Shown piece by piece: positions 1-64,000 of a DNA stretch of 64,000 bases (positions are counted from its first letter, which is position 1; each line of letters begins with the position of its first letter). Position numbers and translations under genes: made by a program. This DNA comes from a virus. The notes under the pieces were generated by a model, which saw only the letters and a list, made by a program, of their open reading frames with translations, was not told the origin of the DNA and did not search any database. The stretch covers positions 107,630 through 171,629 of IMG/VR virus record IMGVR_UViG_3300036770_006954; one strand, 5' to 3'.

Positions 1-1759
1 CATCAACTGTGATACGACCGTAGAAACGGTTGTTTACAACCTTCTTAGCGTATCTGGTCATGATACCCTTGATAGGTGTAAAGTTGAATGGGTTGTACAT
101 TGTTGGAGTGAGTTGTAAAGGTACATATGGAGCGTAGATGTAACCTGTGTCAAGTAACGATGTACCTTTGTGACCCAACAACACTTGGTTTGCTGGGAAG
201 TAAGGGTCACGGTAAACTTGATATCTACCTGCCAATGTTCCAACTCTCTCAATACCCATGTTGTATTGGTCTTGCTCAGGAGCTGCGTTTGATACGTGGA
301 AGTACTCCAAGTCATCAAAGATTGCAGAAACCTCAGAAGATACAACAATCCAGTTAGCACCACCTCTTAAGGTAGACTTGTGGATTTGTGCTGAAATTTG
401 GTTAATTGCAGTGATAAGAGTTTGGTTCCAGTCCTTCTGAGTGTAAGGAGTAGTACCTTGAGAGAATCTCTTCCATCCGTTGTAGTCCCAACGAAGGTTC
501 CAAGATGCTGCTTTTCTCAAATCTCTTAAGATTTCACGGTCGATTTCCGCAGCTACTTGTTCTGACAATAAAGCTGTCAATTCAGCTTCAGCGTCGATAT
601 TGTGGAACGCAGCTACGTCCTGAGCCATTTCAGGTGACCATTGAGCTCTAAGTTTTCTTTCAGTAACCGATACAGTCACAGACTGAAGGTCGAAAGAAAC
701 TTCACCAATTTTATCTTCGAATTCAAGATTCTTGTAGATTCTGTAAGTTGCTGTAAACGCAGAATCATTTGCAGTTGTTGAAGAGAATGTTGAACCAGTG
801 TATCCGTCAAGTGATGAATCACCACAAGAGATACAAACAGGAACTTGAAGGTCTACTTCGAGGTAAATTTTACCTTCAGCGTCACAAACATTGTAGTAAG
901 TACCACCATCAGTCAAACTGTTAGGGAATACCAATGAAGTGTCCTGACCGTATTCCACAATACCCTTACCGTATCTCTGAGTAACAACTCTAAATAGGTA
1001 ATTGTTATTTACATTCGCAGAAGTTGTTGGGTTACCAGCAACACCACGGATTTGTAGGTCAGTCAAGAATTCTTCAGTGTCCATAGGTTGACCGTTTGGT
1101 CCAATCAATTGACCAGCTCCAGCTGAAGCAAATCCAGACATCATGATGTAAACTTTTCTGTAATTATCAGTGTCATATCCTGTAACAATCAAAGAATCTC
1201 CTTGCCATGCTACTGTTCTTGTACCAGCTGTGATAGCCGAGAATGAACCTTTTGAGTAGTCGTAAAGTCCTGGTGGGTCCAAAGCAGGTTCGTTACCTTC
1301 GTAGAATCTATCGTAAAGGTCTTTAGTGTTGTTGTAGTCATAACCACTGTTTGGAGTCTGACCAGCAGCCGCGTTAGGTGCGCCGAAAGGTGCCCAGTGC
1401 TCGTTAGCGTTAGCTCCAGTGTAAGACTGAATGTTTGGTACGAAGTAGAACAACTTACCGATAGGAAGGTTCATCGCTTGTACCGAAACGATGTCGTTAG
1501 CCAAAAGTTTAGAGAATACTCTTCTTACGATTGGGAAAACAACAGTTTCAAATGAACCTGTATCTGCAGTTGATGATGCTTCGTTGATGAGATAAGACGC
1601 TTGGTTTTCATACAACTGAGCGATGTTCTCTTTAAGGTGTCCGTTAAGTCCATCGAGGAAACCTAACTTGTCCCATTTGTTGATTGTATCTTCTTTGATA
1701 ACCTTAAGGTGCTTAAGACCGATGTTACCAACAAGACCACTTTCTAATAATGCTCCCAT
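1..1759 (-). CDS. 23: Major capsid protein, T4 gp23 family (partial, C-terminus outside window)
   Basis: Forms the hexamers of the phage head shell. The frame opens at an ATG (minus strand, 1757-1759) and is still open at the window edge, so about 586 residues are visible. The N-terminus has a KWDKL helix like the T4 gp23 propeptide. Residues 57-61 read LINEA, matching the (L/I)xE site cut by T4-type prohead protease, so maturation after Glu60 is expected. The stretches ERKLRAQWSPEMAQD, DAEAELTALLSEQ and AAEIDRE are typical of the gp23 fold. It lies 30 bases downstream of the scaffold gene, as 22-23 do in T4. The upstream region is A/T-rich without a Shine-Dalgarno site. Family assignment is by motif recognition and gene order. 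Confidence 0.95.
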   Translation of the reverse strand, partial: MGALLESGLVGNIGLKHLKVIKEDTINKWDKLGFLDGLNGHLKENIAQLYENQASYLINEASSTADTGSFETVVFPIVRRVFSKLLANDIVSVQAMNLPIGKLFYFVPNIQSYTGANANEHWAPFGAPNAAAGQTPNSGYDYNNTKDLYDRFYEGNEPALDPPGLYDYSKGSFSAITAGTRTVAWQGDSLIVTGYDTDNYRKVYIMMSGFASAGAGQLIGPNGQPMDTEEFLTDLQIRGVAGNPTTSANVNNNYLFRVVTQRYGKGIVEYGQDTSLVFPNSLTDGGTYYNVCDAEGKIYLEVDLQVPVCISCGDSSLDGYTGSTFSSTTANDSAFTATYRIYKNLEFEDKIGEVSFDLQSVTVSVTERKLRAQWSPEMAQDVAAFHNIDAEAELTALLSEQVAAEIDREILRDLRKAASWNLRWDYNGWKRFSQGTTPYTQKDWNQTLITAINQISAQIHKSTLRGGANWIVVSSEVSAIFDDLEYFHVSNAAPEQDQYNMGIERVGTLAGRYQVYRDPYFPANQVLLGHKGTSLLDTGYIYAPYVPLQLTPTMYNPFNFTPIKGIMTRYAKKVVNNRFYGRITVD

Positions 1760-1789
1760 TTTAAATTTTTGTTTTTAGGAATTTTTATT

Positions 1790-3391
1790 TTAGAGTTTAT
1801 TCATTAAATCCTTAATTCTTAAGTATTGAGGATTTTCATATGTTTTAGACTCAATCAAGGTTGCTGCTGAACCAGAAGTTTTTGTTGTGTTCAACTGTCT
1901 TTCAACACTTTCTGAAATATTTTTCATGTCTGTGTTTGAAAGTTCATCCTTGACAGTTTTATAGAGTTGCTTTGATTCTTTAAGAGATTCTACAGAATCA
2001 AATCTTCTCAAGATATTTATTTTTTCTTTTTTGGTAGTGGAATGTTCAGTAAATAATCTTGTTGCGTATGCCAAGTTTGAGTTAAAAACTGCAACTTCGT
2101 TGAGTTTCTCTCTAAAGACATTAAGAGCTTTTCTGTACTCTTCATTCTTCTCTCTTAACATGTTTAATTCCGCTTCAACAGCCTCTACTTTAACACCATT
2201 ATCACCATAAACATAATTTCTGTTGTTTGTGATACCTTTTCTTAACCCTCTACCTTCTTTTGACCCCATACCATAAGTTCTAGCAGCCTCTTTGGTTTCT
2301 TCCTTGGTTTCATAGTCTTTCTTGCCAGGATGTGTCTTAGATTTGTCACCTTTGTTACCACCGAATTTTCCTTCGTAGTCTTTGTAGTGACCATCTTTAC
2401 CTTCACCAGCTTTCTTCTCAACACCACCTACTTTCTTGCGTCTGTATTCGTGTTTGTCAGAACCCCAGTTCTTATCCTTACCTTCTTCCATTTCACCCTC
2501 TTTGAACTCAAATTTTGCTTTACCAGTACCCATAGCTTTAGGTCCAGCCTTTTTGTGGTCATCAAATCCTTTTTTAGGTAAAGTACTATCGTACTTAAAT
2601 TTAGGATGACCCATACCTACGCCTTTTGGTTTTACAGTCATTTTAGCTTCTGAAAGGTCATAATCTTCAGTATGAAGTTTATCGTCCTTCATATCCAATT
2701 CCAAATCACGAATATGTGCCGCGTCATCTTTTTCAGCTCCACGGTAATGGTCATATTCTTCATCGTCCTCTTCAGAAAGGTCCATCTCTTCCTCGTCCAT
2801 TTCTATCTCATACATGACTTCGTCTTCTTCTTCCATAGTTTCAGATGACGAATAAAGAGCATCTAAAACAGCGTCCAAGTCAGGGTCGTCTTCAACATCA
2901 AGTTCGTCGAATTCCATTTCTTGTTCGTCCATTTCCATTTCTTCCATCATTTCATCTTCCTCATCCATTTCAGATTCGTCGAGTTTTACAATGTATTCTA
3001 CATCTTCATTCTCGTCAGTGATGTGAACTTCATTTTCGTCTTTTACAACTACGATTCCATCTTCAGGTCCCATAGCCTTGAAAGCCTTAATAACTTCCTC
3101 ATCTGACATATCTGTCATATCGATAGTTTCTTCATCCGAATCAAAATCCATATCGAATTCATCTTCAGAATCTTCCATATTATCAACATCGCTATCCATG
3201 TCAAAATCCATGTCTAGCTCAGTATCAACTTCAACCTCATCTTCTTGTTCTGAGAGAGATTCCTTTACTAACTGACTGATTTCTTCCTTCATTGTAGAAG
3301 CAAGTATTCCTTTTGCGTTTTCGGCAATGACTTCTTCAACATTTTTCATTTGAATAAGTGCCTCTTCAACTAAATTTTTAGTTTCTTGCAT
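1790..3391 (-). CDS. 22: Prohead core scaffold protein, gp22-like
   Basis: Likely internal scaffold of the prohead, degraded by the gp21 protease before DNA packaging. At 533 residues it is about twice the length of T4 gp22. Residues about 50-230 are extremely Asp/Glu-rich, residues 240-390 are Lys/Gly-rich, and the C-terminal third (about 400-533) is a predicted helical region with EVAVFNSNLAYATRLFTE, which I associate with gp22-type scaffolds. Its place directly before gp23 supports the call. The acidic middle also creates long open frames on the opposite strand; these are shadows. A late-type box lies at 3413-3422 and a terminator separates it from the gene upstream. Confidence 0.8.
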   Translation of the reverse strand: MQETKNLVEEALIQMKNVEEVIAENAKGILASTMKEEISQLVKESLSEQEDEVEVDTELDMDFDMDSDVDNMEDSEDEFDMDFDSDEETIDMTDMSDEEVIKAFKAMGPEDGIVVVKDENEVHITDENEDVEYIVKLDESEMDEEDEMMEEMEMDEQEMEFDELDVEDDPDLDAVLDALYSSSETMEEEDEVMYEIEMDEEEMDLSEEDDEEYDHYRGAEKDDAAHIRDLELDMKDDKLHTEDYDLSEAKMTVKPKGVGMGHPKFKYDSTLPKKGFDDHKKAGPKAMGTGKAKFEFKEGEMEEGKDKNWGSDKHEYRRKKVGGVEKKAGEGKDGHYKDYEGKFGGNKGDKSKTHPGKKDYETKEETKEAARTYGMGSKEGRGLRKGITNNRNYVYGDNGVKVEAVEAELNMLREKNEEYRKALNVFREKLNEVAVFNSNLAYATRLFTEHSTTKKEKINILRRFDSVESLKESKQLYKTVKDELSNTDMKNISESVERQLNTTKTSGSAATLIESKTYENPQYLRIKDLMNKL

Positions 3392-3412
3392 AAAAATTGT
3401 TTTTAATTTACC

Positions 3413-3422
3413 TTATAAATAG
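3413..3422 (-). promoter_or_regulatory. Candidate late promoter box upstream of scaffold/capsid genes
   Basis: The coding strand reads CTATTTATAA, 21 bases before the scaffold ATG. It is one of many near-identical boxes in front of structural genes in this window. Confidence 0.5.
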
Positions 3423-3430
3423 TTCTCAAA

Positions 3431-3482
3431 ACAAAAAAATCCGTCTGAAACCCCCCTCTTTAAGAAAAAGGTTTTAGACGGA
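3431..3482 (-). terminator. Rho-independent terminator between the 69-aa gene and the scaffold gene
   Basis: A 12-bp inverted repeat (3441-3452 against 3470-3481, one mismatch) is followed on the minus strand by a T-run (complement of 3431-3440). It ends the transcript of the 3515-3724 gene; scaffold and capsid then restart from the late box at 3413-3422. A-runs on the other side mean it could also act on the plus strand. Confidence 0.75.
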
Positions 3483-3514
3483 CAAAAAAAAAGGTGGATA
3501 AACCACCTTTCAAA

Positions 3515-3724
3515 TTATTCGATTACTTCGTCGATTTTACTTTCAACAACAGAAACGATACGCCATTCGTGTTGGAACCCCGTATATTTCTTTGTGACTT
3601 TAGCTTCGACATCAGTTACAGAAAAACCGTTTACAAGTTTCTCTTCTCGGATTTTTTTGATTCGACCTGAGTTTTCGTCGGGTAAATCATAAACCACTTT
3701 AGCAATGAAAAATTTCTCATCCAT
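3515..3724 (-). CDS. Small protein of unknown function in head gene cluster
   Basis: Codes for 69 residues, start MDEKFFIAKVVYDLPDE, ending a few bases before a strong terminator. No domain is recognised. The composition (alternating charged and hydrophobic residues, no Cys, no membrane segment) suggests a small soluble alpha/beta protein. It lies between the prohead protease and the scaffold gene, where T4 has small core genes (67, 68), so a role in the prohead core is possible but not shown by sequence. Confidence 0.75.
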   Translation of the reverse strand: MDEKFFIAKVVYDLPDENSGRIKKIREEKLVNGFSVTDVEAKVTKKYTGFQHEWRIVSVVESKIDEVIE

Positions 3725-3743
3725 AATTATTAAATCATTTTAG

Positions 3744-4460
3744 TTAACGATTTAAATAATCGGTTAATTTTTTCATTAAATCAACTGACTTACCCATTCC
3801 AGAGTCAGAAATTTTCTGTTTTTTTTCTTCCTCGAGGTTTTCCTCGTACATTGACCTCTCTTCGGGGGAGTTAAATAGGTAAGCACCAGGAGTTGACGGT
3901 GAAGATACCAAGTCGAAACAGATAAGTTCAAAATCGTCCTGTACTTCATTTTGTTCTCCCTTTTTAGCCAAAGACCCAACACCACGCGATGAAACACCCA
4001 TTGTTACACCTTGTCTCATGAGGTTTGCTGCGATATCTCCCTTGGTTGATACAATACCACTCTCATGGAATCCTGGTGATGTAAGGAGTTTTAATTTACC
4101 CATAAGGATATGACCATCCCACCATATGTCTGTAATAAGGTGTGATACTCTATCCAAATCAATCAATGATGATTCAGGGTGATTTAACTCAGAGGTTGAT
4201 AAACCTTTTTTAATTGCGGTTTTATATCTGTCAGCCTCTCTTTTTAAAATTCTCTCAGGGTATACTCTTCCATTTCTATTTGGGACACCAAATTTTTGAA
4301 GAACAGCATAGAACTCAAATGGGTTACGATAATCCATTTGTTTTTGTTCTTTCAAAAATGACTCATTGAGTGGGTCAGAGGGTGAAATGTAACCAGCGTC
4401 CATTTCAATCAATATACCCTTACCCGTTTCTCTTGGCCCAAGAATGTGCAAATCTTTCAT
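3744..4460 (-). CDS. 21: Prohead core protease, T4 gp21 family
   Basis: Serine protease that cleaves scaffold, capsid and internal proteins during head maturation. The 238-residue length fits the family. The fold is recognisable from NRNGRVYPERI near residue 60, the catalytic His in STSELNHPES (about residue 94) and the catalytic Ser in GVSSRGVGS (about residues 155-163), followed by FDLVSSPSTPGAYLF. The C-terminal 40 residues are Glu/Lys-rich, as in gp21, where the tail is thought to be removed by self-cleavage. It sits between portal and scaffold genes as in T4. Its expected (L/I)xE cleavage sites appear near the N-termini of several other proteins here. Confidence 0.93.
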   Translation of the reverse strand: MKDLHILGPRETGKGILIEMDAGYISPSDPLNESFLKEQKQMDYRNPFEFYAVLQKFGVPNRNGRVYPERILKREADRYKTAIKKGLSTSELNHPESSLIDLDRVSHLITDIWWDGHILMGKLKLLTSPGFHESGIVSTKGDIAANLMRQGVTMGVSSRGVGSLAKKGEQNEVQDDFELICFDLVSSPSTPGAYLFNSPEERSMYEENLEEEKKQKISDSGMGKSVDLMKKLTDYLNR

Positions 4461-4486
4461 TATATTCTTTTAAAATAAATATAATG

Positions 4487-4939
4487 TTAGTTCATAGTTT
4501 TAATTTTTATCTTTTCTTTACTGGAAGTAAATGTGAAGTAATCATTTTTGATTACACAATCTTTGTAAATTTCTCTGATAATTTTTTTTATTGCGTCTTT
4601 CAGTACCGAACCTTTGAAATCTATTTCAGTTTTAGTGAATAGATTTATCTCAAGATTCATAAAAGACTTTTTACCTACTTGAATACCACTTGTTCTTAGG
4701 TCTAAGTCGACGATAAATTTTTCAGCGAAAAGTTCACGATTAATACTTTCATAAACACTGTGTTTTACATTTCTTGAAAGACCACCTACAACACGGTCCC
4801 AATTCTCCATTTCCTTTTTTGGAGTAACCCATGTTTGTATGTTTATGTAAAGTGATTTTAGTTGTTTTGAATCTACTGTTCCGTATTGAGTTTTAATTGA
4901 TTCATATTGGTTAATTTTAACCGTTTTTCCTTTTTTCAT
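4487..4939 (-). CDS. Unknown protein, head gene cluster
   Basis: Codes for 150 residues starting MKKGKTVKINQYESIK. No known domain is recognised. The protein is basic at its N-terminus and ends in Lys-rich strands. It lies 26 bases upstream of the prohead protease on the same strand and 77 bases from the divergent bS21 gene. Possible head-assembly or prohead core role by position only. Confidence 0.75.
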   Translation of the reverse strand: MKKGKTVKINQYESIKTQYGTVDSKQLKSLYINIQTWVTPKKEMENWDRVVGGLSRNVKHSVYESINRELFAEKFIVDLDLRTSGIQVGKKSFMNLEINLFTKTEIDFKGSVLKDAIKKIIREIYKDCVIKNDYFTFTSSKEKIKIKTMN

Positions 4940-5016
4940 TCATATTCAGATTGGAATCTGTTTATTTTTTAATAATCATAAGAAACTTTTACCCCAAATC
5001 CAAATATTTCTATTAT

Positions 5017-5202
5017 ATGTTAATAGTACAAGTAGACAAAAACATTGAGAAAGCACTCAAAATGCTTAAGTCTAAAGTTATTAAAACCAAACAGAGTCAA
5101 AAACTTAATTCCTTAAAAGAATACCAAAAAAAATCTGTTAAAAGAAGAACAGAAAAAACAAAAGCTTCTTATGTTCAAAAGTTTAAGAATCAAGAAGAAT
5201 AG
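5017..5202 (+). CDS. rpsU: Ribosomal protein bS21 homolog
   Basis: Small-subunit ribosomal protein encoded by the phage, 61 residues from the ATG at 5017. An in-frame ATG at 4951 would add a hydrophobic leader unlike bS21, so I reject it. The sequence starts MLIVQVDKNIEKALKMLKSK and continues with a Lys/Arg-rich helix (SVKRRTEKTKASYVQKF), matching Bacteroidota bS21 in length, start (MLI.V) and basic tail. In Bacteroidota ribosomes bS21 helps hide the 16S anti-Shine-Dalgarno sequence (established for Flavobacterium), so a phage copy could change how the ribosome selects starts. It is the only plus-strand gene inside the head cluster; its 3' end overlaps the convergent neighbour by 20 bases. 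No Shine-Dalgarno site precedes it. Confidence 0.87.
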   Translation: MLIVQVDKNIEKALKMLKSKVIKTKQSQKLNSLKEYQKKSVKRRTEKTKASYVQKFKNQEE

Positions 5203-5890
5203 ACTCTTCTAATTTCTTTAACTTTACATAATTAACTTGGTCGAATTTTTCAGTTTCAATCTTTTCAATGGTTTCATTAATTTTAGATTGAATATCTGAC
5301 TCTTCTTGTTTGGAGAGCAAAACCTTCAGTTTGTTAATTGTCGACTCCTTAAGAGTTGAGTACTCACTTTCCAAATCTTCATTCTTAGACGCTAAGATAT
5401 GAAATACCTCTTTCTTGGTCACCTCATCCAAACTCTCTATGTATTTTCCAATAGTTTGATTGGCAATCGTAACCATCGACTTCAAAGGAATTTTAGGGCT
5501 TTCATTTAAACCTTTTGCAGTAGACATAAGATTACTAATTAATCTTTTTTTTGACGACAACCTTTTGTGAATATTCACATTTTCAAAATACACCAAATTA
5601 TCAATATCTTGGTAAATATTTGAAGATTTTTCCCCATTTTTTGGTAATGAAGCATTCTCTAACAAATGTCTAATTACATTTACAGATTCTTCTAAAAATT
5701 CTTTGGCGTCGTTTTCAGATAATCCTTGTGGTGTATTAAGGTCATCATAAATGGAATAAACCTTTGAAAAAGATTTATTTTTCAAAACATTATGTTTGAA
5801 TTCTTTTAATGTTTGCTTGAAAGTAGAAGAGTCTTTGTAGGACTCTACCAAGTTTTTTTCGATAATCGATTTAATTTGTCCGAAGGTCAT
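5183..5890 (-). CDS. Unknown helical protein between portal and protease genes
   Basis: Codes for 235 residues starting MTFGQIKSIIEKNLVESYKD. No domain is recognised. It is rich in Lys, Glu, Ser and Leu with long predicted helices and possible coiled coil in the last third (SKINETIEKIETEKFDQ). It follows the portal gene by 27 bases on the same strand, so it is likely co-expressed with portal. An N-terminal KSIIEKNL segment resembles the helical starts of other proteins here that may be packaged. Function unknown. Confidence 0.8.
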   Translation of the reverse strand: MTFGQIKSIIEKNLVESYKDSSTFKQTLKEFKHNVLKNKSFSKVYSIYDDLNTPQGLSENDAKEFLEESVNVIRHLLENASLPKNGEKSSNIYQDIDNLVYFENVNIHKRLSSKKRLISNLMSTAKGLNESPKIPLKSMVTIANQTIGKYIESLDEVTKKEVFHILASKNEDLESEYSTLKESTINKLKVLLSKQEESDIQSKINETIEKIETEKFDQVNYVKLKKLEESILLDS

Positions 5891-5917
5891 GAGGTTGTAT
5901 TTATTCTCTAATAAATA

Positions 5918-7795
5918 TTAGGAATTTAACAACTTATCTAACTCTTCTTCTATTTTACCTAAACTTTGTTGTGCAATACCCAAATTAAGAAACTGACTAC
6001 CATATAAATCGGTCTCAATTAAAAGATTCATGTCTTTATTTTGAGTAGATTCGGGAGTAATTTCCGCCTCTTCAGGTGCGGTTCCTTCTTCAGGGGTTTC
6101 ACCACCTAATTCAGCACCAAGGTCACCACCCAAGTCACCACCAATCTCAGGACCCGCATCAAAACTACCACCACCACCAAATGCTGCCGCCGCTGGTTCA
6201 GAAGTTTCTCCTGGAGGTGCTTGTGGAGCCCCTTCACCAGGTTTGTTTCCGTACAACTTATCAAGTTGGTCGAACAATCCTGTCTTAGAAATTACTGTTG
6301 GAGTATTCTTCAACTCCTCACCAATAGCTCTTTCCATTCTCTGTTGTAGAAGGTCAGTTCTGATTTCATCATCTGACCAATTAAAAATGTGTTTCTTGGC
6401 CCAAGTAGATGACGCTGGTTGAATACCATTACCTGGGTCTGAAACTAAATCACGATACAATAGAACTTTTTCTTTCCAAATATCAACCTTGAGTAGGTCG
6501 GCTTGCGTTGATGGGTTAGTAAGACCTAAGGTAAAATTAGAAATCTCCTCTTCAAACCCAAGTAGAAATAAGTGAATGATTGCAATCTTGTTAAGTTCTT
6601 GCAACATCGACTTTTGAATTCTATTAATGGTTCTTGCAAATCGGATATCCATCAGAGCCAAAGTTTTACCATCACCAACAACTTCCTCAAAACCTAAAAA
6701 CGCCTTAGGAATTCTAAGAGCAGTAACAAGTTTTTTCTGAATGTATTCGATGTCTGCAATTTCCGAAAGATTTTGAGCACCAGGTAAAGTTTCGATTGGC
6801 GATGGTTGTGCTGGGTCCCTTACAGGAATGAAGAAGTCTTGGTCTACAGCCATTTGGTTGAATCTCATGTCTACATTACCTGTCTTTGAATCTACAATTT
6901 GTTCTCTCTTGAACTTGTTGGCAACACGCTGTACATAAGCCTCAACATCATCATCGTTCATGTTTCCAACATAAACTTTAAAGATTCTTCTCTCAGGCGC
7001 TCGTGAAGTACGATAAATCAACATAGCATCTTCAGATAACAAAAGTTGTTTCCAAATACGACGAGACTTTTCTAACATAGAAGTACCGTAAGGTAGTTTT
7101 CTATCGTCACCTAATAATCTAAAGTGAGCAATTTCCCATGTTTGGAACTCCATATTTTGAGTTTTCCAAGTGAATCTTAATCCCTTGTCTTCAGTATTAT
7201 TTTGTGGAACACCAACCGAAGCATTTCTTGTAGAAAGACCTTGCTCAAATCGTTCAATTTCGATGTTCGGAAGTTGTTGACAACCAATAACCCCCTTTTC
7301 AGGGTCCAATCTCATATAAACGAAATTATCACCGTATTTACAAGTGTTTCTTGTCCACATCGGTAAATTGGTGTTAATATCCAAAGCATTGTTGAATAAA
7401 TCGGCTAATACTGATTTAATCCTTTTTGATTCAGAATAAATTTGAAGAATTTGACCGTCCTCGTTTGGTGTGGTGGATTCTTCGGCATAGATATCCAAAG
7501 CTGCTGAGATTTCTGGAGTATACTCCATAGATTCATAATCGTAATACGAAGCCAGTCTGTTTGGTTCGTAGTAGATTGCTTGGGTGTATAAATTGTTTTC
7601 AACTTTAGCAAACTGATTCGCTAAATAAAAAGATTGTTTGGCTTGGAGTTTCTCTCTTTCGTATTCTGTCTTGTCAGTTGTCCTGAGGAGTTCTCTTTTG
7701 TCTAACTTATAGACAGGAAAATCTTGGTTCATTAAGGCATCGGGCCCCAAAGCCCTTGTCAGTCTTTGCCAAACCGTTAGATTTCTATTTTCCAT
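5918..7795 (-). CDS. 20: Portal vertex protein, T4 gp20 family
   Basis: Dodecameric portal through which DNA is packaged and ejected. The 625 residues are longer than T4 gp20 (524). Typical portal features are MENRNLTVWQRLTRALGPDA at the start, EYTPEISAALDIYAEEST (about residues 90-108), WTRNTCKYGDNFVYMRLDP (about 145-165), SRAPERRIFKVYVGNM and the VGDGKTLALMDIRFARTI region. The last 130 residues are Pro/Gly/Ala/Glu-rich low complexity (EGAPQAPPGE, GGGGSFDAGPEIGGDLGG) that T4 gp20 lacks, then a helical end. It directly follows the terminase gene. A late-type box lies at 7826-7835. Confidence 0.93.
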   Translation of the reverse strand: MENRNLTVWQRLTRALGPDALMNQDFPVYKLDKRELLRTTDKTEYEREKLQAKQSFYLANQFAKVENNLYTQAIYYEPNRLASYYDYESMEYTPEISAALDIYAEESTTPNEDGQILQIYSESKRIKSVLADLFNNALDINTNLPMWTRNTCKYGDNFVYMRLDPEKGVIGCQQLPNIEIERFEQGLSTRNASVGVPQNNTEDKGLRFTWKTQNMEFQTWEIAHFRLLGDDRKLPYGTSMLEKSRRIWKQLLLSEDAMLIYRTSRAPERRIFKVYVGNMNDDDVEAYVQRVANKFKREQIVDSKTGNVDMRFNQMAVDQDFFIPVRDPAQPSPIETLPGAQNLSEIADIEYIQKKLVTALRIPKAFLGFEEVVGDGKTLALMDIRFARTINRIQKSMLQELNKIAIIHLFLLGFEEEISNFTLGLTNPSTQADLLKVDIWKEKVLLYRDLVSDPGNGIQPASSTWAKKHIFNWSDDEIRTDLLQQRMERAIGEELKNTPTVISKTGLFDQLDKLYGNKPGEGAPQAPPGETSEPAAAAFGGGGSFDAGPEIGGDLGGDLGAELGGETPEEGTAPEEAEITPESTQNKDMNLLIETDLYGSQFLNLGIAQQSLGKIEEELDKLLNS

Positions 7796-7825
7796 ACTTG
7801 TCTAAAGTTAATCTTTCTTAGATTA

Positions 7826-7835
7826 TTATAAATAC
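7826..7835 (-). promoter_or_regulatory. Candidate late promoter box upstream of portal gene
   Basis: Coding strand GTATTTATAA, a full match to the recurring box, 30 bases before the portal ATG. Confidence 0.5.
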
Positions 7836-7837
7836 TT

Positions 7838-9598
7838 TTACCTCCCAAATAACCACCCATACTTTTGATAATCAGTTCTACTTGCAGTATAATCTTTGGA
7901 ATGAATCATACCGGGGTCTTTAAACTGAGGTAACGATGGATTAAAATATTCAGATTTTTCTTTGTTTTCAGTAACTATGGTTGACCAAGAATCTAACATT
8001 GCCTTAGTATGGTTTACAACTTTAACCAATGAAGGAAAGGCTGCCTCTGCAACATAAGTTGCCATTGCAATAGACATAATACAATCGTCATGATGGCCTT
8101 TTTGGTGGTCGGGTCTTCCATTGATGTAAACAAAAGTTCCCATTTCATTTACTAATCTACTCGAACGAATCTTAAATTCATGTCTAATTGATTCTTCAAA
8201 AGAAGCGATAATTTGAACTCTTTTGTTGTTAAAATTGATTCCTGGTATTTTTTCTTTAACCCTAGGGTCATATTTCCATTTATTTGCCATGTCGATTCCA
8301 TCATAGAAAAAATTTTCATATCCTATTTCTTGTAACTTTCGTGCAGTTGCAACACCCATTCCACCTGTCAAATCAATAACACAAAGGGCACTATACATAA
8401 TACCCCACTTATAAGCGATTTCGGCTAATGTATCGGGTGGTATTTTACCAACAAATTCTAATACCTGTTCTTTTTCATCAAAATCAATAATTTCAATACA
8501 AGAAAAATCCTCAGAATCCCCTCGAGAAACATCAATACCCATTACATATTTGTGACCATTTATAGGTTCTTTCCAAATCCATAATTGACCACCAACTAAT
8601 TTGGCACTCGGTTCTCTAACATCATTTTTTTGAATATCCTGTAAAAGTTGTGAATCGAATACATTATCACCCGAACCTAAGAAATTACACTCCAATTCTT
8701 GAGCAACCTTTCTCCTATCATATTTGAGTTTTTTAACCATACTCTCAAACCAAGAAGAACAAGGTTTGTAACCATCTTCAATATATTTGTGAAGAGTTTC
8801 CAAACTTCTTTCCCTTCTATTTTCTGCGGATAAATCAATGACAACATCAGAAGGATATTCATGTTTGTTAAGTAGGTAATGGACTAAATCGTTAGTCTTA
8901 ACCATATACAAATCTTTGGTGTATCGGGGGTCACGATACCAATACATTTCAGTGATTTTGAAATCATTCATACCACGAAGTGCTTGGTCATAGATTTCGT
9001 AGTAAATTGGGTCAAAACCGTTAGGTGTTGAAATCACTACGACTTTACCTCCGGTAGAAAGAGATGCCATACAAGCAGCCCAGAAATCACTGTCGGCTTC
9101 AATAAACGCCGCCTCATCAAAAATAAGTGTGGTGGGGGTGTATCCACGAAGTGCGTCTCGTGAAGTTGCAACCGCTTTTACCTCGCACCCATTTGTTAGT
9201 TTGAAGTGGCGTGCAGAATTTTTTTCAGGTGCAAACCCAATACCAACCCAACTTGGCCATTGTTCAGTAAACCCACGAATTTTATTTGCAAATTCTACTG
9301 ATGTATCTAACTTATTGGCAATGATTAGAATTTTTTCAGGTTTTTCTTTTCGAGCAAAGGCTAGTCTTTTACTAGCCCATGCTGCGGTTACTGTAGAGAC
9401 ACCCGCCTGACGATACTTTAATGCAATGTTTTCATTGTATTCCTCATAGTCCTCCACCAATTGAACTTGGTCTTGGAATAACTCTAAGGGTACATATCGG
9501 GATACTGTGTTATCGTAAGTCTGTAAATAAGTTTTTAGAGCGTAAGGAGTGCTCTTCATGCACTTCTTATACTCAATAATAACTTGTTCTTTTGTCAT
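7838..9598 (-). CDS. 17: Terminase large subunit, T4 gp17 family
   Basis: ATP-driven DNA packaging motor with nuclease, 586 residues. The ATPase domain has a deviant Walker A (KYRQAGVSTVTA, about residues 61-72; Lys at the start of the loop, as in many terminases), Walker B LIFDEAAFIEADSDFW and coupling motif VVISTPNG. The RNase H-like nuclease domain shows its acidic residues in VMGIDVSRGDSEDFS, CVIDLTGG and GHHDDCIMSIAMATYV. It lies between a 428-aa virion gene and portal on one strand. Sheath and tube genes (18, 19), which separate 17 and 20 in T4, are absent here. Confidence 0.95.
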   Translation of the reverse strand: MTKEQVIIEYKKCMKSTPYALKTYLQTYDNTVSRYVPLELFQDQVQLVEDYEEYNENIALKYRQAGVSTVTAAWASKRLAFARKEKPEKILIIANKLDTSVEFANKIRGFTEQWPSWVGIGFAPEKNSARHFKLTNGCEVKAVATSRDALRGYTPTTLIFDEAAFIEADSDFWAACMASLSTGGKVVVISTPNGFDPIYYEIYDQALRGMNDFKITEMYWYRDPRYTKDLYMVKTNDLVHYLLNKHEYPSDVVIDLSAENRRERSLETLHKYIEDGYKPCSSWFESMVKKLKYDRRKVAQELECNFLGSGDNVFDSQLLQDIQKNDVREPSAKLVGGQLWIWKEPINGHKYVMGIDVSRGDSEDFSCIEIIDFDEKEQVLEFVGKIPPDTLAEIAYKWGIMYSALCVIDLTGGMGVATARKLQEIGYENFFYDGIDMANKWKYDPRVKEKIPGINFNNKRVQIIASFEESIRHEFKIRSSRLVNEMGTFVYINGRPDHQKGHHDDCIMSIAMATYVAEAAFPSLVKVVNHTKAMLDSWSTIVTENKEKSEYFNPSLPQFKDPGMIHSKDYTASRTDYQKYGWLFGR

Positions 9599-9604
9599 AA
9601 TTCC

Positions 9605-10891
9605 TTAGTCAGGACGGGAAATACCCAAACCTGCTAAGAAATCTAAACCATCATCCTCGGAATCTTCATCCGTGTCAAAACTTTCGTATTCCTCCTTGTT
9701 TTGTTTTGCAATTGTAATCAACTCACGAAAAGAGTCGGTAGCTTTTGCAATTCTTTTGGTATCTTCAGAAATGGCGTTTCCAACAATTTCCAAGAACTCC
9801 TCAGCAGGGAGTTTATAAAGTTCCATTTGGAACCAATTAATCAAACCTTTATTTTGTTCATCATATACCTCATCAGGTAATGCAAAACGAATTTTTTCCA
9901 CAATTTGTGGTCCAATTCTAAGAGACCATGCCTCCATAGGTAGGGTATCGGTTTGGCCCATAACTTTTTCACGGGTAGTGGGGTCTTCAGGTAAACCATA
10001 ACGACCTTTAGCTTCTTCCAATCCTTTGATTATTTCGTGACACACAATGGGAAATAACATCCCATAGGCTTTAATTACGGTGTCGGGAGAACTGTCACCA
10101 TCCTCATCTTCAAAACCATCATCACCAGCATCTTCAAGTTCGACTTTTCCGGCAACTCCTTGACCTGTAGCACTCATCATGTCAATCATTTGTTCCATGG
10201 TGAAGTACATGAAATCATTCAAAGACATAATTTCCAGATATGCAGGATAAAGTCTTGGGTCAATTTCATCAAGTTTTTCCCTAACCTCAGGTTTTTGGAA
10301 AAGATAGTGTCCCTTTTTCGCCGAACCTTGGATAATTGCGTTAATGATATTTCTTTTATGTTTTTCTAATTCTAAGACTTCTTCAGGAGTTACTTCATCA
10401 ATGTCAAAGCCTGAATCAATCATAATCTTTTGTGCATCCTCTTCGTTTTCTTCTTCTAACTCGTCGGCTTCATATCTGAAGTTACTGACATCGATTGGTT
10501 CACGATTTAAATTTGCCTCAACGATGAACCAATCTGAAGGTACTTGAGTATCCTCTAAACAAGCTTCGATTGCCAAGTTCTCTAAAGCATCTCTGTGTCT
10601 TGATTCAATTTGCATAATTTGAGGAACTTTCTGATACATTTCAGCAATCAACATTCTTCCTAACATTTGAGAACTAATTGATTCTCTGCCAGTAACTTCT
10701 CGAACTTTGTCTACAACTTGTTTGAATCGGTTAGTAACCAATCTTTGTACATCTTCAGGACCTTTACCCATTGCAGGGTTTTTTGCATAAGGACTTTCAG
10801 GGTCTCTTAATTTTCTTTCGAGACTTGGGTCCATACGTTCGGGGTAATCCCCGTAATCAATTTGTTCCTGAATTTTTCTATTTTTTGCCAT
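9605..10891 (-). CDS. Unknown phage protein next to terminase
   Basis: Codes for 428 residues from the ATG at 10891 (a GTG one codon upstream is also possible). The protein is acidic and helical, with Glu/Asp clusters (ADELEEENEEDAQ; EDAGDDGFEDEDGDSSPD) and an acidic C-terminus. No enzyme motif is recognised. It is 6 bases upstream of the terminase gene and overlaps the end of the preceding gene by 14 bases, so the three are co-translated. Position suggests a structural or packaging role, and the small terminase subunit is not otherwise identified nearby, but its length does not fit one. Confidence 0.8.
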   Translation of the reverse strand: MAKNRKIQEQIDYGDYPERMDPSLERKLRDPESPYAKNPAMGKGPEDVQRLVTNRFKQVVDKVREVTGRESISSQMLGRMLIAEMYQKVPQIMQIESRHRDALENLAIEACLEDTQVPSDWFIVEANLNREPIDVSNFRYEADELEEENEEDAQKIMIDSGFDIDEVTPEEVLELEKHKRNIINAIIQGSAKKGHYLFQKPEVREKLDEIDPRLYPAYLEIMSLNDFMYFTMEQMIDMMSATGQGVAGKVELEDAGDDGFEDEDGDSSPDTVIKAYGMLFPIVCHEIIKGLEEAKGRYGLPEDPTTREKVMGQTDTLPMEAWSLRIGPQIVEKIRFALPDEVYDEQNKGLINWFQMELYKLPAEEFLEIVGNAISEDTKRIAKATDSFRELITIAKQNKEEYESFDTDEDSEDDGLDFLAGLGISRPD

Positions 10892-11753
10892 CACGAAGAA
10901 TACTTTGGATTAGTTGTAATACATCTTTTTTAGCATCTTCCATTTCTTTTTTAGACGCCTTTGGTTTTGGATTCGGTCCTTCAAATGGTTTTTTTCCTGG
11001 GTGAGCAGGACGAATTGATGGACGAGTACCGGGTTTTGTAGTAGGTTTAACAGGTGCGGTCTCAGTTTCCGACTCACCCATTGATTGTAACATACCCAAA
11101 TCTCCAATAGGACGACTCATACGGATACTCTTACCCTTCTTTGATTTTGGTTTGTAAACCGAGCGACGAATGACACCTTGTTCGGCAATCATATCTAATA
11201 TTTCTGCTTTGGACATTTTTGGTTCTAAATAATTTTCAACCAAAGATACAATTTCTTCCTCAATAAAAAAATCCATCGGAGATTTTCCTTCCTTCAAACT
11301 TTTTTTGACTTGTCTAACACATCTTTCAAACTTGGCGTTTTTCTTAGGTCCTAACTGTGAGTGGCATATTGCCCAAGGATTGTTTTCATCTTTTTCTTCC
11401 TCTGACATATCCTCTTTTTTATCAATTTCAGTATCCCCTAAATCACTCATACCGTCAGGAGCTTGAACTTGGTGTGGAGCTTGAGTGGTTGCACCACCTT
11501 GAGCACTACCCATGTAGTCCATATCATCCTCAGTCATCTCAGTTTCAATACGAACATTTATACCTCTTGATGTCAAATCTTTGAGTTTTCCTGGGTCTTG
11601 AGTTGCCTTTTCTGCGGAAATCATAACTGCACCTTGTTCTAAAATAGTGAGTTTCTCGAGAAGTACATCCATTTGATTCTCGTTTAATTTAACAACGGTT
11701 GTTGGTGATAATCCCATTTCAACCAATTTTACAATTTTTTCCTTAGTTTTCAT
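10878..11753 (-). CDS. Unknown protein, possible virion component
   Basis: Codes for 291 residues from the ATG at 11753 (MKTKEKIVKLVEMGLSPTTV); an upstream TTG is less likely. The N-terminal 60 residues contain a helix-turn-helix-like KIVKLVEMGLSPTTVVKL. The middle is acidic and low complexity, then FFIEEEIVSLVENYLEPKMSKAEILDMI, and the end is Pro/Lys-rich (RPSIRPAHPGKKPFEG). No family is recognised. It overlaps genes on both sides by 11-14 bases. Place upstream of terminase would allow a small-terminase or DNA-binding role; this is a guess. Confidence 0.75.
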   Translation of the reverse strand: MKTKEKIVKLVEMGLSPTTVVKLNENQMDVLLEKLTILEQGAVMISAEKATQDPGKLKDLTSRGINVRIETEMTEDDMDYMGSAQGGATTQAPHQVQAPDGMSDLGDTEIDKKEDMSEEEKDENNPWAICHSQLGPKKNAKFERCVRQVKKSLKEGKSPMDFFIEEEIVSLVENYLEPKMSKAEILDMIAEQGVIRRSVYKPKSKKGKSIRMSRPIGDLGMLQSMGESETETAPVKPTTKPGTRPSIRPAHPGKKPFEGPNPKPKASKKEMEDAKKDVLQLIQSILRDGKK

Positions 11754-12138
11754 AAACAACTTCTTTTTCAAACTCAAGAATTAAGTCTTTTTCGTAAAGT
11801 TTATTTTTTACCGATTCTTCCTCTTCACCAAATTTAAATACCAATCGATTGTTTTCATCATACTCTTCAATTTCCCATCCTAAAGCAATAACACCGTCCA
11901 TGGCATCGGACATATTAAAATAATCTGAGTTTTGAATGAGTTCTAATTTAACATCTGAGTTTCTAAGAACTCCGACTTTGTCGATATGTTCTAAATTAGG
12001 TGGTGTGGGGTATCCACTTGAAGGAGATGCCTCCCATGAATCACCCCACACATCTAAATTTTCTGAAAATATAAATTCGTAGAGATTGTTTCCCTTATAA
12101 TCAGGACCAAGTCCATTGATATAAGTTAGATATCTCAT
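11743..12138 (-). CDS. Unknown 131-aa protein
   Basis: Starts MRYLTYINGLGPDYKGNNLYEFIF. No domain is recognised; it is acidic, soluble, with several aromatic residues (NLYEFIFSENLDVWGDSWE) as in small phage structural or chaperone proteins. Its ATG overlaps the stop of the upstream gene (ATGA) and its end overlaps the next gene by 11 bases, so translational coupling in one operon is likely. Confidence 0.8.
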   Translation of the reverse strand: MRYLTYINGLGPDYKGNNLYEFIFSENLDVWGDSWEASPSSGYPTPPNLEHIDKVGVLRNSDVKLELIQNSDYFNMSDAMDGVIALGWEIEEYDENNRLVFKFGEEEESVKNKLYEKDLILEFEKEVVYEN

Positions 12139-13301
12139 AAAACTATTCCTTCTACAGAAATTCTAATTTGTTTATTTTTATTTTCAAATACCAAATTTTT
12201 CTTGTTAGTTCTACCAACAAATTCAAAATCAGAATTTTCTTCTAAAAACTTTTTTCCCGCCAATTCCTGTTCAATGGTTTCAGATAGAGTTTCAATTTTT
12301 GAAATAAACGAATTAACTTTTTTCTTGTTTTCGATTTTTCTTTCTTCGAATAACTTTTTTGAAAGTTGTACCTCTGAGTCAGTAACCTCAAAATACTTAC
12401 TTAGGACTTTGTCGATTTTACTTTCTCTTACCGAGTTGAAGTCGTAATCTTCAGAACCCATACCTTCCATTGGTTCTTCCATAGAAACCTCATCTTCGAT
12501 ACCTAAATCCATTTCAGGTTCTCCACCCATATCAGAATCCATTTCAACATCTGACTCTACATCTTCAAACTTAGACATAATATCTTCCATATCTTCTGGT
12601 TCCAACTTAGTTAAATCGAGTGCGGAAAGAACCATGTTTATAACATATTTGATATCTTCAGAAGACATCCCTTCTTGGTCTTCAAGAGCTCTCATCTTTT
12701 GAGTTAACTTACCTGTAAGTTTTTGAATTACTTTGAAAGAAACTTTTTCTTCCATATCTTCACCACCTGTCATCGGTTCTTCAGCCGGAACATCTAAATC
12801 AAGTTCTGCGTCCACCCCTAAATCAAGCTCATCCTCACCACCCATACTATCCATAGGTAATTCGGGTGCTGGAAGTGCAGCTGGTTCTGCGGGAACTGCA
12901 GGTGCTACAGCCTCAGGTGCTGGTGGAGTTGGTGTTTTTAAAACAAATTTCTTTTGTTCACCAAATAATTTAACTTCTTCAGTTTCTCCGTTTAACTCGT
13001 TTGTTTCTTTCACAATTAAGTTTAACTTCTTTAGAGCTTGTGAATATGAAGAATAATATTTTCTATTTTTCATTGGCTCAATATAATCCAAGGTTGACTC
13101 ATTCAATCCTTTTTTGATAATATACCCTTGTTTTTCTTTGACAATGTGGTAGTTCATACCGTCAGCCAAATTAATTGAATAATCACTTGAACTTTCAGTA
13201 ATACCGTTTGAGGGCATTCTGTAAGTGGCGATTTCCATAATTCTTTTCAATTTTTCGGTACCTTCTAATTTTTCACTACCGATTGGTTTAAGTTTTGCCA
13301 T
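12135..13301 (-). CDS. Acidic virion-type protein, 388 aa
   Basis: No family is recognised. Residues about 1-125 form a basic domain, 125-200 are Ala/Pro/Glu low complexity (APEAVAPAVPAEPAALPAPE), 200-260 helical, 260-310 very acidic with repeated D/E-M-E-M steps, and the C-terminal 80 residues basic and strand-rich (RTNKKNLVFENKNKQIRISV). This alternation of acidic linkers and folded ends resembles the scaffold gene at 1790-3391. First gene of the terminase operon, following the TP-rich protein by 21 bases. Confidence 0.8.
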   Translation of the reverse strand: MAKLKPIGSEKLEGTEKLKRIMEIATYRMPSNGITESSSDYSINLADGMNYHIVKEKQGYIIKKGLNESTLDYIEPMKNRKYYSSYSQALKKLNLIVKETNELNGETEEVKLFGEQKKFVLKTPTPPAPEAVAPAVPAEPAALPAPELPMDSMGGEDELDLGVDAELDLDVPAEEPMTGGEDMEEKVSFKVIQKLTGKLTQKMRALEDQEGMSSEDIKYVINMVLSALDLTKLEPEDMEDIMSKFEDVESDVEMDSDMGGEPEMDLGIEDEVSMEEPMEGMGSEDYDFNSVRESKIDKVLSKYFEVTDSEVQLSKKLFEERKIENKKKVNSFISKIETLSETIEQELAGKKFLEENSDFEFVGRTNKKNLVFENKNKQIRISVEGIVL

Positions 13302-13322
13302 GGTTTTTCTTTATTTAATTTT

Positions 13323-14201
13323 TTAATTGTTAAGTCCGTGCATTCCACCCAACTGAACTGCACTCATATCGATAACAGTCCCTTGTCTTCCACCATCGGG
13401 ATTTTCAGGGACCCAATCCACTGGGTGAGGATAAGGTGGGGTTGTGATTACTCCATCACAGTCAACGCACGCATTGGCTTCGTATTGCTCATTTACTTCA
13501 AACACACCAAAAGGTGTTGGTGTTGGAGTTGGTGTTGCAGTGCCAGTCGCAGTTTGAGTCGGTGTTGCTGTATTTGACGCCGTAATACTTGGTGTGGGTG
13601 TATTAGTGTTGGTTGGTGTATTAGTTGGTGTATTTGATGGTGTTTGAGTAGGTGTATTAGTTGGAGTTTCCGTAGGTGTAACCGTTGCTGTTGCCGTAAT
13701 ACTCGGAGTAGGAGTATTTGATGCGGTTATACTTGGGGTAGGGGAATTGGTGGGTGTTTGAGTTTGTGTTTGAGTTGGGGTTACAGTGTTAGTTGGAGTT
13801 TGAGTTACTGTCGGTGTTGGTGTATTTGTTGACGTTTGTGTTTGAGTTGGCGTGTTACTTGGTGTTTGGGTTTGAGTTTGTGTTGGGGTAGGTGTATTTG
13901 TTGAAGTTTGGGTTTGTGTTGGAGTGTTACTTGGAGTATTTGTTGGTGTTGAGGTTGGAGACTCAGTTGGTGTTGGTGTTAAATCTCCCAAACATTCAAT
14001 ACAAGTTTCCCAAGGCCCGTTGAATACTGTGACTACTTGAGCTAAGGGAGTTTCATCAAAATTTACTAAGGTCCAACAACCAATGTTTGTTGACCCCGCT
14101 AATAATTCGTAAATTTTACCTGAAACTATTTTAGCTTCGGTGGCAAAAAATCTTGAAGGTTGACCCGTACAAGAAGTTCCAATAAAATAATTCAACGCCA
14201 T
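13323..14201 (-). CDS. Thr-Pro repeat virion surface protein
   Basis: 292 residues. A globular N-terminus (1-95, with Cys residues and [13 protein letters not shown]) is followed by about 130 residues of degenerate Thr/Pro/Asn/Ser/Gln repeats (units like [10 protein letters not shown] and [10 protein letters not shown]), then a short C-terminal domain with [20 protein letters not shown]. Such stalks are found on extended surface proteins and are often targets of glycosylation. A similar tract occurs in the fibre-like protein at 29246-31237. The DNA is correspondingly repetitive. Likely a virion decoration or fibre element by inference. Confidence 0.8.
13505..13965 (-). repeat. Degenerate short tandem repeats encoding Thr-Pro stalk
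   Basis: In-frame, imperfect 6-12-bp repeats such as GTTGGTGTA and GTTTGAGTT on the plus strand. Low complexity invites length variation by slippage or recombination and could recombine with the shorter, similar tract at about 30670-30800. Confidence 0.8.
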
Positions 14202-14213
14202 GGACTTTTTTTT

Positions 14214-14223
14214 CTATAAATAT
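14214..14223 (-). promoter_or_regulatory. Candidate late promoter box upstream of Thr-Pro protein
   Basis: Coding strand ATATTTATAG, 12 bases before the ATG at 14201. Confidence 0.45.
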
Positions 14224-14267
14224 TGTCGGTTAATAATAACTTTAATAAATAAATATCTAAATTGGTA

Positions 14268-15020
14268 TTAATCTACCAATTTCACCTCAACTGATAATTC
14301 TTTGTCTGTTTGCCGACTGACAGTTGAATAAAGTTTTTCCAACAATCCCGACCTACGGAGGTATTTGAATACCAAGTTTTCATAAGAATATTCCCCCTCT
14401 TTTTCGAGTCCTGACTTACGATAATCTTTTAATTTCTTTTTTAGTTTTTCAACTTTTTCTTCGTTGGCTTTAAGTCCTTCTTTTTTGATATTGGTGATAA
14501 GGTTTTGGATTTTGTCCTTCCAACTGTCAATTTTGGTTGTTAGGACCCCTCTTTCTAGTTGTGGTTTTTCTTTTGATGGTTTAGAAATCCACTCATCATT
14601 CAGTACGGAATATACTCCTGATGCAAAGTGAATCTCTTCAGAATCTTGTGGGTATAGTTCCACTTCGTAACCGTATATTTTAATATCGTGTTTGTCATTA
14701 AAAATTTGTTTTTTAAGACCAAACAAATCTCTATAGAGTTGAGCTTGTTTTCCGAATTGATTGTAATCAATGATAAGGTGGAGGTCAAAGTCGGAATATT
14801 CTGACCAGTTATAGTTTGATAGACTACCTGTCAGTACCACATCTTCAACTTCTAAGTCATCCACTAATGTATCCCCGAAAGCTTCGGAGATTTTCATAAG
14901 TGCGTCTCTGACTTTTGGTTTCATCACCGCTTCAGATGCGTCGTCATAGTTTTCCCATACCTTTGGGTTAAGGGTGTCTCTAACTGCGAAACTCTGAAGT
15001 ATAGTTGATAGTTGTGCCAT
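14268..15020 (-). CDS. Nucleotidyltransferase-fold protein
   Basis: 250 residues. The motif VVLTGSLSNYNWSEYSDFDL (about residues 62-81) followed by HLIIDY is the GS...SDxDL signature of DNA polymerase-beta-like nucleotidyltransferases, with the two metal-binding Asp residues present; EVELYPQDSEE may hold the third acidic residue. The C-terminal half is helical and Lys-rich. These enzymes transfer a nucleotide to RNA, protein or small molecules; the substrate is not evident. A late-type box sits 3 bases before the ATG (15024-15033), suggesting late expression with virion genes. Confidence 0.75.
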   Translation of the reverse strand: MAQLSTILQSFAVRDTLNPKVWENYDDASEAVMKPKVRDALMKISEAFGDTLVDDLEVEDVVLTGSLSNYNWSEYSDFDLHLIIDYNQFGKQAQLYRDLFGLKKQIFNDKHDIKIYGYEVELYPQDSEEIHFASGVYSVLNDEWISKPSKEKPQLERGVLTTKIDSWKDKIQNLITNIKKEGLKANEEKVEKLKKKLKDYRKSGLEKEGEYSYENLVFKYLRRSGLLEKLYSTVSRQTDKELSVEVKLVD

Positions 15021-15023
15021 CTG

Positions 15024-15033
15024 AGATAAATAC
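15024..15033 (-). promoter_or_regulatory. Candidate late promoter box upstream of nucleotidyltransferase gene
   Basis: Coding strand GTATTTATCT, 3 bases before the ATG, so a transcript would be nearly leaderless. Confidence 0.4.
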
Positions 15034-15040
15034 CTCCTTA

Positions 15041-15283
15041 TTAGAGTTTGGTGTATTTGAATTTTTTGGCAATATCACTTGAGAAGTATTTTCCTTGAGA
15101 TTCTGCCATTCTGAATTTCGTGTAGGTTGCGTGTGGAACTTCTTCGTATTGGTATTTGGTTCCATTTTTAAATTCTACCACCATTTCTTTTGACTCGGTA
15201 TCATAGGTACTTTTGATGATTGTTGTTGAATCAATCTCATTGATGATTTTTGTTCCGTCTATAGTTTCTTTTTTTACTCCCAT
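15041..15283 (-). CDS. KTSC domain protein
   Basis: 80 residues with a KTSC domain filling most of the chain: STTIIKSTYDTESKEMVVEF, KYQYEEVPHATYTKFRMAES and GKYFSSDIAKKFKY. The domain is common in phages and bacteria, sometimes fused to lysyl-tRNA synthetase or other enzymes; its biochemical role is not settled. It precedes the nucleotidyltransferase gene by 20 bases. A late-type box is found at 15327-15336, about 44 bases upstream. Confidence 0.85.
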   Translation of the reverse strand: MGVKKETIDGTKIINEIDSTTIIKSTYDTESKEMVVEFKNGTKYQYEEVPHATYTKFRMAESQGKYFSSDIAKKFKYTKL

Positions 15284-15326
15284 TGTAAAGATGTTTTATA
15301 GTTTAATTTATTAGTGTATTGTCAAT

Positions 15327-15336
15327 TGATAAATAC
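15327..15336 (-). promoter_or_regulatory. Candidate late promoter box upstream of KTSC gene
   Basis: Coding strand GTATTTATCA, just after the terminator of the UVR-protein gene. Confidence 0.4.
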
Positions 15337-15366
15337 AAAAAAACCCCCAACTTACGCTGAGGGTGA
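15337..15366 (-). terminator. Terminator downstream of UVR-repeat gene
   Basis: On the minus strand an imperfect GC-rich stem (CCCTCA paired with TTGGGGG) is followed by seven T. Confidence 0.6.
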
Positions 15367-15385
15367 AAAACAAGGTCATTAATTA

Positions 15386-15811
15386 TTAGGAAAGTTTCTT
15401 TATTTCATCTCTAAGTTCTATTGCTTTTTCAAAGTCTTGTTGGTCGACTGCTTTCATTAGTTGGAAGTTGAGGTCATCAATTTTGACTTTGTTGTCTTCC
15501 AAGTTTTTAATCTTGTCACGAAGTTCAACCGCTTTTTCAAACTCTTGGAGGTCCACCGCTTTTTTAAGTTCTTTTTTGAGACGCTCCAAGTTTGTAGATT
15601 CTTCGGTTTGTGGGGTACTACCTTGGGTTGACCTGAAGATTGTGGTGAATTGAATCATTCCATCTTCAGAGGTAAAGGTTTCTTTTGACCAATCCCCCAA
15701 TTCATCTTTACCGGTTTCTTTTTGGGTTTTACCTTTATAGACAAATGGGTCTTGGTTTAACAAGGAGTTAAAAAGGTTGTCAAATTCGTCAAGTAATCTT
15801 CTTCTAAACAT
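15386..15811 (-). CDS. McsA-like protein with two UVR motifs
   Basis: 141 residues from the ATG at 15811; longer upstream readings lack the A-rich start context. The C-terminal half holds two UVR motifs in tandem (LKKAVDLQEFEKAVELRDKI and MKAVDQQDFEKAIELRDEI). UVR motifs bind the UVR-bearing middle domain of ClpC in bacterial McsA and McsB systems. The N-terminal half has no Cys, so the zinc fingers of McsA are absent; it contains DWSKETFTSEDGMIQFTTIF. The divergent neighbour is a ClpC-like gene with its own UVR segment, so an adaptor or activator role for that unfoldase is a reasonable inference. Confidence 0.75.
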   Translation of the reverse strand: MFRRRLLDEFDNLFNSLLNQDPFVYKGKTQKETGKDELGDWSKETFTSEDGMIQFTTIFRSTQGSTPQTEESTNLERLKKELKKAVDLQEFEKAVELRDKIKNLEDNKVKIDDLNFQLMKAVDQQDFEKAIELRDEIKKLS

Positions 15812-15956
15812 TTTTTTAATTTTTAATTTGTTTATTTGACCCTGATAAGACAAGTCCTGTACCAAATCAAAATAACTGACAAAATGTCCGAAATAGTTGT
15901 ATTTGTAAATAATTTCCTGACACGATGTCAAATATCAAGAAAATTCTGACAAGGGT

Positions 15957-15987
15957 TTGGAATTGTCCTTTTTTTGATTAACCTTTG
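15957..15987 (+). promoter_or_regulatory. Near-consensus Bacteroidota-type promoter for the clpC-like gene
   Basis: TTG at 15957-15959, 20 bases, then AACCTTTG at 15980-15987 (consensus TAnnTTTG), 22 bases before the clpC ATG. Confidence 0.45.
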
Positions 15988-16008
15988 TACAAATCAATTT
16001 TAATAATC

Positions 16009-18009
16009 ATGAACGACACATTAGGAGACGACGATAAGACACTTTCGAGAAAGAAACCTACCTCCGACTCGGGAACCCCCGTATTGGATAACTTCTCTCG
16101 GGACTTGAACAAATTGGCGGAACAAGGAAAACTCGACCCAGTAATTGGTCGTGAGAAAGAAATTGTTCGCATTGCTCAAATCTTGTCTCGTAGAAAGAAA
16201 AACAACCCTATTATCTTGGGGGAGCCAGGTTCTGGTAAAACCGCATTGGTTGAAGGATTGGCATCTCTGATTGTGAATGGGGAATGTCCTAAAAACCTTC
16301 TTGACAAGCGTATTGTCAATTTGGACCTTACCGCAGTGGTGGCAGGGACAAAATACCGTGGTCAGTTTGAGGAGCGTCTAAAGGTTATCCTTGAAGAACT
16401 CTCCAATAATCCCAACATTATTGTCTTCATTGATGAAATTCACACATTGATTGGTTCAGGTAACTCATCAGGTAGTTTGGATGGTTCAAACATCTTCAAA
16501 CCCGCACTTGCTCGTGGAGAAATCCAATGCATCGGTGCAACCACCTTGGACGAGTATCGTAAGTCATTTGAGAAGGATGGAGCTTTGGAGCGTCGATTCC
16601 AAAAGGTAATCGTGGACCCCTCAACGGTTCAAGAGACAATCCAAATCCTCACCAACATCAAAGACCGCTACGAGGCTTTCCACAAAGTGGCATACTCTCA
16701 AGAGATTATCGAACTCTGTGTACAACTCGCAGACCGATACATCACCGACCGTGAGTTCCCTGACAAAGCATTTGACATCTTGGATGAAGTTGGTGCCCGT
16801 AGTCAAACCGAGCAAAAGATTCCTGAAGTAATTGAGGACCTCAAGCAAAAGGCTGCGGAAATCAAACAACAAAAGATGGATGTTGTTAAGAAGCAGAACT
16901 ACGAAGAAGCTGCATCCCTTCGGGACAAGGAGCGTAAAATCCTTGCCAAACTTGAAGAGGAAAAGCGCAAATTCGCAGAAGAATCTGCAACTACCCGTAT
17001 CCCCATCTCCGTGGAGCAAGTCTACGATGTGGTTTCCAACATGACCAAAATCCCTGTGAGCAAAATGTCCATTGACGACACCAACTCACTTATCAATATG
17101 GACAAAGTCCTTATGGAGAAGGTAATTGGTCAAGACGAAGCCGTTTCCAAGATTGTTAAATCAATCCGTCGTAACCGAATCGGAATTAAAGACCCCAACC
17201 GTCCCATCGGTTCATTCATCTTCTTGGGTTCAACAGGTGTGGGTAAGACCCACTTGGCAAAACAGATTGCAAAGGAGATGTTCGGGTCAGAAGATGCGTT
17301 AATCCGCGTCGACATGAGCGAATATCAAGAGAAACATACTTTGTCTCGTTTGGTAGGAGCACCTCCGGGATATGTCGGTTACGAAGAAGGTGGACAACTC
17401 ACCGAACAGGTAAAAAACAAACCTTATTCTGTTATCCTGTTTGATGAAGTGGAGAAAGCCCACAAGGACATCTTCTCAATCCTCCTTCAGATTCTTGATG
17501 ATGGTCACGCAACCGATTCCCTCGGTCGAAAAATCAATTTCAAGAACACCCTTATCATCATGACCACCAACCTCGGAGTTAAGAAACTTCAAGACTTCGG
17601 AGCTGGAATCGGGTTCTCCTCAAACAAGTACTCAAACGAGGAAGCCAAGAAACAAATCTTGATGAAGGAAATGAAGAACTTTTTCTCTCCCGAATTCCTC
17701 AACCGTATCGATGACACCATCGTGTTCCAAACACTCACGAAGGACAACATCGAGAAGATTGTAGGATTGGAACTTCAGAAACTCTCGAAGCGACTCGGTG
17801 AGATGAAGTACAAAGTGGTGATGGACCCCACCGTTACAGAGTACATTGCAAAAGTCGGTTTTGATGATGTATACGGAGCTCGTCCTGTAAAACGAGCCAT
17901 CCAAGACAAAATCGAAGATTACCTCTCGGAGCTTATCCTAATAGGTAAACTTAAAGAAAACCGAAAATACACCTTAAAGGTAGTAAATGAAGAGGTGAAA
18001 ATCTCTTAA
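16009..18009 (+). CDS. clpC: ClpC-like AAA+ unfoldase lacking the N-domain
   Basis: 666 residues from the ATG at 16009; family members have 750-850, and the missing part is the N-terminal Clp-N double repeat. Domain 1 has Walker A GEPGSGKTA and Walker B IVFIDEIHTLIGSG. The middle has a UVR segment (VVKKQNYEEAASLRDKERKI). Domain 2 has Walker A GSTGVGKTH, Walker B VILFDEVEKAH and the RLVGAPPGYVGYEEGG pore loop. The loop GAGIGFSSNKYSNEEA carries an IGF tripeptide, the ClpP-docking motif, so it can be expected to feed a ClpP; the phage encodes one at 46412-47089. Codon use looks more GC-rich than its neighbours, which may indicate more recent acquisition. A terminator follows. Confidence 0.93.
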   Translation: MNDTLGDDDKTLSRKKPTSDSGTPVLDNFSRDLNKLAEQGKLDPVIGREKEIVRIAQILSRRKKNNPIILGEPGSGKTALVEGLASLIVNGECPKNLLDKRIVNLDLTAVVAGTKYRGQFEERLKVILEELSNNPNIIVFIDEIHTLIGSGNSSGSLDGSNIFKPALARGEIQCIGATTLDEYRKSFEKDGALERRFQKVIVDPSTVQETIQILTNIKDRYEAFHKVAYSQEIIELCVQLADRYITDREFPDKAFDILDEVGARSQTEQKIPEVIEDLKQKAAEIKQQKMDVVKKQNYEEAASLRDKERKILAKLEEEKRKFAEESATTRIPISVEQVYDVVSNMTKIPVSKMSIDDTNSLINMDKVLMEKVIGQDEAVSKIVKSIRRNRIGIKDPNRPIGSFIFLGSTGVGKTHLAKQIAKEMFGSEDALIRVDMSEYQEKHTLSRLVGAPPGYVGYEEGGQLTEQVKNKPYSVILFDEVEKAHKDIFSILLQILDDGHATDSLGRKINFKNTLIIMTTNLGVKKLQDFGAGIGFSSNKYSNEEAKKQILMKEMKNFFSPEFLNRIDDTIVFQTLTKDNIEKIVGLELQKLSKRLGEMKYKVVMDPTVTEYIAKVGFDDVYGARPVKRAIQDKIEDYLSELILIGKLKENRKYTLKVVNEEVKIS

Positions 18010-18016
18010 CATAGAA

Positions 18017-18046
18017 GGGGGGACGAAAGTTCCCCCTTTTTTATTT
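18017..18046 (+). terminator. Terminator after clpC-like gene
   Basis: GGGGGAC-GAAA-GTTCCCCC hairpin followed by a T-run. Confidence 0.85.
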
Positions 18047-18052
18047 TCAAAA

Positions 18053-18062
18053 GTATTTATTA
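18053..18062 (+). promoter_or_regulatory. Candidate late promoter box for the single-span protein cluster
   Basis: GTATTTATTA on the plus strand, 13 bases before the ATG at 18076 and right after the clpC terminator. Confidence 0.5.
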
Positions 18063-18075
18063 CAAAAATACTTTA

Positions 18076-18414
18076 ATGAAAAAAATCGTTAAATTAACTG
18101 AAAGTGACCTCACAAGAATCATCGAAAGAGTCATTTCAGAACAAGAAAAAATTGAACTACCTGCAAAGGAGTTAAAGTCGGTCATTGAACCTGCCAAAGT
18201 TGCTCAAATTAAATCTCAAGCAGATGTATTGGCTCAAGACACAGAGTTAATCAAAAATACATTGGATTTAATTAGAAGAATTGACCCTGAATCATATCAA
18301 ATGATTACCAAAGGACAAACCCCTAATAAAAGAACTGTATTGGGTGACGCAATTATCGGTGGAACTTTGTTGTCATTGATTTACACCGTAATGGCGGAAT
18401 TGAAAGGTCAATAA
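18076..18414 (+). CDS. Small protein with putative capsid-targeting N-terminus and one membrane span
   Basis: 112 residues. The start MKKIVKLTESDLTRIIERVI then SEQ is nearly identical to the start of the 19009-19503 protein. It contains I-S-E before Gln, which fits the (L/I)xE cleavage site of T4-type prohead proteases, so this segment may act as a capsid-targeting peptide like those of T4 internal proteins. Near the C-terminus AIIGGTLLSLIYTVMAEL is a possible membrane span. Head-packaged protein by inference; no known family. The next gene starts one base after its stop. Confidence 0.8.
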   Translation: MKKIVKLTESDLTRIIERVISEQEKIELPAKELKSVIEPAKVAQIKSQADVLAQDTELIKNTLDLIRRIDPESYQMITKGQTPNKRTVLGDAIIGGTLLSLIYTVMAELKGQ

Positions 18415-18415
18415 G

Positions 18416-18988
18416 ATGAAAATTTTAATCTCGGAATCACAATATAAAGTTCTTGTTGAACAAGAAAGCGAAGATGTGTGTGTACAAGACGAACTTGACA
18501 CACTAAACGATTTCTTGGGTGGAATTGTCACGGTTGAACCCGAAGACATCGGTGGAGAACTCAGTCACGAAGATTTGCTTTCCACAGTTACCGACCCCAA
18601 AGCAAAAAACATGTTGACCAAGGTTTTAAACAACCTTTCACAAATGAACATGGAACAACTCAGAGACCAACTCAAAAAAGTTATGTCCATGAAAAATCTC
18701 AAAGAACAAGAAACTCCTTATATGGATAGAACAACCGAAATTGGTGGAGTTCAAGTTCCAACAGCGGTAGTTCATGGGTCACTAGGTTTATTGGCAATTG
18801 CAATTCTTACCAAAATGATTAAAGGTCTCTCGGGTATGGGTACTGGTGGTAGAAGAGGTGGAAGACGAGGTCGTCTTGCATCAAGAGCTACAGGATGTCA
18901 AGGAGGAGCCGCAAGAGCAAAACTCGTCAGAATGAGAAGAAGAAGAGAAAACTGGAGAAGTTTCCTCAGAAAAATCGGATTAAGATAA
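18416..18988 (+). CDS. Putative head-packaged protein with Arg-rich tail
   Basis: 190 residues. The start MKILISESQYKVLVEQE holds a possible LxE cleavage site (L-V-E before Gln). The middle is acidic and helical; VVHGSLGLLAIAILTKMI (about residues 119-136) is a probable membrane span. The last 50 residues are strongly basic (GGRRGGRRGRLASRA; RMRRRRENWRSFLRKIG), fit for binding DNA or RNA. Packaging with DNA and membrane insertion at infection would fit, but this is inference. It starts one base after the preceding gene. Confidence 0.8.
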   Translation: MKILISESQYKVLVEQESEDVCVQDELDTLNDFLGGIVTVEPEDIGGELSHEDLLSTVTDPKAKNMLTKVLNNLSQMNMEQLRDQLKKVMSMKNLKEQETPYMDRTTEIGGVQVPTAVVHGSLGLLAIAILTKMIKGLSGMGTGGRRGGRRGRLASRATGCQGGAARAKLVRMRRRRENWRSFLRKIGLR

Positions 18989-19008
18989 AAAAATAAAAAA
19001 AAACAAAA

Positions 19009-19503
19009 ATGAAAAAAGTTATTAGACTTACAGAATCAGATTTGACAAGAATTATTCAAAGAGTTATTGAAGAACAAGAAATGACTCAAGCAAATAAGAA
19101 ATCACCTCAACAATGTGAGATGATTAAAAAGAGAGCCCTCAGAAATAAAAACAGAGGTCAAAGATTAATCAAAATGTTCCCAAAACCATTACAAGGAATA
19201 ATGAGTAAATCTTTTGACTCTGGCATCAAAAATGGTGTTGAATCATTCTTTACATCAATCCCCACAGAAGTCAGAAGTGAGGTCAAACAAAAATTTAATA
19301 AATCAAAAAAACCGAAGACTGACGCTGAACTCGATGTTATAATTGCAAATGCAGAGTCAGGACAACAAGATATGCAAGAACAAACCGCAAGTTGGAAGGA
19401 CTGGGTTTGGCTTATGGTTCTTTTGGCAATCATTATTTTTCTAATTTGGAACGGCACCCGCAATTACGGTGAATACTGCGGTCAGTCAATTTGGTGGAAT
19501 TAA
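19009..19503 (+). CDS. Small protein with putative capsid-targeting N-terminus and C-terminal span
   Basis: 164 residues. MKKVIRLTESDLTRIIQRVI followed by EEQ matches the first 20 residues of the 18076-18414 protein in all but a few places, whereas the rest is unrelated, so the N-terminus behaves like a shuffled signal. I-E-E before Gln fits the prohead protease site. The body is basic with MFPKPLQGIMSKSFDSGIKN; WVWLMVLLAIIIFLIWNG near the C-terminus is a clear membrane span. Third of three consecutive single-span genes. Internal head protein by inference. Confidence 0.8.
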   Translation: MKKVIRLTESDLTRIIQRVIEEQEMTQANKKSPQQCEMIKKRALRNKNRGQRLIKMFPKPLQGIMSKSFDSGIKNGVESFFTSIPTEVRSEVKQKFNKSKKPKTDAELDVIIANAESGQQDMQEQTASWKDWVWLMVLLAIIIFLIWNGTRNYGEYCGQSIWWN

Positions 19504-19523
19504 AAAATTTATCATCACACACT

Positions 19524-19560
19524 TAAACCCTCCCTCAAAAAAAGGGGGGGTTTTCTTTTG
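19524..19560 (+). terminator. Terminator after single-span protein cluster
   Basis: AAACCCTCCC pairs with GGGGGGGTTTT around a short A-rich loop, followed by a T-rich run. Confidence 0.7.
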
Positions 19561-19569
19561 GGTGAAATG

Positions 19570-19579
19570 GTATTTATAA
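19570..19579 (+). promoter_or_regulatory. Candidate late promoter box
   Basis: GTATTTATAA, 3 bases before the ATG at 19583; a transcript would be almost leaderless. Confidence 0.5.
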
Positions 19580-19582
19580 CAT

Positions 19583-20272
19583 ATGAGGGACATTATACTC
19601 AAGGTATTAAAAGAAGAAGTTAGTAAAGGGAAAGTAACTTGCGACAACTGTGGATGGTCTTGGAAACTATCAGAGGGGGGTCATGACCCTTACATTTGTC
19701 ATCAGTGTAACCATAACAACGAACCCAAAAATTTAAAAGAATCTTACCGACACCCCAACCCGGAAAGTTTTAAAAAATACTTCAAATTGGTGAAAACATA
19801 TTGGGATAAAGTAGGTCTCACTAGAGATTCAGAGGAAAAGGCAAAAAAATACATTTTGGATTCTACACTATCATTCCCGTTTGTTTTGGCATATCTTGGT
19901 GGCCGTGAAAAATTTTTGGAAACAATTTCAGATAAAATTATAGGTAAAATTTTTGAGTGTGAGTATTGTATTGGATATAACTTCAAGTATTATGTCAATG
20001 AGATTTCATTGGACGAAAACATGCATTATAGGGAAATTAATGTGAATGCGGTTATTGACACGACTTCTTTATCAGGAAGGACTTATAGCTACGAAGATGG
20101 ATTTACAGATGTAGACTACAAAAAATTATCGGAATTGGAGGGCTCAGAATTTTATTCTGATGTACTTCAAGAAATTAAAGCGGAAATGAGTGATGATTTA
20201 GAAAAAAAGATTGACGCACCATTTGAACTTTACATTGAAGTTGAAACCTTAAAGTTCGAGACTTTCGATTAG
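19583..20272 (+). CDS. Zinc-ribbon protein of unknown function
   Basis: 229 residues. Residues 19-42 (VTCDNCGWSWKLSEGGHDPY then ICHQC) form a four-Cys zinc ribbon that I recognise from phage proteins. The N-terminus MRDIILKVLKEEVSKG contains L-K-E, a possible prohead protease site. The rest (residues 55-229) has no recognised fold and is rich in charged and aromatic residues. The stop overlaps that of the convergent M20 peptidase gene. Confidence 0.8.
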   Translation: MRDIILKVLKEEVSKGKVTCDNCGWSWKLSEGGHDPYICHQCNHNNEPKNLKESYRHPNPESFKKYFKLVKTYWDKVGLTRDSEEKAKKYILDSTLSFPFVLAYLGGREKFLETISDKIIGKIFECEYCIGYNFKYYVNEISLDENMHYREINVNAVIDTTSLSGRTYSYEDGFTDVDYKKLSELEGSEFYSDVLQEIKAEMSDDLEKKIDAPFELYIEVETLKFETFD

Positions 20273-21096
20273 AAAACCCACCGATTAGTTTGAGGTTTCA
20301 AATCTTTTTGATGTTTACGATAACCCAATTTTTCAATCATCTTCCTACCCATTTCAATACCATTGAAAACATCTTCTATTACAACATATTCGTTAGGTGA
20401 GTGGTAGTCGTAGTACCCGATAGAGAAATTAATACAGGAGATGTCAAATTTACCCCGTATAGCCCATACATCTGTGTAAGGGTGAACCATATATTCCAAG
20501 TCTTCACCAATACCCTCAGTTAATATGTTGTTACAAACATCAAAAAACTCAGACTCACGGTCAAACAATTGTTGACCCCAACAGTACTCAGTCACCATCC
20601 AATTTTCAGGGGCATCAAACTGAATACCATAACCAACATTTTCAAAAAACTCGGCACTCGCCTCTTTTGAGCCATGACAACCCGTTTCCTCGGAAACAAA
20701 AAACGCTGCCTTTAGATTGGGTAATTCCTCCAACAACTCCAAACAAGCAAAAACACCAGCTTTGTCATCACCACCAATTCCTGTGGGTTGTCCATGGTCG
20801 TTATATGCTTTGAGTGAAGGTCGTTGTTCTCCTTGAGCATTAACCAAAAATTCCTCACGAATATTAATTGGTCCCAATCCATGCACGGTGTCGGTATGGG
20901 AAATCACACAAGGGAAATATTCAATATTTTCATCGGTCTGTTTTGTCGCGTAAACATTGAGGTGTTCATCAACAAAATAAGGGATTTGTTTTTCTTTGAG
21001 CCACTCACAAATAAACTCGACCATCATACCCTCTCGGTATGTTGCGGTTGGAACGGATAAGACTTTCTTTAAGAATTCAATTTTACTGTGAGTCAT
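20269..21096 (-). CDS. M20-type metallopeptidase (PepT-like), short form
   Basis: 275 residues against about 400 for the family. Metal ligands appear in order: His-x-Asp in VISHTDTVHGLG, bridging Asp in GIGGDDKAGVFA, catalytic Glu and ligand Glu in FVSEETGCHGS, Asp in IQFDAPE, and the last His in YDYHSPNEYVV. The dimerisation lid domain between the two halves of the catalytic domain is absent. M20 enzymes remove residues from short peptides or amides; here a role in peptide recycling after Clp proteolysis can be imagined but is not shown. Its ATG overlaps the end of the upstream gene by 14 bases. Confidence 0.85.
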   Translation of the reverse strand: MTHSKIEFLKKVLSVPTATYREGMMVEFICEWLKEKQIPYFVDEHLNVYATKQTDENIEYFPCVISHTDTVHGLGPINIREEFLVNAQGEQRPSLKAYNDHGQPTGIGGDDKAGVFACLELLEELPNLKAAFFVSEETGCHGSKEASAEFFENVGYGIQFDAPENWMVTEYCWGQQLFDRESEFFDVCNNILTEGIGEDLEYMVHPYTDVWAIRGKFDISCINFSIGYYDYHSPNEYVVIEDVFNGIEMGRKMIEKLGYRKHQKDLKPQTNRWVF

Positions 21097-22231
21097 GAGA
21101 TAATATTTTACGCAAAGATAGTAAAATATTCTTTGATTCCAAAGTCAGCTCATAATTGTGGTACCAGTTGTAAAAATTCTGAGGGGATATTTTTAGTTCA
21201 TCACTACCCCATCTACGAATCGGTAAATCAGAATATCTACCGTCTGTTACCTTATTAACAAAAAGAATGAGTTTATTAGAACCCGCGTCATAGTGACTTA
21301 TCGCGAATCTGATATTCTTCTGTGGCACATTGATGGGTTTACCCGTTCCGAATTGTTTTAATATTTTTGTTAAAATTTCTGTTCTCTCAGGTGAAACTTC
21401 CTCATTTACTTCCTCAAGCAAGTCCGTAATCATTTGGTTAGTTTCCGAAACATACCTCGGATTTTTCTTAAATTCATTAACATCAATGTTCCATCTTTCT
21501 TCTTCCCAACCCCCAATTTTTTTTCCTCGAGTCAATCCATTCATTGCTGAATAGATACTTACCGAATCTGATTGTCCTTCTTCTATATTGGGATAAATTT
21601 TCATCAAATAGTATAAATTTCCTGCAGGTATAGATACATTGAAATAATTACTATATTTCTCATCGGTTTCTATATTCACACCATAAGGTCCTAATACCTC
21701 ACTCAATTGATTTGATATCAGTTCCCCCATTTTTTCGGTGAACTCCTCATTTTGATATTCATAAATGACATCTAAAATTAGATTAATTTCTCTGGAATAC
21801 GATTTTAAGATTGTTTCGTTGATAGTCCGAGTATTACTGTTTGCTGTAAAATTTTCGTTGAACTTCCGATACAATTTCAAAATCATCTGATATTCCTCTC
21901 CGTTTCTATCGAAATAATCCCCAAGGAAAAAATCATTCTCCGCCATCCTATCATCGATGAAATCAGAACTTTCATACTCCATTGTACCCCCATCCAAAAA
22001 CCTAGATATCCACCAAGAATCATACTCCTCTAAATTAAAAAAATCGTCTAACTCATTACCATCCATTTTGAATATAAAAATAGATTTTACCCTATTGGAA
22101 TTTTCTATGATTTTATCTACCATGCTCTGTGAAACAACATCTTGCGCCGATACTCTACCCTTGATGTAGTCAAAAACTAACTCAGGGAAATCTTTTGTTT
22201 GTTCTAAAATTATTCTTCGGGACTTGTCCAT
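21083..22231 (-). CDS. Unknown protein, possible packaged virion protein
   Basis: 382 residues with no recognised domain. The start MDKSRRIILEQTKDFPELVF includes I-L-E before Gln, a possible prohead protease site. The body is acidic and mixed alpha/beta with many aromatic residues (YNWYHNYELTLESKN near the end). A late-type box is 4 bases upstream of the ATG, which supports late expression. Function unknown. Confidence 0.8.
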   Translation of the reverse strand: MDKSRRIILEQTKDFPELVFDYIKGRVSAQDVVSQSMVDKIIENSNRVKSIFIFKMDGNELDDFFNLEEYDSWWISRFLDGGTMEYESSDFIDDRMAENDFFLGDYFDRNGEEYQMILKLYRKFNENFTANSNTRTINETILKSYSREINLILDVIYEYQNEEFTEKMGELISNQLSEVLGPYGVNIETDEKYSNYFNVSIPAGNLYYLMKIYPNIEEGQSDSVSIYSAMNGLTRGKKIGGWEEERWNIDVNEFKKNPRYVSETNQMITDLLEEVNEEVSPERTEILTKILKQFGTGKPINVPQKNIRFAISHYDAGSNKLILFVNKVTDGRYSDLPIRRWGSDELKISPQNFYNWYHNYELTLESKNILLSLRKILSHDSQ

Positions 22232-22254
22232 ATCAATATAAATACTTATATTTG
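22224..22254 (+). promoter_or_regulatory. Bacteroidota-type promoter for tmRNA
   Basis: TTG at 22224-22226, 20 bases, TATATTTG at 22247-22254. The expected start of transcription lies about 10-15 bases before the mature tmRNA 5' end. Confidence 0.7.
22236..22245 (-). promoter_or_regulatory. Candidate late promoter box for the 382-aa gene
   Basis: Coding strand GTATTTATAT, 4 bases before the ATG at 22231. It overlaps the opposite-facing tmRNA promoter, so early and late transcription may exclude each other here. Confidence 0.45.
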
Positions 22255-22272
22255 TAGTGTTCTTTGAAATAT

Positions 22273-22680
22273 GGGGGTGACCGGTATTGATTGGCAGAGT
22301 TAGTCATACGGGGCATGCGGTGAGATGTTTCCTATCACCTAAATCTATGGATGCAAAAATCAAACGGCGAAACTTTCGCAAAACTCGAGGCTGTGGGTCT
22401 TCTCGCAGCTGAGGAAGTTACTGTAGCCTAAGGCTATATTAACAATGGGTCGATGGACATATAACCTTGAAACAGAAGTCCCTACGGTGTGGTTTCTACC
22501 TTAAAAGGAATGGAGGTCATGTTTGGTGTTCTACCGATTTGAGTGAACACCCCACAGTTGTTGGTGACGATGGTAAAATAGAAACCAAATAGTTCGGAGG
22601 GTGTGAAAAACCCTGACCTAAGCATGTAGTCCTTTATGGGTAAACTGAGCAAGACGCGGGTTCGATTCCCGCCACCTCCA
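22273..22680 (+). ncRNA. ssrA: tmRNA (transfer-messenger RNA)
   Basis: Rescues stalled ribosomes by tagging nascent chains. Acceptor stem GGGGGTG (22273-22279) pairs with CACCTCC (22673-22679), discriminator A22680, and no CCA is encoded. The T-arm GCGGG-TTCGATT-CCCGC is canonical. The context ATCAAACGGCGAAA matches the region around the resume codon in Bacteroidota tmRNAs. Starting with GGC at 22366, the tag frame reads GETFAKLEAVGLL and continues to EEVTVA before TAA at 22429-22431: 21 residues, about twice the usual length, ending in VTVA rather than ALAA. The resume codon is inferred. Confidence 0.9.
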
Positions 22681-22697
22681 CTAATTTTGTTGGTTCG

Positions 22698-22760
22698 AAA
22701 ACCCCCCACTGTCACTATAGGAAATGAAAGATACTCGTGGTCAGTGGGGGTTTTCTTTTT
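22698..22760 (+). terminator. Terminator after tmRNA
   Basis: ACCCCCCACTG (22700-22711) pairs with CAGTGGGGG (22742-22750), followed by TTTTCTTTTT. Confidence 0.85.
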
Positions 22761-22765
22761 ATCAC

Positions 22766-22793
22766 TTGACGGATAATTATTATGGATTATAAT
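22766..22793 (+). promoter_or_regulatory. Promoter with classical -35/-10 boxes for lipoprotein gene
   Basis: TTGACG (22766-22771), 16 bases, TATAAT (22788-22793), about 26 bases before the ATG. This resembles a standard sigma-70 promoter more than the Bacteroidota type used elsewhere in the window. Confidence 0.45.
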
Positions 22794-22819
22794 TCACTAA
22801 TAAAATTATAAGATTCAAA

Positions 22820-23005
22820 ATGAAACACATCATCGCATCTGTTTTCGCTTTGGCTGTCTTGGCTTCTTGTGCTAACGAGACCGTTGAAACTACTGTTGAA
22901 GAAACTGTAGACACAACTGTTGTAGTAGAAGAGGAAGTTGTAACTGAAGAAGTTACAACTGAAGAAGTTGTAGAAGTAGAAGGAGAAGAAGCATCGGCAG
23001 AGTAA
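22820..23005 (+). CDS. Small acidic lipoprotein
   Basis: 61 residues. MKHIIASVFALAVLASC is a lipoprotein signal peptide with lipobox LASC, so mature Cys17 would be lipidated. The remaining 44 residues are only Glu, Val, Thr, Asp, Ala and a few others in repeats such as TVEETVDTTVVVEEEVV. It resembles small Bacteroidota lipoproteins, suggesting acquisition from a host. A surface or periplasmic role such as exclusion of other phages is possible but speculative. It has its own promoter and terminator, so it is a single-gene unit between tmRNA and the next operon. Confidence 0.8.
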   Translation: MKHIIASVFALAVLASCANETVETTVEETVDTTVVVEEEVVTEEVTTEEVVEVEGEEASAE

Positions 23006-23027
23006 TTTATTTAATACTCCCGATTTA

Positions 23028-23053
23028 AAGGGTCCTTGGACCCTTTTTTTATT
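23028..23053 (+). terminator. Terminator after lipoprotein gene
   Basis: GGGTCC-TT-GGACCC hairpin followed by seven T. Confidence 0.8.
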
Positions 23054-23078
23054 GAATAAAATTTCATATATTTGAACT

Positions 23079-23474
23079 ATGGGAACACATTGTGATATTT
23101 GCAGTTTTAAATGTTGGGGACAAGAAGGCTACGATGGTAGTTGTTGTCAAGTCGAAGACCGAGATTATATTATTGGTCCACACGATGATGTAGAACCCTT
23201 CTTGGAACGTTTGTCCGAAAGATTTGGTAGAAAGGTAGAGTTCAATGAAATATTTTACACTTATGAAGAAGGTTCTGTACTTTTTCCTGAAAAAAAAAGT
23301 TGGCAAAATCCCAATTCATATCCTGCTTTGAAAATTGATTTAGAAAAAAAACGTAAACCTTGCGTTTTTTACAACACAACGTTGAAGTCATGTTCTGTTT
23401 ATTCTATAAGACCAAACACTTGTAAAGATTACCATTGTGACCATCTTTATCGGGAGTTATTGATGAGGCAATGA
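23079..23474 (+). CDS. YkgJ-type cysteine-cluster protein
   Basis: 131 residues. Cys pattern: THCDICSFKCWG at the start, SCCQ, then KPCVFYNTTLKSCSVYSIRP and NTCKDYHC near the end. This matches the YkgJ family (putative zinc- or iron-binding, CxxxCxxCC and RPxxCxxyxC motifs). The biochemical role of the family is not settled. A TATATTTG element lies 5 bases before the ATG but lacks a clear TTG. The end overlaps the next gene by 4 bases. Confidence 0.8.
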   Translation: MGTHCDICSFKCWGQEGYDGSCCQVEDRDYIIGPHDDVEPFLERLSERFGRKVEFNEIFYTYEEGSVLFPEKKSWQNPNSYPALKIDLEKKRKPCVFYNTTLKSCSVYSIRPNTCKDYHCDHLYRELLMRQ

Positions 23475-24031
23475 ATCATGAATTTAATTTTCTTACTGAT
23501 TATTGGGAAGGTACACTGCAATATGGTGAGTTTATCGGTCATAGTTGGCTCGCTATAGGAGGCCCCGAACATCCTGTGATAAAAAAAATAATAAGTGAAA
23601 TTAAACAAATACCAAATATTGACCATTTTGATGTTTATATTTTGGGTGGTATTTTAGAAGGTTGGATTACGTGGGACTTGGATGTAGTTGTTACGGGTGA
23701 ATTGAAACCCAACTATCTAAAGAGAATACTTAGGGATATTGCTGCAATAGGATTCGACAATAAATTTTATATTGATGCTGTATTCAAAGAAAAACTTTGG
23801 AGAATAGATTTAATGACACTAGAGAATCCAATGTATGATGAGGGTTGGGTTTGGGAATATTCAAATTTTATAAAAAAACAAGAAAAATTAATTCAAAAAT
23901 TTAAATATTATCCCCAAGACGGACTATTCAAAAGATATTACTACTTACCCTTTCCTAAACATTTTGAAAAGTTAAAACAAGGATATAGGTATAAAAAACC
24001 CGTTCAAATAGTTGTCAAAAAGGAATTATGA
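23471..24031 (+). CDS. Nucleotidyltransferase-like protein next to tRNA genes
   Basis: 186 residues. DVYILGGILEGWITWDLDVV (about residues 55-75) followed by VTGE resembles the GG...DxD head motif of the polymerase-beta superfamily, including poly(A) polymerase/CCA-adding heads (GG...D.DLVV.G). The usual RD after GG is missing, and IDAVFKEKLWRIDLMTL could hold a third acidic residue. The length is much shorter than a CCA-adding enzyme. ATGA overlap with the YkgJ-like gene shows coupling, and the tRNA-Ser gene follows within 25 bases. All tRNAs here lack an encoded CCA, so activity on tRNA is a testable idea, not a conclusion. Confidence 0.6.
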   Translation: MNHEFNFLTDYWEGTLQYGEFIGHSWLAIGGPEHPVIKKIISEIKQIPNIDHFDVYILGGILEGWITWDLDVVVTGELKPNYLKRILRDIAAIGFDNKFYIDAVFKEKLWRIDLMTLENPMYDEGWVWEYSNFIKKQEKLIQKFKYYPQDGLFKRYYYLPFPKHFEKLKQGYRYKKPVQIVVKKEL

Positions 24032-24051
24032 CTTATATTTATACCAACATT

Positions 24052-24138
24052 GGAGGTTTGGCAGAGCGGTCGAATGCACCTGACTTGAAATCAGACGTAC
24101 CTGTGAAGGTACCCGGGGTTCGAATCCCTGAGCCTCCG
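24052..24138 (+). tRNA. tRNA-Ser(TGA)
   Basis: Class II tRNA, 87 bases. Acceptor GGAGGTT/AGCCTCC, anticodon loop CTTGAAA with TGA, extra arm GTACCTGTGAAGGTAC, T-arm GGGG-TTCGAAT-CCCTG. No CCA encoded. Confidence 0.93.
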
Positions 24139-24151
24139 CTGAAAAAAATAT

Positions 24152-24182
24152 TTGAAACTATGAAAATTGTTTCTTATATTTG
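24152..24182 (+). promoter_or_regulatory. Bacteroidota-type promoter for tRNA-Arg and downstream genes
   Basis: TTG (24152-24154), 20 bases, TATATTTG (24175-24182), 12 bases before tRNA-Arg. Confidence 0.7.
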
Positions 24183-24194
24183 TATCAACAAAAT

Positions 24195-24267
24195 GCCTCC
24201 GTAGCATAATGGATAATGCATCGCACTTCTAATGCGACGACTACTGGTTCGAGTCCAGTCGGAGGTA
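24195..24267 (+). tRNA. tRNA-Arg(TCT)
   Basis: Acceptor GCCTCCG/CGGAGGT; anticodon arm TCGCA-CTTCTAA-TGCGA gives TCT. 73 bases, no CCA encoded. Confidence 0.93.
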
Positions 24268-24275
24268 CAAAATTT

Positions 24276-24452
24276 ATGAAACCAAGTCGAGAAGACATCA
24301 AAAGAAATCGATATAATGGTATAGCCCCTGAGGGGTATACCCTTGTACGAAACGAGGTTCTTGAAGAGTTAAAAAACTTCGATACTTGGAAGTCATGGAA
24401 AAATGAAGAAATTTCCCTCTACGACATAGATAAAAGGGATATTTCCGAGTAA
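24276..24452 (+). CDS. Small unknown protein between tRNA genes
   Basis: 58 residues from the ATG at 24276 (MKPSREDIKRNRYNGIAPEG). The upstream part of the open frame lies in tRNA-Arg and is not translated. Charged, soluble, no recognised motif. It starts 8 bases after tRNA-Arg and is probably translated from the same primary transcript. Confidence 0.7.
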   Translation: MKPSREDIKRNRYNGIAPEGYTLVRNEVLEELKNFDTWKSWKNEEISLYDIDKRDISE

Positions 24453-24482
24453 AGTTCTTTGTCTTAACATATTTAAAATAAA

Positions 24483-24555
24483 GCCACAATAGCTCAGTTG
24501 GTAGAGCTGCTGATTTGTAATCAGCAGGTCGGGGGTTCGAGTCCCTCTTGTGGCT
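24483..24555 (+). tRNA. tRNA-Thr(TGT)
   Basis: Acceptor GCCACAA/TTGTGGC; anticodon arm CTGAT-TTGTAAT-CAG with TGT; T-arm GGGGG-TTCGAGT-CCCTC. 73 bases, no CCA encoded. Confidence 0.93.
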
Positions 24556-24572
24556 CAAATACCCCCTTTCTA

Positions 24573-24701
24573 ATGAATACCGAAATTATTAATCCAACCG
24601 ATGTACTCTTCCAATCAGGTCAAGTAATTGACAAAGGTCTATGTGAAGTGTATAATTGTGAATGGGATAATATCCATGGTGATATTGTCTTGTTTGTGTA
24701 A
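24573..24701 (+). CDS. Small unknown protein between tRNA genes
   Basis: 42 residues from the ATG at 24573 (MNTEIINPTDVLFQSGQVID). It follows tRNA-Thr by 17 bases and ends 6 bases before tRNA-Gly. Acidic, no recognised motif; strand-rich end (HGDIVLFV). Confidence 0.6.
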   Translation: MNTEIINPTDVLFQSGQVIDKGLCEVYNCEWDNIHGDIVLFV

Positions 24702-24707
24702 ACAAAA

Positions 24708-24780
24708 GCAGAAGTAGCTCAGTTGGTAGAGCTATAGCCTTCCAAGCTATAGGTCGCGAGTTCGAATCTCGTCTTCTGCT
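24708..24780 (+). tRNA. tRNA-Gly(TCC)
   Basis: Acceptor GCAGAAG/CTTCTGC; anticodon arm ATAGC-CTTCCAA-GCTAT with TCC. 73 bases, no CCA encoded. Confidence 0.93.
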
Positions 24781-24784
24781 CAAG

Positions 24785-24990
24785 GTAGACCTTCAAAAGG
24801 GCCCTTCCGTATTTATACGGCTAGTTGGGCCCGGGTCTATTCTTAAATAACAGTACCTCGGAGGCTTCCCGTGAGAACAGCTCTCTTATCCTGAGGTCTT
24901 ATAGTGATACAAGTGAATAGCCTAAGGCATAAGCTATAATCACACCCCCATCCTCTCTTCGGAGGACGCTTCAAAGATGATGGGGTTTTA
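24785..24990 (+). ncRNA. Structured RNA of unknown family between tRNA genes (RNA-1)
   Basis: No open frame explains this 206-base gap, but it is dense in pairings. TAGACC 24786-24791 pairs with GGTCTA 24834-24839. Stacked inside it, GGGCCC 24799-24804 pairs with GGGCCC 24827-24832, and CCGTAT 24807-24812 with ATACGG 24815-24820. Further on, ACCTC 24855-24859 pairs with GAGGT 24893-24897, TTATAG 24899-24904 with CTATAA 24934-24939, and CCCCATC 24946-24952 with GATGGGG 24979-24985, followed by TTTT as in a terminator. It does not match RNase P, 6S, SRP or tmRNA landmarks I know. Co-transcription with tRNA-Gly is likely. Confidence 0.65.
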
Positions 24991-25066
24991 GTCGAAGTAG
25001 CTCAGTGGTAGAGCAGCTTTCTTAATTGAAGGTGTGACGCGATAGGTTCGATTCCTGCCTTCGGCT
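24991..25066 (+). tRNA. tRNA-like gene with irregular anticodon arm (isotype unresolved)
   Basis: Acceptor GTCGAAG/CTTCGGC, D-arm AGCTC-AGTGGTA-GAGC and T-loop TTCGATT are canonical. The anticodon arm folds best as CTTTC-TTAATT-GAAGG with a 6-base loop; a 7-base loop (CTTAATT, anticodon TAA, Leu) needs a mismatch in the stem. The variable region is about 10 bases. Could be tRNA-Leu(TAA), a degenerate tRNA or the result of a one-base error. Confidence 0.7.
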
Positions 25067-25083
25067 CTTAATTACTCTAAAGA

Positions 25084-25093
25084 CTATTTATAA
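25084..25093 (+). promoter_or_regulatory. Candidate late promoter box for M15-type peptidase gene
   Basis: CTATTTATAA, 3 bases before the ATG at 25097. Confidence 0.45.
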
Positions 25094-25096
25094 GAC

Positions 25097-25735
25097 ATGG
25101 ATGGTCGTTTACTTAAAGAAATCACACAGATAAAGAAACAAATTTCTTTACTCGAGGATTATGTTCGTGTTGGAGAAACTAGTTTTTCTTTTATTACCAC
25201 AGACAATGATGACACCAAAACCGATAAGATTAATAGAGCTCTTTTGCAAGACATCAACACCGCAGCCAAAAATGCCGGTGTGAAAGCCGTAATTACAACA
25301 GCAGTATCGGGTCATTCAGACAAAACTATTTCAGGAAGAAGAAGTAGACACCCCGACAGTAATGCGGTTGATATTTCAATCATCAGTGGTGAAAAAGCTC
25401 AAGGGGCTAGTAGCAATAATTCTGGTAATCCAAAGTTTAAAGAACTCGGAGACAAATTGGTAGATGAACTGGTAAAGTTGGGATATGTGTGGAACCCAAA
25501 TGACGAAAGTGCAAATCAAAAAGCAATTTTTTGGCAAACAGATACAGGTGGCAACCATTATAATCATATTCATGTCTCTAATATTACCGATGCGGCAAGT
25601 GAGGAATCAGAAACTGACAGTACTGATTCTACAGATGCTGGTGTAAAAGATGGACAGTTTCAACAGGAAAAACCGTCTTTTGATATCTCACAAGCTTTGA
25701 AGTCTTTCGAGAAGTTTAAAGATATTTTTAAATAA
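25097..25735 (+). CDS. LAS/M15-type zinc peptidase, likely cell-wall hydrolase
   Basis: 212 residues. Zinc ligands of the LAS (lysostaphin/D-Ala-D-Ala carboxypeptidase) fold are seen in GRRSRHPDSNAVDIS (His and Asp, about residues 92-106) and GGNHYNHIHVSN (His, about 154-165). The first 35 residues are a coiled-coil-like start and the last 45 a Ser/Thr/Asp-rich linker with a helical end, so it may be tethered to the virion. Such enzymes cut peptide bridges in peptidoglycan, either as endolysin or during entry. The late-type box argues for late expression. Confidence 0.8.
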   Translation: MDGRLLKEITQIKKQISLLEDYVRVGETSFSFITTDNDDTKTDKINRALLQDINTAAKNAGVKAVITTAVSGHSDKTISGRRSRHPDSNAVDISIISGEKAQGASSNNSGNPKFKELGDKLVDELVKLGYVWNPNDESANQKAIFWQTDTGGNHYNHIHVSNITDAASEESETDSTDSTDAGVKDGQFQQEKPSFDISQALKSFEKFKDIFK

Positions 25736-25739
25736 TTTG

Positions 25740-25825
25740 TGGAAGGTGAGGGATTCGAACCCTCGCGGCTGTTACACCCTAACGGTTTAGCAAACCGTCC
25801 TCTTCGGCCACTTGAGTAACCTTCC
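25740..25825 (-). tRNA. tRNA-Ser(GCT)
   Basis: Class II tRNA on the minus strand. Acceptor GGAAGGT/ACCTTCC, anticodon arm CGGTT-TGCTAAA-CCG with GCT, long extra arm, T-arm GAGGG-TTCGAAT-CCCTC. No CCA encoded. Confidence 0.93.
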
Positions 25826-25990
25826 TTACATTAAATCGGGATTGTCATCATCACCATCAGATAATGTATTTAAAATGCTTGGTAGAAATAATGCCATCAA
25901 TGACCACCAAGGATTACTGAAATGATAAATAATATATCCTATAAGGGCTATGTATGCAAGTCCTAAAATAAGAATGGCGAAGTGTTTCAT
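25826..25990 (-). CDS. Small membrane protein
   Basis: 54 residues from the ATG at 25990 (MKHFAILILGLAYIALIGYI); an upstream in-frame start would run through the preceding gene. Two predicted spans cover most of the chain (about 3-22 and 26-42), followed by an acidic tail GDDDNPDLM. It starts within an ATGA overlap with the upstream gene and ends one base before tRNA-Ser. Function unknown. Confidence 0.7.
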   Translation of the reverse strand: MKHFAILILGLAYIALIGYIIYHFSNPWWSLMALFLPSILNTLSDGDDDNPDLM

Positions 25991-26277
25991 TTTTCCCAAT
26001 TCGAAAATTTTAATCCCCACATAAGACAAATCATAGCCATTTCTTTTGCCGCCCAAGTTTTATTATATCGGAACCTTTTTTGGATTTCCTGAATTCCCCA
26101 GTTTTTCCACTCTTCATTTTGTTCGACAGTCATAGTCCATTGAGTGAACCAATCGTCTTTTCTATCTTTGATATCTTGGAAAGTGACCTTATGACCGGCA
26201 ATCTCAAACATTTTGTTGATTGAGTCTTCAATAAATAAGTCTTTTTTTTCCGACTTAGTTAATCTTTTATTTGTCAT
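25987..26277 (-). CDS. Unknown 96-aa protein
   Basis: Starts MTNKRLTKSEKKDLFIEDSI. Basic N-terminus, then Trp-rich segments (DDWFTQWTMTVEQNEEWKNW) and a C-terminal hydrophobic helix (KEMAMICLMWGLKF). No domain recognised. It overlaps the gene upstream (HAD-like) and downstream (membrane protein) by 4 bases each, forming a coupled three-gene operon. Confidence 0.75.
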   Translation of the reverse strand: MTNKRLTKSEKKDLFIEDSINKMFEIAGHKVTFQDIKDRKDDWFTQWTMTVEQNEEWKNWGIQEIQKRFRYNKTWAAKEMAMICLMWGLKFSNWEK

Positions 26278-26864
26278 TGCAAAAATTTTACAATTTTATC
26301 TTTAATACCCGATTGTTTGATACCTTCCCAAGACTTTGGTGTTAAAACAAAGTTTGTAAGACCTGGTTTGGCATCTGAGCCATCACGAGCTGAAAACTGT
26401 GCAGATAAAAACTCAACGGACATATTCAAATCATCAACCGCAACCCAATGAGTTACCTCGGGATGAGATTCCAACCAGTGTTGAATTTCCATACTTCTCT
26501 CAAGCTCTAATTCCGCTCTGAACCGTAACTGTGACCACTCAGAAGGAAATAAATCTTTGAACATTCCTGTTGTATCAATTGGTCGTTTGATAACTCCTTG
26601 AGATAAGTAGTAATCACCCAACTCTTCAAGGGTTGCGTGGAACCTCCAATCTGAACTCACAACATATTCCGCGCCCGTTTGTTCAAGAATCTTATTGAAA
26701 ATTTTTATGGCTTTTCGGTCAAAGTTATCAAAACGAACATGAACGGGTAAGTCATTTGCGGATGTACCCATAATTCTTCCTTCTTTTATCTGTTTTTTTC
26801 TACGGGAACCCCAGTTCTCTGACAAGCAGATAACACCATCATTGTCTAAGAATATTACTTTCAT
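26274..26864 (-). CDS. HAD-superfamily phosphatase-like protein
   Basis: 196 residues. The start MKVIFLDNDGVICLSE matches HAD motif I (DxDG), YVVSSDWR matches motif II (Ser/Thr) and HW(V)AVDDLNM matches motif IV with its acidic pair. It resembles HAD domains found in phage and bacterial RNA-repair (Swiss-army-knife type) proteins, which are built around FLDxDGVI and SSDWR. Substrate unknown; removal of phosphates from nucleic acid ends is one possibility given the RNA-rich context. ATGA overlaps on both sides. Confidence 0.75.
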   Translation of the reverse strand: MKVIFLDNDGVICLSENWGSRRKKQIKEGRIMGTSANDLPVHVRFDNFDRKAIKIFNKILEQTGAEYVVSSDWRFHATLEELGDYYLSQGVIKRPIDTTGMFKDLFPSEWSQLRFRAELELERSMEIQHWLESHPEVTHWVAVDDLNMSVEFLSAQFSARDGSDAKPGLTNFVLTPKSWEGIKQSGIKDKIVKFLQ

Positions 26865-27025
26865 CGGTGTATTTCTTTATAATGATTTTCGTAGTAATTT
26901 AAAGTCATCAGATGTCCTGATTTGTCATAAACCGCCTCTTGAAAAGTTTCGTAATGGTTAACATGGACGTTTGATACAACAACCCAATGTAATTGGTCCG
27001 ACAGGTTTGGTTTTTTATTGTACAT
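26861..27025 (-). CDS. Small unknown protein
   Basis: 54 residues from the ATG at 27025 (MYNKKPNLSDQLHWVVVSNV). An alternative start lies 18 bases upstream. Rich in His, Tyr and Asn; no recognised motif. First gene of the operon leading to the HAD-like protein, with a TATCTTTG element just upstream (27033-27040) but no clear TTG partner. Confidence 0.65.
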   Translation of the reverse strand: MYNKKPNLSDQLHWVVVSNVHVNHYETFQEAVYDKSGHLMTLNYYENHYKEIHR

Positions 27026-27167
27026 AGTACAACAAAGATACACAAAAAATTAGAACTAAACTAATAAAAGCAATTTTATATGCCCCTTGAATTTTGTGTT
27101 GTGACCTACCTTGCCAATCCTCTTCGTTCCAAGAGTCTTTCCAATTCCCACTATATTTGTTTGCCAT
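27015..27167 (-). CDS. Small membrane protein
   Basis: 50 residues from the ATG at 27167 (MANKYSGNWKDSWNEEDWQG). The N-terminal half is hydrophilic, the C-terminal half one span (YKIAFISLVLIFCVSLLYYV). Longer readings run through tRNA-Glu and are rejected. Ends by overlapping the next gene by 11 bases. Confidence 0.65.
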   Translation of the reverse strand: MANKYSGNWKDSWNEEDWQGRSQHKIQGAYKIAFISLVLIFCVSLLYYVQ

Positions 27168-27195
27168 ATTGGTATTTTTTACTTTGTTAAACTTG

Positions 27196-27267
27196 TAGCC
27201 CGACGGGGAATCGAACCCCGCTCTCATCCGTGAAAGGGATGTGTCCTGACCGATAGACGACCGGGCC
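27196..27267 (-). tRNA. tRNA-Glu(TTC)
   Basis: Acceptor GGCCCGG/TCGGGCT, anticodon arm CATCC-CTTTCAC-GGATG with TTC, T-arm GCGGGG-TTCGATT-CCCCG. 72 bases, no CCA encoded. Confidence 0.92.
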
Positions 27268-27275
27268 AAATTGGG

Positions 27276-27349
27276 TGGACCATGAGGGATTTGAACCCCC
27301 GACCCCCTGCGTGCAAAGCAGGTGCTCTAGCCAGCTGAGCTAATAGCCC
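27276..27349 (-). tRNA. tRNA-Ala(TGC)
   Basis: Acceptor GGGCTAT/ATGGTCC, anticodon arm CCTGC-TTTGCAC-GCAGG with TGC. 74 bases, no CCA encoded. Confidence 0.93.
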
Positions 27350-27361
27350 TATTTGTTATTA

Positions 27362-27391
27362 CAAATATACAATAAAAAACTAAAAGACCAA
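27362..27391 (-). promoter_or_regulatory. Bacteroidota-type promoter for tRNA-Ala/tRNA-Glu
   Basis: On the minus strand TTG (complement of 27389-27391), 19 bases, TATATTTG (complement of 27362-27369), 12 bases before tRNA-Ala. Confidence 0.75.
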
Positions 27392-27392
27392 A

Positions 27393-28175
27393 TTAGTTTT
27401 TGATTTTTTTATTGAATGTAAAAAGTGGATTTTCACAAAATCGCTGGTCTGTGACATATGCGTTTTCCAATCCCATCATCAAATGCACATCTTGGGGATA
27501 AGAAATGACAGGATATAATTCTCGTAACATCGCATGAAGAGATAAATGTTCTAACCAAAAATAATTTGTAAAAACTTTGATATATTTTTTTGGTACTACA
27601 TTCAATACGTTACCATTAACACGGTTGTAAGTGTTCCAAAACCAAAATTCACTTCCAAGAGATTCCATAAAAGAATCCCTTTCATCCGTGAAAAATCTAT
27701 AATCAGTTTCTGCCCAAAGATAATTCATTTTGTTTTCATCTATGTCTAAAGTAGCTAAGCTTTTTTTGAAATGAGCATCAGCCCTTACAAAAACATAAAT
27801 GTCATAGTCAGGTAATGGTTCTTTTAAATTCAGTAATCTTCCACCACTTCTGAAGTTTCCTGGTCCCCACTTCTCGGGAATTTTGTAATTAAAATATTTT
27901 GTAAGTGTTTTTAAATCTTGGGTTGAAATTTCAGAATATTCAATTGGAATTGATTTATAGTAATCTACAAACTCAGTATAATACTTGTGTTTATTTGTTA
28001 TTAAAACGGTATCTACTTTATATCCTAAAGTTTTCAAAGGTCTTACAATCATTTTTTCGTGATTGTCCTTATTATCTCTCATATCTACCGAATAAGTGTA
28101 GGCACCATCATAATTCAAGACATTTTCTGAATATCCATTTCCAATGTAGATTAATAAACAAGTTTTGTTGAACAT
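27393..28175 (-). CDS. Putative glycosyltransferase
   Basis: 260 residues. No clear family, but the plan (IYIGNGYSENVL near the start, YDIYVFVRADAHFKK at about residue 125, then AETDYRFF and LSLHAMLRELYP) resembles GT-A-like enzymes in which the VRAD stretch takes the place of a DxD motif. It could modify host surface sugars or phage proteins. Plain soluble protein with no signal peptide. It stands alone between tRNA blocks on the minus strand. Confidence 0.5.
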   Translation of the reverse strand: MFNKTCLLIYIGNGYSENVLNYDGAYTYSVDMRDNKDNHEKMIVRPLKTLGYKVDTVLITNKHKYYTEFVDYYKSIPIEYSEISTQDLKTLTKYFNYKIPEKWGPGNFRSGGRLLNLKEPLPDYDIYVFVRADAHFKKSLATLDIDENKMNYLWAETDYRFFTDERDSFMESLGSEFWFWNTYNRVNGNVLNVVPKKYIKVFTNYFWLEHLSLHAMLRELYPVISYPQDVHLMMGLENAYVTDQRFCENPLFTFNKKIKN

Positions 28176-28211
28176 ACTTGCAGTAAAATAGGTATTTTTG
28201 CGGTAAAGTAA

Positions 28212-29171
28212 TTATAATTCCACATTATAAACCTGCACATTAGGACCCATATCCTCTTCGCCGATGGGAAACTCTACTTCTTCCTGAAATTCCTCCCTGT
28301 TAAGTCGAACTGCTCGTGCAATTGGAGGTTCTTCAAAAGATTGTAACTTTTCACGGTCTTTATAAAGGGAATGAGAAGTTAACCACGCATTTTCATTAAG
28401 TTGCCGGTTTGTGAAAGAATCTTTTTCAAACAAGATATTTCTAACTACATCCATAATTGAGTTAGGTAATTCAGACAACATGGAATCAACTCTGTCGTCA
28501 ACCATATTCCAAAAACTCAACTCAGTTTCTTTTTCTTGGTTGTTTCTATAATAAACCGCAACTTTTTTTCCACTAATCTTATTGATACAATATACAAGTT
28601 TTCCATCCTGTGTGTAATTGAAGAAATGACCATGGTAGGTTTCAGAGGCTGTACACCATTTGGTACCATATCCGTATTTTTGAGAAGCCTCGGCGGTGAA
28701 TGGTCGGATAATTAACCATTCATTATCCTCATAATCTTTTAAAACCTGTTTTTGTAGTTTTTTTGAAATGTTCTTGAGTTTAATTAAACTCATTAATGAG
28801 TGGATTTCCGAAATGTCCTTAATTTGTGTGACATCAACATTAGGTAATTGATTGTTTTCGGCGGCTTCCACGAAGTTTACCATTGACCTAACCAATTCAG
28901 AATCTAAAGAGCCTAAAAACTGATAAATTAAAGGGGTTTGCTCGTCTGAAATATTGTCCAAAACCACATGATAGAGTTCACGCAATTCGGTACGAATCTC
29001 ATATAGATGACCCTTTTTTACATTTCTTTGATTGTAATTTTGGGTAAAAAGTTTCACCATCATCGGTGTATACTTGTTGGTTTTACTTGGGTCAAGCATC
29101 ATAATAATATCCAACAAATTCATTTTCATGAAATCGGGAGCTTTTTCTACAATATCCTTTCGTTTTGCCAT
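28212..29171 (-). CDS. Phage protein with KWCTA motif, function unknown
   Basis: 319 residues from the ATG at 29171. The central part (LIIRPFTAEASQKYGYGTKW then CTASETYHGHFFNYTQDGKL and VYCINKISGKKVAVYY) matches a domain I have seen in many phage proteins, marked by a Lys-Trp-Cys motif; its function is not known to me. The N-terminal 140 residues are helical, the C-terminal 60 acidic. An upstream alternative start is a TTG. Confidence 0.75.
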   Translation of the reverse strand: MAKRKDIVEKAPDFMKMNLLDIIMMLDPSKTNKYTPMMVKLFTQNYNQRNVKKGHLYEIRTELRELYHVVLDNISDEQTPLIYQFLGSLDSELVRSMVNFVEAAENNQLPNVDVTQIKDISEIHSLMSLIKLKNISKKLQKQVLKDYEDNEWLIIRPFTAEASQKYGYGTKWCTASETYHGHFFNYTQDGKLVYCINKISGKKVAVYYRNNQEKETELSFWNMVDDRVDSMLSELPNSIMDVVRNILFEKDSFTNRQLNENAWLTSHSLYKDREKLQSFEEPPIARAVRLNREEFQEEVEFPIGEEDMGPNVQVYNVEL

Positions 29172-29221
29172 AATCAATTAATTTATGTAAAGATAAGAAA
29201 GGAACAACTTACAATCAAAGA

Positions 29222-29231
29222 GTATTTATAA
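29222..29231 (+). promoter_or_regulatory. Candidate late promoter box for fibre-like gene
   Basis: GTATTTATAA, 14 bases before the ATG at 29246. Confidence 0.5.
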
Positions 29232-29245
29232 TAAGTTATCAAAAA

Positions 29246-31237
29246 ATGCCCACAGCTCGTCCTTTCGCTTTAAACACTGGTAATACTATATCAGGCGCCG
29301 AACAGCTCGGTGATTTGGCTATTGGGTATGCTTCTTATGATTATACCACAAATCCTGGTGGTGTTAGATGGTGGGGTGGACCCGATGAAGACCCTGGGTA
29401 TATTATTTGTTATCCTGTTTATTCTCAAAACCGCCCATCACCCGATGGTCCAATAGGAAGTGTTGGATTCAAGAGGTCAAAACAAAAAACGGAAGAATCG
29501 TTCATCCAAATATCTGAGAATATGTCCAATTTTACCGAGACATTTACCTCAGGTGTTGAAGCCAAACAATGGTTGGTTGATAACGGATATTGGACATCTT
29601 ATATTGGTTCCTCGGCTTATACTCCTACGTGTTTTACAATAGATGGTGGTGTGGGTATTGGAGAAAATGCTTGGGATATAGAATACTCACCAACGTCACA
29701 AGAAATCTATCTGAACAATTTTTCCACTATTGGTGCATATGTCATCGATTCCAATACTTTACAATATAAAGGAACATTACCTGTGACGGGTACATCTGGA
29801 AACGGTCAGTTTGCTATCGACTTAAGTGATAACAAATTGTTTACTGGTCAAGTCAATGGGAATTACATTGTCAAATATGATTTGTCAGGATTACCCGTAA
29901 GTGGAAGAACAATAGATGCTGCAGCACAGCCTTATTCACCAACCAATAACTTTTTCCAAATTGCTTACAACCCTGTACATGATAAGTTATACGTGGCAAA
30001 TAATGATTCTAGAAAACTTTACATTCTCACGGGCTCTAACTTGTCAACTATTGCTGAGATTGACCCACCAACACCCCTTACGGGTGATGATGCCTTTAAT
30101 AATGTGGGTGTGAATACAAACAATGGTAATGTAATCACAACATTCGAGGGAGTTTTTATTGATGGTCAATTTTACAATTATTTTATTATAGACGGTGACA
30201 CAAATGAAATCACTTACACTGGATATACAGGTTCTGGTCTCCAATGGGATAATTTAACCAAGGTTATATTTTCACCTGTAAATAATAAGTTTTACCTCAT
30301 TCAATTTACGATAAGTGCCTTTACGGGTAAAGTTATACAAGTTATTGATGCCAATACTGGTGAATTTATTAAAACAATCAACCTATCTACCGCCAACTCA
30401 AACAATCAACAAACTGCAATCATTTACGATTCATTGAGAAATTACATATGGACACCTGACAGGCTTCTTAAACAGTGGGTTGTTATTGACTGTAACACTG
30501 ATGAAATTGTTCTTACATTCGAAGAAACTTTGGGTTGTGCTGGTTCATACTATGGTGGATTATTTGCAACTTACGATACTCTTAATGATAGAATGGTTGT
30601 TACTGCGGGAAGTTCATTTCAAAAAAAATATTTTGAGTTGTCCGAGATTATACCCTATCCTTATGTAACACCAACGCCAACACCTACTCAAGAATTAACT
30701 TCCACACCTACACCTACACCATCCCAAACGGTAACTCAAACTCCAACACCCACACTTTCAATAACACCAACAAACACACCCACACCGAGCACTAGTCCAG
30801 AACCTGTAACAGGATATTCCTTCAACTTAGTTGCCCTTCCATATAATTTTCCATCGTCAGAAAATTCAATTATGAATGGAGAGCCTAGCGCTACTGAAGG
30901 AAGCACCGAAATTAATGTTTTAGCAAGTGGAGGGAGAGGATTTTACTTCAACAGTATAGATTCGGGAAGTGTGGACAGAACAGATTATTATTCTGCATTT
31001 ACGGGTCAAAGTATAACAATAACATTTAACCAAGCAGGAAATGTTGCAATTTATTCGGGAGATACTAATTCATTCAAGTATTGGGAACAAGCACCGACTG
31101 GTAACGGATTTGTGTTTGGTGAGGGTATTGGAGTACCACCTTCAAACACTCCAAGTGGAACTGCGGTGCTAATACAATCGTCACCAACAAATTATACTAT
31201 TGGGTTACCAGTATTTGTGAGTTTGGTTATAAATTGA
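29246..31237 (+). CDS. Fibre- or adhesin-like protein with beta-propeller and Thr-Pro linker
   Basis: 663 residues. Residues about 140-470 contain NHL/YVTN-like repeats built around VIDxxT, NKFYLIQF, NPVHDKLYVANNDSRKLY and similar, predicting a beta-propeller. Residues about 475-525 are a Thr/Pro tract (TPTPTQELTSTPTPTPSQ), as in the 13323-14201 protein, followed by a beta-rich C-terminal domain. The N-terminal 100 residues are Gly/Tyr/Pro-rich. The late-type box and domain plan suggest a virion receptor-binding or decoration protein. Its stop shares one base with the convergent tRNA-Cys. Confidence 0.75.
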   Translation: MPTARPFALNTGNTISGAEQLGDLAIGYASYDYTTNPGGVRWWGGPDEDPGYIICYPVYSQNRPSPDGPIGSVGFKRSKQKTEESFIQISENMSNFTETFTSGVEAKQWLVDNGYWTSYIGSSAYTPTCFTIDGGVGIGENAWDIEYSPTSQEIYLNNFSTIGAYVIDSNTLQYKGTLPVTGTSGNGQFAIDLSDNKLFTGQVNGNYIVKYDLSGLPVSGRTIDAAAQPYSPTNNFFQIAYNPVHDKLYVANNDSRKLYILTGSNLSTIAEIDPPTPLTGDDAFNNVGVNTNNGNVITTFEGVFIDGQFYNYFIIDGDTNEITYTGYTGSGLQWDNLTKVIFSPVNNKFYLIQFTISAFTGKVIQVIDANTGEFIKTINLSTANSNNQQTAIIYDSLRNYIWTPDRLLKQWVVIDCNTDEIVLTFEETLGCAGSYYGGLFATYDTLNDRMVVTAGSSFQKKYFELSEIIPYPYVTPTPTPTQELTSTPTPTPSQTVTQTPTPTLSITPTNTPTPSTSPEPVTGYSFNLVALPYNFPSSENSIMNGEPSATEGSTEINVLASGGRGFYFNSIDSGSVDRTDYYSAFTGQSITITFNQAGNVAIYSGDTNSFKYWEQAPTGNGFVFGEGIGVPPSNTPSGTAVLIQSSPTNYTIGLPVFVSLVIN

Positions 31238-31310
31238 GGTCTTGGTCAGATTCGAACTGACGAATAACGCTTTTGCAGAGCGCCCCCTTGAGCCACTTGG
31301 GTACAAGACC
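31237..31310 (-). tRNA. tRNA-Cys(GCA)
   Basis: Acceptor GGTCTTG/CAAGACC, anticodon arm CGCT-CTGCAAA-AGCG with GCA, T-arm GTCAG-TTCGAAT-CTGAC. 74 bases, no CCA encoded. Confidence 0.92.
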
Positions 31311-31315
31311 TTTTG

Positions 31316-31391
31316 GGGTGATTAATGGGTTTCGAACCCACGACCTTCTGAACCACAATCAGACACTCTAACCAACTGAGCTATAATCACC
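31316..31391 (-). tRNA. tRNA-His(GTG)
   Basis: Acceptor GGTGATT/AATCACC with C73 as expected for His, anticodon arm TCTGA-TTGTGGT-TCAGA with GTG. G-1 is not encoded. No CCA encoded. Confidence 0.92.
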
Positions 31392-31400
31392 GTATATTTA

Positions 31401-31431
31401 CAAATATATGTATATTTCAGACAAATACCAA
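31401..31431 (-). promoter_or_regulatory. Bacteroidota-type promoter for tRNA-His/tRNA-Cys
   Basis: On the minus strand TTG (complement of 31429-31431), 20 bases, TATATTTG (complement of 31401-31408), 9 bases before tRNA-His. It overlaps the start of the divergent sulfotransferase-like gene. Confidence 0.7.
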
Positions 31432-31992
31432 ATCCAATGGTGGGTACCACCCAGAACTGCAAGTCGGATGACTAGAAAATTTTTAGAAAAATTAAACTTT
31501 AGAGGAGAATGGGGTCATCACACAGTTTATGGTGATTCAACATTCGATGTTTACCTTAACATAAGGAATCCCTACTCAATTGTTGTGTCACTATTTTTTT
31601 TGTCTCGTCAAGCTGAAGGATTAACATTCGAACAATTCGTCAAAAAGTCCAAAGCAGATTACTTGGGGTTCCATAACACTCACTTGTTAGATTATGTTCA
31701 AGCTTTGAAAGATAGAAAATTAAAATTAGTTAAATTAATAAGAGTAGAAAACCTTATCGATGATATGTTATCAATTGATTTCATTCAAAATAATCAAGAA
31801 TTATTGATGGATGAAATTGAAGAACTTAACAAAGGTGTTGGTCCTTGGAGAAGAGGGTATAATCCTGAAGTGTTAAAACCATACTCAGAGTTCTACACAC
31901 AAGAACTTGCGGATATTGTATATCAAAATAGAAAAAAGTATTTTGAGTTTGGTGGATACGACAGAGATTCTTGGAAAACTCTGATAAACTAA
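31408..31992 (+). CDS. Sulfotransferase-like protein
   Basis: 194 residues. QWWVPPRTASRMTRKFLEKL (residues 9-28) matches the 5' phosphosulfate loop of sulfotransferases (P.T.S+), and DVYLNIRNPYSIVVSLFF (about 48-65) matches the 3' phosphate motif (RNPY...S). Family members transfer sulfate from PAPS to sugars or small molecules; here a host or phage glycan would be a natural substrate. The chain is short for the family (about 200-300). The start ATG lies in the A/T-rich gap after tRNA-His. Confidence 0.7.
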   Translation: MYISDKYQIQWWVPPRTASRMTRKFLEKLNFRGEWGHHTVYGDSTFDVYLNIRNPYSIVVSLFFLSRQAEGLTFEQFVKKSKADYLGFHNTHLLDYVQALKDRKLKLVKLIRVENLIDDMLSIDFIQNNQELLMDEIEELNKGVGPWRRGYNPEVLKPYSEFYTQELADIVYQNRKKYFEFGGYDRDSWKTLIN

Positions 31993-32000
31993 AAAAAAGG

Positions 32001-32102
32001 TGTCGGGGTAGGAATCCCACCTACAAGCGAGAACAACCATAGAAGGTCTTAATGTTCTCCATCCAAAAAATGGATGTGCCTTTGTCAATTCAGCCACCCG
32101 AC
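32001..32102 (-). tRNA. Class II tRNA-like element with T-only anticodon loop
   Basis: Acceptor GTCGGG/CCCGAC (6 bp plus a mismatch), D-stem GCT/GGC, anticodon arm CATCC-ATTTTTT-GGATG whose formal anticodon is TTT, extra arm GAGAAC/GTTCTC with a 19-base loop, and T-stem GTAGG/CCTAC. The T-loop is TGGGATT instead of TTCRAxx. A class II body with a Lys-type anticodon is not a standard isotype; it may be a degenerate tRNA-Leu or a tRNA-like RNA with another role. Confidence 0.55.
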
Positions 32103-32114
32103 ATAATAAGTTTG

Positions 32115-32186
32115 CTCCTCGGGGGAATTACGATATCCCGACCTAACGATTAACAGTCGTTCGCTCTACCTCTGAGCTACCGAGGA
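32115..32186 (-). tRNA. tRNA-Asn(GTT)
   Basis: Acceptor TCCTCGG/CCGAGGA, anticodon arm AACGA-CTGTTAA-TCGTT with GTT. The T-arm is irregular: GGGAT-ATCGTAA-TTCCC, where the usual loop would be TTCGAxT. 72 bases. Confidence 0.87.
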
Positions 32187-32212
32187 ATGCTTGGCATGCA
32201 AGATTAAAATGT

Positions 32213-32293
32213 TGGAAGGGACGGATTCGAACCGCCGTACCCGTACAGGAGCAGTTTTACAGACTGCCGGTTTTAACCACTCACCCACCTTCC
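32213..32293 (-). tRNA. tRNA-Tyr(GTA)
   Basis: Acceptor GGAAGG/CCTTCC, anticodon arm GCAGT-CTGTAAA-ACTGC with GTA, class II extra arm, T-loop TTCGAAT. 81 bases, no CCA encoded. Confidence 0.92.
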
Positions 32294-32304
32294 ATTGTCA
32301 TCTG

Positions 32305-32376
32305 CGGTCTATCACGGATTCGAACCGAGGCTACCTCATAGACAGTGAGGCGTGTTTACCACTACACTAATAGACC
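32305..32376 (-). tRNA. tRNA-Asp(GTC)
   Basis: Acceptor GGTCTAT/ATAGACC, anticodon arm CCTCA-CTGTCTA-TGAGG with GTC, discriminator G. 72 bases. Confidence 0.93.
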
Positions 32377-32383
32377 AAAATAA

Positions 32384-32452
32384 TTAATGATGAGAAATAG
32401 TTTCAAAGAAAGCTATTACCATCTTTTTCAAAAACAACTTAATTTTTTTCAT
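32384..32452 (-). CDS. Putative 22-aa peptide
   Basis: ATG at 32452 to TAA at 32384-32386: a basic, hydrophobic peptide beginning MKKIKLFLKKMVIAFFETI. It fills the gap between tRNA-Asp and a tRNA-like element. Too short to judge by coding statistics; listed because three other very short frames of similar make-up occur in the same region. Confidence 0.3.
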   Translation of the reverse strand: MKKIKLFLKKMVIAFFETISHH

Positions 32453-32466
32453 ACCAATAAGTATTG

Positions 32467-32572
32467 AAGTCAAGACAGGAATCGAACCTATTTTACCGCG
32501 TACATAGCCTAACACTAAAAGTTCGTTTGACTACCTCTTTAACCTACGATTACGAGCCACTCGCTCTTGACT
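32467..32572 (-). tRNA. tRNA-like element A (106 bases, irregular middle)
   Basis: Acceptor AGTCAAG/CTTGACT pairs perfectly, D-stem CGA/TCG encloses a loop with GG, and the T-arm is ATAGG-TTCGATT-CCTGT. Between D-arm and T-arm lie about 55 bases that do not form a normal anticodon arm; the best small hairpin is AAC-TTTTAGT-GTT, which would present TTA. May be a tRNA with an insertion, or a tRNA-like domain of another RNA. Confidence 0.5.
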
Positions 32573-32579
32573 AAATTAC

Positions 32580-32645
32580 CCGTCTTTCCAGGCTGTCAAC
32601 AACTTATGTGTTAGCCTCACACATCAATCACTAGGTTGTCAGCTT
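32580..32645 (-). ncRNA. Structured spacer between tRNA-like elements B and A
   Basis: On the minus strand GCTGACAAC (complement of 32634-32642) pairs with GTTGACAGC (complement of 32592-32600) with one central mismatch, enclosing the hairpin ATGTGT-GAGGCTA-ACACAT. The end of this spacer (GACAGCCTGGAAAGAC) recurs with few changes in the spacer before element D (about 32924-32944), so the two are probably related. Confidence 0.4.
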
Positions 32646-32647
32646 TG

Positions 32648-32732
32648 TAGTCAGGACAGGATTCGAACCTGTAACTTTCGTAGATACCTTTCTGGCTCTC
32701 CCTACTGCGTATTCCTTTTTCGCCACCTGACT
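32648..32732 (-). tRNA. tRNA-like element B
   Basis: Acceptor AGTCAGG/CCTGACT, Leu-type D-arm GCG/CGC, T-arm ACAGG-TTCGAAT-CCTGT, total 85 bases. The middle (34 bases after the D-stem) pairs GTAG with CTAC over an 18-base interior but gives no normal 7-base loop, so no anticodon can be assigned. It shares acceptor and T-arm sequence with element C, suggesting duplication. Confidence 0.55.
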
Positions 32733-32778
32733 AAAGTTAGTTTTCGGGACATTGGACAAAACTAACAAACCCTAAAAG

Positions 32779-32918
32779 TAATCGGGGTGGGAATTGAACC
32801 CACTCTAAAGGACGGTCCCTTTCTCAGTCACACAAGGTAATTACTCCTTGCTACACCTACCGTGTAATGCTTTGTGGCCACTCCACATTACCAAATGTCA
32901 ACCATAGACATCCCGATT
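32779..32918 (-). ncRNA. tRNA-like element D, a 140-base structured RNA ending in a T-arm and acceptor
   Basis: The ends AATCGGG/CCCGATT pair perfectly and the 3' part has a canonical T-arm GTGGG-TTCAATT-CCCAC. Instead of normal D and anticodon arms the middle forms ATGTC-TATGGTT-GACAT, TGTGG-AGTGG-CCACA inside GTAATG/CATTAC, CAAGG-AGTAATTA-CCTTG inside ACGGT/ACCGT, and AAAGG-GACCGT-CCTTT. The plan is that of a larger RNA with a tRNA-like end rather than a tRNA. Confidence 0.5.
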
Positions 32919-32923
32919 ATGTT

Positions 32924-33013
32924 GCCTGTCTCTCCAAGCTGTCATACCTCCCTTGTATTCTGTTCTGGCATATAGCCGTTCCTAACGGTAAAGCGGTATC
33001 AAAAACCAGTATG
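32924..33013 (-). ncRNA. Structured spacer between tRNA-like elements C and D
   Basis: Contains the hairpin CCGTT-AGG-AACGG (complement of 32977-32989) and an end resembling the spacer at 32580-32645. No open frame. Confidence 0.3.
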
Positions 33014-33103
33014 TAGTCAGGACAGGACTCGAACCTGTACGAATGTTCCTTTCCCCGCAGACATAAAGTACAACGGTGCGCCTACCAATTACGCCACCTG
33101 ACT
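33014..33103 (-). tRNA. tRNA-like element C
   Basis: Acceptor AGTCAGG/CCTGACT, Leu-type D-arm (GCG-TAATTGGTAGG-CGC), T-arm ACAGG-TTCGAGT-CCTGT, total 90 bases. The 39 bases between D-arm and T-arm are the right length for an anticodon arm plus class II extra arm but show no 5-bp stem with a 7-base loop. Isotype unresolved. Paralogue of element B. Confidence 0.55.
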
Positions 33104-33109
33104 ATAATA

Positions 33110-33312
33110 AAATGGAAACCCCCCCTCTACGCTCACCGTAGTTGTGAATTTTACTGGACATAGTTTACTGTCCACCTGTTGCGAGTCGACTGCAGAGCAG
33201 GGTCCATCACAGAGTACCTTGGGGCATGTACAACTTCTTTATGGTTGCGACCCATTTGAAGCCAAGGTTCCTTTCAACGGTGCTAATCCGTCTTCTGTAA
33301 GGAGTTTTTCCA
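33110..33312 (-). ncRNA. Structured RNA of unknown family with possible pseudoknot (RNA-2)
   Basis: About 200 bases without a credible open frame. Pairings (plus-strand positions): CTACG 33127-33131 with CGTAG 33137-33141; TGGACA 33155-33160 with TGTCCA 33169-33174; CAAC 33231-33234 with GTTG 33244-33247; ACGG 33277-33280 with CCGT 33288-33291; CCTTGG 33217-33222 with CCAAGG 33262-33267. GGGTC 33200-33204 with GACCC 33249-33253 crosses the last helix, giving a possible pseudoknot. On the minus strand it ends in a G-run followed by TTTCC, directly upstream of element C. Confidence 0.55.
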
Positions 33313-33317
33313 TTTTG

Positions 33318-33415
33318 TGGTGTGAGCGGGATTCGAACCACGCGGCACAGTCTTTTTCACGGACTTGCTCTACCATGGGAGTATCATATGAGTACTCCAC
33401 CTGAGCTATCACACC
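33318..33415 (-). tRNA. tRNA-Phe(GAA)-like with hairpin insertion in the D-loop
   Basis: Acceptor GGTGTGA/TCACACC. The D-arm GCTC/GAGC is normal, but its loop holds an extra 24 or so bases that form GGAGTA-CTCATATGA-TACTCC. The anticodon arm AGTCC-GTGAAAA-AGACT presents GAA with a C-A mismatch next to the loop; the T-stem has one bulged T (GCGTGG against CCCGC). A normal tRNA-Phe lies at 37925-37999, so this copy may be degenerate or have another role. Confidence 0.65.
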
Positions 33416-33421
33416 TTATTG

Positions 33422-33502
33422 TACAGAGGGTGGGACTCGAACCCACACATCTTACGATACCGGTTCCTAAGACCGGCGCGGCTACCGTTACGCCACCTCT
33501 GC
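33422..33502 (-). tRNA. tRNA-Leu(TAG)
   Basis: Class II tRNA. Acceptor GCAGAGG/CCTCTGT, anticodon arm CCGGT-CTTAGGA-ACCGG with TAG, T-arm GTGGG-TTCGAGT-CCCAC. 81 bases, no CCA encoded. Confidence 0.92.
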
Positions 33503-33507
33503 ATTGA

Positions 33508-33695
33508 GTTAGTAGTAGTTGACTTTATCAGGAATCCCGCCTAACCCCATTTAAGAAGTCCAGCTTCACACACCATTAGAGAGAGGGTTAATTCTTAGTG
33601 TGTACCCTTGCGATATGCTCTCCCATACCGTCAACCCACGCATTGTACTACCAACCGTTTGTTTTTTCCACCATTTCAAAGACCTTTTGTCTTAA
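33508..33695 (-). ncRNA. Structured RNA with H-type pseudoknot (RNA-3)
   Basis: First element after a Bacteroidota-type promoter. Helices (plus positions): AAGAC 33679-33683 with GTCTT 33689-33693 at the 5' end; a long closing helix GTTAGTAGTA 33508-33517 with TACTACCAAC 33646-33655, continued by GTTGAC 33518-33523 with GTCAAC 33630-33635. Inside it are GATATG 33612-33617 with CATACC 33624-33629, GAAG 33555-33558 with CTTC 33564-33567, and two interlocked helices AGGGT 33584-33588 with ACCCT 33604-33608 and ACACAC 33568-33573 with GTGTGT 33598-33603, the order of an H-type pseudoknot. No open frame; no family recognised. Confidence 0.7.
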
Positions 33696-33703
33696 CAACA
33701 CCA

Positions 33704-33734
33704 CAAATATATGGTAATATTTTTATCAAACCAA
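33704..33734 (-). promoter_or_regulatory. Bacteroidota-type promoter for RNA-3 and the tRNA-Leu/Phe block
   Basis: On the minus strand TTG (complement of 33732-33734), 20 bases, TATATTTG (complement of 33704-33711). It lies inside the 3' end of the gene at 33726-34229. Confidence 0.7.
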
Positions 33735-34229
33735 ATCTTTATGAAAAACTTTTTCTGAATTTTGTTCTACCCAAGACAAACTAATAGAAACATGTTTGGA
33801 AGATTCTTTCTTCGATGATTCAATTTTGGTTTTCACTATTTCCAAAACCTTATCAGTTGTACATTTCCAAATACCATTACAACTAAGTCCATCGTCTTTA
33901 TCAAACAAGGCAAAAAAGAATGCATCGTTTCTTTTAACCCTGTGAAGATTATCTTCATGGATTCTATCAAGTTGAAAACTACCACCTTCTTTACAAGAAA
34001 GGTACTCGTATTTTTCTTTCCCATCTTTAGAATATGCGTCAGCACCATGTTTTGTTTTATGACATTCATGACCAAGAATTTCGGAAACCATCCATTCTTT
34101 AATGAATCCTGGTGTTAACAGGTCTTGTTCAAACCCATTTTCCTTTTTGTATAGGTTTAGAGTCCCTACCAATAGAAGGAGGGGATTTTCTTGTTGTGTT
34201 ACCAAGTCGAGCAATTCATTTTGCGTCAT
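33726..34229 (-). CDS. Unknown protein, possible nuclease
   Basis: 167 residues starting MTQNELLDLVTQQENPLLLL. The segment HKTKHGADAYSKDGKEKYEY then LSCKEGGSFQL has an Asp and a later Glu/Lys pair reminiscent of PD-(D/E)xK nucleases (GADA...E.lscK), but the match is weak. CNGIWKCT is Cys-containing. Starts just after tRNA-Met (34245-34317) on the same strand. No other family suggested. Confidence 0.7.
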   Translation of the reverse strand: MTQNELLDLVTQQENPLLLLVGTLNLYKKENGFEQDLLTPGFIKEWMVSEILGHECHKTKHGADAYSKDGKEKYEYLSCKEGGSFQLDRIHEDNLHRVKRNDAFFFALFDKDDGLSCNGIWKCTTDKVLEIVKTKIESSKKESSKHVSISLSWVEQNSEKVFHKDLV

Positions 34230-34244
34230 AGGGTTGTATGTTAG

Positions 34245-34317
<73 letters not shown>

Positions 34318-34363
34318 GTTATGTTGGTAAATTATAGAAAACCGAATCTATAATGTCAAATTG

Positions 34364-34436
34364 TACACCCTGAAGGACTCGAACCTCCGACATCTTGCAT
34401 GTAAGGCAAGCGCTCTACCATCTGAGCTAAGAGTGT
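34364..34436 (-). tRNA. tRNA-Val(TAC)
   Basis: Acceptor ACACTCT/AGGGTGT, anticodon arm CTTGC-CTTACAT-GCAAG with TAC, T-arm GGAGG-TTCGAGT-CCTTC. 73 bases. Confidence 0.92.
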
Positions 34437-34440
34437 ATTT

Positions 34441-34615
34441 GCAGGATATCGCTTAACCTGCGGTGAGTGTACCTTTCACCTTGTTCCCTTGCGGTACTAC
34501 GATTTTTTTGAAGTCAGTACAGGTACTGCCCCTGTTGCTTGGTCTTTTGCTTAACAGAGTATTATCAATGACACTCTGTGAACCTCACCCACGAGTTACT
34601 TTTACTCTAACTGAC
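34441..34615 (-). ncRNA. Multibranched structured RNA of unknown family (RNA-4)
   Basis: No credible open frame in 175 bases between tRNA-Lys and tRNA-Val. Plus-strand helices: AGTTA 34594-34598 with TAACT 34608-34612; closing helix GGTGAG 34462-34467 with CTCACC 34584-34589; inside it ACAGAGT 34554-34560 with ACTCTGT 34573-34579, CAGTA 34515-34519 with TACTG 34524-34528, and GTACC 34469-34473 with GGTAC 34493-34497; then GCAGG 34441-34445 with CCTGC 34457-34461. The result is a multi-arm junction flanked by two hairpins. It shares no landmark with RNase P RNA next door. Confidence 0.65.
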
Positions 34616-34619
34616 TTTG

Positions 34620-34692
34620 TGACCCCACCGAGATTTGAACTCGGAACTCCCATGTTAAAAGCATGGTACTCTAGCCGTTGAGTTATGAGGTC
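34620..34692 (-). tRNA. tRNA-Lys(TTT)
   Basis: Acceptor GACCTCA/TGGGGTC, anticodon arm CATGC-TTTTAAC-ATG with TTT, T-arm CCGAG-TTCAAAT-CTCGG. Its 5' end is 6 bases after the 3' end of the RNase P RNA on the same strand. Confidence 0.93.
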
Positions 34693-34698
34693 TTTTTA

Positions 34699-34976
34699 TT
34701 AACAAAGAATAACCAGGATTCTGTTTTTAATCTGTCATTAGTCTATTGGCCCCACCTTACCCGACCAGCTCACCGTCATGGGTTGTTTTGGGTTGAATCC
34801 TCGGTGGTTCAACCGATATAAGGTTGTGGACTTATAACTGACCATTATAAGTTTGTTACCTTATATCTCCCACCTTAAGCTGCGATTTCCTGAGTTTCCT
34901 CTATGTTCAACATTTCACACTGTTCAGTGACAATGAACACCTGATTTTATTGAACAAAGCGACAGAACTTTGTTAA
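34699..34976 (-). ncRNA. rnpB: RNase P RNA, compact phage-encoded form
   Basis: Catalytic RNA that removes 5' leaders of pre-tRNAs. On the minus strand the ends pair as P1 (TTAACAAAG with CTTTGTTAA, 34968-34976 and 34699-34707). P2 is TCTGTC with GACAGA; P3 is TGTTCAA with TTGAACA. The conserved 5' core GAGGAAACTCAGGAAATC corresponds to E. coli GAGGAAAGTCCGGGCTCC, and the 3' core ACAGAATCCTGGTTAT to ACAGAACCCGGCTTAT. P4 is kept by covariation: CAGGA with TCCTG here, CCGGG with CCCGG in E. coli. ATAAGGTAACAAACTTAT fits the GTAAC-bearing hairpin after P5, and GGGGCCAATAG fits GGCCAAATAG. At 278 bases it is shorter than typical bacterial forms (about 350-400). No RNase P protein gene is in the window. 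Confidence 0.9.
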
Positions 34977-35387
34977 CTATTCCAAATCCAACATCTGGCG
35001 ATGCGTGATGTTTTTATTAACCTTGATTTCCTTTTTTCGATTCATCAGTTTTCTAACGGTCCACCAATCTTTCGATAGAAAAACCACATAACCTACAAGT
35101 TTTCCCGAGGCATATGGCATTCGATACTCATCCAGGACAGTAATTTGATAAGGAAAAAGATAACCCGATATTTTTTCTTCAATCATGATTTTATAGAAAA
35201 CTACTTTATCGGGACCCATCCGTTTGAAATAAACATCAGGTTTTTCGTGTTTATTGAAATATTCAGTGATAAGACCGTCTTTGATTATCAACTTGGAATC
35301 CCCATCTAAAAAAGAGTAGAATTCAGCAAATCCATGTACAGTAAGAACGATAATAACAAATAAAAGAGTAATAAGAATTATTGTCAT
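34977..35387 (-). CDS. Membrane-anchored unknown protein
   Basis: 136 residues. The first 20 (MTIILITLLFVIIVLTVHGF) form a membrane anchor or signal peptide, and the rest is a basic, strand-rich domain (KDWWTVRKLMNRKKEIKVNK near the end). No family recognised. Its stop is immediately next to the first base of the RNase P RNA, so the two probably share a transcript and RNase P may be processed out of this mRNA. Confidence 0.75.
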   Translation of the reverse strand: MTIILITLLFVIIVLTVHGFAEFYSFLDGDSKLIIKDGLITEYFNKHEKPDVYFKRMGPDKVVFYKIMIEEKISGYLFPYQITVLDEYRMPYASGKLVGYVVFLSKDWWTVRKLMNRKKEIKVNKNITHRQMLDLE

Positions 35388-35398
35388 AGTTGAAAAAT

Positions 35399-35494
35399 TT
35401 AAGAGTTGTTTTCGTTGTTTTCAGGTTTAGGGTTTGGTTCGTCGGATTTAGGTGGAACATTCCACATCTCATCCCAAAAGGTGTATTCACTCAT
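35399..35494 (-). CDS. Small acidic protein, 31 aa
   Basis: ATG at 35494 (MSEYTFWDEMWNVPPKSDEP). The longer in-frame reading runs through the upstream gene and is rejected. Pro/Glu/Asn-rich end. The ATG overlaps the end of the upstream gene by 8 bases, as in coupled phage genes. Function unknown. Confidence 0.5.
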   Translation of the reverse strand: MSEYTFWDEMWNVPPKSDEPNPKPENNENNS

Positions 35495-36077
35495 TGTTGT
35501 CAGGTTTAGAAAATGTTTCTTCGGCTTTACCACCAAATTTACTGTTATTATACAAATCATCAAAATCTTTGAATCCCTTTGAACGGGCATAATCGTCGTT
35601 TTTCTTCATTTGAAATGCTCTGATAGTTTCAGGGTCTCTCATCTGGTCGGGTGTTTCAAACCCAAGGGATTTGGTACACTCTTTTTCACACCATTCATGC
35701 GAACCGATTTGAATATGGATTGGTAAATCGGTCTCGAGTGAGTCCATGAAGTCCTCGAACTGATTTGCAGCAATAAACGGCATCGTGTAAATACCCTCAT
35801 CAACAGCATATCCCGATTCATCTTGACTGTCAAAGATTTCAACTCTCCCCATTCGGTATCTTTCACCCATCAAAGAGAATACTCCGTAACCAACAGTTGA
35901 ATAATGAAACCTACCAGGTTCACTGACTCCGTGAAGGTCAATACAACTAGGATTTCGTTCAATCCAAGTTGCGAGATGGTTGGCAATATCTGTATCGTTT
36001 AGTTCAATATTATCCTTTTCAGCATTGTGACGGATGTTAGTTAAAAACCAAGCCAATTTTTTTCTATCTACTTTCAT
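35487..36077 (-). CDS. Unknown 196-aa protein
   Basis: Starts MKVDRKKLAWFLTNIRHNAE. Soluble, acidic, with GRFHYSTVGYGVFSLMGERY and HIQIGSHEWCEKECTKSLGF. No domain recognised. It lies downstream of tRNA-Met (36156-36227) and begins the short operon ending at the RNase P RNA. Confidence 0.8.
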   Translation of the reverse strand: MKVDRKKLAWFLTNIRHNAEKDNIELNDTDIANHLATWIERNPSCIDLHGVSEPGRFHYSTVGYGVFSLMGERYRMGRVEIFDSQDESGYAVDEGIYTMPFIAANQFEDFMDSLETDLPIHIQIGSHEWCEKECTKSLGFETPDQMRDPETIRAFQMKKNDDYARSKGFKDFDDLYNNSKFGGKAEETFSKPDNNE

Positions 36078-36155
36078 TTCAAGTCAATATTTCGTTATTT
36101 GAAGCTCAAATGTAATCATTTGTGAGCCGTATCGTTTATGTAAATGAGCCAATTG

Positions 36156-36227
36156 TAGCGTCGGGTGGATTTGAACCACCGACCGTCTCCGTATGAAAGA
36201 GAAGCTCTACCCCTGAGCTACGACGCC
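36156..36227 (-). tRNA. tRNA-Met(CAT), second copy (or tRNA-Ile2)
   Basis: Acceptor GGCGTCG/CGACGCT, D-arm AGCTC-AGGGGTA-GAGC, anticodon arm TCTCT-TTCATAC-GGAGA with CAT. Different body from the other CAT tRNA (34245-34317), so one of the two may read AUA after modification. Confidence 0.88.
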
Positions 36228-36230
36228 AAC

Positions 36231-36719
36231 TTAACTAAACTCTGTGGAAGTAGAAACCCGAAGTCCATTAATGTACCCCTCGTGTTTTCGATTCGAAATA
36301 AAAGGATTACGGTCAGGATATTCTTTAAAGTAAGTCTCAATATCCCATCCATCCTCTTGACCCCATTCAAGAGACATTTGGATAAATTCATCAACATTCA
36401 TTTCTCTTCCGTACTCGTCAACGACTCGACCACTTCGGATAAACTCAAAAAGTTCCTCCTTGGTTTTATAGTATTTCGAATCATTCCAGTTCCAAAGGAA
36501 TTTCCATCCACTACTTCGTTTACCTAAGTGAACCTTGGTACCATCCAAGAATTCCTCCCAAGGTGAAACGGAATCCCACTCACCAACTGAGATAGAACGG
36601 AACCCTCGTTCAATTTGAGACGGATTGATTGAATCCATTTCATCAATTCTCATACGGAGCTTTTGCTCTCGTTTAATCATTTCATGTCCTTTCGGAACTC
36701 GATAAAAATTGGTTCCCAT
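36231..36719 (-). CDS. Phage MGTN-type protein with KRSSGWKFLW motif
   Basis: 162 residues. The start MGTNFYRVPKGHEMIKRE and the later KVHLGKRSSGWKFLWNW (about residues 61-77) are the hallmarks of a small protein family common in phage genomes (MGTNYY...HIGKSSxGWxF). Its function is not known. Acidic C-terminal half with WGQEDGWDIETYF. It lies 3 bases from tRNA-Met on the same strand. Confidence 0.8.
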   Translation of the reverse strand: MGTNFYRVPKGHEMIKREQKLRMRIDEMDSINPSQIERGFRSISVGEWDSVSPWEEFLDGTKVHLGKRSSGWKFLWNWNDSKYYKTKEELFEFIRSGRVVDEYGREMNVDEFIQMSLEWGQEDGWDIETYFKEYPDRNPFISNRKHEGYINGLRVSTSTEFS

Positions 36720-36730
36720 AATTGAATAAA

Positions 36731-37357
36731 TTAAGATACAGACGAACCATCCTTACGATAGATTTCCATCGTTGATGATTTACCTCGGTTATCTAAATGT
36801 TCAGAAACTTCAAGAAGTTGGTCTTTGAAGAAAATTCTTGCAATGTAATCCCAATCACCATCAGGAGTATCTACAGAACCACTTTGGTATGAAAAATCTT
36901 TTGAGGTTGGTGTTTCATCACTCTCGAATTCCATTTCATAGATACCACCTTTGTTTTCATCGAAACTAATAAGAATGTTATCAACACCATCCATATCTTC
37001 AGGAATTGCCAAGTAGGATTGATAAGGGTACTTCTCGTCAATTACAGTATCATCACCAACATTCTCATAAATGTCACCCACTTCTTTATCGGTAAATGAC
37101 AGAACTACATTACCTGACTCATCTTCAACCTCAAAAGTAGTTGAACCATTATCCATTGGAGCTGACATGTGAAATAAATCGGGATTGTAAAAGTCTTCCA
37201 AGATTCCTTCATCTTCCAATTCCCAACGAGTTTCAGACAAGTCTTCATATTCATTTTCGTACATGAGTTCTTGAATTCGCTCGACTTGTTCGTCCGAGAT
37301 TGAATGGGCAACGGCTTCCATTTCCCAACCGTACACTTTTAATTTGTATTTTGCCAT
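36731..37357 (-). CDS. Unknown acidic protein
   Basis: 208 residues, start MAKYKLKVYGWEMEAVAHSI. Strongly acidic with repeated Asp/Glu-Ser/Thr motifs (STTFEVEDESGNVVLSFTDK). A basic, beta-rich beginning and end suggest a compact domain. No family recognised. It is in the same run of short phage genes as the MGTN-type protein, 11 bases apart. Confidence 0.8.
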   Translation of the reverse strand: MAKYKLKVYGWEMEAVAHSISDEQVERIQELMYENEYEDLSETRWELEDEGILEDFYNPDLFHMSAPMDNGSTTFEVEDESGNVVLSFTDKEVGDIYENVGDDTVIDEKYPYQSYLAIPEDMDGVDNILISFDENKGGIYEMEFESDETPTSKDFSYQSGSVDTPDGDWDYIARIFFKDQLLEVSEHLDNRGKSSTMEIYRKDGSSVS

Positions 37358-37360
37358 TTT

Positions 37361-37552
37361 TTAGAGAATTTGAGGGTTGTTATTTTGATTAGTTGCGTTG
37401 TGAACAAAATAAGCGGTGAAAAAAATGTTGATACATAAAGATACCCAATCGTAGGTGGAAAGGGTTTCCATATTCGATAAAATCACCATCTTAGCCCCGA
37501 GCCAAAAGGTAAAAAGGTACGCCAATACCTGATAAATCATTTTTTGTGTCAT
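37361..37552 (-). CDS. Small membrane protein
   Basis: 63 residues, start MTQKMIYQVLAYLFTFWLGA (a second ATG four codons later is possible). Two predicted spans (about 5-24 and 35-52), polar tail. It precedes the 208-aa gene by 3 bases and has a Bacteroidota-type promoter upstream, so it heads the operon. Confidence 0.7.
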   Translation of the reverse strand: MTQKMIYQVLAYLFTFWLGAKMVILSNMETLSTYDWVSLCINIFFTAYFVHNATNQNNNPQIL

Positions 37553-37575
37553 AGTTCAAACTTTTAAGTTTATCA

Positions 37576-37606
37576 CAAAGATACAACAAAAAATTTAAAC
37601 CACCAA
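37576..37606 (-). promoter_or_regulatory. Bacteroidota-type promoter for membrane protein operon
   Basis: On the minus strand TTG (complement of 37604-37606), 20 bases, TATCTTTG (complement of 37576-37583), 24 bases before the ATG at 37552. Confidence 0.65.
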
Positions 37607-37613
37607 ATGTTAG

Positions 37614-37684
37614 CACGCCCACTAGGACTCGAACCTAGAACAACGGTTTTGGAGACCGTCATGTTACCATTACACTATGGACGC
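37614..37684 (-). tRNA. tRNA-Trp(CCA)
   Basis: Acceptor GCGTCCA/TGGGCGT, anticodon arm ACGGT-CTCCAAA-ACCGT with CCA, discriminator G. 71 bases. Confidence 0.93.
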
Positions 37685-37690
37685 ATTTTG

Positions 37691-37762
37691 TAGTTCCTGA
37701 AGGATTTGAACCCTCACCATTTCATCCGTAGTGAAAGATGCTATCCATTACACCAAAGAACC
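37691..37762 (-). tRNA. tRNA-like gene with 8-base anticodon loop (isotype unresolved)
   Basis: Acceptor GGTTCTT/AGGAACT, D-arm and T-arm (GAGGG-TTCAAAT-CCTTC) are normal. The anticodon arm folds as CATCT-TTCACTAC-GGATG, giving an 8-base loop; read from T33 the triplet is CAC (Val). Eight-base loops are known from +1 frameshift suppressor tRNAs. A one-base sequence error would also explain it. Confidence 0.75.
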
Positions 37763-37766
37763 ATTG

Positions 37767-37837
37767 TTACCCCGGATAGATTCGAACTACCATTAAATGA
37801 GTCAAAGTCATTTGTCCTGCCCTTAGACGACGGGGTA
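37767..37837 (-). tRNA. tRNA-Gln(TTG)
   Basis: Acceptor TACCCCG/CGGGGTA, anticodon arm AATGA-CTTTGAC-TCATT with TTG. T-arm partly weak (GGTAG-TTCGAAT-CTATC). 71 bases. Confidence 0.91.
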
Positions 37838-37843
37838 ATAAGT

Positions 37844-37916
37844 TGGAAAGATAGGACTCGAACCTATGACCTTCTCGGTATCAGCGAGACGCTCTAAACC
37901 AACTGAGCTACATTCC
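37844..37916 (-). tRNA. tRNA-Ile(GAT)
   Basis: Anticodon arm TCTCG-CTGATAC-CGAGA with GAT, T-arm ATAGG-TTCGAGT-CCTAT. The acceptor GGAATGT/TCTTTCC has two mismatches and the D-loop one extra T. Confidence 0.87.
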
Positions 37917-37924
37917 AATTAAAG

Positions 37925-37999
37925 TGGAGAGGATGGGAATCGAACCCATATCTCTGAATTTTCAGTCCAGTGCGTACTGACCAACTGCGCTACCTCTCC
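37925..37999 (-). tRNA. tRNA-Phe(GAA)
   Basis: Acceptor GGAGAGG/CCTCTCC, anticodon arm CTGGA-CTGAAAA-TTCAG with GAA, T-arm ATGGG-TTCGATT-CCCAT. 75 bases, canonical. Confidence 0.93.
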
Positions 38000-38029
38000 A
38001 TGGCTACCAATATGTCAAAGAACTTAGTA

Positions 38030-38065
38030 AGAAAACAAAAGACCCGAACCTTTTTGGGGTTCGGG
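38030..38065 (-). terminator. Terminator of the 30-aa gene unit
   Basis: CCCGAACC 38043-38050 pairs with GGTTCGGG 38058-38065; the minus strand then runs TCTTTTGTTTT. Confidence 0.7.
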
Positions 38066-38095
38066 CCTCTGTATAGTTTCTTACAAGTACTACAT

Positions 38096-38188
38096 TCAAA
38101 CTCCCAAACCCGCACAACTACGCTGGTACCATTTTACACAAATGATATCAAACATATTGTTAACGAGATTATGAAATAGAGTTTTCAT
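38096..38188 (-). CDS. Putative 30-aa peptide with its own promoter and terminator
   Basis: ATG at 38188 to TGA at 38096-38098. It begins MKTLFHNLVNNMFDIICVKW: hydrophobic with two Cys and a basic patch. It sits between a Bacteroidota-type promoter (TTG, 19 bases, TATCTTTG) and a strong terminator, so this short RNA is a separate unit even if the peptide is not made. Confidence 0.4.
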   Translation of the reverse strand: MKTLFHNLVNNMFDIICVKWYQRSCAGLGV

Positions 38189-38206
38189 GTTTTTATAATT
38201 ATACCA

Positions 38207-38236
38207 CAAAGATACAAAAGATTTTTAATCTATCAA
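38207..38236 (-). promoter_or_regulatory. Bacteroidota-type promoter of the 30-aa gene unit
   Basis: On the minus strand TTG (complement of 38234-38236), 19 bases, TATCTTTG (complement of 38207-38214), 18 bases before the short ATG. Confidence 0.65.
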
Positions 38237-38947
38237 ATTCTTTTTATAAATAACCGATAAATATTCACCAAATGGTGGTTCTAATTCTATAGTTGGTTCA
38301 GTATCAAACAATTCGATAATAACTTTTTGCACCTCATCAGTGTAAATATGATTATAATAATCGTGTAAAACAATTACACATTCTTTTTCCATAAATGGTC
38401 TTATTGCATATAAGTCTTGTATAATTTGTTCGGGTGTGTGTCCACCATCTAAAAATAAAAAATCGAAGCTATTGTTAGAATGGTTATGAACAACCTCCAT
38501 AACATCATCAGGACTCCAACCTATTTGTGGATTGACAACATCTTTCAAACGAAAATATTCTATAAGATAATTTACGGATTTGAAACCATCTGATTGATAG
38601 TTAGTTGATTTGTCTTCATAATCTTGGGTATAAACATCTTGTCTCTCCTCAACATAGGCATCCATCGTAACTAATTTTCCACCAGTTTGTTTGAAACCAA
38701 TACCGAGTGCCACAGTACTTACACCAAAAGCGGTCGCTAATTCAAAACCACTCTTCAGATTATATTTAATTATTAAATTTTTTAAAAACTCGAACTCGTC
38801 ATATCGAATTGACAATGGGAAATTATGATTTCCCATTCTGATACAATAATTTTCAATAATATTTTCTTGAAAAGGTTTTCTATATCCATTTATTTTATAT
38901 TCAACAGGTCCCCATTTCAATTTAGGGATTTCAAAAAATTCACTCAT
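38225..38947 (-). CDS. Class I SAM-dependent methyltransferase
   Basis: 240 residues. SGFELATAFGVSTVALGIGF (about residues 55-75) is a motif I (glycine-rich SAM loop, E/G-x-A/G-x-G), KLVTMDAYVEE the ribose-binding acidic strand, FDFLFLDGGHTPEQIIQDL motif IV region and CVIVLHDYY the following strand. It resembles the Methyltransf_24 group often found near glycan or O-methylation genes. Substrate unknown. Overlaps the promoter of the small unit downstream. Confidence 0.85.
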   Translation of the reverse strand: MSEFFEIPKLKWGPVEYKINGYRKPFQENIIENYCIRMGNHNFPLSIRYDEFEFLKNLIIKYNLKSGFELATAFGVSTVALGIGFKQTGGKLVTMDAYVEERQDVYTQDYEDKSTNYQSDGFKSVNYLIEYFRLKDVVNPQIGWSPDDVMEVVHNHSNNSFDFLFLDGGHTPEQIIQDLYAIRPFMEKECVIVLHDYYNHIYTDEVQKVIIELFDTEPTIELEPPFGEYLSVIYKKNLID

Positions 38948-38950
38948 AAA

Positions 38951-39220
38951 TTAAAATATAGATGCGGCATCGTCAGATTCAAGTAAAACTTTGATTCCCA
39001 AATATTTTTCACAAACCTCATAAAAGTCTTCAACTTTTGTTTTTGTCAAATCTTGAGGATTTTCGATTGTTAGGTAAAAACCTGATTTAGTTTCAAAAAT
39101 AGAATTTTTTTCGTTGTATTCAAAATAAGCCATTCTTCTGTAACCACGATATTTGGCTTCAGGTAGAAACTTATCAACCATTGTTTGAAATGGTGGATTT
39201 AGAAATGAACCCCTTGTCAT
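38951..39220 (-). CDS. Unknown 89-aa protein
   Basis: ATG at 39220 (MTRGSFLNPPFQTMVDKFLP). Longer readings enter tRNA-Ile(TAT). Contains YFEYNEKNSIFETKSGFYLT and an end with IKVLLESDDAASIF. No family recognised. It begins 3 bases after tRNA-Ile and ends 3 bases before the methyltransferase. Confidence 0.75.
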   Translation of the reverse strand: MTRGSFLNPPFQTMVDKFLPEAKYRGYRRMAYFEYNEKNSIFETKSGFYLTIENPQDLTKTKVEDFYEVCEKYLGIKVLLESDDAASIF

Positions 39221-39222
39221 AG

Positions 39223-39295
39223 TTGTGTGAATGGGATTCGAACCCATGACCTGAATGGTATAAGCATTCTGCTCTCACCACTGAGCTACCACACA
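39223..39295 (-). tRNA. tRNA-Ile(TAT)
   Basis: Acceptor TGTGTGG/TCACACA, anticodon arm GAATG-CTTATAC-CATTC with TAT, T-arm ATGGG-TTCGAAT-CCCAT. This reads AUA directly, unlike the usual lysidine-modified CAT tRNA of bacteria. Confidence 0.9.
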
Positions 39296-39301
39296 AATTT
39301 G

Positions 39302-39386
39302 TACCGATGGCCGGACTCGAACCGGCACGGACCCTTCGGTCCAAGGGATTTTAAGTCCCTCGTGGCTACCTTTACACCACATCGGC
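39302..39386 (-). tRNA. tRNA-Leu(TAA)
   Basis: Class II tRNA. Acceptor GCCGATG/CATCGGT, anticodon arm AGGGA-CTTAAAA-TCCCT with TAA, extra arm GGACC-GAA-GGGTCC, T-arm GCCGG-TTCGAGT-CCGGC. 85 bases. Confidence 0.93.
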
Positions 39387-39397
39387 AAATAACACTA

Positions 39398-39428
39398 CAA
39401 ATATAAGAATAAATTTTTAGAATTCCAA
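39398..39428 (-). promoter_or_regulatory. Bacteroidota-type promoter for tRNA-Leu/tRNA-Ile block
   Basis: On the minus strand TTG (complement of 39426-39428), 20 bases, TATATTTG (complement of 39398-39405). Confidence 0.72.
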
Positions 39429-40121
39429 CTCCAAAATGGTATCAGATGCCCAACCATCAATATTTTCAATGTAAAAGATGTTTACCGACTTTTCTTCCAA
39501 ATCAAATTCAACACTTCCTTGAGAGCCCTCATTGATTTCCCATCCTCCAGGTAAATTCCTGTCAATAAATGTTTCAACTATCTGAGGCATATCGAATGTT
39601 TCACTAAGTCCAATTAAAGTGTCTGTAACATACCCAGAGTCACCACTACCTTCGAATGCAGTTTTAAGAAATCTAACCTCACTCTCACCTACGACCCGAA
39701 CTAAAGATTCATAAATTTCATCAGGCATTTCTAAGATAAAGACTTGTTCTTCACTCTCAGTCCAATAGTTTAATTCCGCAATTGCGGAAATTTTTCGCTC
39801 TTTTAAGTTCATTATGATAGACAACTGATAATTTGATGCTTCATTTAAACCAACTGTGTCTAATATTTTGTTAAAACTTAGTTCAACCTCAGGTTCAATT
39901 TTTTCTTCATAAAACTTGAAAAGAAAGTCCCTAATTTTTGTTGGTATGTTCAAATCAACACTACCATAATTCATATCAACACCGAAATCATCTTCAGAAA
40001 CATTCAAACCATCCCAAGGATTGTCATCAAAGTTAAATTCCCATCTCAGGTACTTTCTTCCCGTAGATTTTGCATACTTCCACAGAAAATCTAACATCCT
40101 TTGTTCTTCAGGTGTCCACAT
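39417..40121 (-). CDS. Unknown 234-aa acidic protein
   Basis: Starts MWTPEEQRMLDFLWKYAKST. Acidic, strand-rich, with repeated Asn/Asp-Tyr/Trp patterns; no family recognised. A late-type box lies 4 bases upstream of its ATG, suggesting a virion or late protein. Its 3' end contains the TTG of the tRNA promoter. Confidence 0.8.
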   Translation of the reverse strand: MWTPEEQRMLDFLWKYAKSTGRKYLRWEFNFDDNPWDGLNVSEDDFGVDMNYGSVDLNIPTKIRDFLFKFYEEKIEPEVELSFNKILDTVGLNEASNYQLSIIMNLKERKISAIAELNYWTESEEQVFILEMPDEIYESLVRVVGESEVRFLKTAFEGSGDSGYVTDTLIGLSETFDMPQIVETFIDRNLPGGWEINEGSQGSVEFDLEEKSVNIFYIENIDGWASDTILELEF

Positions 40122-40124
40122 AAA

Positions 40125-40134
40125 TTATAAATAT
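40125..40134 (-). promoter_or_regulatory. Candidate late promoter box
   Basis: Coding strand ATATTTATAA, 4 bases before the ATG at 40121. Confidence 0.4.
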
Positions 40135-40487
40135 CAGTCTGCTGACTCAATTTTTAATGTCCGAGTCATCCAAACTGGTTTTGGATTCTTTTGTAATCCA
40201 ATAATCCATTCTTTTGCTGTTGGGATATAGTTGTTACAATCTTCTTTTACATGTTGTTCCCCAACATAACGAGTGTAAACTGTACGCCCATCTGAGTTTA
40301 CAAAAGAAACTCCAAATACTTTTTCCATTTCAAAAATACCTTCACTATGATGACGGAATATTCTGTGTAAAGAATCTCCGAACCAACTTTTGGTTTCATC
40401 CATCCACTGATGTAGATGATGATAATCCTCAGGTTTCCCCCCAAATTTCCTTGCGGAGGATTTTGAATGTTCGAATGGGTGAGCCAT
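40134..40487 (-). CDS. MAHPxEH-type protein of unknown function
   Basis: 117 residues. MAHPFEHSKSSARKFGGKPE, HRIFRHHSEGIFEMEKVFG and GEQHVKEDCNNYIPTAKEW form a His-rich pattern known to me from a bacterial and phage family (HxxSSxxxxG...RHHxEG...GEQHV.ED.G.IP). Metal binding through the many His is plausible. Function not known. Its ATG overlaps the stop of the 59-aa gene upstream (TAATG). Confidence 0.75.
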   Translation of the reverse strand: MAHPFEHSKSSARKFGGKPEDYHHLHQWMDETKSWFGDSLHRIFRHHSEGIFEMEKVFGVSFVNSDGRTVYTRYVGEQHVKEDCNNYIPTAKEWIIGLQKNPKPVWMTRTLKIESAD

Positions 40488-40666
40488 TAAGATAGTTGTT
40501 TCACAGTGTATTTGTTTCCACTTAAAGAATTGGATTCAAACAATTTAGCAATTTTATTCGCTTGTTCGAATGTTTCAAATTCCATTGGGATACCCTCACT
40601 ATCATTTACCAAAATTGTCATTTTTTGGTTCAGAAACAAAGTTTCTTTTAAAATAATATAAGACAT
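40487..40666 (-). CDS. Small unknown protein, 59 aa
   Basis: ATG at 40666 (MSYIILKETLFLNQKMTILV); an in-frame ATG at 40621 would give 44 residues. Continues with MEFETFEQANKIAKLFESNS. Compact alpha/beta composition. It is coupled by a TAATG overlap to the MAHPxEH gene. No family recognised. Confidence 0.65.
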   Translation of the reverse strand: MSYIILKETLFLNQKMTILVNDSEGIPMEFETFEQANKIAKLFESNSLSGNKYTVKQLS

Positions 40667-40670
40667 AAGT

Positions 40671-40763
40671 TTAAATACTTGTTACGGTATTACAATAAAT
40701 CATAATCTCAACTTTCAAATCTTGACTGAAAGCAAAAAATAATTCGTTTAAAAATTTTTTCAT
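40671..40763 (-). CDS. Putative 30-aa peptide
   Basis: ATG at 40763 to TAA at 40671-40673, start MKKFLNELFFAFSQDLKVEI. It begins 17 bases after tRNA-Pro and ends 5 bases before the 59-aa gene, spacing typical of a real gene. Its LNEL..AF pattern resembles the other very short frames at 38096-38188 and 41157-41261. Confidence 0.4.
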   Translation of the reverse strand: MKKFLNELFFAFSQDLKVEIMIYCNTVTSI

Positions 40764-40779
40764 AGTTTCAAAAATTTTG

Positions 40780-40852
40780 TAGGGATGACAGGGCTCGAAC
40801 CTGCGACCCCCTGGTCCCAAACCAGGTACGCTACCATCTGCGCCACATCCCT
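40780..40852 (-). tRNA. tRNA-Pro(TGG)
   Basis: Acceptor AGGGATG/CATCCCT, anticodon arm CCTGG-TTTGGGA-CCAGG with TGG, T-arm GCAGG-TTCGAGC-CCTGT. 73 bases. Confidence 0.93.
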
Positions 40853-40879
40853 AATTAACCAATAAGATAAGAAGAAAAA

Positions 40880-41080
40880 CTAAAGAGACAACTTTTTCTG
40901 TGCCTTTCTTTCGGCAACTTTCTGTTTGTGAAGGCGCTCATACGCTTTGAAAGCTGCGTCGGCACGATTCATTTTCGGGTCTTTCATTATCATTGAAGAA
41001 GTCTCCATTCTCCATTCTTCAAAAAACCCTTTTCGGTGAGCATCAAAACCATAAGATTCGTATATGTCTTCTGTTGTCAT
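40880..41080 (-). CDS. Small basic unknown protein
   Basis: 66 residues, start MTTEDIYESYGFDAHRKGFF. The last 25 residues are Lys/Arg-rich (YERLHKQKVAERKAQKKLSL), predicted helical, possibly nucleic-acid binding. It lies 27 bases upstream of tRNA-Pro on the same strand. No family recognised. Confidence 0.7.
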   Translation of the reverse strand: MTTEDIYESYGFDAHRKGFFEEWRMETSSMIMKDPKMNRADAAFKAYERLHKQKVAERKAQKKLSL

Positions 41081-41142
41081 TTCAATTGCCCTGTGTATAT
41101 TAAATATAACAAAAATGTAAAAATTTATACATCAAATTACGG

Positions 41143-41152
41143 ATATTTATAG
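41143..41152 (+). promoter_or_regulatory. Candidate late promoter box of the 34-aa gene
   Basis: ATATTTATAG, 4 bases before the ATG at 41157. Confidence 0.4.
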
Positions 41153-41156
41153 TGAT

Positions 41157-41261
41157 ATGTACAGTTTTTGGGGCACATACTCAAGTCAACTATTTAATGA
41201 ACTCGTTCGTTTTCAGAACATGTTCAAACGATGTGTGCTTCGGGACCTGAAACAAAATTAA
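41157..41261 (+). CDS. Putative 34-aa peptide with own late box and terminator
   Basis: ATG at 41157 to TAA at 41259-41261, start MYSFWGTYSSQLFNELVRFQ, end basic (KRCVLRDLKQN). A late-type box lies 4 bases upstream and a strong terminator 6 bases downstream, so this is a single-gene unit. Aromatic and amphipathic. Function unknown. Confidence 0.5.
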   Translation: MYSFWGTYSSQLFNELVRFQNMFKRCVLRDLKQN

Positions 41262-41266
41262 TTTAC

Positions 41267-41295
41267 AAAAGGGGTCTATGAGCCCCTTTTTTATT
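41267..41295 (+). terminator. Terminator of the 34-aa gene
   Basis: GGGG 41271-41274 pairs with CCCC 41283-41286 (extended by neighbouring CT/AG), followed by TTTTTT. Confidence 0.75.
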
Positions 41296-41321
41296 GTGTT
41301 GATGTTTAATATATTTGTCAC

Positions 41322-41810
41322 ATGCAAAAAGTACTTGTTTTGAACTTTGACTATTCACCTTTGAATATTACTTCACTTCAGAGGGGATTTACTTTGGTTG
41401 TGAATGGAAAGGCTGAAATCATTAAATCGGCAGAAAACCCTATAACCACTTTTACACAAACCTATGTACGCCCTTTAATTATCCGCCTTCTAAAATACAT
41501 CAACCACCGAAGTTCAGGAATCAGAGTTAATCGTCATAGAATTTTCAAAAGGGATGGAAACGAGTGCGTTTATTGTTTTTCAAAAAAAGATTTAACAATC
41601 GACCATGTCGTCCCTCGTTCAAGAGGTGGAAAAAACACTTGGAACAATTTAGTTACCTGTTGTTCGAAGTGTAACTTGAAAAAAGGGAATCGTACACCTG
41701 AGGAAGCTCGCATGCCGCTTAAGAAAAAACCTTATGAACCAAATTTTGTTGATGAGGTTACAACACTCAATGATGCTTGGGATAGTTTCAAACAAAGCTT
41801 TTTTTCTTAA
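41322..41810 (+). CDS. HNH endonuclease
   Basis: 162 residues. The core RIFKRDGNECVYCFSKKDLT then IDHVVPRSRGGKNTWNNLV and TCCSKCNLKKGNRTPEEA carries the HNH motif (His of IDH, Asn of NN, His/Asn site at CN) with two CxxC zinc knuckles. The N-terminus VLVLNFDYSPLNITS is typical of free-standing HNH proteins of Bacteroidota and their phages. It may act as a homing nuclease or in DNA processing. A TATATTTG element is 5 bases upstream of the ATG region, without a clear TTG. Confidence 0.9.
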   Translation: MQKVLVLNFDYSPLNITSLQRGFTLVVNGKAEIIKSAENPITTFTQTYVRPLIIRLLKYINHRSSGIRVNRHRIFKRDGNECVYCFSKKDLTIDHVVPRSRGGKNTWNNLVTCCSKCNLKKGNRTPEEARMPLKKKPYEPNFVDEVTTLNDAWDSFKQSFFS

Positions 41811-41842
41811 TCTTTTTTAATACTTTTTTAAAAAAACTTATA

Positions 41843-42100
41843 ATGGAAAATCAAAATACATTAAGTGAACAAGATTATATCAACGCTTCATTACTTTTTT
41901 CAAAAGCGTTGTCCCTAATTTTCGAAGATTACCAAGGAATTGTTGTTGACGTAAAAACCACCGATATTAAATTACCCAATAGTCCTGGAAAAGTAGTTAT
42001 CTATAAATTAGAAGAAAAAATTCACATTCAACACATCGAAGAAAATATCGAGGAAGGTACAATTGTAAATCTTTCTCATAAAGAAGAAAATCAACAATAA
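41843..42100 (+). CDS. Small acidic unknown protein before carbamoyltransferases
   Basis: 85 residues, start MENQNTLSEQDYINASLLFS. Acidic, with a possible helix and then strands (GKVVIYKLEEKIHIQHIEEN). It ends 2 bases before the first carbamoyltransferase ATG, so the three genes are one operon. No family recognised. Confidence 0.75.
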   Translation: MENQNTLSEQDYINASLLFSKALSLIFEDYQGIVVDVKTTDIKLPNSPGKVVIYKLEEKIHIQHIEENIEEGTIVNLSHKEENQQ

Positions 42101-42102
42101 AA

Positions 42103-43776
42103 ATGACAGTTTTAGGATTTTCAGTCGGACACGATAAGGGTGCAGTAATAGTTCAAGACAATAGAGTTGCTATTGGAATTTCACAAGAAAGACTTAGTAG
42201 ATTAAAACATGATGGTGCTTTCACTGAGGGTGCAATTCCTGTTGAATCTATTATGTATTGTTTGACAGAGTTGGACATTACAATCGATGAAATAGATTTA
42301 ATAGTTTACAGTACAACTGAATTGTTGGATAACACATATGAACAATTTAATAAAATTTTCAAAATACCTAAAAACAAACTAAAGTTTATCCCACACCATT
42401 TAGCACATGCTTATTCGAGTTTTTTCACCTCAGGATTTGATGAAGCTGCCGTGATTGTTGCAGATGCTTCAGGTAGCATTGCAAATGACAGAACAAAGTT
42501 GAAAGAATGGTATCCTGAATTGACAACAGAAGGATTAGAAGACGGTGAAGATTGGACTGAAGGAATTTCTATTTATCATTTAAATCGTAAAGACTATAAA
42601 GAAGTATACAAAAAATGGATTAAGTATCCCGTCCCTTTAGGAACTGGTGAGGATGTTTCTGTCGGCACTATGTATTCTGAGGGTTGTCACCGATTAATTT
42701 ATTCTCCTGATACTAACTCTTGGCCGGCAGGAAAATTGATGGGATTGGCTTCTTATGCAGACCCTGAGATTGTTGAAAAAGCTGGAAAATTTATTCAATA
42801 TGAGAACAATGAATTGTATATTCCAAACAACCCTATTTATCCTCGCGTAACTTGGAAATCTGACTTTTTCTCTAAAGCTTGTGTTGCGGGTATCTACCAA
42901 AGAGAACAAGAACGAGTTTCTCTTTATTTGGCAGACATGGCCAAAAATCTAACAAATTCCAAAAATGTATGCACCGCTGGTGGGTCTTTCTTGAATTGCA
43001 ATTCTAACGAATTGATACTTAAGTCAGATTTATTCGAAAATTGTTATTTTGTTCCACCAGCTGATGATAGTGGAATACCATTAGGATGTGCTTGGTGGGG
43101 TTTCCAACAAGTTACCGAAATCACTTATACACCCACAATGTGGCCATATTTTGGTAAAACTTATTCTGATGTAGAAATTTTAGATGCAACTTCAAGGTTT
43201 GATAATATTGATGTCCAATATTACAATAATTTCGATGAAATTTTAGAAATAATAGGTGAGTGGCTCACTCAAAATAGAGTTGTTGGTTGGTTTCAGAACG
43301 GTTCTGAAATAGGTCCAAGAGCTCTTGGAAACCGTTCAATTTTAGCGTCACCAATAAATCGATGGATGAAGGACCATATTAATCACGATATTAAAAAGAG
43401 AGAGTGGTACCGTCCCTTTGCACCTGCAGTTATCTTTGACAAACAAAAGGAAATTTTCGACACAGATTATTTTTCACCATTTATGTTAGTTACTGCAATC
43501 GTTAATGAAAATTGGAGAGAAAAAATTCCCGCTGTAGTTCATGTTGATAATTCTGCTCGTTACCAATCGGTTACACCTGTGAGCAATCCGAGGTTTTTTG
43601 GATTAATCAACAAATTTTATGAAAAAACAGGAGTTCCTGTGTTATTAAACACAAGTTTCAATGGTCCTCACGAACCGATTGTTGAAACACCATACGATGC
43701 AATTAAAACATTTCTCTCTCAACATTTAGATTTCTTAGTTGTTGGGAATTATATCATTACAAATCAAAACAGATAG
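42103..43776 (+). CDS. Carbamoyltransferase, NodU/CmcH/TobZ family (copy 1)
   Basis: 557 residues, normal family length. Transfers a carbamoyl group from carbamoyl phosphate through a carbamoyl-adenylate. The N-terminal Kae1-like domain shows FSVGHDKGAVIV, PHHLAHAYSSFF (metal-binding His) and VIVADASGSI; the C-terminal YrdC-like part shows GWFQNGSEIGPRALGNRSIL and FAPAVI, then NTSFNGPHEPIVETP. In phages such enzymes may modify nucleotides or glycans. It is followed 2 bases later by a paralogue. Confidence 0.9.
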   Translation: MTVLGFSVGHDKGAVIVQDNRVAIGISQERLSRLKHDGAFTEGAIPVESIMYCLTELDITIDEIDLIVYSTTELLDNTYEQFNKIFKIPKNKLKFIPHHLAHAYSSFFTSGFDEAAVIVADASGSIANDRTKLKEWYPELTTEGLEDGEDWTEGISIYHLNRKDYKEVYKKWIKYPVPLGTGEDVSVGTMYSEGCHRLIYSPDTNSWPAGKLMGLASYADPEIVEKAGKFIQYENNELYIPNNPIYPRVTWKSDFFSKACVAGIYQREQERVSLYLADMAKNLTNSKNVCTAGGSFLNCNSNELILKSDLFENCYFVPPADDSGIPLGCAWWGFQQVTEITYTPTMWPYFGKTYSDVEILDATSRFDNIDVQYYNNFDEILEIIGEWLTQNRVVGWFQNGSEIGPRALGNRSILASPINRWMKDHINHDIKKREWYRPFAPAVIFDKQKEIFDTDYFSPFMLVTAIVNENWREKIPAVVHVDNSARYQSVTPVSNPRFFGLINKFYEKTGVPVLLNTSFNGPHEPIVETPYDAIKTFLSQHLDFLVVGNYIITNQNR

Positions 43777-43778
43777 TA

Positions 43779-45383
43779 ATGTCATCCATCTTTGGTTTTT
43801 ATGCTGGTTCACACAGTGCATCTTCCGTATTAATTGATGATGGTGAAATAAAATTTGCAATTGAAGAAGAAAGAGTCACAAGAGTAAAATCGGGTTTAAA
43901 ATACGAAACGTATCCCGTTTTATCTCACTCTCTAATTCAAAGTAAAAGTGGTATTAATGCTAACAACGCTGATTTTGTCGTTGTTGCAGACCCTTACCAT
44001 CAAGATTTTATGAACAAACTGAATGGGGGTAGATTCGAGTCAATATCTCATCATTTGGCACATAACTGCTCAGCCTATTTTTTAAGTGGGATGGAGGGAA
44101 AAGTTCTTTCCATTTCCTTAGATGGCGGTGGAGATACTTGCTATGGTAAAGTATACTTGTGTGAAGACGGAGAAATGAGTTTGGTAAAAAAAATTCCAAT
44201 ATCAACACAAGGTTCTATCGCATCAGTTTGGGCGTTTACAACTAATGCAATACGTGGTTATGATTATAATGGTGATTCAATATGGAAAATGTTGAAGGAT
44301 GAGGGAAAATTAATGGGAATGGCACCTGACGGTAAATTTCGCCAAAGTTATTATAACATTCTTAAATCAATTATTAATTACGATAATGAAAATTTTTATC
44401 CAGTAAATTCAGGTGGTAGAACACGTTTTGTAATTGACTTGATTAGACCATCCAGTGAATTCGAAATCGAAGAAAATTTATTGGATTTTGCATATTGTCT
44501 TCAATTGGTTACAGAAGAAGTAGTTTTGAAATTTATTGAGGAACTCCACCAAAATTTTCCAACAGTCAACAAATTGTGCTTTTCGGGAGGCTTGTTTGCT
44601 AACGTTAAGTTGAATCAAAAAATAAATGAATTACCATGGGTCGAAGAAATTTTCATCTCACCAGCAATGGGTGATGAAGGTTTAGCTATGGGTTGTGCAT
44701 TACACAAAGCAAATCAACTCGGTGAAGTAAAAAAACCATTAAAAATTAACAATGTAAGATTTGGTGTTACCTATTCAGATGAGGAAGTTTTGGAAATTTC
44801 TCACCACTATAAAGTTTTTCGCTATAAGTATGATGAATCAAAAATAGCTGACGATTTGAACAATGGAAAAATAATTGGTTGGTTTCAAGATGGAATGGAA
44901 TTTGGTCCAAGGGCACTTGGTTCAAGAAGTATTTTAGTACGTCCAACTGATTATTCAACCCATTCTGAGTTGAATAAAAGACTTGGTCGATATGATACTA
45001 TGCCATTTGCGCCAATGGTTTTAGAGGAAGAATTTGAAGAGGTATTTACCTGTTCTAAATCAAAATATGCAGCACAATTTATGACTATTTGTTACTCAAC
45101 CAAACCTGAATGGATTGATAAGATTCCTGCGGTAATTCAAAAGTCAGATAAAACAGCACGTCCACAAGTCATCAATCAAGAAAATAATCCGATGGTTTGG
45201 TCCTTGATGAAAAACTATCAAAAATTATCGGGAATACCAGTGTTATTGAATACCTCGTTTAATATTCACAATGAACCCATTATCGAAAAGCCATCTCATG
45301 CATTTCAACATCTTGTAGATAATGTTGTAGATAAATTAGTAATTGGAAATTATGTTTACGAAAATAGGAGACGTAAAAATTGA
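43779..45383 (+). CDS. Carbamoyltransferase, NodU/CmcH/TobZ family (copy 2)
   Basis: 534 residues. Same plan as the upstream gene: GFYAGSHSASSVLI, SHHLAHNCSAYF, SLDGGGDTCYG, GWFQDGMEFGPRALGSRSIL, PFAPMVL and NTSFNIHNEPIIEKP. The motifs look intact in both copies but overall sequence is well diverged, so they probably act on different substrates or as a pair. The end overlaps the next gene. Confidence 0.9.
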   Translation: MSSIFGFYAGSHSASSVLIDDGEIKFAIEEERVTRVKSGLKYETYPVLSHSLIQSKSGINANNADFVVVADPYHQDFMNKLNGGRFESISHHLAHNCSAYFLSGMEGKVLSISLDGGGDTCYGKVYLCEDGEMSLVKKIPISTQGSIASVWAFTTNAIRGYDYNGDSIWKMLKDEGKLMGMAPDGKFRQSYYNILKSIINYDNENFYPVNSGGRTRFVIDLIRPSSEFEIEENLLDFAYCLQLVTEEVVLKFIEELHQNFPTVNKLCFSGGLFANVKLNQKINELPWVEEIFISPAMGDEGLAMGCALHKANQLGEVKKPLKINNVRFGVTYSDEEVLEISHHYKVFRYKYDESKIADDLNNGKIIGWFQDGMEFGPRALGSRSILVRPTDYSTHSELNKRLGRYDTMPFAPMVLEEEFEEVFTCSKSKYAAQFMTICYSTKPEWIDKIPAVIQKSDKTARPQVINQENNPMVWSLMKNYQKLSGIPVLLNTSFNIHNEPIIEKPSHAFQHLVDNVVDKLVIGNYVYENRRRKN

Positions 45384-46002
45384 GTTGGATTTCAATAAAG
45401 GAGTTTTTATGTCGGTCAAAGGACCGCAACTTCTTTACTATTGTGTAATACAAGAATATACAAAAAACAATGACCGGCCGAAACTGATTGAGGGACATCA
45501 GTTAAATACTATACCAGTTCCTGGACAAGAAGGGTTTAATAGATTGAAAATTGATATAGAATTCTACATGGATTTTGAAATCATATTATATTCTTTTGAC
45601 TATGATAATGGAATTATACCGATTTATAGTCACCGTTACAATGACAGAGATAGATATGTTCAGTTCAATTTAGTAACCGAAAATTTCGAAGAAGCGGAAA
45701 TGTGGGAAAAAAGTGTTTTAAAATATTCCGACTTACATGGATGTCAACCAATTATTGTGTCTCAATTTGATGAAATCAATCATAGGCACAAAAATTATTT
45801 TTTAACCCACCATCCACAAACATACAAAACATATAACATTGGGAGATTTCCCAAACAAAGCCGAGATTTTAAAACTTATGACTTTAGGGGTCATGGAAAT
45901 CTTTATTTTGGTAATTGGAAAAAATTTTGGTCTTACCAACACCCAAGAAGTTGGTCAAATTTAAACTCTCAAGAGATAGTTGATGATATCCTTGGACTTT
46001 AA
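45352..46002 (+). CDS. Unknown protein downstream of carbamoyltransferases
   Basis: 216 residues from the ATG at 45352 (MFTKIGDVKIELDFNKGVFM); another ATG 9 bases upstream and one at residue 21 are possible. It overlaps the carbamoyltransferase end by 32 bases. Rich in Tyr, Phe and His; ends with GNLYFGNWKKFWSYQHPRSW. No family recognised. Operon position suggests a partner in the same modification. Confidence 0.7.
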   Translation: MFTKIGDVKIELDFNKGVFMSVKGPQLLYYCVIQEYTKNNDRPKLIEGHQLNTIPVPGQEGFNRLKIDIEFYMDFEIILYSFDYDNGIIPIYSHRYNDRDRYVQFNLVTENFEEAEMWEKSVLKYSDLHGCQPIIVSQFDEINHRHKNYFLTHHPQTYKTYNIGRFPKQSRDFKTYDFRGHGNLYFGNWKKFWSYQHPRSWSNLNSQEIVDDILGL

Positions 46003-46010
46003 TATATTTG
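45980..46010 (+). promoter_or_regulatory. Bacteroidota-type promoter for membrane protein and clpP
   Basis: TTG (45980-45982), 20 bases, TATATTTG (46003-46010), 19 bases before the ATG at 46029. Confidence 0.7.
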
Positions 46011-46028
46011 ATAAAACAATTATCAAAT

Positions 46029-46415
46029 ATGAATTTTAAAAAATACTTTCAATTTTCGGAAACCATTAATGGAACCAATTACTTTTTACGACAACTTTTA
46101 AGCTCTGTCGTTGCTTTTCTTGGAGGTTTTCTCATAGGTTTCGGATTAATCAACGAACAAATAGGATTGTTTTCATTAGGTTTACCATTAATTACTGCAG
46201 CTATTTGGTTTTCTTTAGCGACGATGTATAAACGGATTTTGTCTTTTGAGCCCGAAAATGCTGGTATACTTACAAGTGTATTTTTTTCACTTCAGATTCT
46301 GAACACATTTTTTCCTGATGGAAATCCTGTTGGAATAATTTTAACCCTTGGTTTGGCCATTGTAGGTTTATACCTTATCTTTGCTAACTCAAATACTTTA
46401 AATCACAACGGATGA
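46029..46415 (+). CDS. Four-span membrane protein
   Basis: 128 residues from the ATG at 46029; an upstream TTG frame lies in the promoter. Four hydrophobic segments (LLSSVVAFLGGFLIGFGLI; LFSLGLPLITAAIWFSLA; GILTSVFFSLQILNTFF; GIILTLGLAIVGLYLIFA). It resembles DUF805-like small membrane proteins. Its stop overlaps the clpP start (ATGA), so membrane protein and ClpP are co-translated. Confidence 0.75.
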   Translation: MNFKKYFQFSETINGTNYFLRQLLSSVVAFLGGFLIGFGLINEQIGLFSLGLPLITAAIWFSLATMYKRILSFEPENAGILTSVFFSLQILNTFFPDGNPVGIILTLGLAIVGLYLIFANSNTLNHNG

Positions 46416-47089
46416 ACATTTCACAAGAATTCAAAAAGTATGCAATGAGTGATTACAATGTGTCTTCACTCACCATGTATAACTTCGAGAAACAAATTGA
46501 AAACTCACTAACTCCATATATTTTAGAGGAGCGTGAACTTCGAGCAACTCAAATAGACATTTTCTCTCGATTGATGAGAGACCGACTTCTTTGGGTTGCA
46601 GGACCTGTCAATGACCATATGTCAACAATTGTTCAAGCACAACTAATGTTCTTGGATTCTGCCGATAAAACCGACATTACCATGCATATCGATTCTCCAG
46701 GTGGTAGTGTAAAGTCAGGTCTTTCAATTGTCGATGTGATGGATTACATCTCGTGTGATATTCGTACTGTTAACACAGGTTTAGCAGCTTCAATGGGTTC
46801 TGTATTATTAGGTGCAGGTACAAAGGGTAAACGTAGCTCACTTCGATTCTCACGCACTATGTTGCACCAATCTTCGGGAGGTGCTGGCGGTAATATCCAA
46901 GATGCGGAAATTACATTCAAAGAATGGAAGAAAATCAACGATACTTTGTTTATCCTATTGGGGGATTACTGTGGAAAAGACCCTGAACAGGTCAAACAAG
47001 ACGCACAACGCGATTTGTGGCTCGATTCACAGGAAGCCTTAGAATATGGTATTATCGACGAAATCGTAACAAAAAAAGGGGGTCAATGA
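46412..47089 (+). CDS. clpP: ClpP-like serine protease
   Basis: 225 residues, normal length. Proteolytic chamber subunit working with Clp unfoldases. The catalytic triad is visible: Ser in GLAASMGSVLL, His in SRTMLHQSSGG and Asp in RDLWLDSQEALEYG; IDSPGGSVKSGLSIVDVM is the strand-helix bearing the oxyanion glycine pair. The first 45 residues are longer than usual and could form a different gate or propeptide. A phage ClpC with IGF loop is encoded at 16009-18009. Confidence 0.92.
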   Translation: MNISQEFKKYAMSDYNVSSLTMYNFEKQIENSLTPYILEERELRATQIDIFSRLMRDRLLWVAGPVNDHMSTIVQAQLMFLDSADKTDITMHIDSPGGSVKSGLSIVDVMDYISCDIRTVNTGLAASMGSVLLGAGTKGKRSSLRFSRTMLHQSSGGAGGNIQDAEITFKEWKKINDTLFILLGDYCGKDPEQVKQDAQRDLWLDSQEALEYGIIDEIVTKKGGQ

Positions 47090-47100
47090 CCCCCTTTCTT
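47072..47100 (+). terminator. Terminator overlapping clpP stop
   Basis: GGGGGTCA 47078-47085 pairs with TGACCCCC 47087-47094, with a short T-rich tail. The stop codon lies in the loop side. Confidence 0.55.
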
Positions 47101-47165
47101 AGATAATAAACACACCCCTTTCTTTTAACGTGTTTATATCAACACGAGTTTCCTCGGAAGATGCT

Positions 47166-48341
47166 TTAACGATTTAATCTGAAATCGAATTGATATTCAA
47201 CTTCACCTGTTGGTGTCGTTTTTTGTATTACAACAGGTCGGTTTACATCACGACCTGATTTTGGTAAAGTTGGGAATTTAGGGTCTCCTGTGAATTTTTC
47301 ACGAAGAGCTAGAATAGCTTTTTCAACATTCTTACCTCCAATACCCATTGTACCAAATTTGTGGTCTTGTCTTAGACAAGCATTAACTTCTTTTTTCATA
47401 CCCTCTAAAGTACCGAAGTCATATTCAACACCTTTTCTCCAAGCGTCGTAGTATGCCATAATAATTTTTCCACAATATTTTTCGTTATATCTTTGTTGAA
47501 CCCCTTTTTGTTGCGCTTTAACTATTTTAAGGAGTTGTCTTCTATCAACTCTACTTGGGTCAAGATATATTACAATATTTTTGGAAAGACCCGCACTTTT
47601 TGGAATCATAATTCTTCCACTCCACCAAGTTTGTCTTTCTTGCTCGGTCATTTCATTTTCATACTTCCAAGGACCTCTTCCTTCTTCAGATTTTTCAATT
47701 CCGAATGAATTTAAATAAGAATCAATGATTTCAGTTTCTTTCGAAGTAGTTGCACCTGGTTGCATTGTTGCTGCTTTGGGTCTATAAAGTTTGGTTGTCC
47801 CTACTTGAATGATATCAAGAACTGTTTGGTCTCCTTGATTTGCGGGTACTTCATATCCAGCAGGTAGATTGTCATAAGTAAAATATCCATAACCACCTTG
47901 CTTAATATCTTTTGTAAGGGTTGCAATTAGATTATTTAATCTATCTTCTTTAACATTCAATCCTTTACACGACCATTTGTCAGCACTTCTTACACCTGTT
48001 TTTCCTCCTTGAGTAACTGTTACTAAGAAAGTTCCATCTCCAAAGAAATATACCTCATCACCCCTATCCCAAATGATTCTATCACCTGACATTTTTTGTT
48101 CTGTTGGACGGTATAACAATGCGTTTTTACCATCTTTGGTTGCTGGTTTGGCTTGTCTGATTGCTTCATTGGTACATTTTTGTTGTGCCAATGCTAAAAA
48201 CTGTTTTGGGTCGGTAATATCTTCAATTTGTTCCGAGACTAATGATTTGTCAAAAAGATGACCCATTAGAACATCTCTATACTTGTTATGATTTTCAAGT
48301 ATTGAGGTTCTTTCTTCTGTAGTAATTTTAATTGGTTTCAT
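47166..48341 (-). CDS. Unknown virion-type protein, 391 aa
   Basis: Starts MKPIKITTEERTSILENHNK and has SLVSEQIED near residue 35, similar to ends of other putative targeting peptides. The middle repeats V/I-T-G and G-Y-F-T motifs (DRGDEVYFFGDGTFLVTVTQ); C-terminal part with RVDRRQLLKIVKAQQKGVQQ. No enzyme motif recognised. A late-type box is 9 bases upstream. First of four late-type genes on this strand. Confidence 0.78.
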   Translation of the reverse strand: MKPIKITTEERTSILENHNKYRDVLMGHLFDKSLVSEQIEDITDPKQFLALAQQKCTNEAIRQAKPATKDGKNALLYRPTEQKMSGDRIIWDRGDEVYFFGDGTFLVTVTQGGKTGVRSADKWSCKGLNVKEDRLNNLIATLTKDIKQGGYGYFTYDNLPAGYEVPANQGDQTVLDIIQVGTTKLYRPKAATMQPGATTSKETEIIDSYLNSFGIEKSEEGRGPWKYENEMTEQERQTWWSGRIMIPKSAGLSKNIVIYLDPSRVDRRQLLKIVKAQQKGVQQRYNEKYCGKIIMAYYDAWRKGVEYDFGTLEGMKKEVNACLRQDHKFGTMGIGGKNVEKAILALREKFTGDPKFPTLPKSGRDVNRPVVIQKTTPTGEVEYQFDFRLNR

Positions 48342-48349
48342 ATCTTATA

Positions 48350-48359
48350 TGATAAATAC
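48350..48359 (-). promoter_or_regulatory. Candidate late promoter box
   Basis: Coding strand GTATTTATCA, 9 bases before the ATG at 48341. Confidence 0.45.
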
Positions 48360-48361
48360 AC

Positions 48362-50857
48362 TTATGATAGGTCTAAAATCTCAGAACCCCTTGATGTTTT
48401 AGGAAATTTACGATAGAAATCTTCAGCTTCCTTTTTTTGTTTCTGAATTTGGATATTTGTCTCTAAAGTTCTTTTTATTAAATCACAAATTCTATTAACA
48501 TCTGAGTCGTTAAACCCATTCTGCCATCCATAACTACCCAATTCGTTGTAAAGTTGTCTGTCAAAGTTTCCTGTATTGGGTAAATTTAAACATTGTTGAA
48601 TTTGTTTGATAGACTCTGAGTTACAACCTAATTGATTGAAACCTGTGCATGGGGTAAATTGATTTGTAAGATTATCCCGAACTTTTTGAGGGTCACTTGT
48701 GGGTTTTTTTTCTTCTAATTTTTTTCTAAGTAACCATAATTCATATTGAACTTTCGCCTTTTCAGCTAAATCTACAGAGGTGTTTTTAACATTTTCTGCA
48801 AATTTATTAAGTTCTTCTAATGCCTTTCTGAAAGTTTCGCTGTCTTTTACACTTTGAACTTCTTTTTTAAGTTCTTCAACTTTTTTGTCTAATTCCTCTC
48901 CAGCAGAATTTTCTTCTTTTTGTTTAGGTGGGATGATAAGCTGTTCTATTATTTTATTTTTTCTAATAGACTCTGTAACAGGAGGTGTGAAATAATTTTT
49001 GAGATATTCACGAACTCTTGGGTCAGCTATTGGACTTGATGTTGTATTTGTCATACTTGAGTCTGTGAAATGTACAGCTTCCCAAACCCCTTTTGGATTA
49101 ACTAATTGTACATCTTTATTAGACTCTCTTCCCTTTTCAAATGCTATTGCAAGTGTGTCATTGTCCTGCATATAAACACGGTCTTGTAAAAACTGTAAAT
49201 CACCTGATAGGGATAATTTTAAATCTTCAGGTATAACAAATTCGTCTTTTTCAATTTTTTTAACATCTTTTTCAATTTTTTCAATATCCTCTTCAGGTAT
49301 ATTAGCACTTTTGGCCGCGCTTTTCCATAACCATTCAGCCCAAACGTCGGGGCCACCCCATAGAGATGGGCTTTGAGTAAATAAAACACCTAACATCACA
49401 TTCAAGGGGGCTCTGGCCATGCTATTCCAATAAGGAACTGCAAATGATACTCCTTGAGTATTACCTAAAAAGTCGACCAAAAATGCATCTAATGCCTTAA
49501 GAATACCAAAAGGGTCTCTTTGACGTGTTTCATTATATTTTTGCGTATCAAATGGGGTGGAAAATCCAAATTTTTCTGAATATTTGTTGACAAGGTCTTT
49601 AAATCCAGTCGTATACGCAACAGCTGAGGCTGCCGATAATATAGCATTAGCTATTATGGCCCCCATACCCGATTTCAGAAGTAAAACAAAAAGATACTGT
49701 GCAGCTCTTTTTGGGTCTTTAATACCTTGCATTTGGATAGCTTTCCTATAAATTTCCGATTTCGTAGCCCACTGACCTGTAACCAAAAAAGCCTTCAAAT
49801 TGTCACCTAATCTTATTTTTGCTAAATTAGATATTTTGTTCGGTAATATTTTATTTAACCATTCACTACCTTCGCCAGAAAAATCTATAAATTTAAAATC
49901 CTCGGGTATACTTTCAAAAGCAGCTTTAAAACCTGGGTCGCTATCCCTTAATTGTCTAAAAATTTTAAAAATATCTTGGTCACCAGATTTAATCAAATTG
50001 TTTAACTCGTCAGGCAAACTTAATTTTCTAAATTCAGCTTTACCAATCTCATCACCTTTCATATAAATTTGATTCAACTTACGAGATATTGCTAAGGCAT
50101 AGGCTTCTTGAAGTTGTTGTCTTTGTTCATTTCCCTCAGATAAAATCAATTTTTCAACAAATTCCTCAGACAAATCCTCAATGTCTTTTATAAGACTTTT
50201 TGTTTCAGTGTACATCGCCCCAAAAACATCTCTCACAAAACTTTTACCACCTTTTGAATTTACTGCATTAGCTAAAGATTTAATTTGTGATTTACTCAAT
50301 ATTTCTTTACGTGAAGGTCGATATTCTCTTGTTAAATAATTTCTTACAGCGTCTTGAAATTCTATGTCTAATTTATCAATTTCGCTAATTTCCAAAAATT
50401 CGTCAATATTTTCTTGTAACTTTCTGTCAGGGTTATTATTCAAAATATATTCGAAAATATTCCTAAAATCCTGTAAGTTTGATAATCCGAGTTTTCTACT
50501 TATAACATCTGTTACAAAATTGTTTACGTCAGGAATGTTTTGACTTATCAATGATTTTACAGCGGCGGTTAATTGAGCATCATTTAATGAACTAAAAGTT
50601 CGTCTTAAAGAACTTACATTATCTGGTCTATTTTGAAACTGTTTCAAATCATCCAAAACTTTTTCTAAATTTGCCGTAGGCAAATCTCTAACAACATTTC
50701 TAAGTTTTTTTCCAATGTCATCAATCCAGCTTATTGGAATTCCAGAAGCTTCACTTAATAAAAATTTTTTGACAGACGAACGATTACCAAACCATTCATT
50801 ATAAATTTTTATTTTGGCAATTTCTTTGATTAAATTTTTATTTTCTTGGCTTTTCAT
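48362..50857 (-). CDS. Large virion-type protein, 831 aa, possible internal or ejection protein
   Basis: Mostly helical, basic and acidic patches alternate. The start ENKNLIKEIAKIKIYNEWFG is followed by KKFLLSEASGI, where L-S-E before Ala fits the prohead protease site. A hydrophobic region (KSGMGAIIANAILSAASAVA, about residue 395) may insert in membrane. The C-terminal 120 residues contain LEEKKPTSDPQKV, then CTGFNQLGCNSESIKQIQQC with a peptidoglycan-binding-like helical repeat (LNLPNTGNFDRQLYNELGSY). Packaged injection protein is one reading. No match to a named T4 protein. Confidence 0.75.
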   Translation of the reverse strand: MKSQENKNLIKEIAKIKIYNEWFGNRSSVKKFLLSEASGIPISWIDDIGKKLRNVVRDLPTANLEKVLDDLKQFQNRPDNVSSLRRTFSSLNDAQLTAAVKSLISQNIPDVNNFVTDVISRKLGLSNLQDFRNIFEYILNNNPDRKLQENIDEFLEISEIDKLDIEFQDAVRNYLTREYRPSRKEILSKSQIKSLANAVNSKGGKSFVRDVFGAMYTETKSLIKDIEDLSEEFVEKLILSEGNEQRQQLQEAYALAISRKLNQIYMKGDEIGKAEFRKLSLPDELNNLIKSGDQDIFKIFRQLRDSDPGFKAAFESIPEDFKFIDFSGEGSEWLNKILPNKISNLAKIRLGDNLKAFLVTGQWATKSEIYRKAIQMQGIKDPKRAAQYLFVLLLKSGMGAIIANAILSAASAVAYTTGFKDLVNKYSEKFGFSTPFDTQKYNETRQRDPFGILKALDAFLVDFLGNTQGVSFAVPYWNSMARAPLNVMLGVLFTQSPSLWGGPDVWAEWLWKSAAKSANIPEEDIEKIEKDVKKIEKDEFVIPEDLKLSLSGDLQFLQDRVYMQDNDTLAIAFEKGRESNKDVQLVNPKGVWEAVHFTDSSMTNTTSSPIADPRVREYLKNYFTPPVTESIRKNKIIEQLIIPPKQKEENSAGEELDKKVEELKKEVQSVKDSETFRKALEELNKFAENVKNTSVDLAEKAKVQYELWLLRKKLEEKKPTSDPQKVRDNLTNQFTPCTGFNQLGCNSESIKQIQQCLNLPNTGNFDRQLYNELGSYGWQNGFNDSDVNRICDLIKRTLETNIQIQKQKKEAEDFYRKFPKTSRGSEILDLS

Positions 50858-50871
50858 GATGCTTGAATATT

Positions 50872-50881
50872 TTATAAATAC
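50872..50881 (-). promoter_or_regulatory. Candidate late promoter box upstream of the 831-aa gene
   Basis: Coding strand GTATTTATAA, a full consensus match, 14 bases before the ATG at 50857. Confidence 0.5.
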
Positions 50882-50897
50882 CTTTTTTTTTCAATTG

Positions 50898-52295
50898 TTA
50901 TTGTTTTTTTCCTCTAAGTGCTTTAGCTTTTTTTTGCATTGTAGCCTGAATCTCAGGTCTGAAAGATATTCGACTTTCAATATTTTCCTTAAAACGTTTG
51001 GATTCGACATCAAATTCTTCAAAACTATCGGTCTTACCCATGTTAATCAAGGATTTTGCATATGCTTCATTATCAATTAACTCCAAGTTATGTTGTTTGA
51101 TTTCATCATCAGTCATTTGACTTTCAATATCCTTCATAAAAGACATCATTCTTTGTTTTTCTTGTTCACTAAATGAATCTGGACCAAAAAATGATACACC
51201 TAAAACTAATAATATTGCAGAACTTAGTTGAACTCCCGCACCTTTCCACCATTTTTGGTCTATAAGTGCAATTTTCTTCAAAATTGATTTATCTGTAAGT
51301 CCTTGAGTTAATAATTTATTCAAACCTTCTTCCATGATTTTTTTAAACTCGGTAGGGTCAGTTTTCATAACTTGTGAAAAAAGATACTTTTCATTTTCAT
51401 TTAAAACATCCTTATAGAATTTAGTAACATCATCGGCATTTTTTAATTCAGCTTTTGAAGCTTTTTCGGCGATAGATTCTGCAACTTCTTTATTAGTTCC
51501 TTTAATAACTCTCATAAATGGGAAAAAGTCCGTTAGGGGTAAAAGTGAGAATACAATTGCCAATCCCATAGAAGTTGTTATATCCTCTCCTTGTTGAATT
51601 TCATAGACTGAAAAAGGAATATTAACGGCTAATTCACCCAATACTTGAGCTAATATCCTCATAGCTAATGGTGCACCCAATCCCAAAGTAAATTTTTCAA
51701 TTATGATAGAAATTGCTATCGAACCTACAATTTGAAATACCACACCCCATTTATCCATAAATTTTTCTCCCCAAGATTTAAAATCTTCGGGATTGGGTGT
51801 TTTGTAAAATTCTCCATTAGCATTGACGTACCCTTTAAAGTATAAACCTTTCGAATCATCGTAAGTCAATATTCCACCGAAGGTATCACCATCTATTTTA
51901 AACTTTCTAACAGTTCCTGGTACAAGAATTTTTTTCAAATCTTCTTCAGTCAGGTTGTATTTTTTGGAAATCTCAGAACCATTTTTAAACCACATCCAAG
52001 AAACAAAAGGTGTGTATTTTACAATTGAACTTTCGCTTTCTAGAGGAATGTATATGTAATCAACTCCACCCTGAGGGTCACCAAATGCTGGTGTTAGAAA
52101 TGCTTTGTACCCTTCAATTGGGTAAACCTTGAATTGTTCAAAGTCTTGAGCTCCTTTAGATATTGGAGTTTTTTCAGTTGATTTTAAATCAAGCGCACCA
52201 GTAAGAGGTACTGTCTGTTCAGACAAAGTTTTTTTCGGGTCATAAAACATCTTGACCCTTATTTCATTTAATATGTCCAATTGAACTTGATTCAC
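50898..52295 (-). CDS. Virion-type protein with hydrophobic core, 465 aa
   Basis: Starts MNQVQLDILNEIRVKMFYDP; KTLSEQTV near residue 24 holds L-S-E before Gln, a possible prohead protease site. Residues about 180-260 contain long hydrophobic stretches (VFQIVGSIAISIIIEKFTLG; PLAMRILAQVLGELAVNIPF), and VQLSSAILLVLGVSFFG near residue 378 another, so membrane insertion is likely. The C-terminal 70 residues are charged helix. ATGA overlap with the 97-aa gene upstream. Companion of the 831-aa protein. Confidence 0.75.
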   Translation of the reverse strand: MNQVQLDILNEIRVKMFYDPKKTLSEQTVPLTGALDLKSTEKTPISKGAQDFEQFKVYPIEGYKAFLTPAFGDPQGGVDYIYIPLESESSIVKYTPFVSWMWFKNGSEISKKYNLTEEDLKKILVPGTVRKFKIDGDTFGGILTYDDSKGLYFKGYVNANGEFYKTPNPEDFKSWGEKFMDKWGVVFQIVGSIAISIIIEKFTLGLGAPLAMRILAQVLGELAVNIPFSVYEIQQGEDITTSMGLAIVFSLLPLTDFFPFMRVIKGTNKEVAESIAEKASKAELKNADDVTKFYKDVLNENEKYLFSQVMKTDPTEFKKIMEEGLNKLLTQGLTDKSILKKIALIDQKWWKGAGVQLSSAILLVLGVSFFGPDSFSEQEKQRMMSFMKDIESQMTDDEIKQHNLELIDNEAYAKSLINMGKTDSFEEFDVESKRFKENIESRISFRPEIQATMQKKAKALRGKKQ

Positions 52296-52585
52296 GTTAG
52301 TGGATTTGCTTTACCTCTTGAAGCGCCTGACTCCCATTTATATTTTGGGTCACCCATGTAAGTTTTACCCATAGACCTATCACTCTTCCAAACATAACCA
52401 TGTCCACCGTAAGTTTTACCCATTGTTCTTCCTGATTCCCAAGATTTAGCACTCGATGTTGACCCTGCAGAACTTCCTGTAGAAGCACCCGTATCAGTCG
52501 AACCATCCTCTTGTTCTATCATCTCATTTTTGGACAATAAAACTTTAGAAATGGTCTTTATGATATTATCAACATTTAAATCCAT
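52292..52585 (-). CDS. Small protein with GKTY repeats
   Basis: 97 residues. MDLNVDNIIKTISKVLLSKN then EMIEQEDG has the N-terminal helix and IEQ ending seen in putative packaged proteins. Residues 35-95 are three imperfect repeats built on W-x-S-x-R-x-MGKTY-x-G-x(3)-Y (WESGRTMGKTYGGHG; WKSDRSMGKTYMGDP; WESGASRGK). Gly/Ser-rich linker between. Function unknown; repeat could be a structural or nucleic-acid binding surface. Confidence 0.75.
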   Translation of the reverse strand: MDLNVDNIIKTISKVLLSKNEMIEQEDGSTDTGASTGSSAGSTSSAKSWESGRTMGKTYGGHGYVWKSDRSMGKTYMGDPKYKWESGASRGKANPLT

Positions 52586-52587
52586 AA

Positions 52588-52597
52588 AGATAAATAT
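52588..52597 (-). promoter_or_regulatory. Candidate late promoter box
   Basis: Coding strand ATATTTATCT, 2 bases upstream of the ATG at 52585. Confidence 0.4.
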
Positions 52598-52606
52598 TTG
52601 ACAACT

Positions 52607-52921
52607 TCAATAAATGGTTGCTTTTGGTAAACTCGAGGGATTAACCATATAATACTCATTCAAAAAGGATATAAGTTCCTCTTCGTCAACTGTAATGTCT
52701 TCTTCAAAATCATAATCATTTTCGTCTTCATAATCGTCATCAATATCATCGAAGAGGTCAAAATCTTCGGTAGTGATGTCATAACCATATTCTTCAACTA
52801 AAGAATAATCTATTCTGTCTGTCCTTTGTTCGTCTTCCGCATCTTCAATTGTACGGAATGAAACATCGAGAATATTAGATTTTAAGTCGATATTGTAATT
52901 TAGTATCTCTAAAATTTCCAT
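52607..52921 (-). CDS. Small acidic protein
   Basis: 104 residues, start MEILEILNYNIDLKSNILDV. Almost half Asp and Glu (FDLFDDIDDDYEDENDYDFE in the middle). No family recognised. Such proteins can be DNA mimics, but also simple linkers or scaffold aids; no evidence separates these. Confidence 0.75.
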   Translation of the reverse strand: MEILEILNYNIDLKSNILDVSFRTIEDAEDEQRTDRIDYSLVEEYGYDITTEDFDLFDDIDDDYEDENDYDFEEDITVDEEELISFLNEYYMVNPSSLPKATIY

Positions 52922-53011
52922 GTTAAAACTTTATTAAAGAAATATGTTAAATCCATAGAAAGTACTTTTCTTATCAATATAAAATGATTATTTTTTAGAA
53001 AAATACAATTT

Positions 53012-53590
53012 ATGAGAGTAAATGCATTGGTAATCGATGATTTTTATGCTGACCCTGTAAAGGTCAGAGAATTCGCGTTGAAACAAGAATTTAAAGTACG
53101 AGGAAATTACCCTGGACAACGAACAGAATCTTTTTTGAATGATGCAATCAAACAAAGATTACAAGATATTCTTTATCCCTACGCAGGTAATGTGACACAT
53201 TGGGGAGGAGAATACACAGGTTCTTTTCAATATACTGTTGCATCGGACCGTTCTTGGATACATTCAGATTCAACTACTGATTGGGCGGCACTTTGTTACC
53301 TTACTCCTGATGCTCCTTTAACAGCAGGAACTGGAATTTTTAAACACAAAGCCACAGGAATGATGACTTGGGACTATAAAAACCAAGACCCTGAATATAA
53401 AAAAAGTGGTCCTCCAGGGGTTGATTTTCAGGATATGACTAAATGGGATATGGTTGACCGTTTCGGTAATATTTTCAATCGTTTAGTTATGTACCGAGCA
53501 GATAATTACCACATGTCCTTGGACTACTTTGGCGATACCAAGGAAAATGGAAGACTATTTCAAGTCTTCTTTTTCAACACCGAGAAGTGA
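53012..53590 (+). CDS. Fe(II)/2-oxoglutarate oxygenase-like protein (DUF6445-like)
   Basis: 192 residues. VNALVIDDFYADPVKVREFA at the start, SWIHSDSTTDWAALCYLTPD (His-x-Asp, about residues 89-108), TGIFKHKATGM and NRLVMYRADNYHMSLDYFGD (second His) followed by GRLFQVFFF form a jelly-roll oxygenase pattern. The usual Arg binding 2-oxoglutarate may be in KENGRLFQ. Substrate unknown. Its end overlaps the convergent gene by 36 bases. Confidence 0.75.
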   Translation: MRVNALVIDDFYADPVKVREFALKQEFKVRGNYPGQRTESFLNDAIKQRLQDILYPYAGNVTHWGGEYTGSFQYTVASDRSWIHSDSTTDWAALCYLTPDAPLTAGTGIFKHKATGMMTWDYKNQDPEYKKSGPPGVDFQDMTKWDMVDRFGNIFNRLVMYRADNYHMSLDYFGDTKENGRLFQVFFFNTEK

Positions 53591-54007
53591 GTTCTCAAAT
53601 AGAGAGGGATTGGTGAGGTAAATGACTTCAACAATCCCCTCTGTGCAATAACAAATTTTAGGATAAGCAGTTCCTGCCATTATTTTTCCCTTACGGAATC
53701 CAACAAATTTTGGTCCGTGACATTTACATGTGGGATTATAAAGTGTTGAGGTGTGATATCCCAAATCCACCAAAAAGTCAATTGCATCCTCAACAAAGGA
53801 TTCATAAATAGTCAATCCAAATTCATTAGCAATTTCATCTAAAGGACTATAACACTTTTGACCTCCCAAATCTGACAAGGGTTTAATGTTTACATGGGAT
53901 TCACATTGTCCTTTTTGTATAAAATGCCAGAAGAAAGTTGCCTCTCTTCTGGCAATGTTCCAAAACTCAGATATTGTTGTTATTTGTACTGTGGACCCGC
54001 TAACCAT
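53555..54007 (-). CDS. Unknown Cys/His-containing protein
   Basis: 150 residues, start MVSGSTVQITTISEFWNIAR. NPTCKCHGPKFVGF and YPKICYCTEG supply CxC pairs with His nearby, suggesting metal binding. No family recognised. It overlaps the oxygenase upstream on its strand by 28 bases and the convergent gene at the other end by 36 bases. Confidence 0.7.
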   Translation of the reverse strand: MVSGSTVQITTISEFWNIARREATFFWHFIQKGQCESHVNIKPLSDLGGQKCYSPLDEIANEFGLTIYESFVEDAIDFLVDLGYHTSTLYNPTCKCHGPKFVGFRKGKIMAGTAYPKICYCTEGIVEVIYLTNPSLFENSLLGVEKEDLK

Positions 54008-54579
54008 GTAACCAAAGATTTTCGTGTACCTGAGAGCACAGGGGTAACTCGATGAAGAACAAAAGATGAAAAGAAAACTACCAATCCTTTTTCTTTTTGA
54101 ATAGTCGGTGTTCCTGACCCATTGTTAAATTGCAAATCGCCACCCTCATAATCCGCTGGGTCCGATAGTTGTACTACACAAGAAAGTTTACGGTTAGACA
54201 TATTTGGGCCAACGTCTGCATGCCAATCATAGTGGCCACCTCTATCATAATAAGTGGTATATTGCAATTGGTCGTGATATCCCCAAATGTCATAATTCCA
54301 CATTTCAGAATTAGCAACCATCGCTAGTTGAGTTATTCTATCGTAAATCCATTGAGTTTCTTTATTTTCGTGCATCCAAGCAATTTCGCTGATACGATAC
54401 TCGGAATTGCGCCCATCATCACCACCACCCGTTTGAGCGGCCTGTTTGGGATAAGTGTCACCAAGTTCAATTATTTTATCAACTTCAGCATCACTAAAGC
54501 CTTTAGTAAAATAATAGAAATTTAAATGGTCCAAAGTTGTTCTGTGTTGGGCCAAAAAAGGTAAAGAAGCGTTTGACAT
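53980..54579 (-). CDS. PKHD-type 2-oxoglutarate/Fe(II) dioxygenase
   Basis: 199 residues. The iron ligands are in YDRGGHYDWHADVG (His-x-Asp, about residues 117-121) and FVLHRVTPVLSG (distal His), with RKSLVTWLAGP giving the 2-oxoglutarate-binding Arg. YEGGDLQF is the typical loop. The same protein type is common in T4-like cyanophages. Substrate unknown, possibly a protein. Start ATG chosen at MSNASLPFLAQ. Confidence 0.9.
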   Translation of the reverse strand: MSNASLPFLAQHRTTLDHLNFYYFTKGFSDAEVDKIIELGDTYPKQAAQTGGGDDGRNSEYRISEIAWMHENKETQWIYDRITQLAMVANSEMWNYDIWGYHDQLQYTTYYDRGGHYDWHADVGPNMSNRKLSCVVQLSDPADYEGGDLQFNNGSGTPTIQKEKGLVVFFSSFVLHRVTPVLSGTRKSLVTWLAGPQYK

Positions 54580-54628
54580 AAACTTTTTTATTTAATAATA
54601 ATACACCAAAACCTATATTTCAACTAAT

Positions 54629-55678
54629 ATGAAAGAAATACCCAAAATTTACGACATCATTTTTTTCTACAACGAACACAATCTGTTAAAAAAACGGATT
54701 GAATATCTTTCGGATGCTGTCGAAGGTTTTTTTATTTTGAATTTTGGACCCATTGTACCTCAATTATCCAATCCGAAAATTAAGGTAATACAAGTTCAAG
54801 AAAATTTCTTTAATTTTTTTACATACGACAATGTTGATTTGTTAAAAAAAGAATTATTGACATACGGCGTAAAATTTACTGATATTGTTTTGTTCTCAAA
54901 GGTTAATGAAATACCCAATAGAGAAGATTTGTGCACTTTTAGTACACATTTAAAATCGGGTCCAATCATATTGAAACAAAAAAATTATTTTTGGAATCAA
55001 AATTATAAATCAGTAACCATTCATATGGGTTCTTGTGTGATGTTGTTGACGCACTTAGCTCAGGATTATAAAATATTACATAAACTTTGGGAAATTGAGT
55101 TTCCTTATTTTATTGGGAACACAACATTATACTCAGGTTGGAATCTAAATGGTTTTTTCAAGGATAAAGACACCTTCACTGAATCTTTCACATACTGGAA
55201 TCAGTTGAAAACCTCTTTTTCTCATATAAAATATAAACTTTCACAATCGAAAAGGATGCTCAAAGAATTTTGGATTAAAAAAAATCCAAAAAATGTTTTT
55301 TTTGTTGAGGAAACCGAACTCCCAAAAATATTTCATTCAAAAACTAAAATCGAAATGAATAATCACAAAAAAATTTTGATTAAATTAGAAAATACTATCA
55401 CCTCATATTCTCAATATGATGAAATATTCGAAATTGCTCTTGGAGTAATTAATCATGTCAATAATAAAACATACAAAGTTATTATTCCTAAAAATCCTTG
55501 GTATCAACAGGATTTAGATTTTCAAATTGACTACACAAAAAATGAAATTTTAAAAGTCTTTAATGAATTGCATTATAATGATTTTGATGAAATTTATATC
55601 ATAAAAAAAACCGATGAGAAACCATCGGTTTACAATTTAAAAGAATTCAAAAAATTAATACCTTCTGAATGTTTTTAG
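54629..55678 (+). CDS. Glycosyltransferase, GT17-like
   Basis: 349 residues. IYDIIFFYNEHNLLKKRIEY (residues 7-26) followed by FFILNF matches the start of GT17 family enzymes (IYDxFxFfNElDlLeiRl). IVLFSKVNEIPNREDL carries the expected D/N-E-I-P motif with Ser-Lys in place of the usual acidic pair, which could weaken metal binding. Members add GlcNAc or other sugars. The last 130 residues are AT-rich Lys/Asn sequence. May modify host surface or virion glycans. Confidence 0.75.
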   Translation: MKEIPKIYDIIFFYNEHNLLKKRIEYLSDAVEGFFILNFGPIVPQLSNPKIKVIQVQENFFNFFTYDNVDLLKKELLTYGVKFTDIVLFSKVNEIPNREDLCTFSTHLKSGPIILKQKNYFWNQNYKSVTIHMGSCVMLLTHLAQDYKILHKLWEIEFPYFIGNTTLYSGWNLNGFFKDKDTFTESFTYWNQLKTSFSHIKYKLSQSKRMLKEFWIKKNPKNVFFVEETELPKIFHSKTKIEMNNHKKILIKLENTITSYSQYDEIFEIALGVINHVNNKTYKVIIPKNPWYQQDLDFQIDYTKNEILKVFNELHYNDFDEIYIIKKTDEKPSVYNLKEFKKLIPSECF

Positions 55679-56415
55679 AATTTCGACATTCTTTGAAACA
55701 TTTCTAATATAATTTTTTTATTATCTACAGCACTTTCATCTAATATTTCATCCTCTTCATAGATGTCCCCATCGGCGGTGTCACCATATGAATCACCAGC
55801 TTCAGGACCGTCAGAAACAAAGTTGTAAGCCTTATCCTCACCACCCATCATTTCTTGTCCATCATACTCTTTATTCATCATCTTATTCATTCTTGCAACC
55901 ATTTCACGAGCTTCAGAATCGGTATCGTGTTGTGATTCATAATCCAGAACATTTTGCTGGTCTTCATATTCTTGATTTATAGTATTAAAATCAGTTTTTT
56001 TATTAAACTCCTCAGGACCATCTGTATCGAAGTTGTAAGCAGATTCCATTTCATCATACTGTTCTTCCATTTCGTCTTCTTTGTAGAGTTTTTTGTGCAT
56101 ACCCTCAAAAGTATCGACATCGTTAGATGAACCCTGTACATAATCAAATCCTGCTTTTGGGTCTAAATCTTGTGATACATCAAGTTTTTGACCGTACATT
56201 TGTTCGTTGATACCAACATTAGAAAACCCTTGTACTTTACCGTTATTACCAACCGTCATACCAACTTTATCCTTAGCAAAGTCTTGCACAGTCAATGGTG
56301 ATAGGTTACTGTTTGTTTTATTTAAAGTGGCATATCCATCATATGGTGTTTGATGTTGTTTTAAAATATTTTCTTTTTCGGAATCACTTGGATTCCATAT
56401 AGACATGTATGACAT
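55675..56415 (-). CDS. Acidic virion-type protein
   Basis: 246 residues from the ATG at 56415 (MSYMSIWNPSDSEKENILKQ); an upstream start would extend it over the divergent gene's promoter region. WNPSDSEKENILKQHQTPYD resembles ITTEERTSILENHNKY of the 391-aa gene. Contains paired repeats YNFDTDGPEEF and YNFVSDGPEAG. Very acidic C-terminal half. A late-type box is 14 bases upstream. Function unknown; virion role likely. Confidence 0.75.
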   Translation of the reverse strand: MSYMSIWNPSDSEKENILKQHQTPYDGYATLNKTNSNLSPLTVQDFAKDKVGMTVGNNGKVQGFSNVGINEQMYGQKLDVSQDLDPKAGFDYVQGSSNDVDTFEGMHKKLYKEDEMEEQYDEMESAYNFDTDGPEEFNKKTDFNTINQEYEDQQNVLDYESQHDTDSEAREMVARMNKMMNKEYDGQEMMGGEDKAYNFVSDGPEAGDSYGDTADGDIYEEDEILDESAVDNKKIILEMFQRMSKF

Positions 56416-56429
56416 AATCAGATGTTTTG

Positions 56430-56439
56430 TTATAAATAG
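56430..56439 (-). promoter_or_regulatory. Candidate late promoter box
   Basis: Coding strand CTATTTATAA, 14 bases before the ATG at 56415; helps fix that start. Confidence 0.45.
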
Positions 56440-56487
56440 TTCTTCGGACCCCTTTTTTTTATTTTTTACTTTTACTATAATTGACAT

Positions 56488-56748
56488 ATGGATTTAGATG
56501 AACTTTTTGAAACCGCTGAAGGTGCCGTTGTCCTTACCGGATTCGACGATGCCATAATTGGACTGGCAGAAGAATTTGGTAACGGACCTCGAATACTTTA
56601 TTCAAGAGAAAAAATATTACAAATTCTTCAAGAAAGAGATGAAATGAGTTTTAACGATGCCTTAGATTTCTATGATTTTAACATTCTTGGAATGTATGTC
56701 GGAGAACAAAATCCAATAATCCTTTATGAAACTTTAAACAAAGAATAA
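56488..56748 (+). CDS. Small conserved phage protein (FETAxGAVxxTGFDxAI type)
   Basis: 86 residues. MDLDELFETAEGAVVLTGFD then DAIIGLAEEFG, YSREKILQILQERDEMSFND and FDFYDFNILGMYVGEQNPI match a small acidic protein I know from many phages; function not known. It begins an operon of four or five plus-strand genes leading to thymidylate synthase. Confidence 0.8.
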   Translation: MDLDELFETAEGAVVLTGFDDAIIGLAEEFGNGPRILYSREKILQILQERDEMSFNDALDFYDFNILGMYVGEQNPIILYETLNKE

Positions 56749-56750
56749 AA

Positions 56751-56963
56751 ATGGTAACACTTACTTTTAATACCACCACCAAAACTGTGAAAATCTCAAA
56801 CACAGCAGATAAAAACATATACGAATACTCAAATATCCCAACTGTCAAAGTTCGGGATGGATTCTACGAGGTAATGCAAAAAGAAGCTTCTCTTACAGAG
56901 GAAATTCAAATCCCCATTTGTCGTCTACCAATTGCTCAAACAATAATGTTCATTAACAAATAA
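56751..56963 (+). CDS. Small unknown protein
   Basis: 70 residues, start MVTLTFNTTTKTVKISNTAD. Strand-rich, ends with ICRLPIAQTIMFINK. No family recognised. Spacing of 2 and 4 bases to its neighbours shows it is part of the operon. A run of A before the ATG replaces a Shine-Dalgarno site. Confidence 0.75.
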   Translation: MVTLTFNTTTKTVKISNTADKNIYEYSNIPTVKVRDGFYEVMQKEASLTEEIQIPICRLPIAQTIMFINK

Positions 56964-56967
56964 AAAA

Positions 56968-57729
56968 ATGATTCATTATAAACTAGCGGAACAATTGCAT
57001 TTTAATTATGTGAATACATACCCATTTCCTCATATTGTAATTGACAACTTTTTGGACAAGGGTATTGCAACTAAAGCATCAAATGATTTAAAAAATTATG
57101 AGAAATGGGATTATGACCCAACCTCATATTCTTCGGATGCCCAAATTAACAAGTTTTTTTGTCCAGGTGTCGATACCGATTTGGAACATATGGAGAATAA
57201 CACAAGAACCGCATGGCAGGTACTACAGTTTTTGAATTCACCAATCGCTATTTCATATTTAGAAACCCTGACGGGTATTCAAGGTCTTATACCCGACCCA
57301 AAATTTATTGGTGGTGGTTATCATAAGATTAAAAGAGGTGGTAAATTATCAATTCACGCAGATTATAATACTCACCCTGAAACTAAACTTCATCGTAGAC
57401 TTAACCTATTGATTTATTTGAATCAGAATTGGCAAGAAGAATGGGGCGGTCATTTAGAATTATGGAACAAAGAATTGACAAAGTGCACACACAAAATTCT
57501 ACCAATCTTTAACCGTGCGGTCATCTTTAACATTACAGACGATGCTTATCACGGTCATCCTGAACCTCTTAATTGTCCCGAGGATGAGGCTCGTCACTCT
57601 TTGGCACTATATTATTTCACTGAAGACAGACCATACTCCGAAAAGAGTGATGAACATGCGGCTGTTTGGTATTTTCCTGAAGAAAAATCACAATCGGAAA
57701 ATTTAGATGAACTTTTTTCTATTTCATAA
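56968..57729 (+). CDS. 2-oxoglutarate/Fe(II) oxygenase, prolyl-hydroxylase-like
   Basis: 253 residues. PFPHIVIDNFLDKGIATKAS starts the double-stranded beta-helix; iron ligands in SIHADYNTHPE (His-x-Asp, about residues 128-130) and YHGHPEPLN (distal His), with RHSLALYYFTEDRPYSEKSD giving the 2-oxoglutarate Arg. GGHLELWNKE is the typical central strand. Related enzymes hydroxylate proline or other residues. The stop overlaps the ATG of thymidylate synthase by one base. Confidence 0.88.
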   Translation: MIHYKLAEQLHFNYVNTYPFPHIVIDNFLDKGIATKASNDLKNYEKWDYDPTSYSSDAQINKFFCPGVDTDLEHMENNTRTAWQVLQFLNSPIAISYLETLTGIQGLIPDPKFIGGGYHKIKRGGKLSIHADYNTHPETKLHRRLNLLIYLNQNWQEEWGGHLELWNKELTKCTHKILPIFNRAVIFNITDDAYHGHPEPLNCPEDEARHSLALYYFTEDRPYSEKSDEHAAVWYFPEEKSQSENLDELFSIS

Positions 57730-58784
57730 TGAATAACTTAGATAAAAACTACCAAGCACTATTACAAGATATTCTTGATAATGGTGTTATTAAAGAAGAC
57801 CGTACAGGTACTGGAACATTATCGGTGTTTGGTCGTCAAATTAGACATAAAATGTCTGAAGGTTATCCTCTACTCACAACCAAAAAAATGGCGGTGAAAG
57901 CAATGATTACGGAACTCAAGTGGTTTTTGAAAGGAGATACCAATATTAAGTATTTGGTTGATAATGGTTGCCGTATTTGGGATGGTGATGCTTATAAGCG
58001 ATATAAAAGTACAAATCCTGATTATCTGGCAAATGATGAAATGTTTAAAACAGAAAGAGGAACATATAAATTTTTTACCCAAGAAGAATTCATCAACAAA
58101 ATCAAAACAGACGATGAGTTTGCTAAGAAGTGGGGTGAATTAGGTCCAATCTACGGTAAGCAATGGAGAAGTTGGAATAAATATAGAGTTGAACCTGGTT
58201 TAGTAAGTAGCCAACCAATAGACCAAATTCAAAACCTAATCAATGACCTTAAAACAAATCCGGATTCACGAAGGTTGATGGTATCTGCTTGGAATGTAGG
58301 GGAATTAAATCAAATGGTACTCCCCCCCTGTCACTATGGCTTCCAAGTTTATACAAAAGAAATGACTTTGGAAGAAAGACTTGAATGGAACTATGAGAAT
58401 ACTGACCCTTTGTTAAGAAGTATGGATTATTTCCCTGAGCACCTTGATTCAATGGGAGTTCCAAAAAGAAAAATTTCTTTGATGTGGAATCAAAGAAGTG
58501 TGGATACTTTACTGGGTCTGCCGTTCAATGTTGCGTCATATGGTCTGTTGTTATTGATTCTCGCTAAAGAGGTTAACATGGTTCCTGATGAATTAATTGG
58601 TAATTTGGGTGATACTCATTTGTATTTAAATCACCTTACCCAAGCTAAGGAACAAATCAAAAGAGAACCATTTTCACTCCCCGAAATGGAAATTAAAAAT
58701 TGTGATATTCAAAATGGAGAGTTTGAATATGAACTTTTGAATTATACTTCACACCCTAAAATTGAAGCACCGTTAAGTAATTAA
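57729..58784 (+). CDS. thyA: Thymidylate synthase
   Basis: Converts dUMP to dTMP for phage DNA synthesis. 351 residues, longer than E. coli ThyA (264) because of an insertion around residues 90-135 (YKSTNPDYLANDEMFKTERG and on). DRTGTGTLSVFGRQ, PLLTTKK, catalytic Cys in LPPCHYGFQ, WNQRSVDTLLGLPFNVASYG and GNLGDTHLYLNHL are all present. Asn in LPFNVASYG is the dUMP-selecting residue, so it is not a dCMP hydroxymethylase. RNA-processing of an intron as in T4 td is not seen. Confidence 0.95.
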   Translation: MNNLDKNYQALLQDILDNGVIKEDRTGTGTLSVFGRQIRHKMSEGYPLLTTKKMAVKAMITELKWFLKGDTNIKYLVDNGCRIWDGDAYKRYKSTNPDYLANDEMFKTERGTYKFFTQEEFINKIKTDDEFAKKWGELGPIYGKQWRSWNKYRVEPGLVSSQPIDQIQNLINDLKTNPDSRRLMVSAWNVGELNQMVLPPCHYGFQVYTKEMTLEERLEWNYENTDPLLRSMDYFPEHLDSMGVPKRKISLMWNQRSVDTLLGLPFNVASYGLLLLILAKEVNMVPDELIGNLGDTHLYLNHLTQAKEQIKREPFSLPEMEIKNCDIQNGEFEYELLNYTSHPKIEAPLSN

Positions 58785-58786
58785 GT

Positions 58787-59326
58787 ATGGATTTTCCAAT
58801 ATTAGTAGAACACCCCACTTTTGGGGACCATCGTGGTAATTTTTGTGCATCACCTATTTCTATGATGAGTGACAAACGACTTGATAAAAATTGGGTACAG
58901 GTAAACACAAGTATAAGTGTCGACCCCTTAACACTCAGGGGTCTTCACTTTCAAAATCACCCATTTCAGCAAACCAAATATATGAAACCTATATGGGGTT
59001 CAATTTTGAATTTTGTTGTCTGTGTGGACAAAAAAAGACCTGATTTCGGTGAGGTTTACTCATTTCATATTGATGTAAATCACGCAGTTTTAATTCCAAG
59101 GGGATTTGCTAATGGAGTTTTGACCTTGGAACCGAACACAATCATTCAATATTTCGTAGATAATTCGTTCTCGAAGGAACACGACCAATCCCTGAAGTGG
59201 GATAGTCACCCTAGAATAAAGGACATAGTTAATCAATTTACGGATTCTCCTATTATTTCAGAAAAAGATGAAAATGGTTTTTTGTGGGATGATTTGGTAT
59301 CAGAAAAATACCATATACATTGCTAA
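58787..59326 (+). CDS. rmlC: dTDP-4-dehydrorhamnose 3,5-epimerase-like protein
   Basis: 179 residues, normal length. DHRGNFCASP, LTLRGLHFQNHPFQQTKYMK (catalytic His in LRGLHFQ), NFVVCVDKKRPDFGEV and VLIPRGFANGVLTLEPN follow the RmlC cupin. QYFVDNSFSKEHDQSLKWD holds the conserved Glu and Trp. No other rhamnose genes are seen, so the phage may tune host sugar nucleotide use or modify a glycan with the other sugar enzymes here. End overlaps the convergent gene by 27 bases. Confidence 0.85.
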   Translation: MDFPILVEHPTFGDHRGNFCASPISMMSDKRLDKNWVQVNTSISVDPLTLRGLHFQNHPFQQTKYMKPIWGSILNFVVCVDKKRPDFGEVYSFHIDVNHAVLIPRGFANGVLTLEPNTIIQYFVDNSFSKEHDQSLKWDSHPRIKDIVNQFTDSPIISEKDENGFLWDDLVSEKYHIHC

Positions 59327-59908
59327 GAGTTTTCGCGAAGCATTTTGGACTTCTCTTTTGACTTTATCAAAATCAAAGTCTTCACCCCTTTTTTCCATTA
59401 CTTTCATAACTCCACTGATGATTTTCCGTTTCACTTCATCAGCATTTTCAACAACTCTCTCATATGCCTCGAGTTGTTCATTTGAAGTAAATTCAATATC
59501 ATATGGAGAACCAAACTTTGTGGTGATGTAATCTGAACCTGAATATAAAAGTGGTGAGCTTCCGTACATATTGGTAATACCACTATCTTTTAAATCCAAA
59601 AGGAATTGACGAATAAATCCAATGTCAAAATTCCTTAAAATATATTCATTATCTTGAATATAGGCAAACTGGGGATTTTTGCTTTTCTCTTCATTCAAAG
59701 ATGGTGATTCCAACTTTTTCCACACATCCACATTTGATAAAAGAGATAAACGACTTCCATTTTCCCAAACAACTTCAATAATTAACCCATCATCTTCAAA
59801 TGGGTCTCTTGTTATACTCTGAACGATACCCTTAGTACCAGGAGATAAAAACTCATTCTCCATATGATAGAGCATAATTTTATCGCCAGGGTTTAGTTTT
59901 TCTTTCAT
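59300..59908 (-). CDS. Unknown protein with DUF4314-like N-terminus
   Basis: 202 residues. LNPGDKIMLYHMENEFLSPG then TKGIVQSITR and EVVWENGSRLSLLSNVDVW resemble DUF4314 (G.kI.L..M.d....PGtkG.V......I.v.WdnGs.L). The rest (residues 70-202) is helical and unassigned. A late-type box lies 4 bases upstream of the ATG. Confidence 0.7.
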   Translation of the reverse strand: MKEKLNPGDKIMLYHMENEFLSPGTKGIVQSITRDPFEDDGLIIEVVWENGSRLSLLSNVDVWKKLESPSLNEEKSKNPQFAYIQDNEYILRNFDIGFIRQFLLDLKDSGITNMYGSSPLLYSGSDYITTKFGSPYDIEFTSNEQLEAYERVVENADEVKRKIISGVMKVMEKRGEDFDFDKVKREVQNASRKLLAMYMVFF

Positions 59909-59912
59909 ATGA

Positions 59913-59922
59913 TTATAAATAC
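59913..59922 (-). promoter_or_regulatory. Candidate late promoter box, minus strand of a divergent pair
   Basis: Coding strand GTATTTATAA, 4 bases before the ATG at 59908. Confidence 0.5.
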
Positions 59923-59930
59923 TTTGGAAT

Positions 59931-59940
59931 GTATTTATGG
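59931..59940 (+). promoter_or_regulatory. Candidate late promoter box, plus strand of a divergent pair
   Basis: GTATTTATGG, 4 bases before the ATG at 59945 and only 8 bases from its opposite-facing partner. Confidence 0.45.
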
Positions 59941-59944
59941 AAAT

Positions 59945-60574
59945 ATGAGGTATAAACGCACCAAGATAAATGAAAGTGTATTACTTTTGGAGTCACAAAC
60001 CACAAGTTTGGGAAAAGACTTAATTGAAATGCACGACCAAATGGTTAAGATTTTAGAAGATTGTCACCAAGTTTGGAAACTCAATGCGAAGTTTCTTGTA
60101 ACTTGGGGTGCGTCGTTGGGTGGACTTATACTACCTCTTAAAAATTGGATAGAAACAAATCATCCCGAACTTACCTATGAACAAGTTATACTTTTGTTAT
60201 TGGGGGTTGCATCCAACTTTTTTTACGATAACGAAGTATTCATCAAAAAAGTTTTGAAAAAAATTCACCAAGAAGGATTAGTTGATGTTTTCAAAAAAGT
60301 ATTCAAAAAAACCAAAGAACTAAAAAAATCATTGGAGGAACTCTTGATGGGACTTAAAAATTTTACAATTAATATGTCTTCGATTGTGAGTTACGCGTTT
60401 ATCCTTCCAATCCTTTCTGATTTGATTAACATGGTTGGTGAAGGTGATTTTGAAGAAAATGTAAAACTAATCACCACCCGTATCTTAGCGTCAGGAGTAG
60501 TTCTGATTAGTGGGGTATCATTAGCCAATCTTTTGACCGAAGTCTTCAAGAGTTTCCAAAAGACGAGTCTTTAA
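59945..60574 (+). CDS. Membrane protein, possibly virion-packaged
   Basis: 209 residues from the ATG at 59945 (MRYKRTKINESVLLLESQTT); an upstream ATG at 59909 would place the late box inside the gene. L-L-E before Ser near residue 16 fits a prohead protease site. Hydrophobic segments KFLVTWGASLGGLILPL, YEQVILLLLGVASNFF, IVSYAFILPILSDLI and ILASGVVLISGVSLANLL suggest four spans; a Lys-rich helix lies between. Overlaps the convergent zincin gene by 54 bases. Confidence 0.7.
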   Translation: MRYKRTKINESVLLLESQTTSLGKDLIEMHDQMVKILEDCHQVWKLNAKFLVTWGASLGGLILPLKNWIETNHPELTYEQVILLLLGVASNFFYDNEVFIKKVLKKIHQEGLVDVFKKVFKKTKELKKSLEELLMGLKNFTINMSSIVSYAFILPILSDLINMVGEGDFEENVKLITTRILASGVVLISGVSLANLLTEVFKSFQKTSL

Positions 60575-61093
60575 CTCATTTTCGTTATTGAATTCGTGGA
60601 ACTTACCATACTTGGTAAACCAACGCTCAACTATCTCAACTAACTCAGACCCACAATATTCGGATTCGAACATGAAACCATAATACTGAGCTTCAATTTC
60701 GTGAGGTTGGAAATAATAGTCTTCAGTATCCACATTTTCAGTGTCCCCAAATTCGATACCCCCCATTTCTTGAATCCAATGTGTTAGTTCATGTGTAAGG
60801 ACTTCACCTATGTTAGAAATGGTATGAAAATCCACAGGTTTTGAACTCAAAAGTTGAATCTTAATGGTATTCTCATCATTGTAGTAATCCCCTAAGACAA
60901 TATTATCCTCAAGGGTTACCGTTTCTTCCCATTCAAACTCCACGATAAGGTCTTGACCCAAAAACCTATAAGTCATATCTCCACCCGAATCCTCGGGGAG
61001 GAAAAATGAACCTGAAGAATTGAAATGGATGACAAGTTCAATGTCTTCTAAAATTTGTTTAGTAATGTCAAAAAGTTGTTGTTTGTTTACCAT
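60521..61093 (-). CDS. Zincin-type metalloprotease-like protein
   Basis: 190 residues. GEVLTHELTHWIQEMGG (about residues 97-113) carries HExxH with catalytic Glu and two zinc His, and QPHEIEAQYYGFMFE supplies a likely third ligand (Glu or His). The rest has no recognised family. Such small HExxH proteins in phages are usually of unknown target. Its ATG overlaps the end of the upstream gene by 7 bases. Confidence 0.78.
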   Translation of the reverse strand: MVNKQQLFDITKQILEDIELVIHFNSSGSFFLPEDSGGDMTYRFLGQDLIVEFEWEETVTLEDNIVLGDYYNDENTIKIQLLSSKPVDFHTISNIGEVLTHELTHWIQEMGGIEFGDTENVDTEDYYFQPHEIEAQYYGFMFESEYCGSELVEIVERWFTKYGKFHEFNNENELKTRLLETLEDFGQKIG

Positions 61094-61515
61094 TTTACAT
61101 AAATTCCTATTCCATAATAAAACTCCTCTGAAACTCTAACGATAGTTGTTAAATCTAAATCGTTTGTTCTGTCAGTTATGGTATTCACCACACGAGCTTT
61201 AATCCACAGTTCGGGACTTATTTGATTGGGGGGATAACTAAACCCCATATTTTTTTGATAACCTCCTACCATCAAACTTATATCATCAAAAAGTTTGACT
61301 TCGCCACCGAAACGATTAAGGAAGGAGTAAGGTTGATTGTAACTATAAGGGAATGGGTATGAGGTAAAATATTGACCACCCACATAAAAACCCACTCTAT
61401 CTACGGTTTGACTAACAATAATTGAATTATCATTAACCACATAAATGATGTCGTTACCCCTCTGTGCTAAAAGGGGGGTTGATAGAATAAAAAAAAGAAT
61501 TAGTAGTCGTTTCAT
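61087..61515 (-). CDS. Secreted or outer-membrane-type protein
   Basis: 142 residues. MKRLLILFFILSTPLLAQRG is a signal peptide cut after LAQ or nearby. The mature part is strand-rich with many aromatic residues (YSYNQPYSFLNRFGGEVKLF) and ends YYGIGIYVKW with a terminal aromatic, as in outer membrane beta-barrel proteins. No family recognised. A phage-encoded envelope protein could alter host surface or block other phages; inference only. Confidence 0.75.
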   Translation of the reverse strand: MKRLLILFFILSTPLLAQRGNDIIYVVNDNSIIVSQTVDRVGFYVGGQYFTSYPFPYSYNQPYSFLNRFGGEVKLFDDISLMVGGYQKNMGFSYPPNQISPELWIKARVVNTITDRTNDLDLTTIVRVSEEFYYGIGIYVKW

Positions 61516-61544
61516 CGAGAGAAATGATAAAACAAAAAACGGGA

Positions 61545-61850
61545 TTAATCAAATTCGAGAATGGAAATTTTTAAATTTCCTTCCCCTTTAATTACTCTGT
61601 GCCAAACAAATTTGGGGATAAAGATTTCCTGTCCGTTTTGCATTTTGATTGGCAACGAATCATCCATTTGAAATCCCCACCCGTCACTTTCGAGAATTGT
61701 TACCAATCTATCTTTTTCATCGGTATGCCACTTGAGTTCTTCCTCATCCACATCGAATGAGAAGACCCTTTCTAATTTTCCTTCTTTTTCTTTTTGAGAG
61801 AAAGGAAAATTACCAAGAGTTTGATGAAGATAGTCCGAGTTGTTTTGCAT
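61545..61850 (-). CDS. Cupin-like protein
   Basis: 101 residues from the ATG at 61850 (MQNNSDYLHQTLGNFPFSQK); an ATG at 61907 is also in frame but lies further inside the upstream gene. LKWHTDEKDRLVTILESDGW then GFQMDDSLPIKM and FIPKFVWHRVIKGEGNLKIS give a cupin pattern with His in WHTDE and WHRV. Probably a small metal-binding cupin; substrate unknown. Overlaps the upstream gene by 41 bases. Confidence 0.7.
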   Translation of the reverse strand: MQNNSDYLHQTLGNFPFSQKEKEGKLERVFSFDVDEEELKWHTDEKDRLVTILESDGWGFQMDDSLPIKMQNGQEIFIPKFVWHRVIKGEGNLKISILEFD

Positions 61851-62418
61851 ATCGTCCGACGTTGCAACTCCAATAACCTGCTGTGGTTCTGTCTTTCTTT
61901 TGGTCACACTTGTGACGAGCTCTGAAAGACTTGGCGGCTTTTTTGTTTTTATTTCTTACTCTGAGTCCTGGGTCACCAAAGGTTACTTTTTTTACATTAC
62001 CCTTATCTGATTTCACATACACGGCGAATTTCTTTGGACCACCTGGCGTTCTGAATGGTTTGTTAAGGTCGACATTCTTTCCACGGTATTCCGCTTCGTT
62101 AATACCCACCTCAACATAAACAGGTGCGTCGAGATAAACATATTCACCCTCAAACTCGGCAGTTTTACCGAGGTCTGATTCCACCATTAGGGTATCCTCT
62201 TCATTAAGAGAGATAAGACCCTCTTCCCAAAGACCACGGACTTCATTTACAAGGTTAAAATATCCTTCAGAATAAACTCTGAAGACATTGTCGGTTAAAG
62301 ACAACTTGTTGTCAATATGATATTGTAAATGGTCGGAAACTTCAACATCTTCTTTTAAAACCAAAGTTGGGTTCTCCAAGTTTTCAACATATTCCAAAAG
62401 TATATCCTTGATGTTCAT
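61810..62418 (-). CDS. Phage protein with SFRARHxC-YWSC motif
   Basis: 202 residues. The C-terminal 80 (TPGGPKKFAVYVKSDKGNVK; TFGDPGLRVRNKNKKAAKSF; RARHKCDQKKDRTTAGYWSC) match a domain I recognise from many phage structural or core proteins, with paired Cys and basic residues; function not known. The N-terminal half is acidic, and MNIKDILLEYVENLENPTLV contains L-L-E before Tyr, a possible prohead protease site. A late-type box lies 13 bases upstream. Likely packaged or core protein. Confidence 0.8.
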   Translation of the reverse strand: MNIKDILLEYVENLENPTLVLKEDVEVSDHLQYHIDNKLSLTDNVFRVYSEGYFNLVNEVRGLWEEGLISLNEEDTLMVESDLGKTAEFEGEYVYLDAPVYVEVGINEAEYRGKNVDLNKPFRTPGGPKKFAVYVKSDKGNVKKVTFGDPGLRVRNKNKKAAKSFRARHKCDQKKDRTTAGYWSCNVGRYAKQLGLSSSNSW

Positions 62419-62431
62419 AGTAATATTTTAA

Positions 62432-62441
62432 TGATAAATAC
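62432..62441 (-). promoter_or_regulatory. Candidate late promoter box
   Basis: Coding strand GTATTTATCA, 13 bases before the ATG at 62418. Confidence 0.45.
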
Positions 62442-62453
62442 TTTCATATTTAT

Positions 62454-62484
62454 TTGTAGGGTAGATATTCATTTACTACTTTTG
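62454..62484 (+). promoter_or_regulatory. Bacteroidota-type promoter for the 68-aa gene
   Basis: TTG (62454-62456), 20 bases, TACTTTTG (62477-62484), 4 bases before the ATG at 62489. Confidence 0.6.
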
Positions 62485-62488
62485 ATTT

Positions 62489-62695
62489 ATGGAAAATAAT
62501 TTTGAAAAAGAATATCAGTGGGTAGAAAAAATTGTTACTTCCTCACAAAATCACCAACAGTTGGATTGTTCAAGAAACTGTTTTACTAACTTTTTAAACA
62601 AACACAAACCCAAACTTGATAAAAATCCCAAATTGTACCTGAGTATTTCAGAAGAATTTAACGAACTTTATTATCAGAAGTTTTTGAGTTTATAA
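62489..62695 (+). CDS. Small unknown protein
   Basis: 68 residues, start MENNFEKEYQWVEKIVTSSQ. Contains NHQQLDCSRNCFTNFLNKHK with two Cys. Charged and soluble. Own promoter. No family recognised. Confidence 0.7.
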   Translation: MENNFEKEYQWVEKIVTSSQNHQQLDCSRNCFTNFLNKHKPKLDKNPKLYLSISEEFNELYYQKFLSL

Positions 62696-62713
62696 ATAAA
62701 TTTCTTATTTTTG
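62684..62713 (+). promoter_or_regulatory. Bacteroidota-type promoter for the 190-aa gene
   Basis: TTG (62684-62686), 19 bases, TATTTTTG (62706-62713), 4 bases before the ATG at 62718; the TTG lies inside the upstream gene. Confidence 0.6.
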
Positions 62714-62717
62714 TTTT

Positions 62718-63290
62718 ATGGAACACAAAAGACTTAATCCATTGGAGAGGTTTCTTCTTTTCTGGAGATTTGAATATCGTCATTACCCACGAAACTTCGT
62801 TCGAGGTATAAAAAACCTTATCAAATGGGGACCAATAATTTGGAAAGACCGAGATTGGGATGATAGTTTCTTTTTCGAGATTTTGAAATTTAAAATATCC
62901 AAAATGGCAGAATCCCACGGTAAAATCATGCCCTATGTGGGTTCCGAGCGTAATGTGGAAATTATGAACACAATTATTCGATTAATCGACAAGTTTCAAA
63001 CTGAACATTACTTACACGAATACTTCAACTATATTGATGAAGAACATTCATTTGTTAAAATCGAAGGAACAGAATTTTTTCAGGTAAAAACAAAAAATCT
63101 CCGTGATGATTTGGATGAATATTTTGATAAGTACCCATTGTTGAAAAAACGGGCGGTCAATCACAAGTATTACAAAGAAGAACCCAGTTATAAAAATTTG
63201 GCAATTTCAATGGGAGTTGTTCAACACGAAAAGGCAAAACGCCTTATCTTTGAACTACTGAATCGTAATGTAGAAAAATGGTGGGAATAA
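62718..63290 (+). CDS. Unknown 190-aa protein
   Basis: Starts MEHKRLNPLERFLLFWRFEY. Basic and aromatic (FRYEHYPRNF-like start, then KWGPIIWKDRDWDDSFFFEI). Alpha-helical prediction; no domain recognised. Its end overlaps the metallophosphoesterase by 13 bases, so the two are likely one operon. Confidence 0.75.
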   Translation: MEHKRLNPLERFLLFWRFEYRHYPRNFVRGIKNLIKWGPIIWKDRDWDDSFFFEILKFKISKMAESHGKIMPYVGSERNVEIMNTIIRLIDKFQTEHYLHEYFNYIDEEHSFVKIEGTEFFQVKTKNLRDDLDEYFDKYPLLKKRAVNHKYYKEEPSYKNLAISMGVVQHEKAKRLIFELLNRNVEKWWE

Positions 63291-63991
63291 TAAAAATCAC
63301 TTTTATATCTGATACACATTCAAAACACAATCAGGTAACTTCGAGTCTACCTGGTGGTGATGTGCTCATCCATGCTGGCGATATAAGTAATCGAGGTCGT
63401 CGAACTGAGATTCAAGATTTCATCAAATGGTTTTCAGGGATTGACAACTACACCCACAAGATTTTTATTGCGGGAAATCACGACTTTGGTTGTCAAGATG
63501 AATCGGCTGCGGTTACAGAACTTCTTAGACTCAATCCTGGTTGTGAGTATCTTTACGATGACTTGTTTTTAATCGGAAAAGATGCCGATGACTATGATAA
63601 GATGATTAAAGTTTGGGGTAGCCCATGGCAACCTGAATTTCACAATTGGGCTTTTAATCTACCTCGTCAAGGTCAAAAACTAAAGTCGGTTTGGGATATG
63701 ATTACTCCTGATGTAGACATTTTGATTACCCATGGACCACCATTTGGACACTTGGATTATGTTGCCTATTCTAAACAAAATGTAGGTTGTGAATTACTGC
63801 GAGACAGAATTGACCTTATCAAACCAAAAATTCATGTCTTTGGGCACATTCACTCAGGTTATGGATATAAATTCGACGGAACAACTCATTTTTTTAACGC
63901 TGCGGTTTTAGATGAAAGGTATGATTTTACCCAAAAACCACTGAGTGTGGAATGGGACCCAAAAACAAATGAACTAAATTTTGTGGAATAA
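63278..63991 (+). CDS. Metallophosphoesterase
   Basis: 237 residues. Calcineurin-like metal sites in order: ITFISDTHSKHN (DxH), VLIHAGDISNRG (GD), FIAGNHDFG (GNHD), ILITHGPPFGHLD (H) and HVFGHIHSGYG (GHxH). It resembles the UPF0046/MPPED group of small phosphodiesterases. Substrates could be nucleotides or RNA ends. The gene ends 10 bases before the window edge, which begins an A-run and G-run that look like a terminator stem. Confidence 0.9.
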   Translation: MVGIIKITFISDTHSKHNQVTSSLPGGDVLIHAGDISNRGRRTEIQDFIKWFSGIDNYTHKIFIAGNHDFGCQDESAAVTELLRLNPGCEYLYDDLFLIGKDADDYDKMIKVWGSPWQPEFHNWAFNLPRQGQKLKSVWDMITPDVDILITHGPPFGHLDYVAYSKQNVGCELLRDRIDLIKPKIHVFGHIHSGYGYKFDGTTHFFNAAVLDERYDFTQKPLSVEWDPKTNELNFVE

Positions 63992-64000
63992 AAAAAGGGG

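What the first reader, a model, noticed from the sequence alone, without database searches (positions are those of the whole stretch)
33508..33695. Structured RNA with a long closing helix and H-type pseudoknot
The 10-bp plus 6-bp closing helix, an inner hairpin, a pseudoknot of AGGGT/ACCCT and ACACAC/GTGTGT, and a 5' hairpin all fall in a region with no open frame, directly after a promoter. It matches no family I know.
Basis: seen in the sequence. Interest (0 to 1): 0.85.

Follow-up and report, generated by a model that had tools for sequence, protein, structure and literature searches.

The report
New pseudoknotted RNA in phage tRNA arrays
A roughly 150-nucleotide non-coding RNA, sitting like an extra tRNA gene in the tRNA arrays of large phages (hosts probably Bacteroidota), keeps an elaborate pseudoknotted fold across about 90 distinct relatives and matches no catalogued RNA family, so it is a real new RNA class whose job is still unknown.

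Summary
The RNA is real, but on the minus strand and with a different pseudoknot from the one reported. Scans of viral contigs plus a covariance model gave 94 aligned matches (90 distinct). Across them 95.4% of cells pair, and 33 of 42 pairs show changes on both sides (0 of 500 shuffles reach this). Two pseudoknots are supported by covariation: a kissing pairing of the P3 loop (GGAGAG) with CTCTCT in the P4 loop, and GCG/CGC, which crosses P2. No Rfam 15 family covers it. It occurs once per positive record, nearly always like a tRNA gene inside an array on the same strand, but also alone with its own terminator. Hosts appear to be Bacteroidota. I infer a stable trans-acting RNA released by tRNA processing; its target is unknown.

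The parts
33502..33656 (-). conserved structured RNA (whole model match, 123.9 bits, E 3.6e-27)
   Evidence: 94 aligned matches, 90 distinct
33704..33735 (-). Bacteroidota-type promoter TTTG-N20-TATATTTG upstream of the RNA
   Evidence: 12 sites in window, 2.4 expected
33679..33693 (-). 5' leader hairpin AAGAC-AAAAG-GUCUU, not part of the conserved core
   Evidence: sequence; also in L002/L004
33647..33655 (-). P1 5' strand
   Evidence: covariation in 9 of 9 pairs
33508..33516 (-). P1 3' strand
33639..33641 (-). pseudoknot 2, 5' strand GCG
   Evidence: GCG/CGC varies to GUG/CAC, GAG/CUC, ACG/CGU
33610..33612 (-). pseudoknot 2, 3' strand CGC
33630..33636 (-). P2 5' strand
   Evidence: covariation in 7 of 7 pairs, 98.1% of cells paired
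33517..33523 (-). P2 3' strand
33614..33627 (-). P3 hairpin; loop GGAGAG at 33623-33618 is the 5' strand of pseudoknot 1
   Evidence: P3 covaries in 4 of 4 pairs
33578..33583 (-). pseudoknot 1, 3' strand CUCUCU in the P4 loop
   Evidence: 97.4% of cells paired, 4 of 6 pairs with changes on both sides; found without being in the model
33604..33612 (-). near-invariant joint CGC-AAGGGU
33568..33603 (-). P4 hairpin, ACACAC (33603-33598) / GUGUGU (33573-33568)
   Evidence: 98.0% of cells paired; changes on both sides are few (L034/L045 U-A, L233 G-C)
33539..33564 (-). P5 variable hairpin
   Evidence: 81.9% of cells paired; length varies
33524..33536 (-). near-invariant 3' joint GAUUCCUGAUAAA
33421..33502 (-). 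tRNA-Leu (tag) directly downstream, same strand

Best explanation
A single-copy, stable, non-coding phage RNA of about 150 nt. Shown: it lies on the tRNA strand, usually as one unit inside a tRNA array, with a compact fold. P1 and P2 close the molecule; the P3 loop kisses the P4 loop (pseudoknot 1); GCG/CGC crosses P2 (pseudoknot 2); P5 is variable; about 30 unpaired positions are nearly invariant. Inferred: it is co-transcribed with the tRNAs from Bacteroidota-type promoters, and tRNA 5' and 3' processing of its neighbours cuts it out. Inferred: it acts in trans during infection, its fixed single-stranded joints forming a binding surface for a conserved partner, most likely a host factor (translation or RNA machinery, or a tRNA-targeting defence). 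The variable helices P1, P4a and P5 are only structural. The partner is not identified.
For: Covariation. In one search the two pseudoknots emerge from mutual information although the fitted model held neither. One copy in each of the 27 positive records of the 30 searched. In 75 of 93 distinct copies a tRNA lies within 15 nt on at least one side, and every nearest tRNA found is on the same strand. Stand-alone copies followed by a terminator hairpin occur in a Tannerella MAG beside a phage tail tape-measure gene and in Dysgonomonas sp. 521, and in L226/L231, which argues against a role tied to the neighbouring tRNAs. No reading frame: the AUG..UGAUAA distance is 22/14/13 by modulus 3. No unpaired variable guide segment. 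Largely absent from cellular genomes: 1 of 393 Bacteroidales sampled, that one being the known carrier; 0 of 399 and 0 of 396 in two wider samples, with strict filters.
Against: No transcript, processing or partner data. Release by tRNA processing and action in trans rest on gene position only. The invariant joints show no pairing to the 16S/partial 23S rRNA held beyond chance, so an rRNA-pairing mode is unsupported. No phage gene was seen to accompany it in all contexts. The host assignment is indirect.
Confidence: 0.5

Rival explanations
1. It is a ribozyme or a ligand-binding RNA: the crossing helices and invariant joints build an active site or pocket rather than a protein-binding surface.
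For: About 30 near-invariant unpaired nucleotides held by two pseudoknots; an A-A to U-U exchange between two joint positions suggests a tight tertiary contact. GCG-P2-P3 hairpin-CGC-further hairpins-P2' has a nested crossing topology, as in HDV-type ribozymes (topology from general knowledge).
Against: No match to any Rfam ribozyme or riboswitch. It does not sit upstream of a fixed gene, as riboswitches do. No conserved cleavage site outside the closing helix is evident.
Confidence: 0.25
2. It is a cis-acting spacer or processing element of the polycistronic tRNA transcript (RNase recognition, stability or attenuation).
For: Nearly always beside tRNAs on the same strand; P1 is often followed by a run of T.
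Against: Only one copy per array with dozens of tRNAs, variable neighbours (Arg, His, Leu, Trp, Asp, Thr and others), and stand-alone copies without tRNAs.
Confidence: 0.13
3. It is an ordinary spacer whose structure arises by chance, or a shadow of a coding region or of the plus strand.
For: Single-sequence folding is only modestly better than shuffles.
Against: 90 distinct sequences with compensatory changes, sliding and shuffling controls, no consistent frame, plus strand z -0.18.
Confidence: 0.02

Closest known systems
GOLLD RNA (RF02032) and ROOL RNA
   Same: Phage- or prophage-encoded structured RNAs of unknown function, often near tRNA islands (PMC12286853).
   Different: Far larger and different sequence; no Rfam match of either to this RNA. 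The 412-kb phage of L023 shows a sub-threshold GOLLD-like match and this RNA at different places.
T4 small stable RNAs rnaC (species 1, 139 nt) and rnaD (species 2, 119 nt)
   Same: Similar size, same strand and next to the phage tRNA genes.
   Different: The model scores at most 8 bits over that region with filters off. By eye rnaC ends in a tRNA T-arm-like hairpin, which this RNA lacks.
freshwater-1 RNA (RF02979)
   Same: Also found in these phage tRNA arrays (window 33149-33211 at 66 bits; L006 at 73.2 bits, above cut-off).
   Different: A separate 62-nt family at a separate place; no overlap with this RNA.
HDV-type nested pseudoknot ribozymes
   Same: Similar crossing order of helices (GCG, P2, P3 hairpin, CGC, hairpins, P2').
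   Different: No Rfam match, only 3 bp in the crossing helix, an extra outer helix P1 and a P3-P4 loop kiss.

Membership tests
Any Rfam 15 family | covariance-model match covering the RNA | tested here: not met
   No match covering it at gathering score or at E<=5; other members also unmatched
GOLLD | match to RF02032 | tested here: not met
   (GOLLD-like match in L023 lies elsewhere)
GOLLD/ROOL-like habit | phage RNA of unknown function near tRNA islands | tested here: met
   habit described in PMC12286853
T4 species 1 / species 2 RNA | sequence and structure homology | tested here: not met
   at most 8 bits with filters off
H-type pseudoknot as first read | AGGGU/ACCCU stem conserved | tested here: not met
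   3 of 91 members
H-type pseudoknot as first read | ACACAC/GUGUGU stem conserved | tested here: met
   98.0% of cells paired, few two-sided changes
Small open reading frame or tmRNA-like tag | constant frame from AUG to the tandem stop | tested here: not met
   22/14/13 by modulus 3
HDV-type ribozyme | self-cleavage | not testable with these tools
   needs in vitro transcription
RNase P RNA | Rfam RNase P model match | tested here: not met

The most novel reading that the evidence does not exclude
A new class of phage-borne catalytic RNA, or a host-factor-hijacking RNA, carried once per genome inside the tRNA arrays of large Bacteroidota phages and moved between unrelated phages as a tRNA-like cassette.
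Probability: 0.25. Interest if true: 0.93.

Novelty: categorically new. Interest (0 to 1): 0.76.

Why it matters
It is a whole RNA class with ribozyme- or riboswitch-grade conservation, present once per genome in many large phages (contigs up to 508 kb) and in two Bacteroidales genomes. A cultured isolate (Dysgonomonas sp. 521) carries a copy, so expression, structure and partner can be tested directly. It also raises the question why phages carry orphan structured RNAs in tRNA islands (GOLLD, ROOL, T4 species 1 and 2), here with an RNA small enough for mutational and structural work.

Tried and rejected
Plus-strand RNA: fold no better than shuffles. Coding: no frame. T4 rnaC/rnaD homology: none. 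Relatives in named phages: blastn of members found none; a weak E=8 Listeria phage hit looks like chance; model search of nine named or published phage records, including Lak, Flavobacterium immuto, Tenacibaculum PTm1 and T4, found none, with strict filters. Plasmids: only short matches outside the RNA core. rRNA complementarity of the invariant joints: no more than chance (23S only partial). One pattern scan was off by one base and gave 15 loci, 14 without a model match, which served as a negative control for the model. Literature searches found no description of this RNA, but papers under non-open licences are not in that library.

Full report
What was checked. The window is part of a 171,629-bp virus record with a T4-like portal and terminase, about 28 tRNA genes and a tmRNA. 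The region lies between a minus-strand gene (33726-34229) and a minus-strand tRNA-Leu (33502-33421). The sense strand is therefore minus. Folding favours minus (z -1.99) over plus (z -0.18). A Bacteroidota-type promoter (TTTG-N20-TATATTTG) lies at 33735-33704, one of 12 such sites in the window against 2.4 expected.

Relatives. Three contigs with a 91-92% identical neighbour protein (L002-L004; L003 is the same over this stretch as L002) keep the RNA in the same place, 93-95% identical, while the next tRNA-Leu is a different gene. A core pattern found further copies among 109 stretches of viral contigs; most of the rest were one coding family that shares the 18-mer. A second, gapped pattern for the 3' half found 102 stretches, and a third more. 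A covariance model built on 52 of them then matched 94 sequences, 90 distinct, including copies not used to build it (Dysgonomonas, Tannerella, L214, L233, L235). As a negative control, 14 of 15 loci from an off-by-one pattern gave no match.

Structure. RNAalifold on the 52 sequences finds P1, P2, P3 and P4; 19 of 27 pairs have changes on both sides. On the 94-sequence alignment my full structure has 95.4% of cells paired (shuffled 75.1%), 33 of 42 pairs with changes on both sides (shuffled 25.6) and 713 such cells (shuffled 194.8); no shuffle of 500 reaches these, and sliding the partners by 1-3 columns collapses them. The shuffle control does not allow for relatedness; the effective number of sequences at 85% identity is about 35. 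P4 is nearly invariant (98.0% paired), with changes on both sides only at its first pair (UA in L034/L045, GC in L233).

The pseudoknots. Pseudoknot 1 joins the P3 loop GGAGAG to CUCUCU in the P4 loop (97.4% of cells paired; two-sided changes in 4 of 6 pairs, for example GGGAAAG with CUUUCU in L185, AAAAGAG with CUCUUUU in L191, GGUA with UACC in L023 against GGCA with UGCC in L034). Pseudoknot 2 joins GCG to CGC across P2, changing to GUG/CAC, GAG/CUC and ACG/CGU. Neither was in the covariance model, yet both rise in an unguided mutual-information scan (positions 17-47, 39-84, 37-86), as does an A-A to U-U exchange between the two sides of the P4 loop base, which suggests a non-canonical contact. 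The number of independent events behind the pseudoknot changes is modest.

Conservation. 32 unpaired positions are at least 95% conserved, including AAGGGU, UNAG, GAAG and GAUUCCUGAUAAA, while P1/P2/P3 sequence is free to vary. That is the profile of an RNA held by tertiary contacts or a partner.

Context. In 75 of 93 distinct copies a tRNA lies within 15 nt on at least one side, and every nearest tRNA found lies on the same strand (RNA ends approximated from the core). Neighbours vary. Each of the 27 positive records searched whole has exactly one copy. Eight of 12 carrier contigs tested have a T4-like portal, including the 508-kb and 413-kb ones. Copies without adjacent tRNAs lie next to a DnaB-like gene (my reading of the sequence) in L166/L191, in a Tannerella MAG with a tape-measure gene, and in Dysgonomonas sp. 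521 near an integrase-like gene (also my reading); the last two, and L226/L231, are followed by a terminator hairpin. A Crocinitomicaceae MAG contig begins inside a copy next to tRNA-Phe, which may be an assembly join. Samples of 393 genomes of the order of Dysgonomonas, 399 of the order and 396 of the phylum of that MAG gave only the already known Dysgonomonas copy (stricter filters, so weak copies may be missed). Host Bacteroidota is inferred from the promoters, these carriers and the nearest cultured terminase relative, a Flavobacterium phage (27% identity).

Mechanism. Shown: a conserved, structured, non-coding RNA gene on the tRNA strand. Inferred: excision by tRNA processing, and action in trans on a conserved partner. 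A ribozyme or ligand-binding RNA is the main rival. It is not a guide RNA by anatomy (no variable unpaired segment), nor coding, and no pairing to rRNA beyond chance was found.

Known or new. No Rfam 15 family covers it. It shares its habit with GOLLD and ROOL (PMC12286853) and with T4 rnaC/rnaD, but it is not homologous to the T4 RNAs and does not match GOLLD. I rate the RNA class as new; that an unlisted catalogue outside the open literature holds it cannot be excluded.

Noticed in passing
window 33149-33211 (-): Near match to Rfam freshwater-1 RNA (66 bits, cut-off 72) 300 nt downstream of the RNA; in the related locus L006 (11007-11069) the same family passes its cut-off (73.2 bits), so freshwater-1 also lives in phage tRNA arrays.
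   Followed up: partly
window 32468-32580, 32780-32918, 32000-32100 (all -): Long tRNA-like units with acceptor-like and T-arm ends but enlarged, odd middles that ARAGORN does not call. By eye they resemble T4 rnaC (species 1), which also ends in a T-arm-like hairpin.
   Followed up: no
window 33318-33415 (-): A tRNA gene with an extra hairpin of about 22 nt inserted in the D loop (GGAGTACTCATATGATACTCCC), conserved in L002-L004; the relatives L005/L006 have an ordinary tRNA-Phe-like gene with the same ends.
   Followed up: partly
window 24991-25067 (+): tRNA-like gene with no standard anticodon call (ARAGORN tRNA-???, taat); similar calls occur in L002 at 9679 and 17640.
   Followed up: no
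L023 5689-6122 and 3945-4302: A 413-kb phage contig carries a sub-threshold GOLLD-like RNA (73.6 bits, cut-off 150) and a tmRNA besides the RNA described here.
   Followed up: no
L166 and L191, upstream of the RNA: A second conserved stretch (CTAACATTTGA...TTAAGAATGGTTTT) precedes the RNA in both tRNA-poor contigs, next to a DnaB-like helicase gene; possibly another structured RNA.
   Followed up: no
window 13323-14201 and 29246-31237: Large proteins with long Thr-Pro repeats (TPTPTPTQT...), probably structural or host-contact proteins.
   Followed up: no
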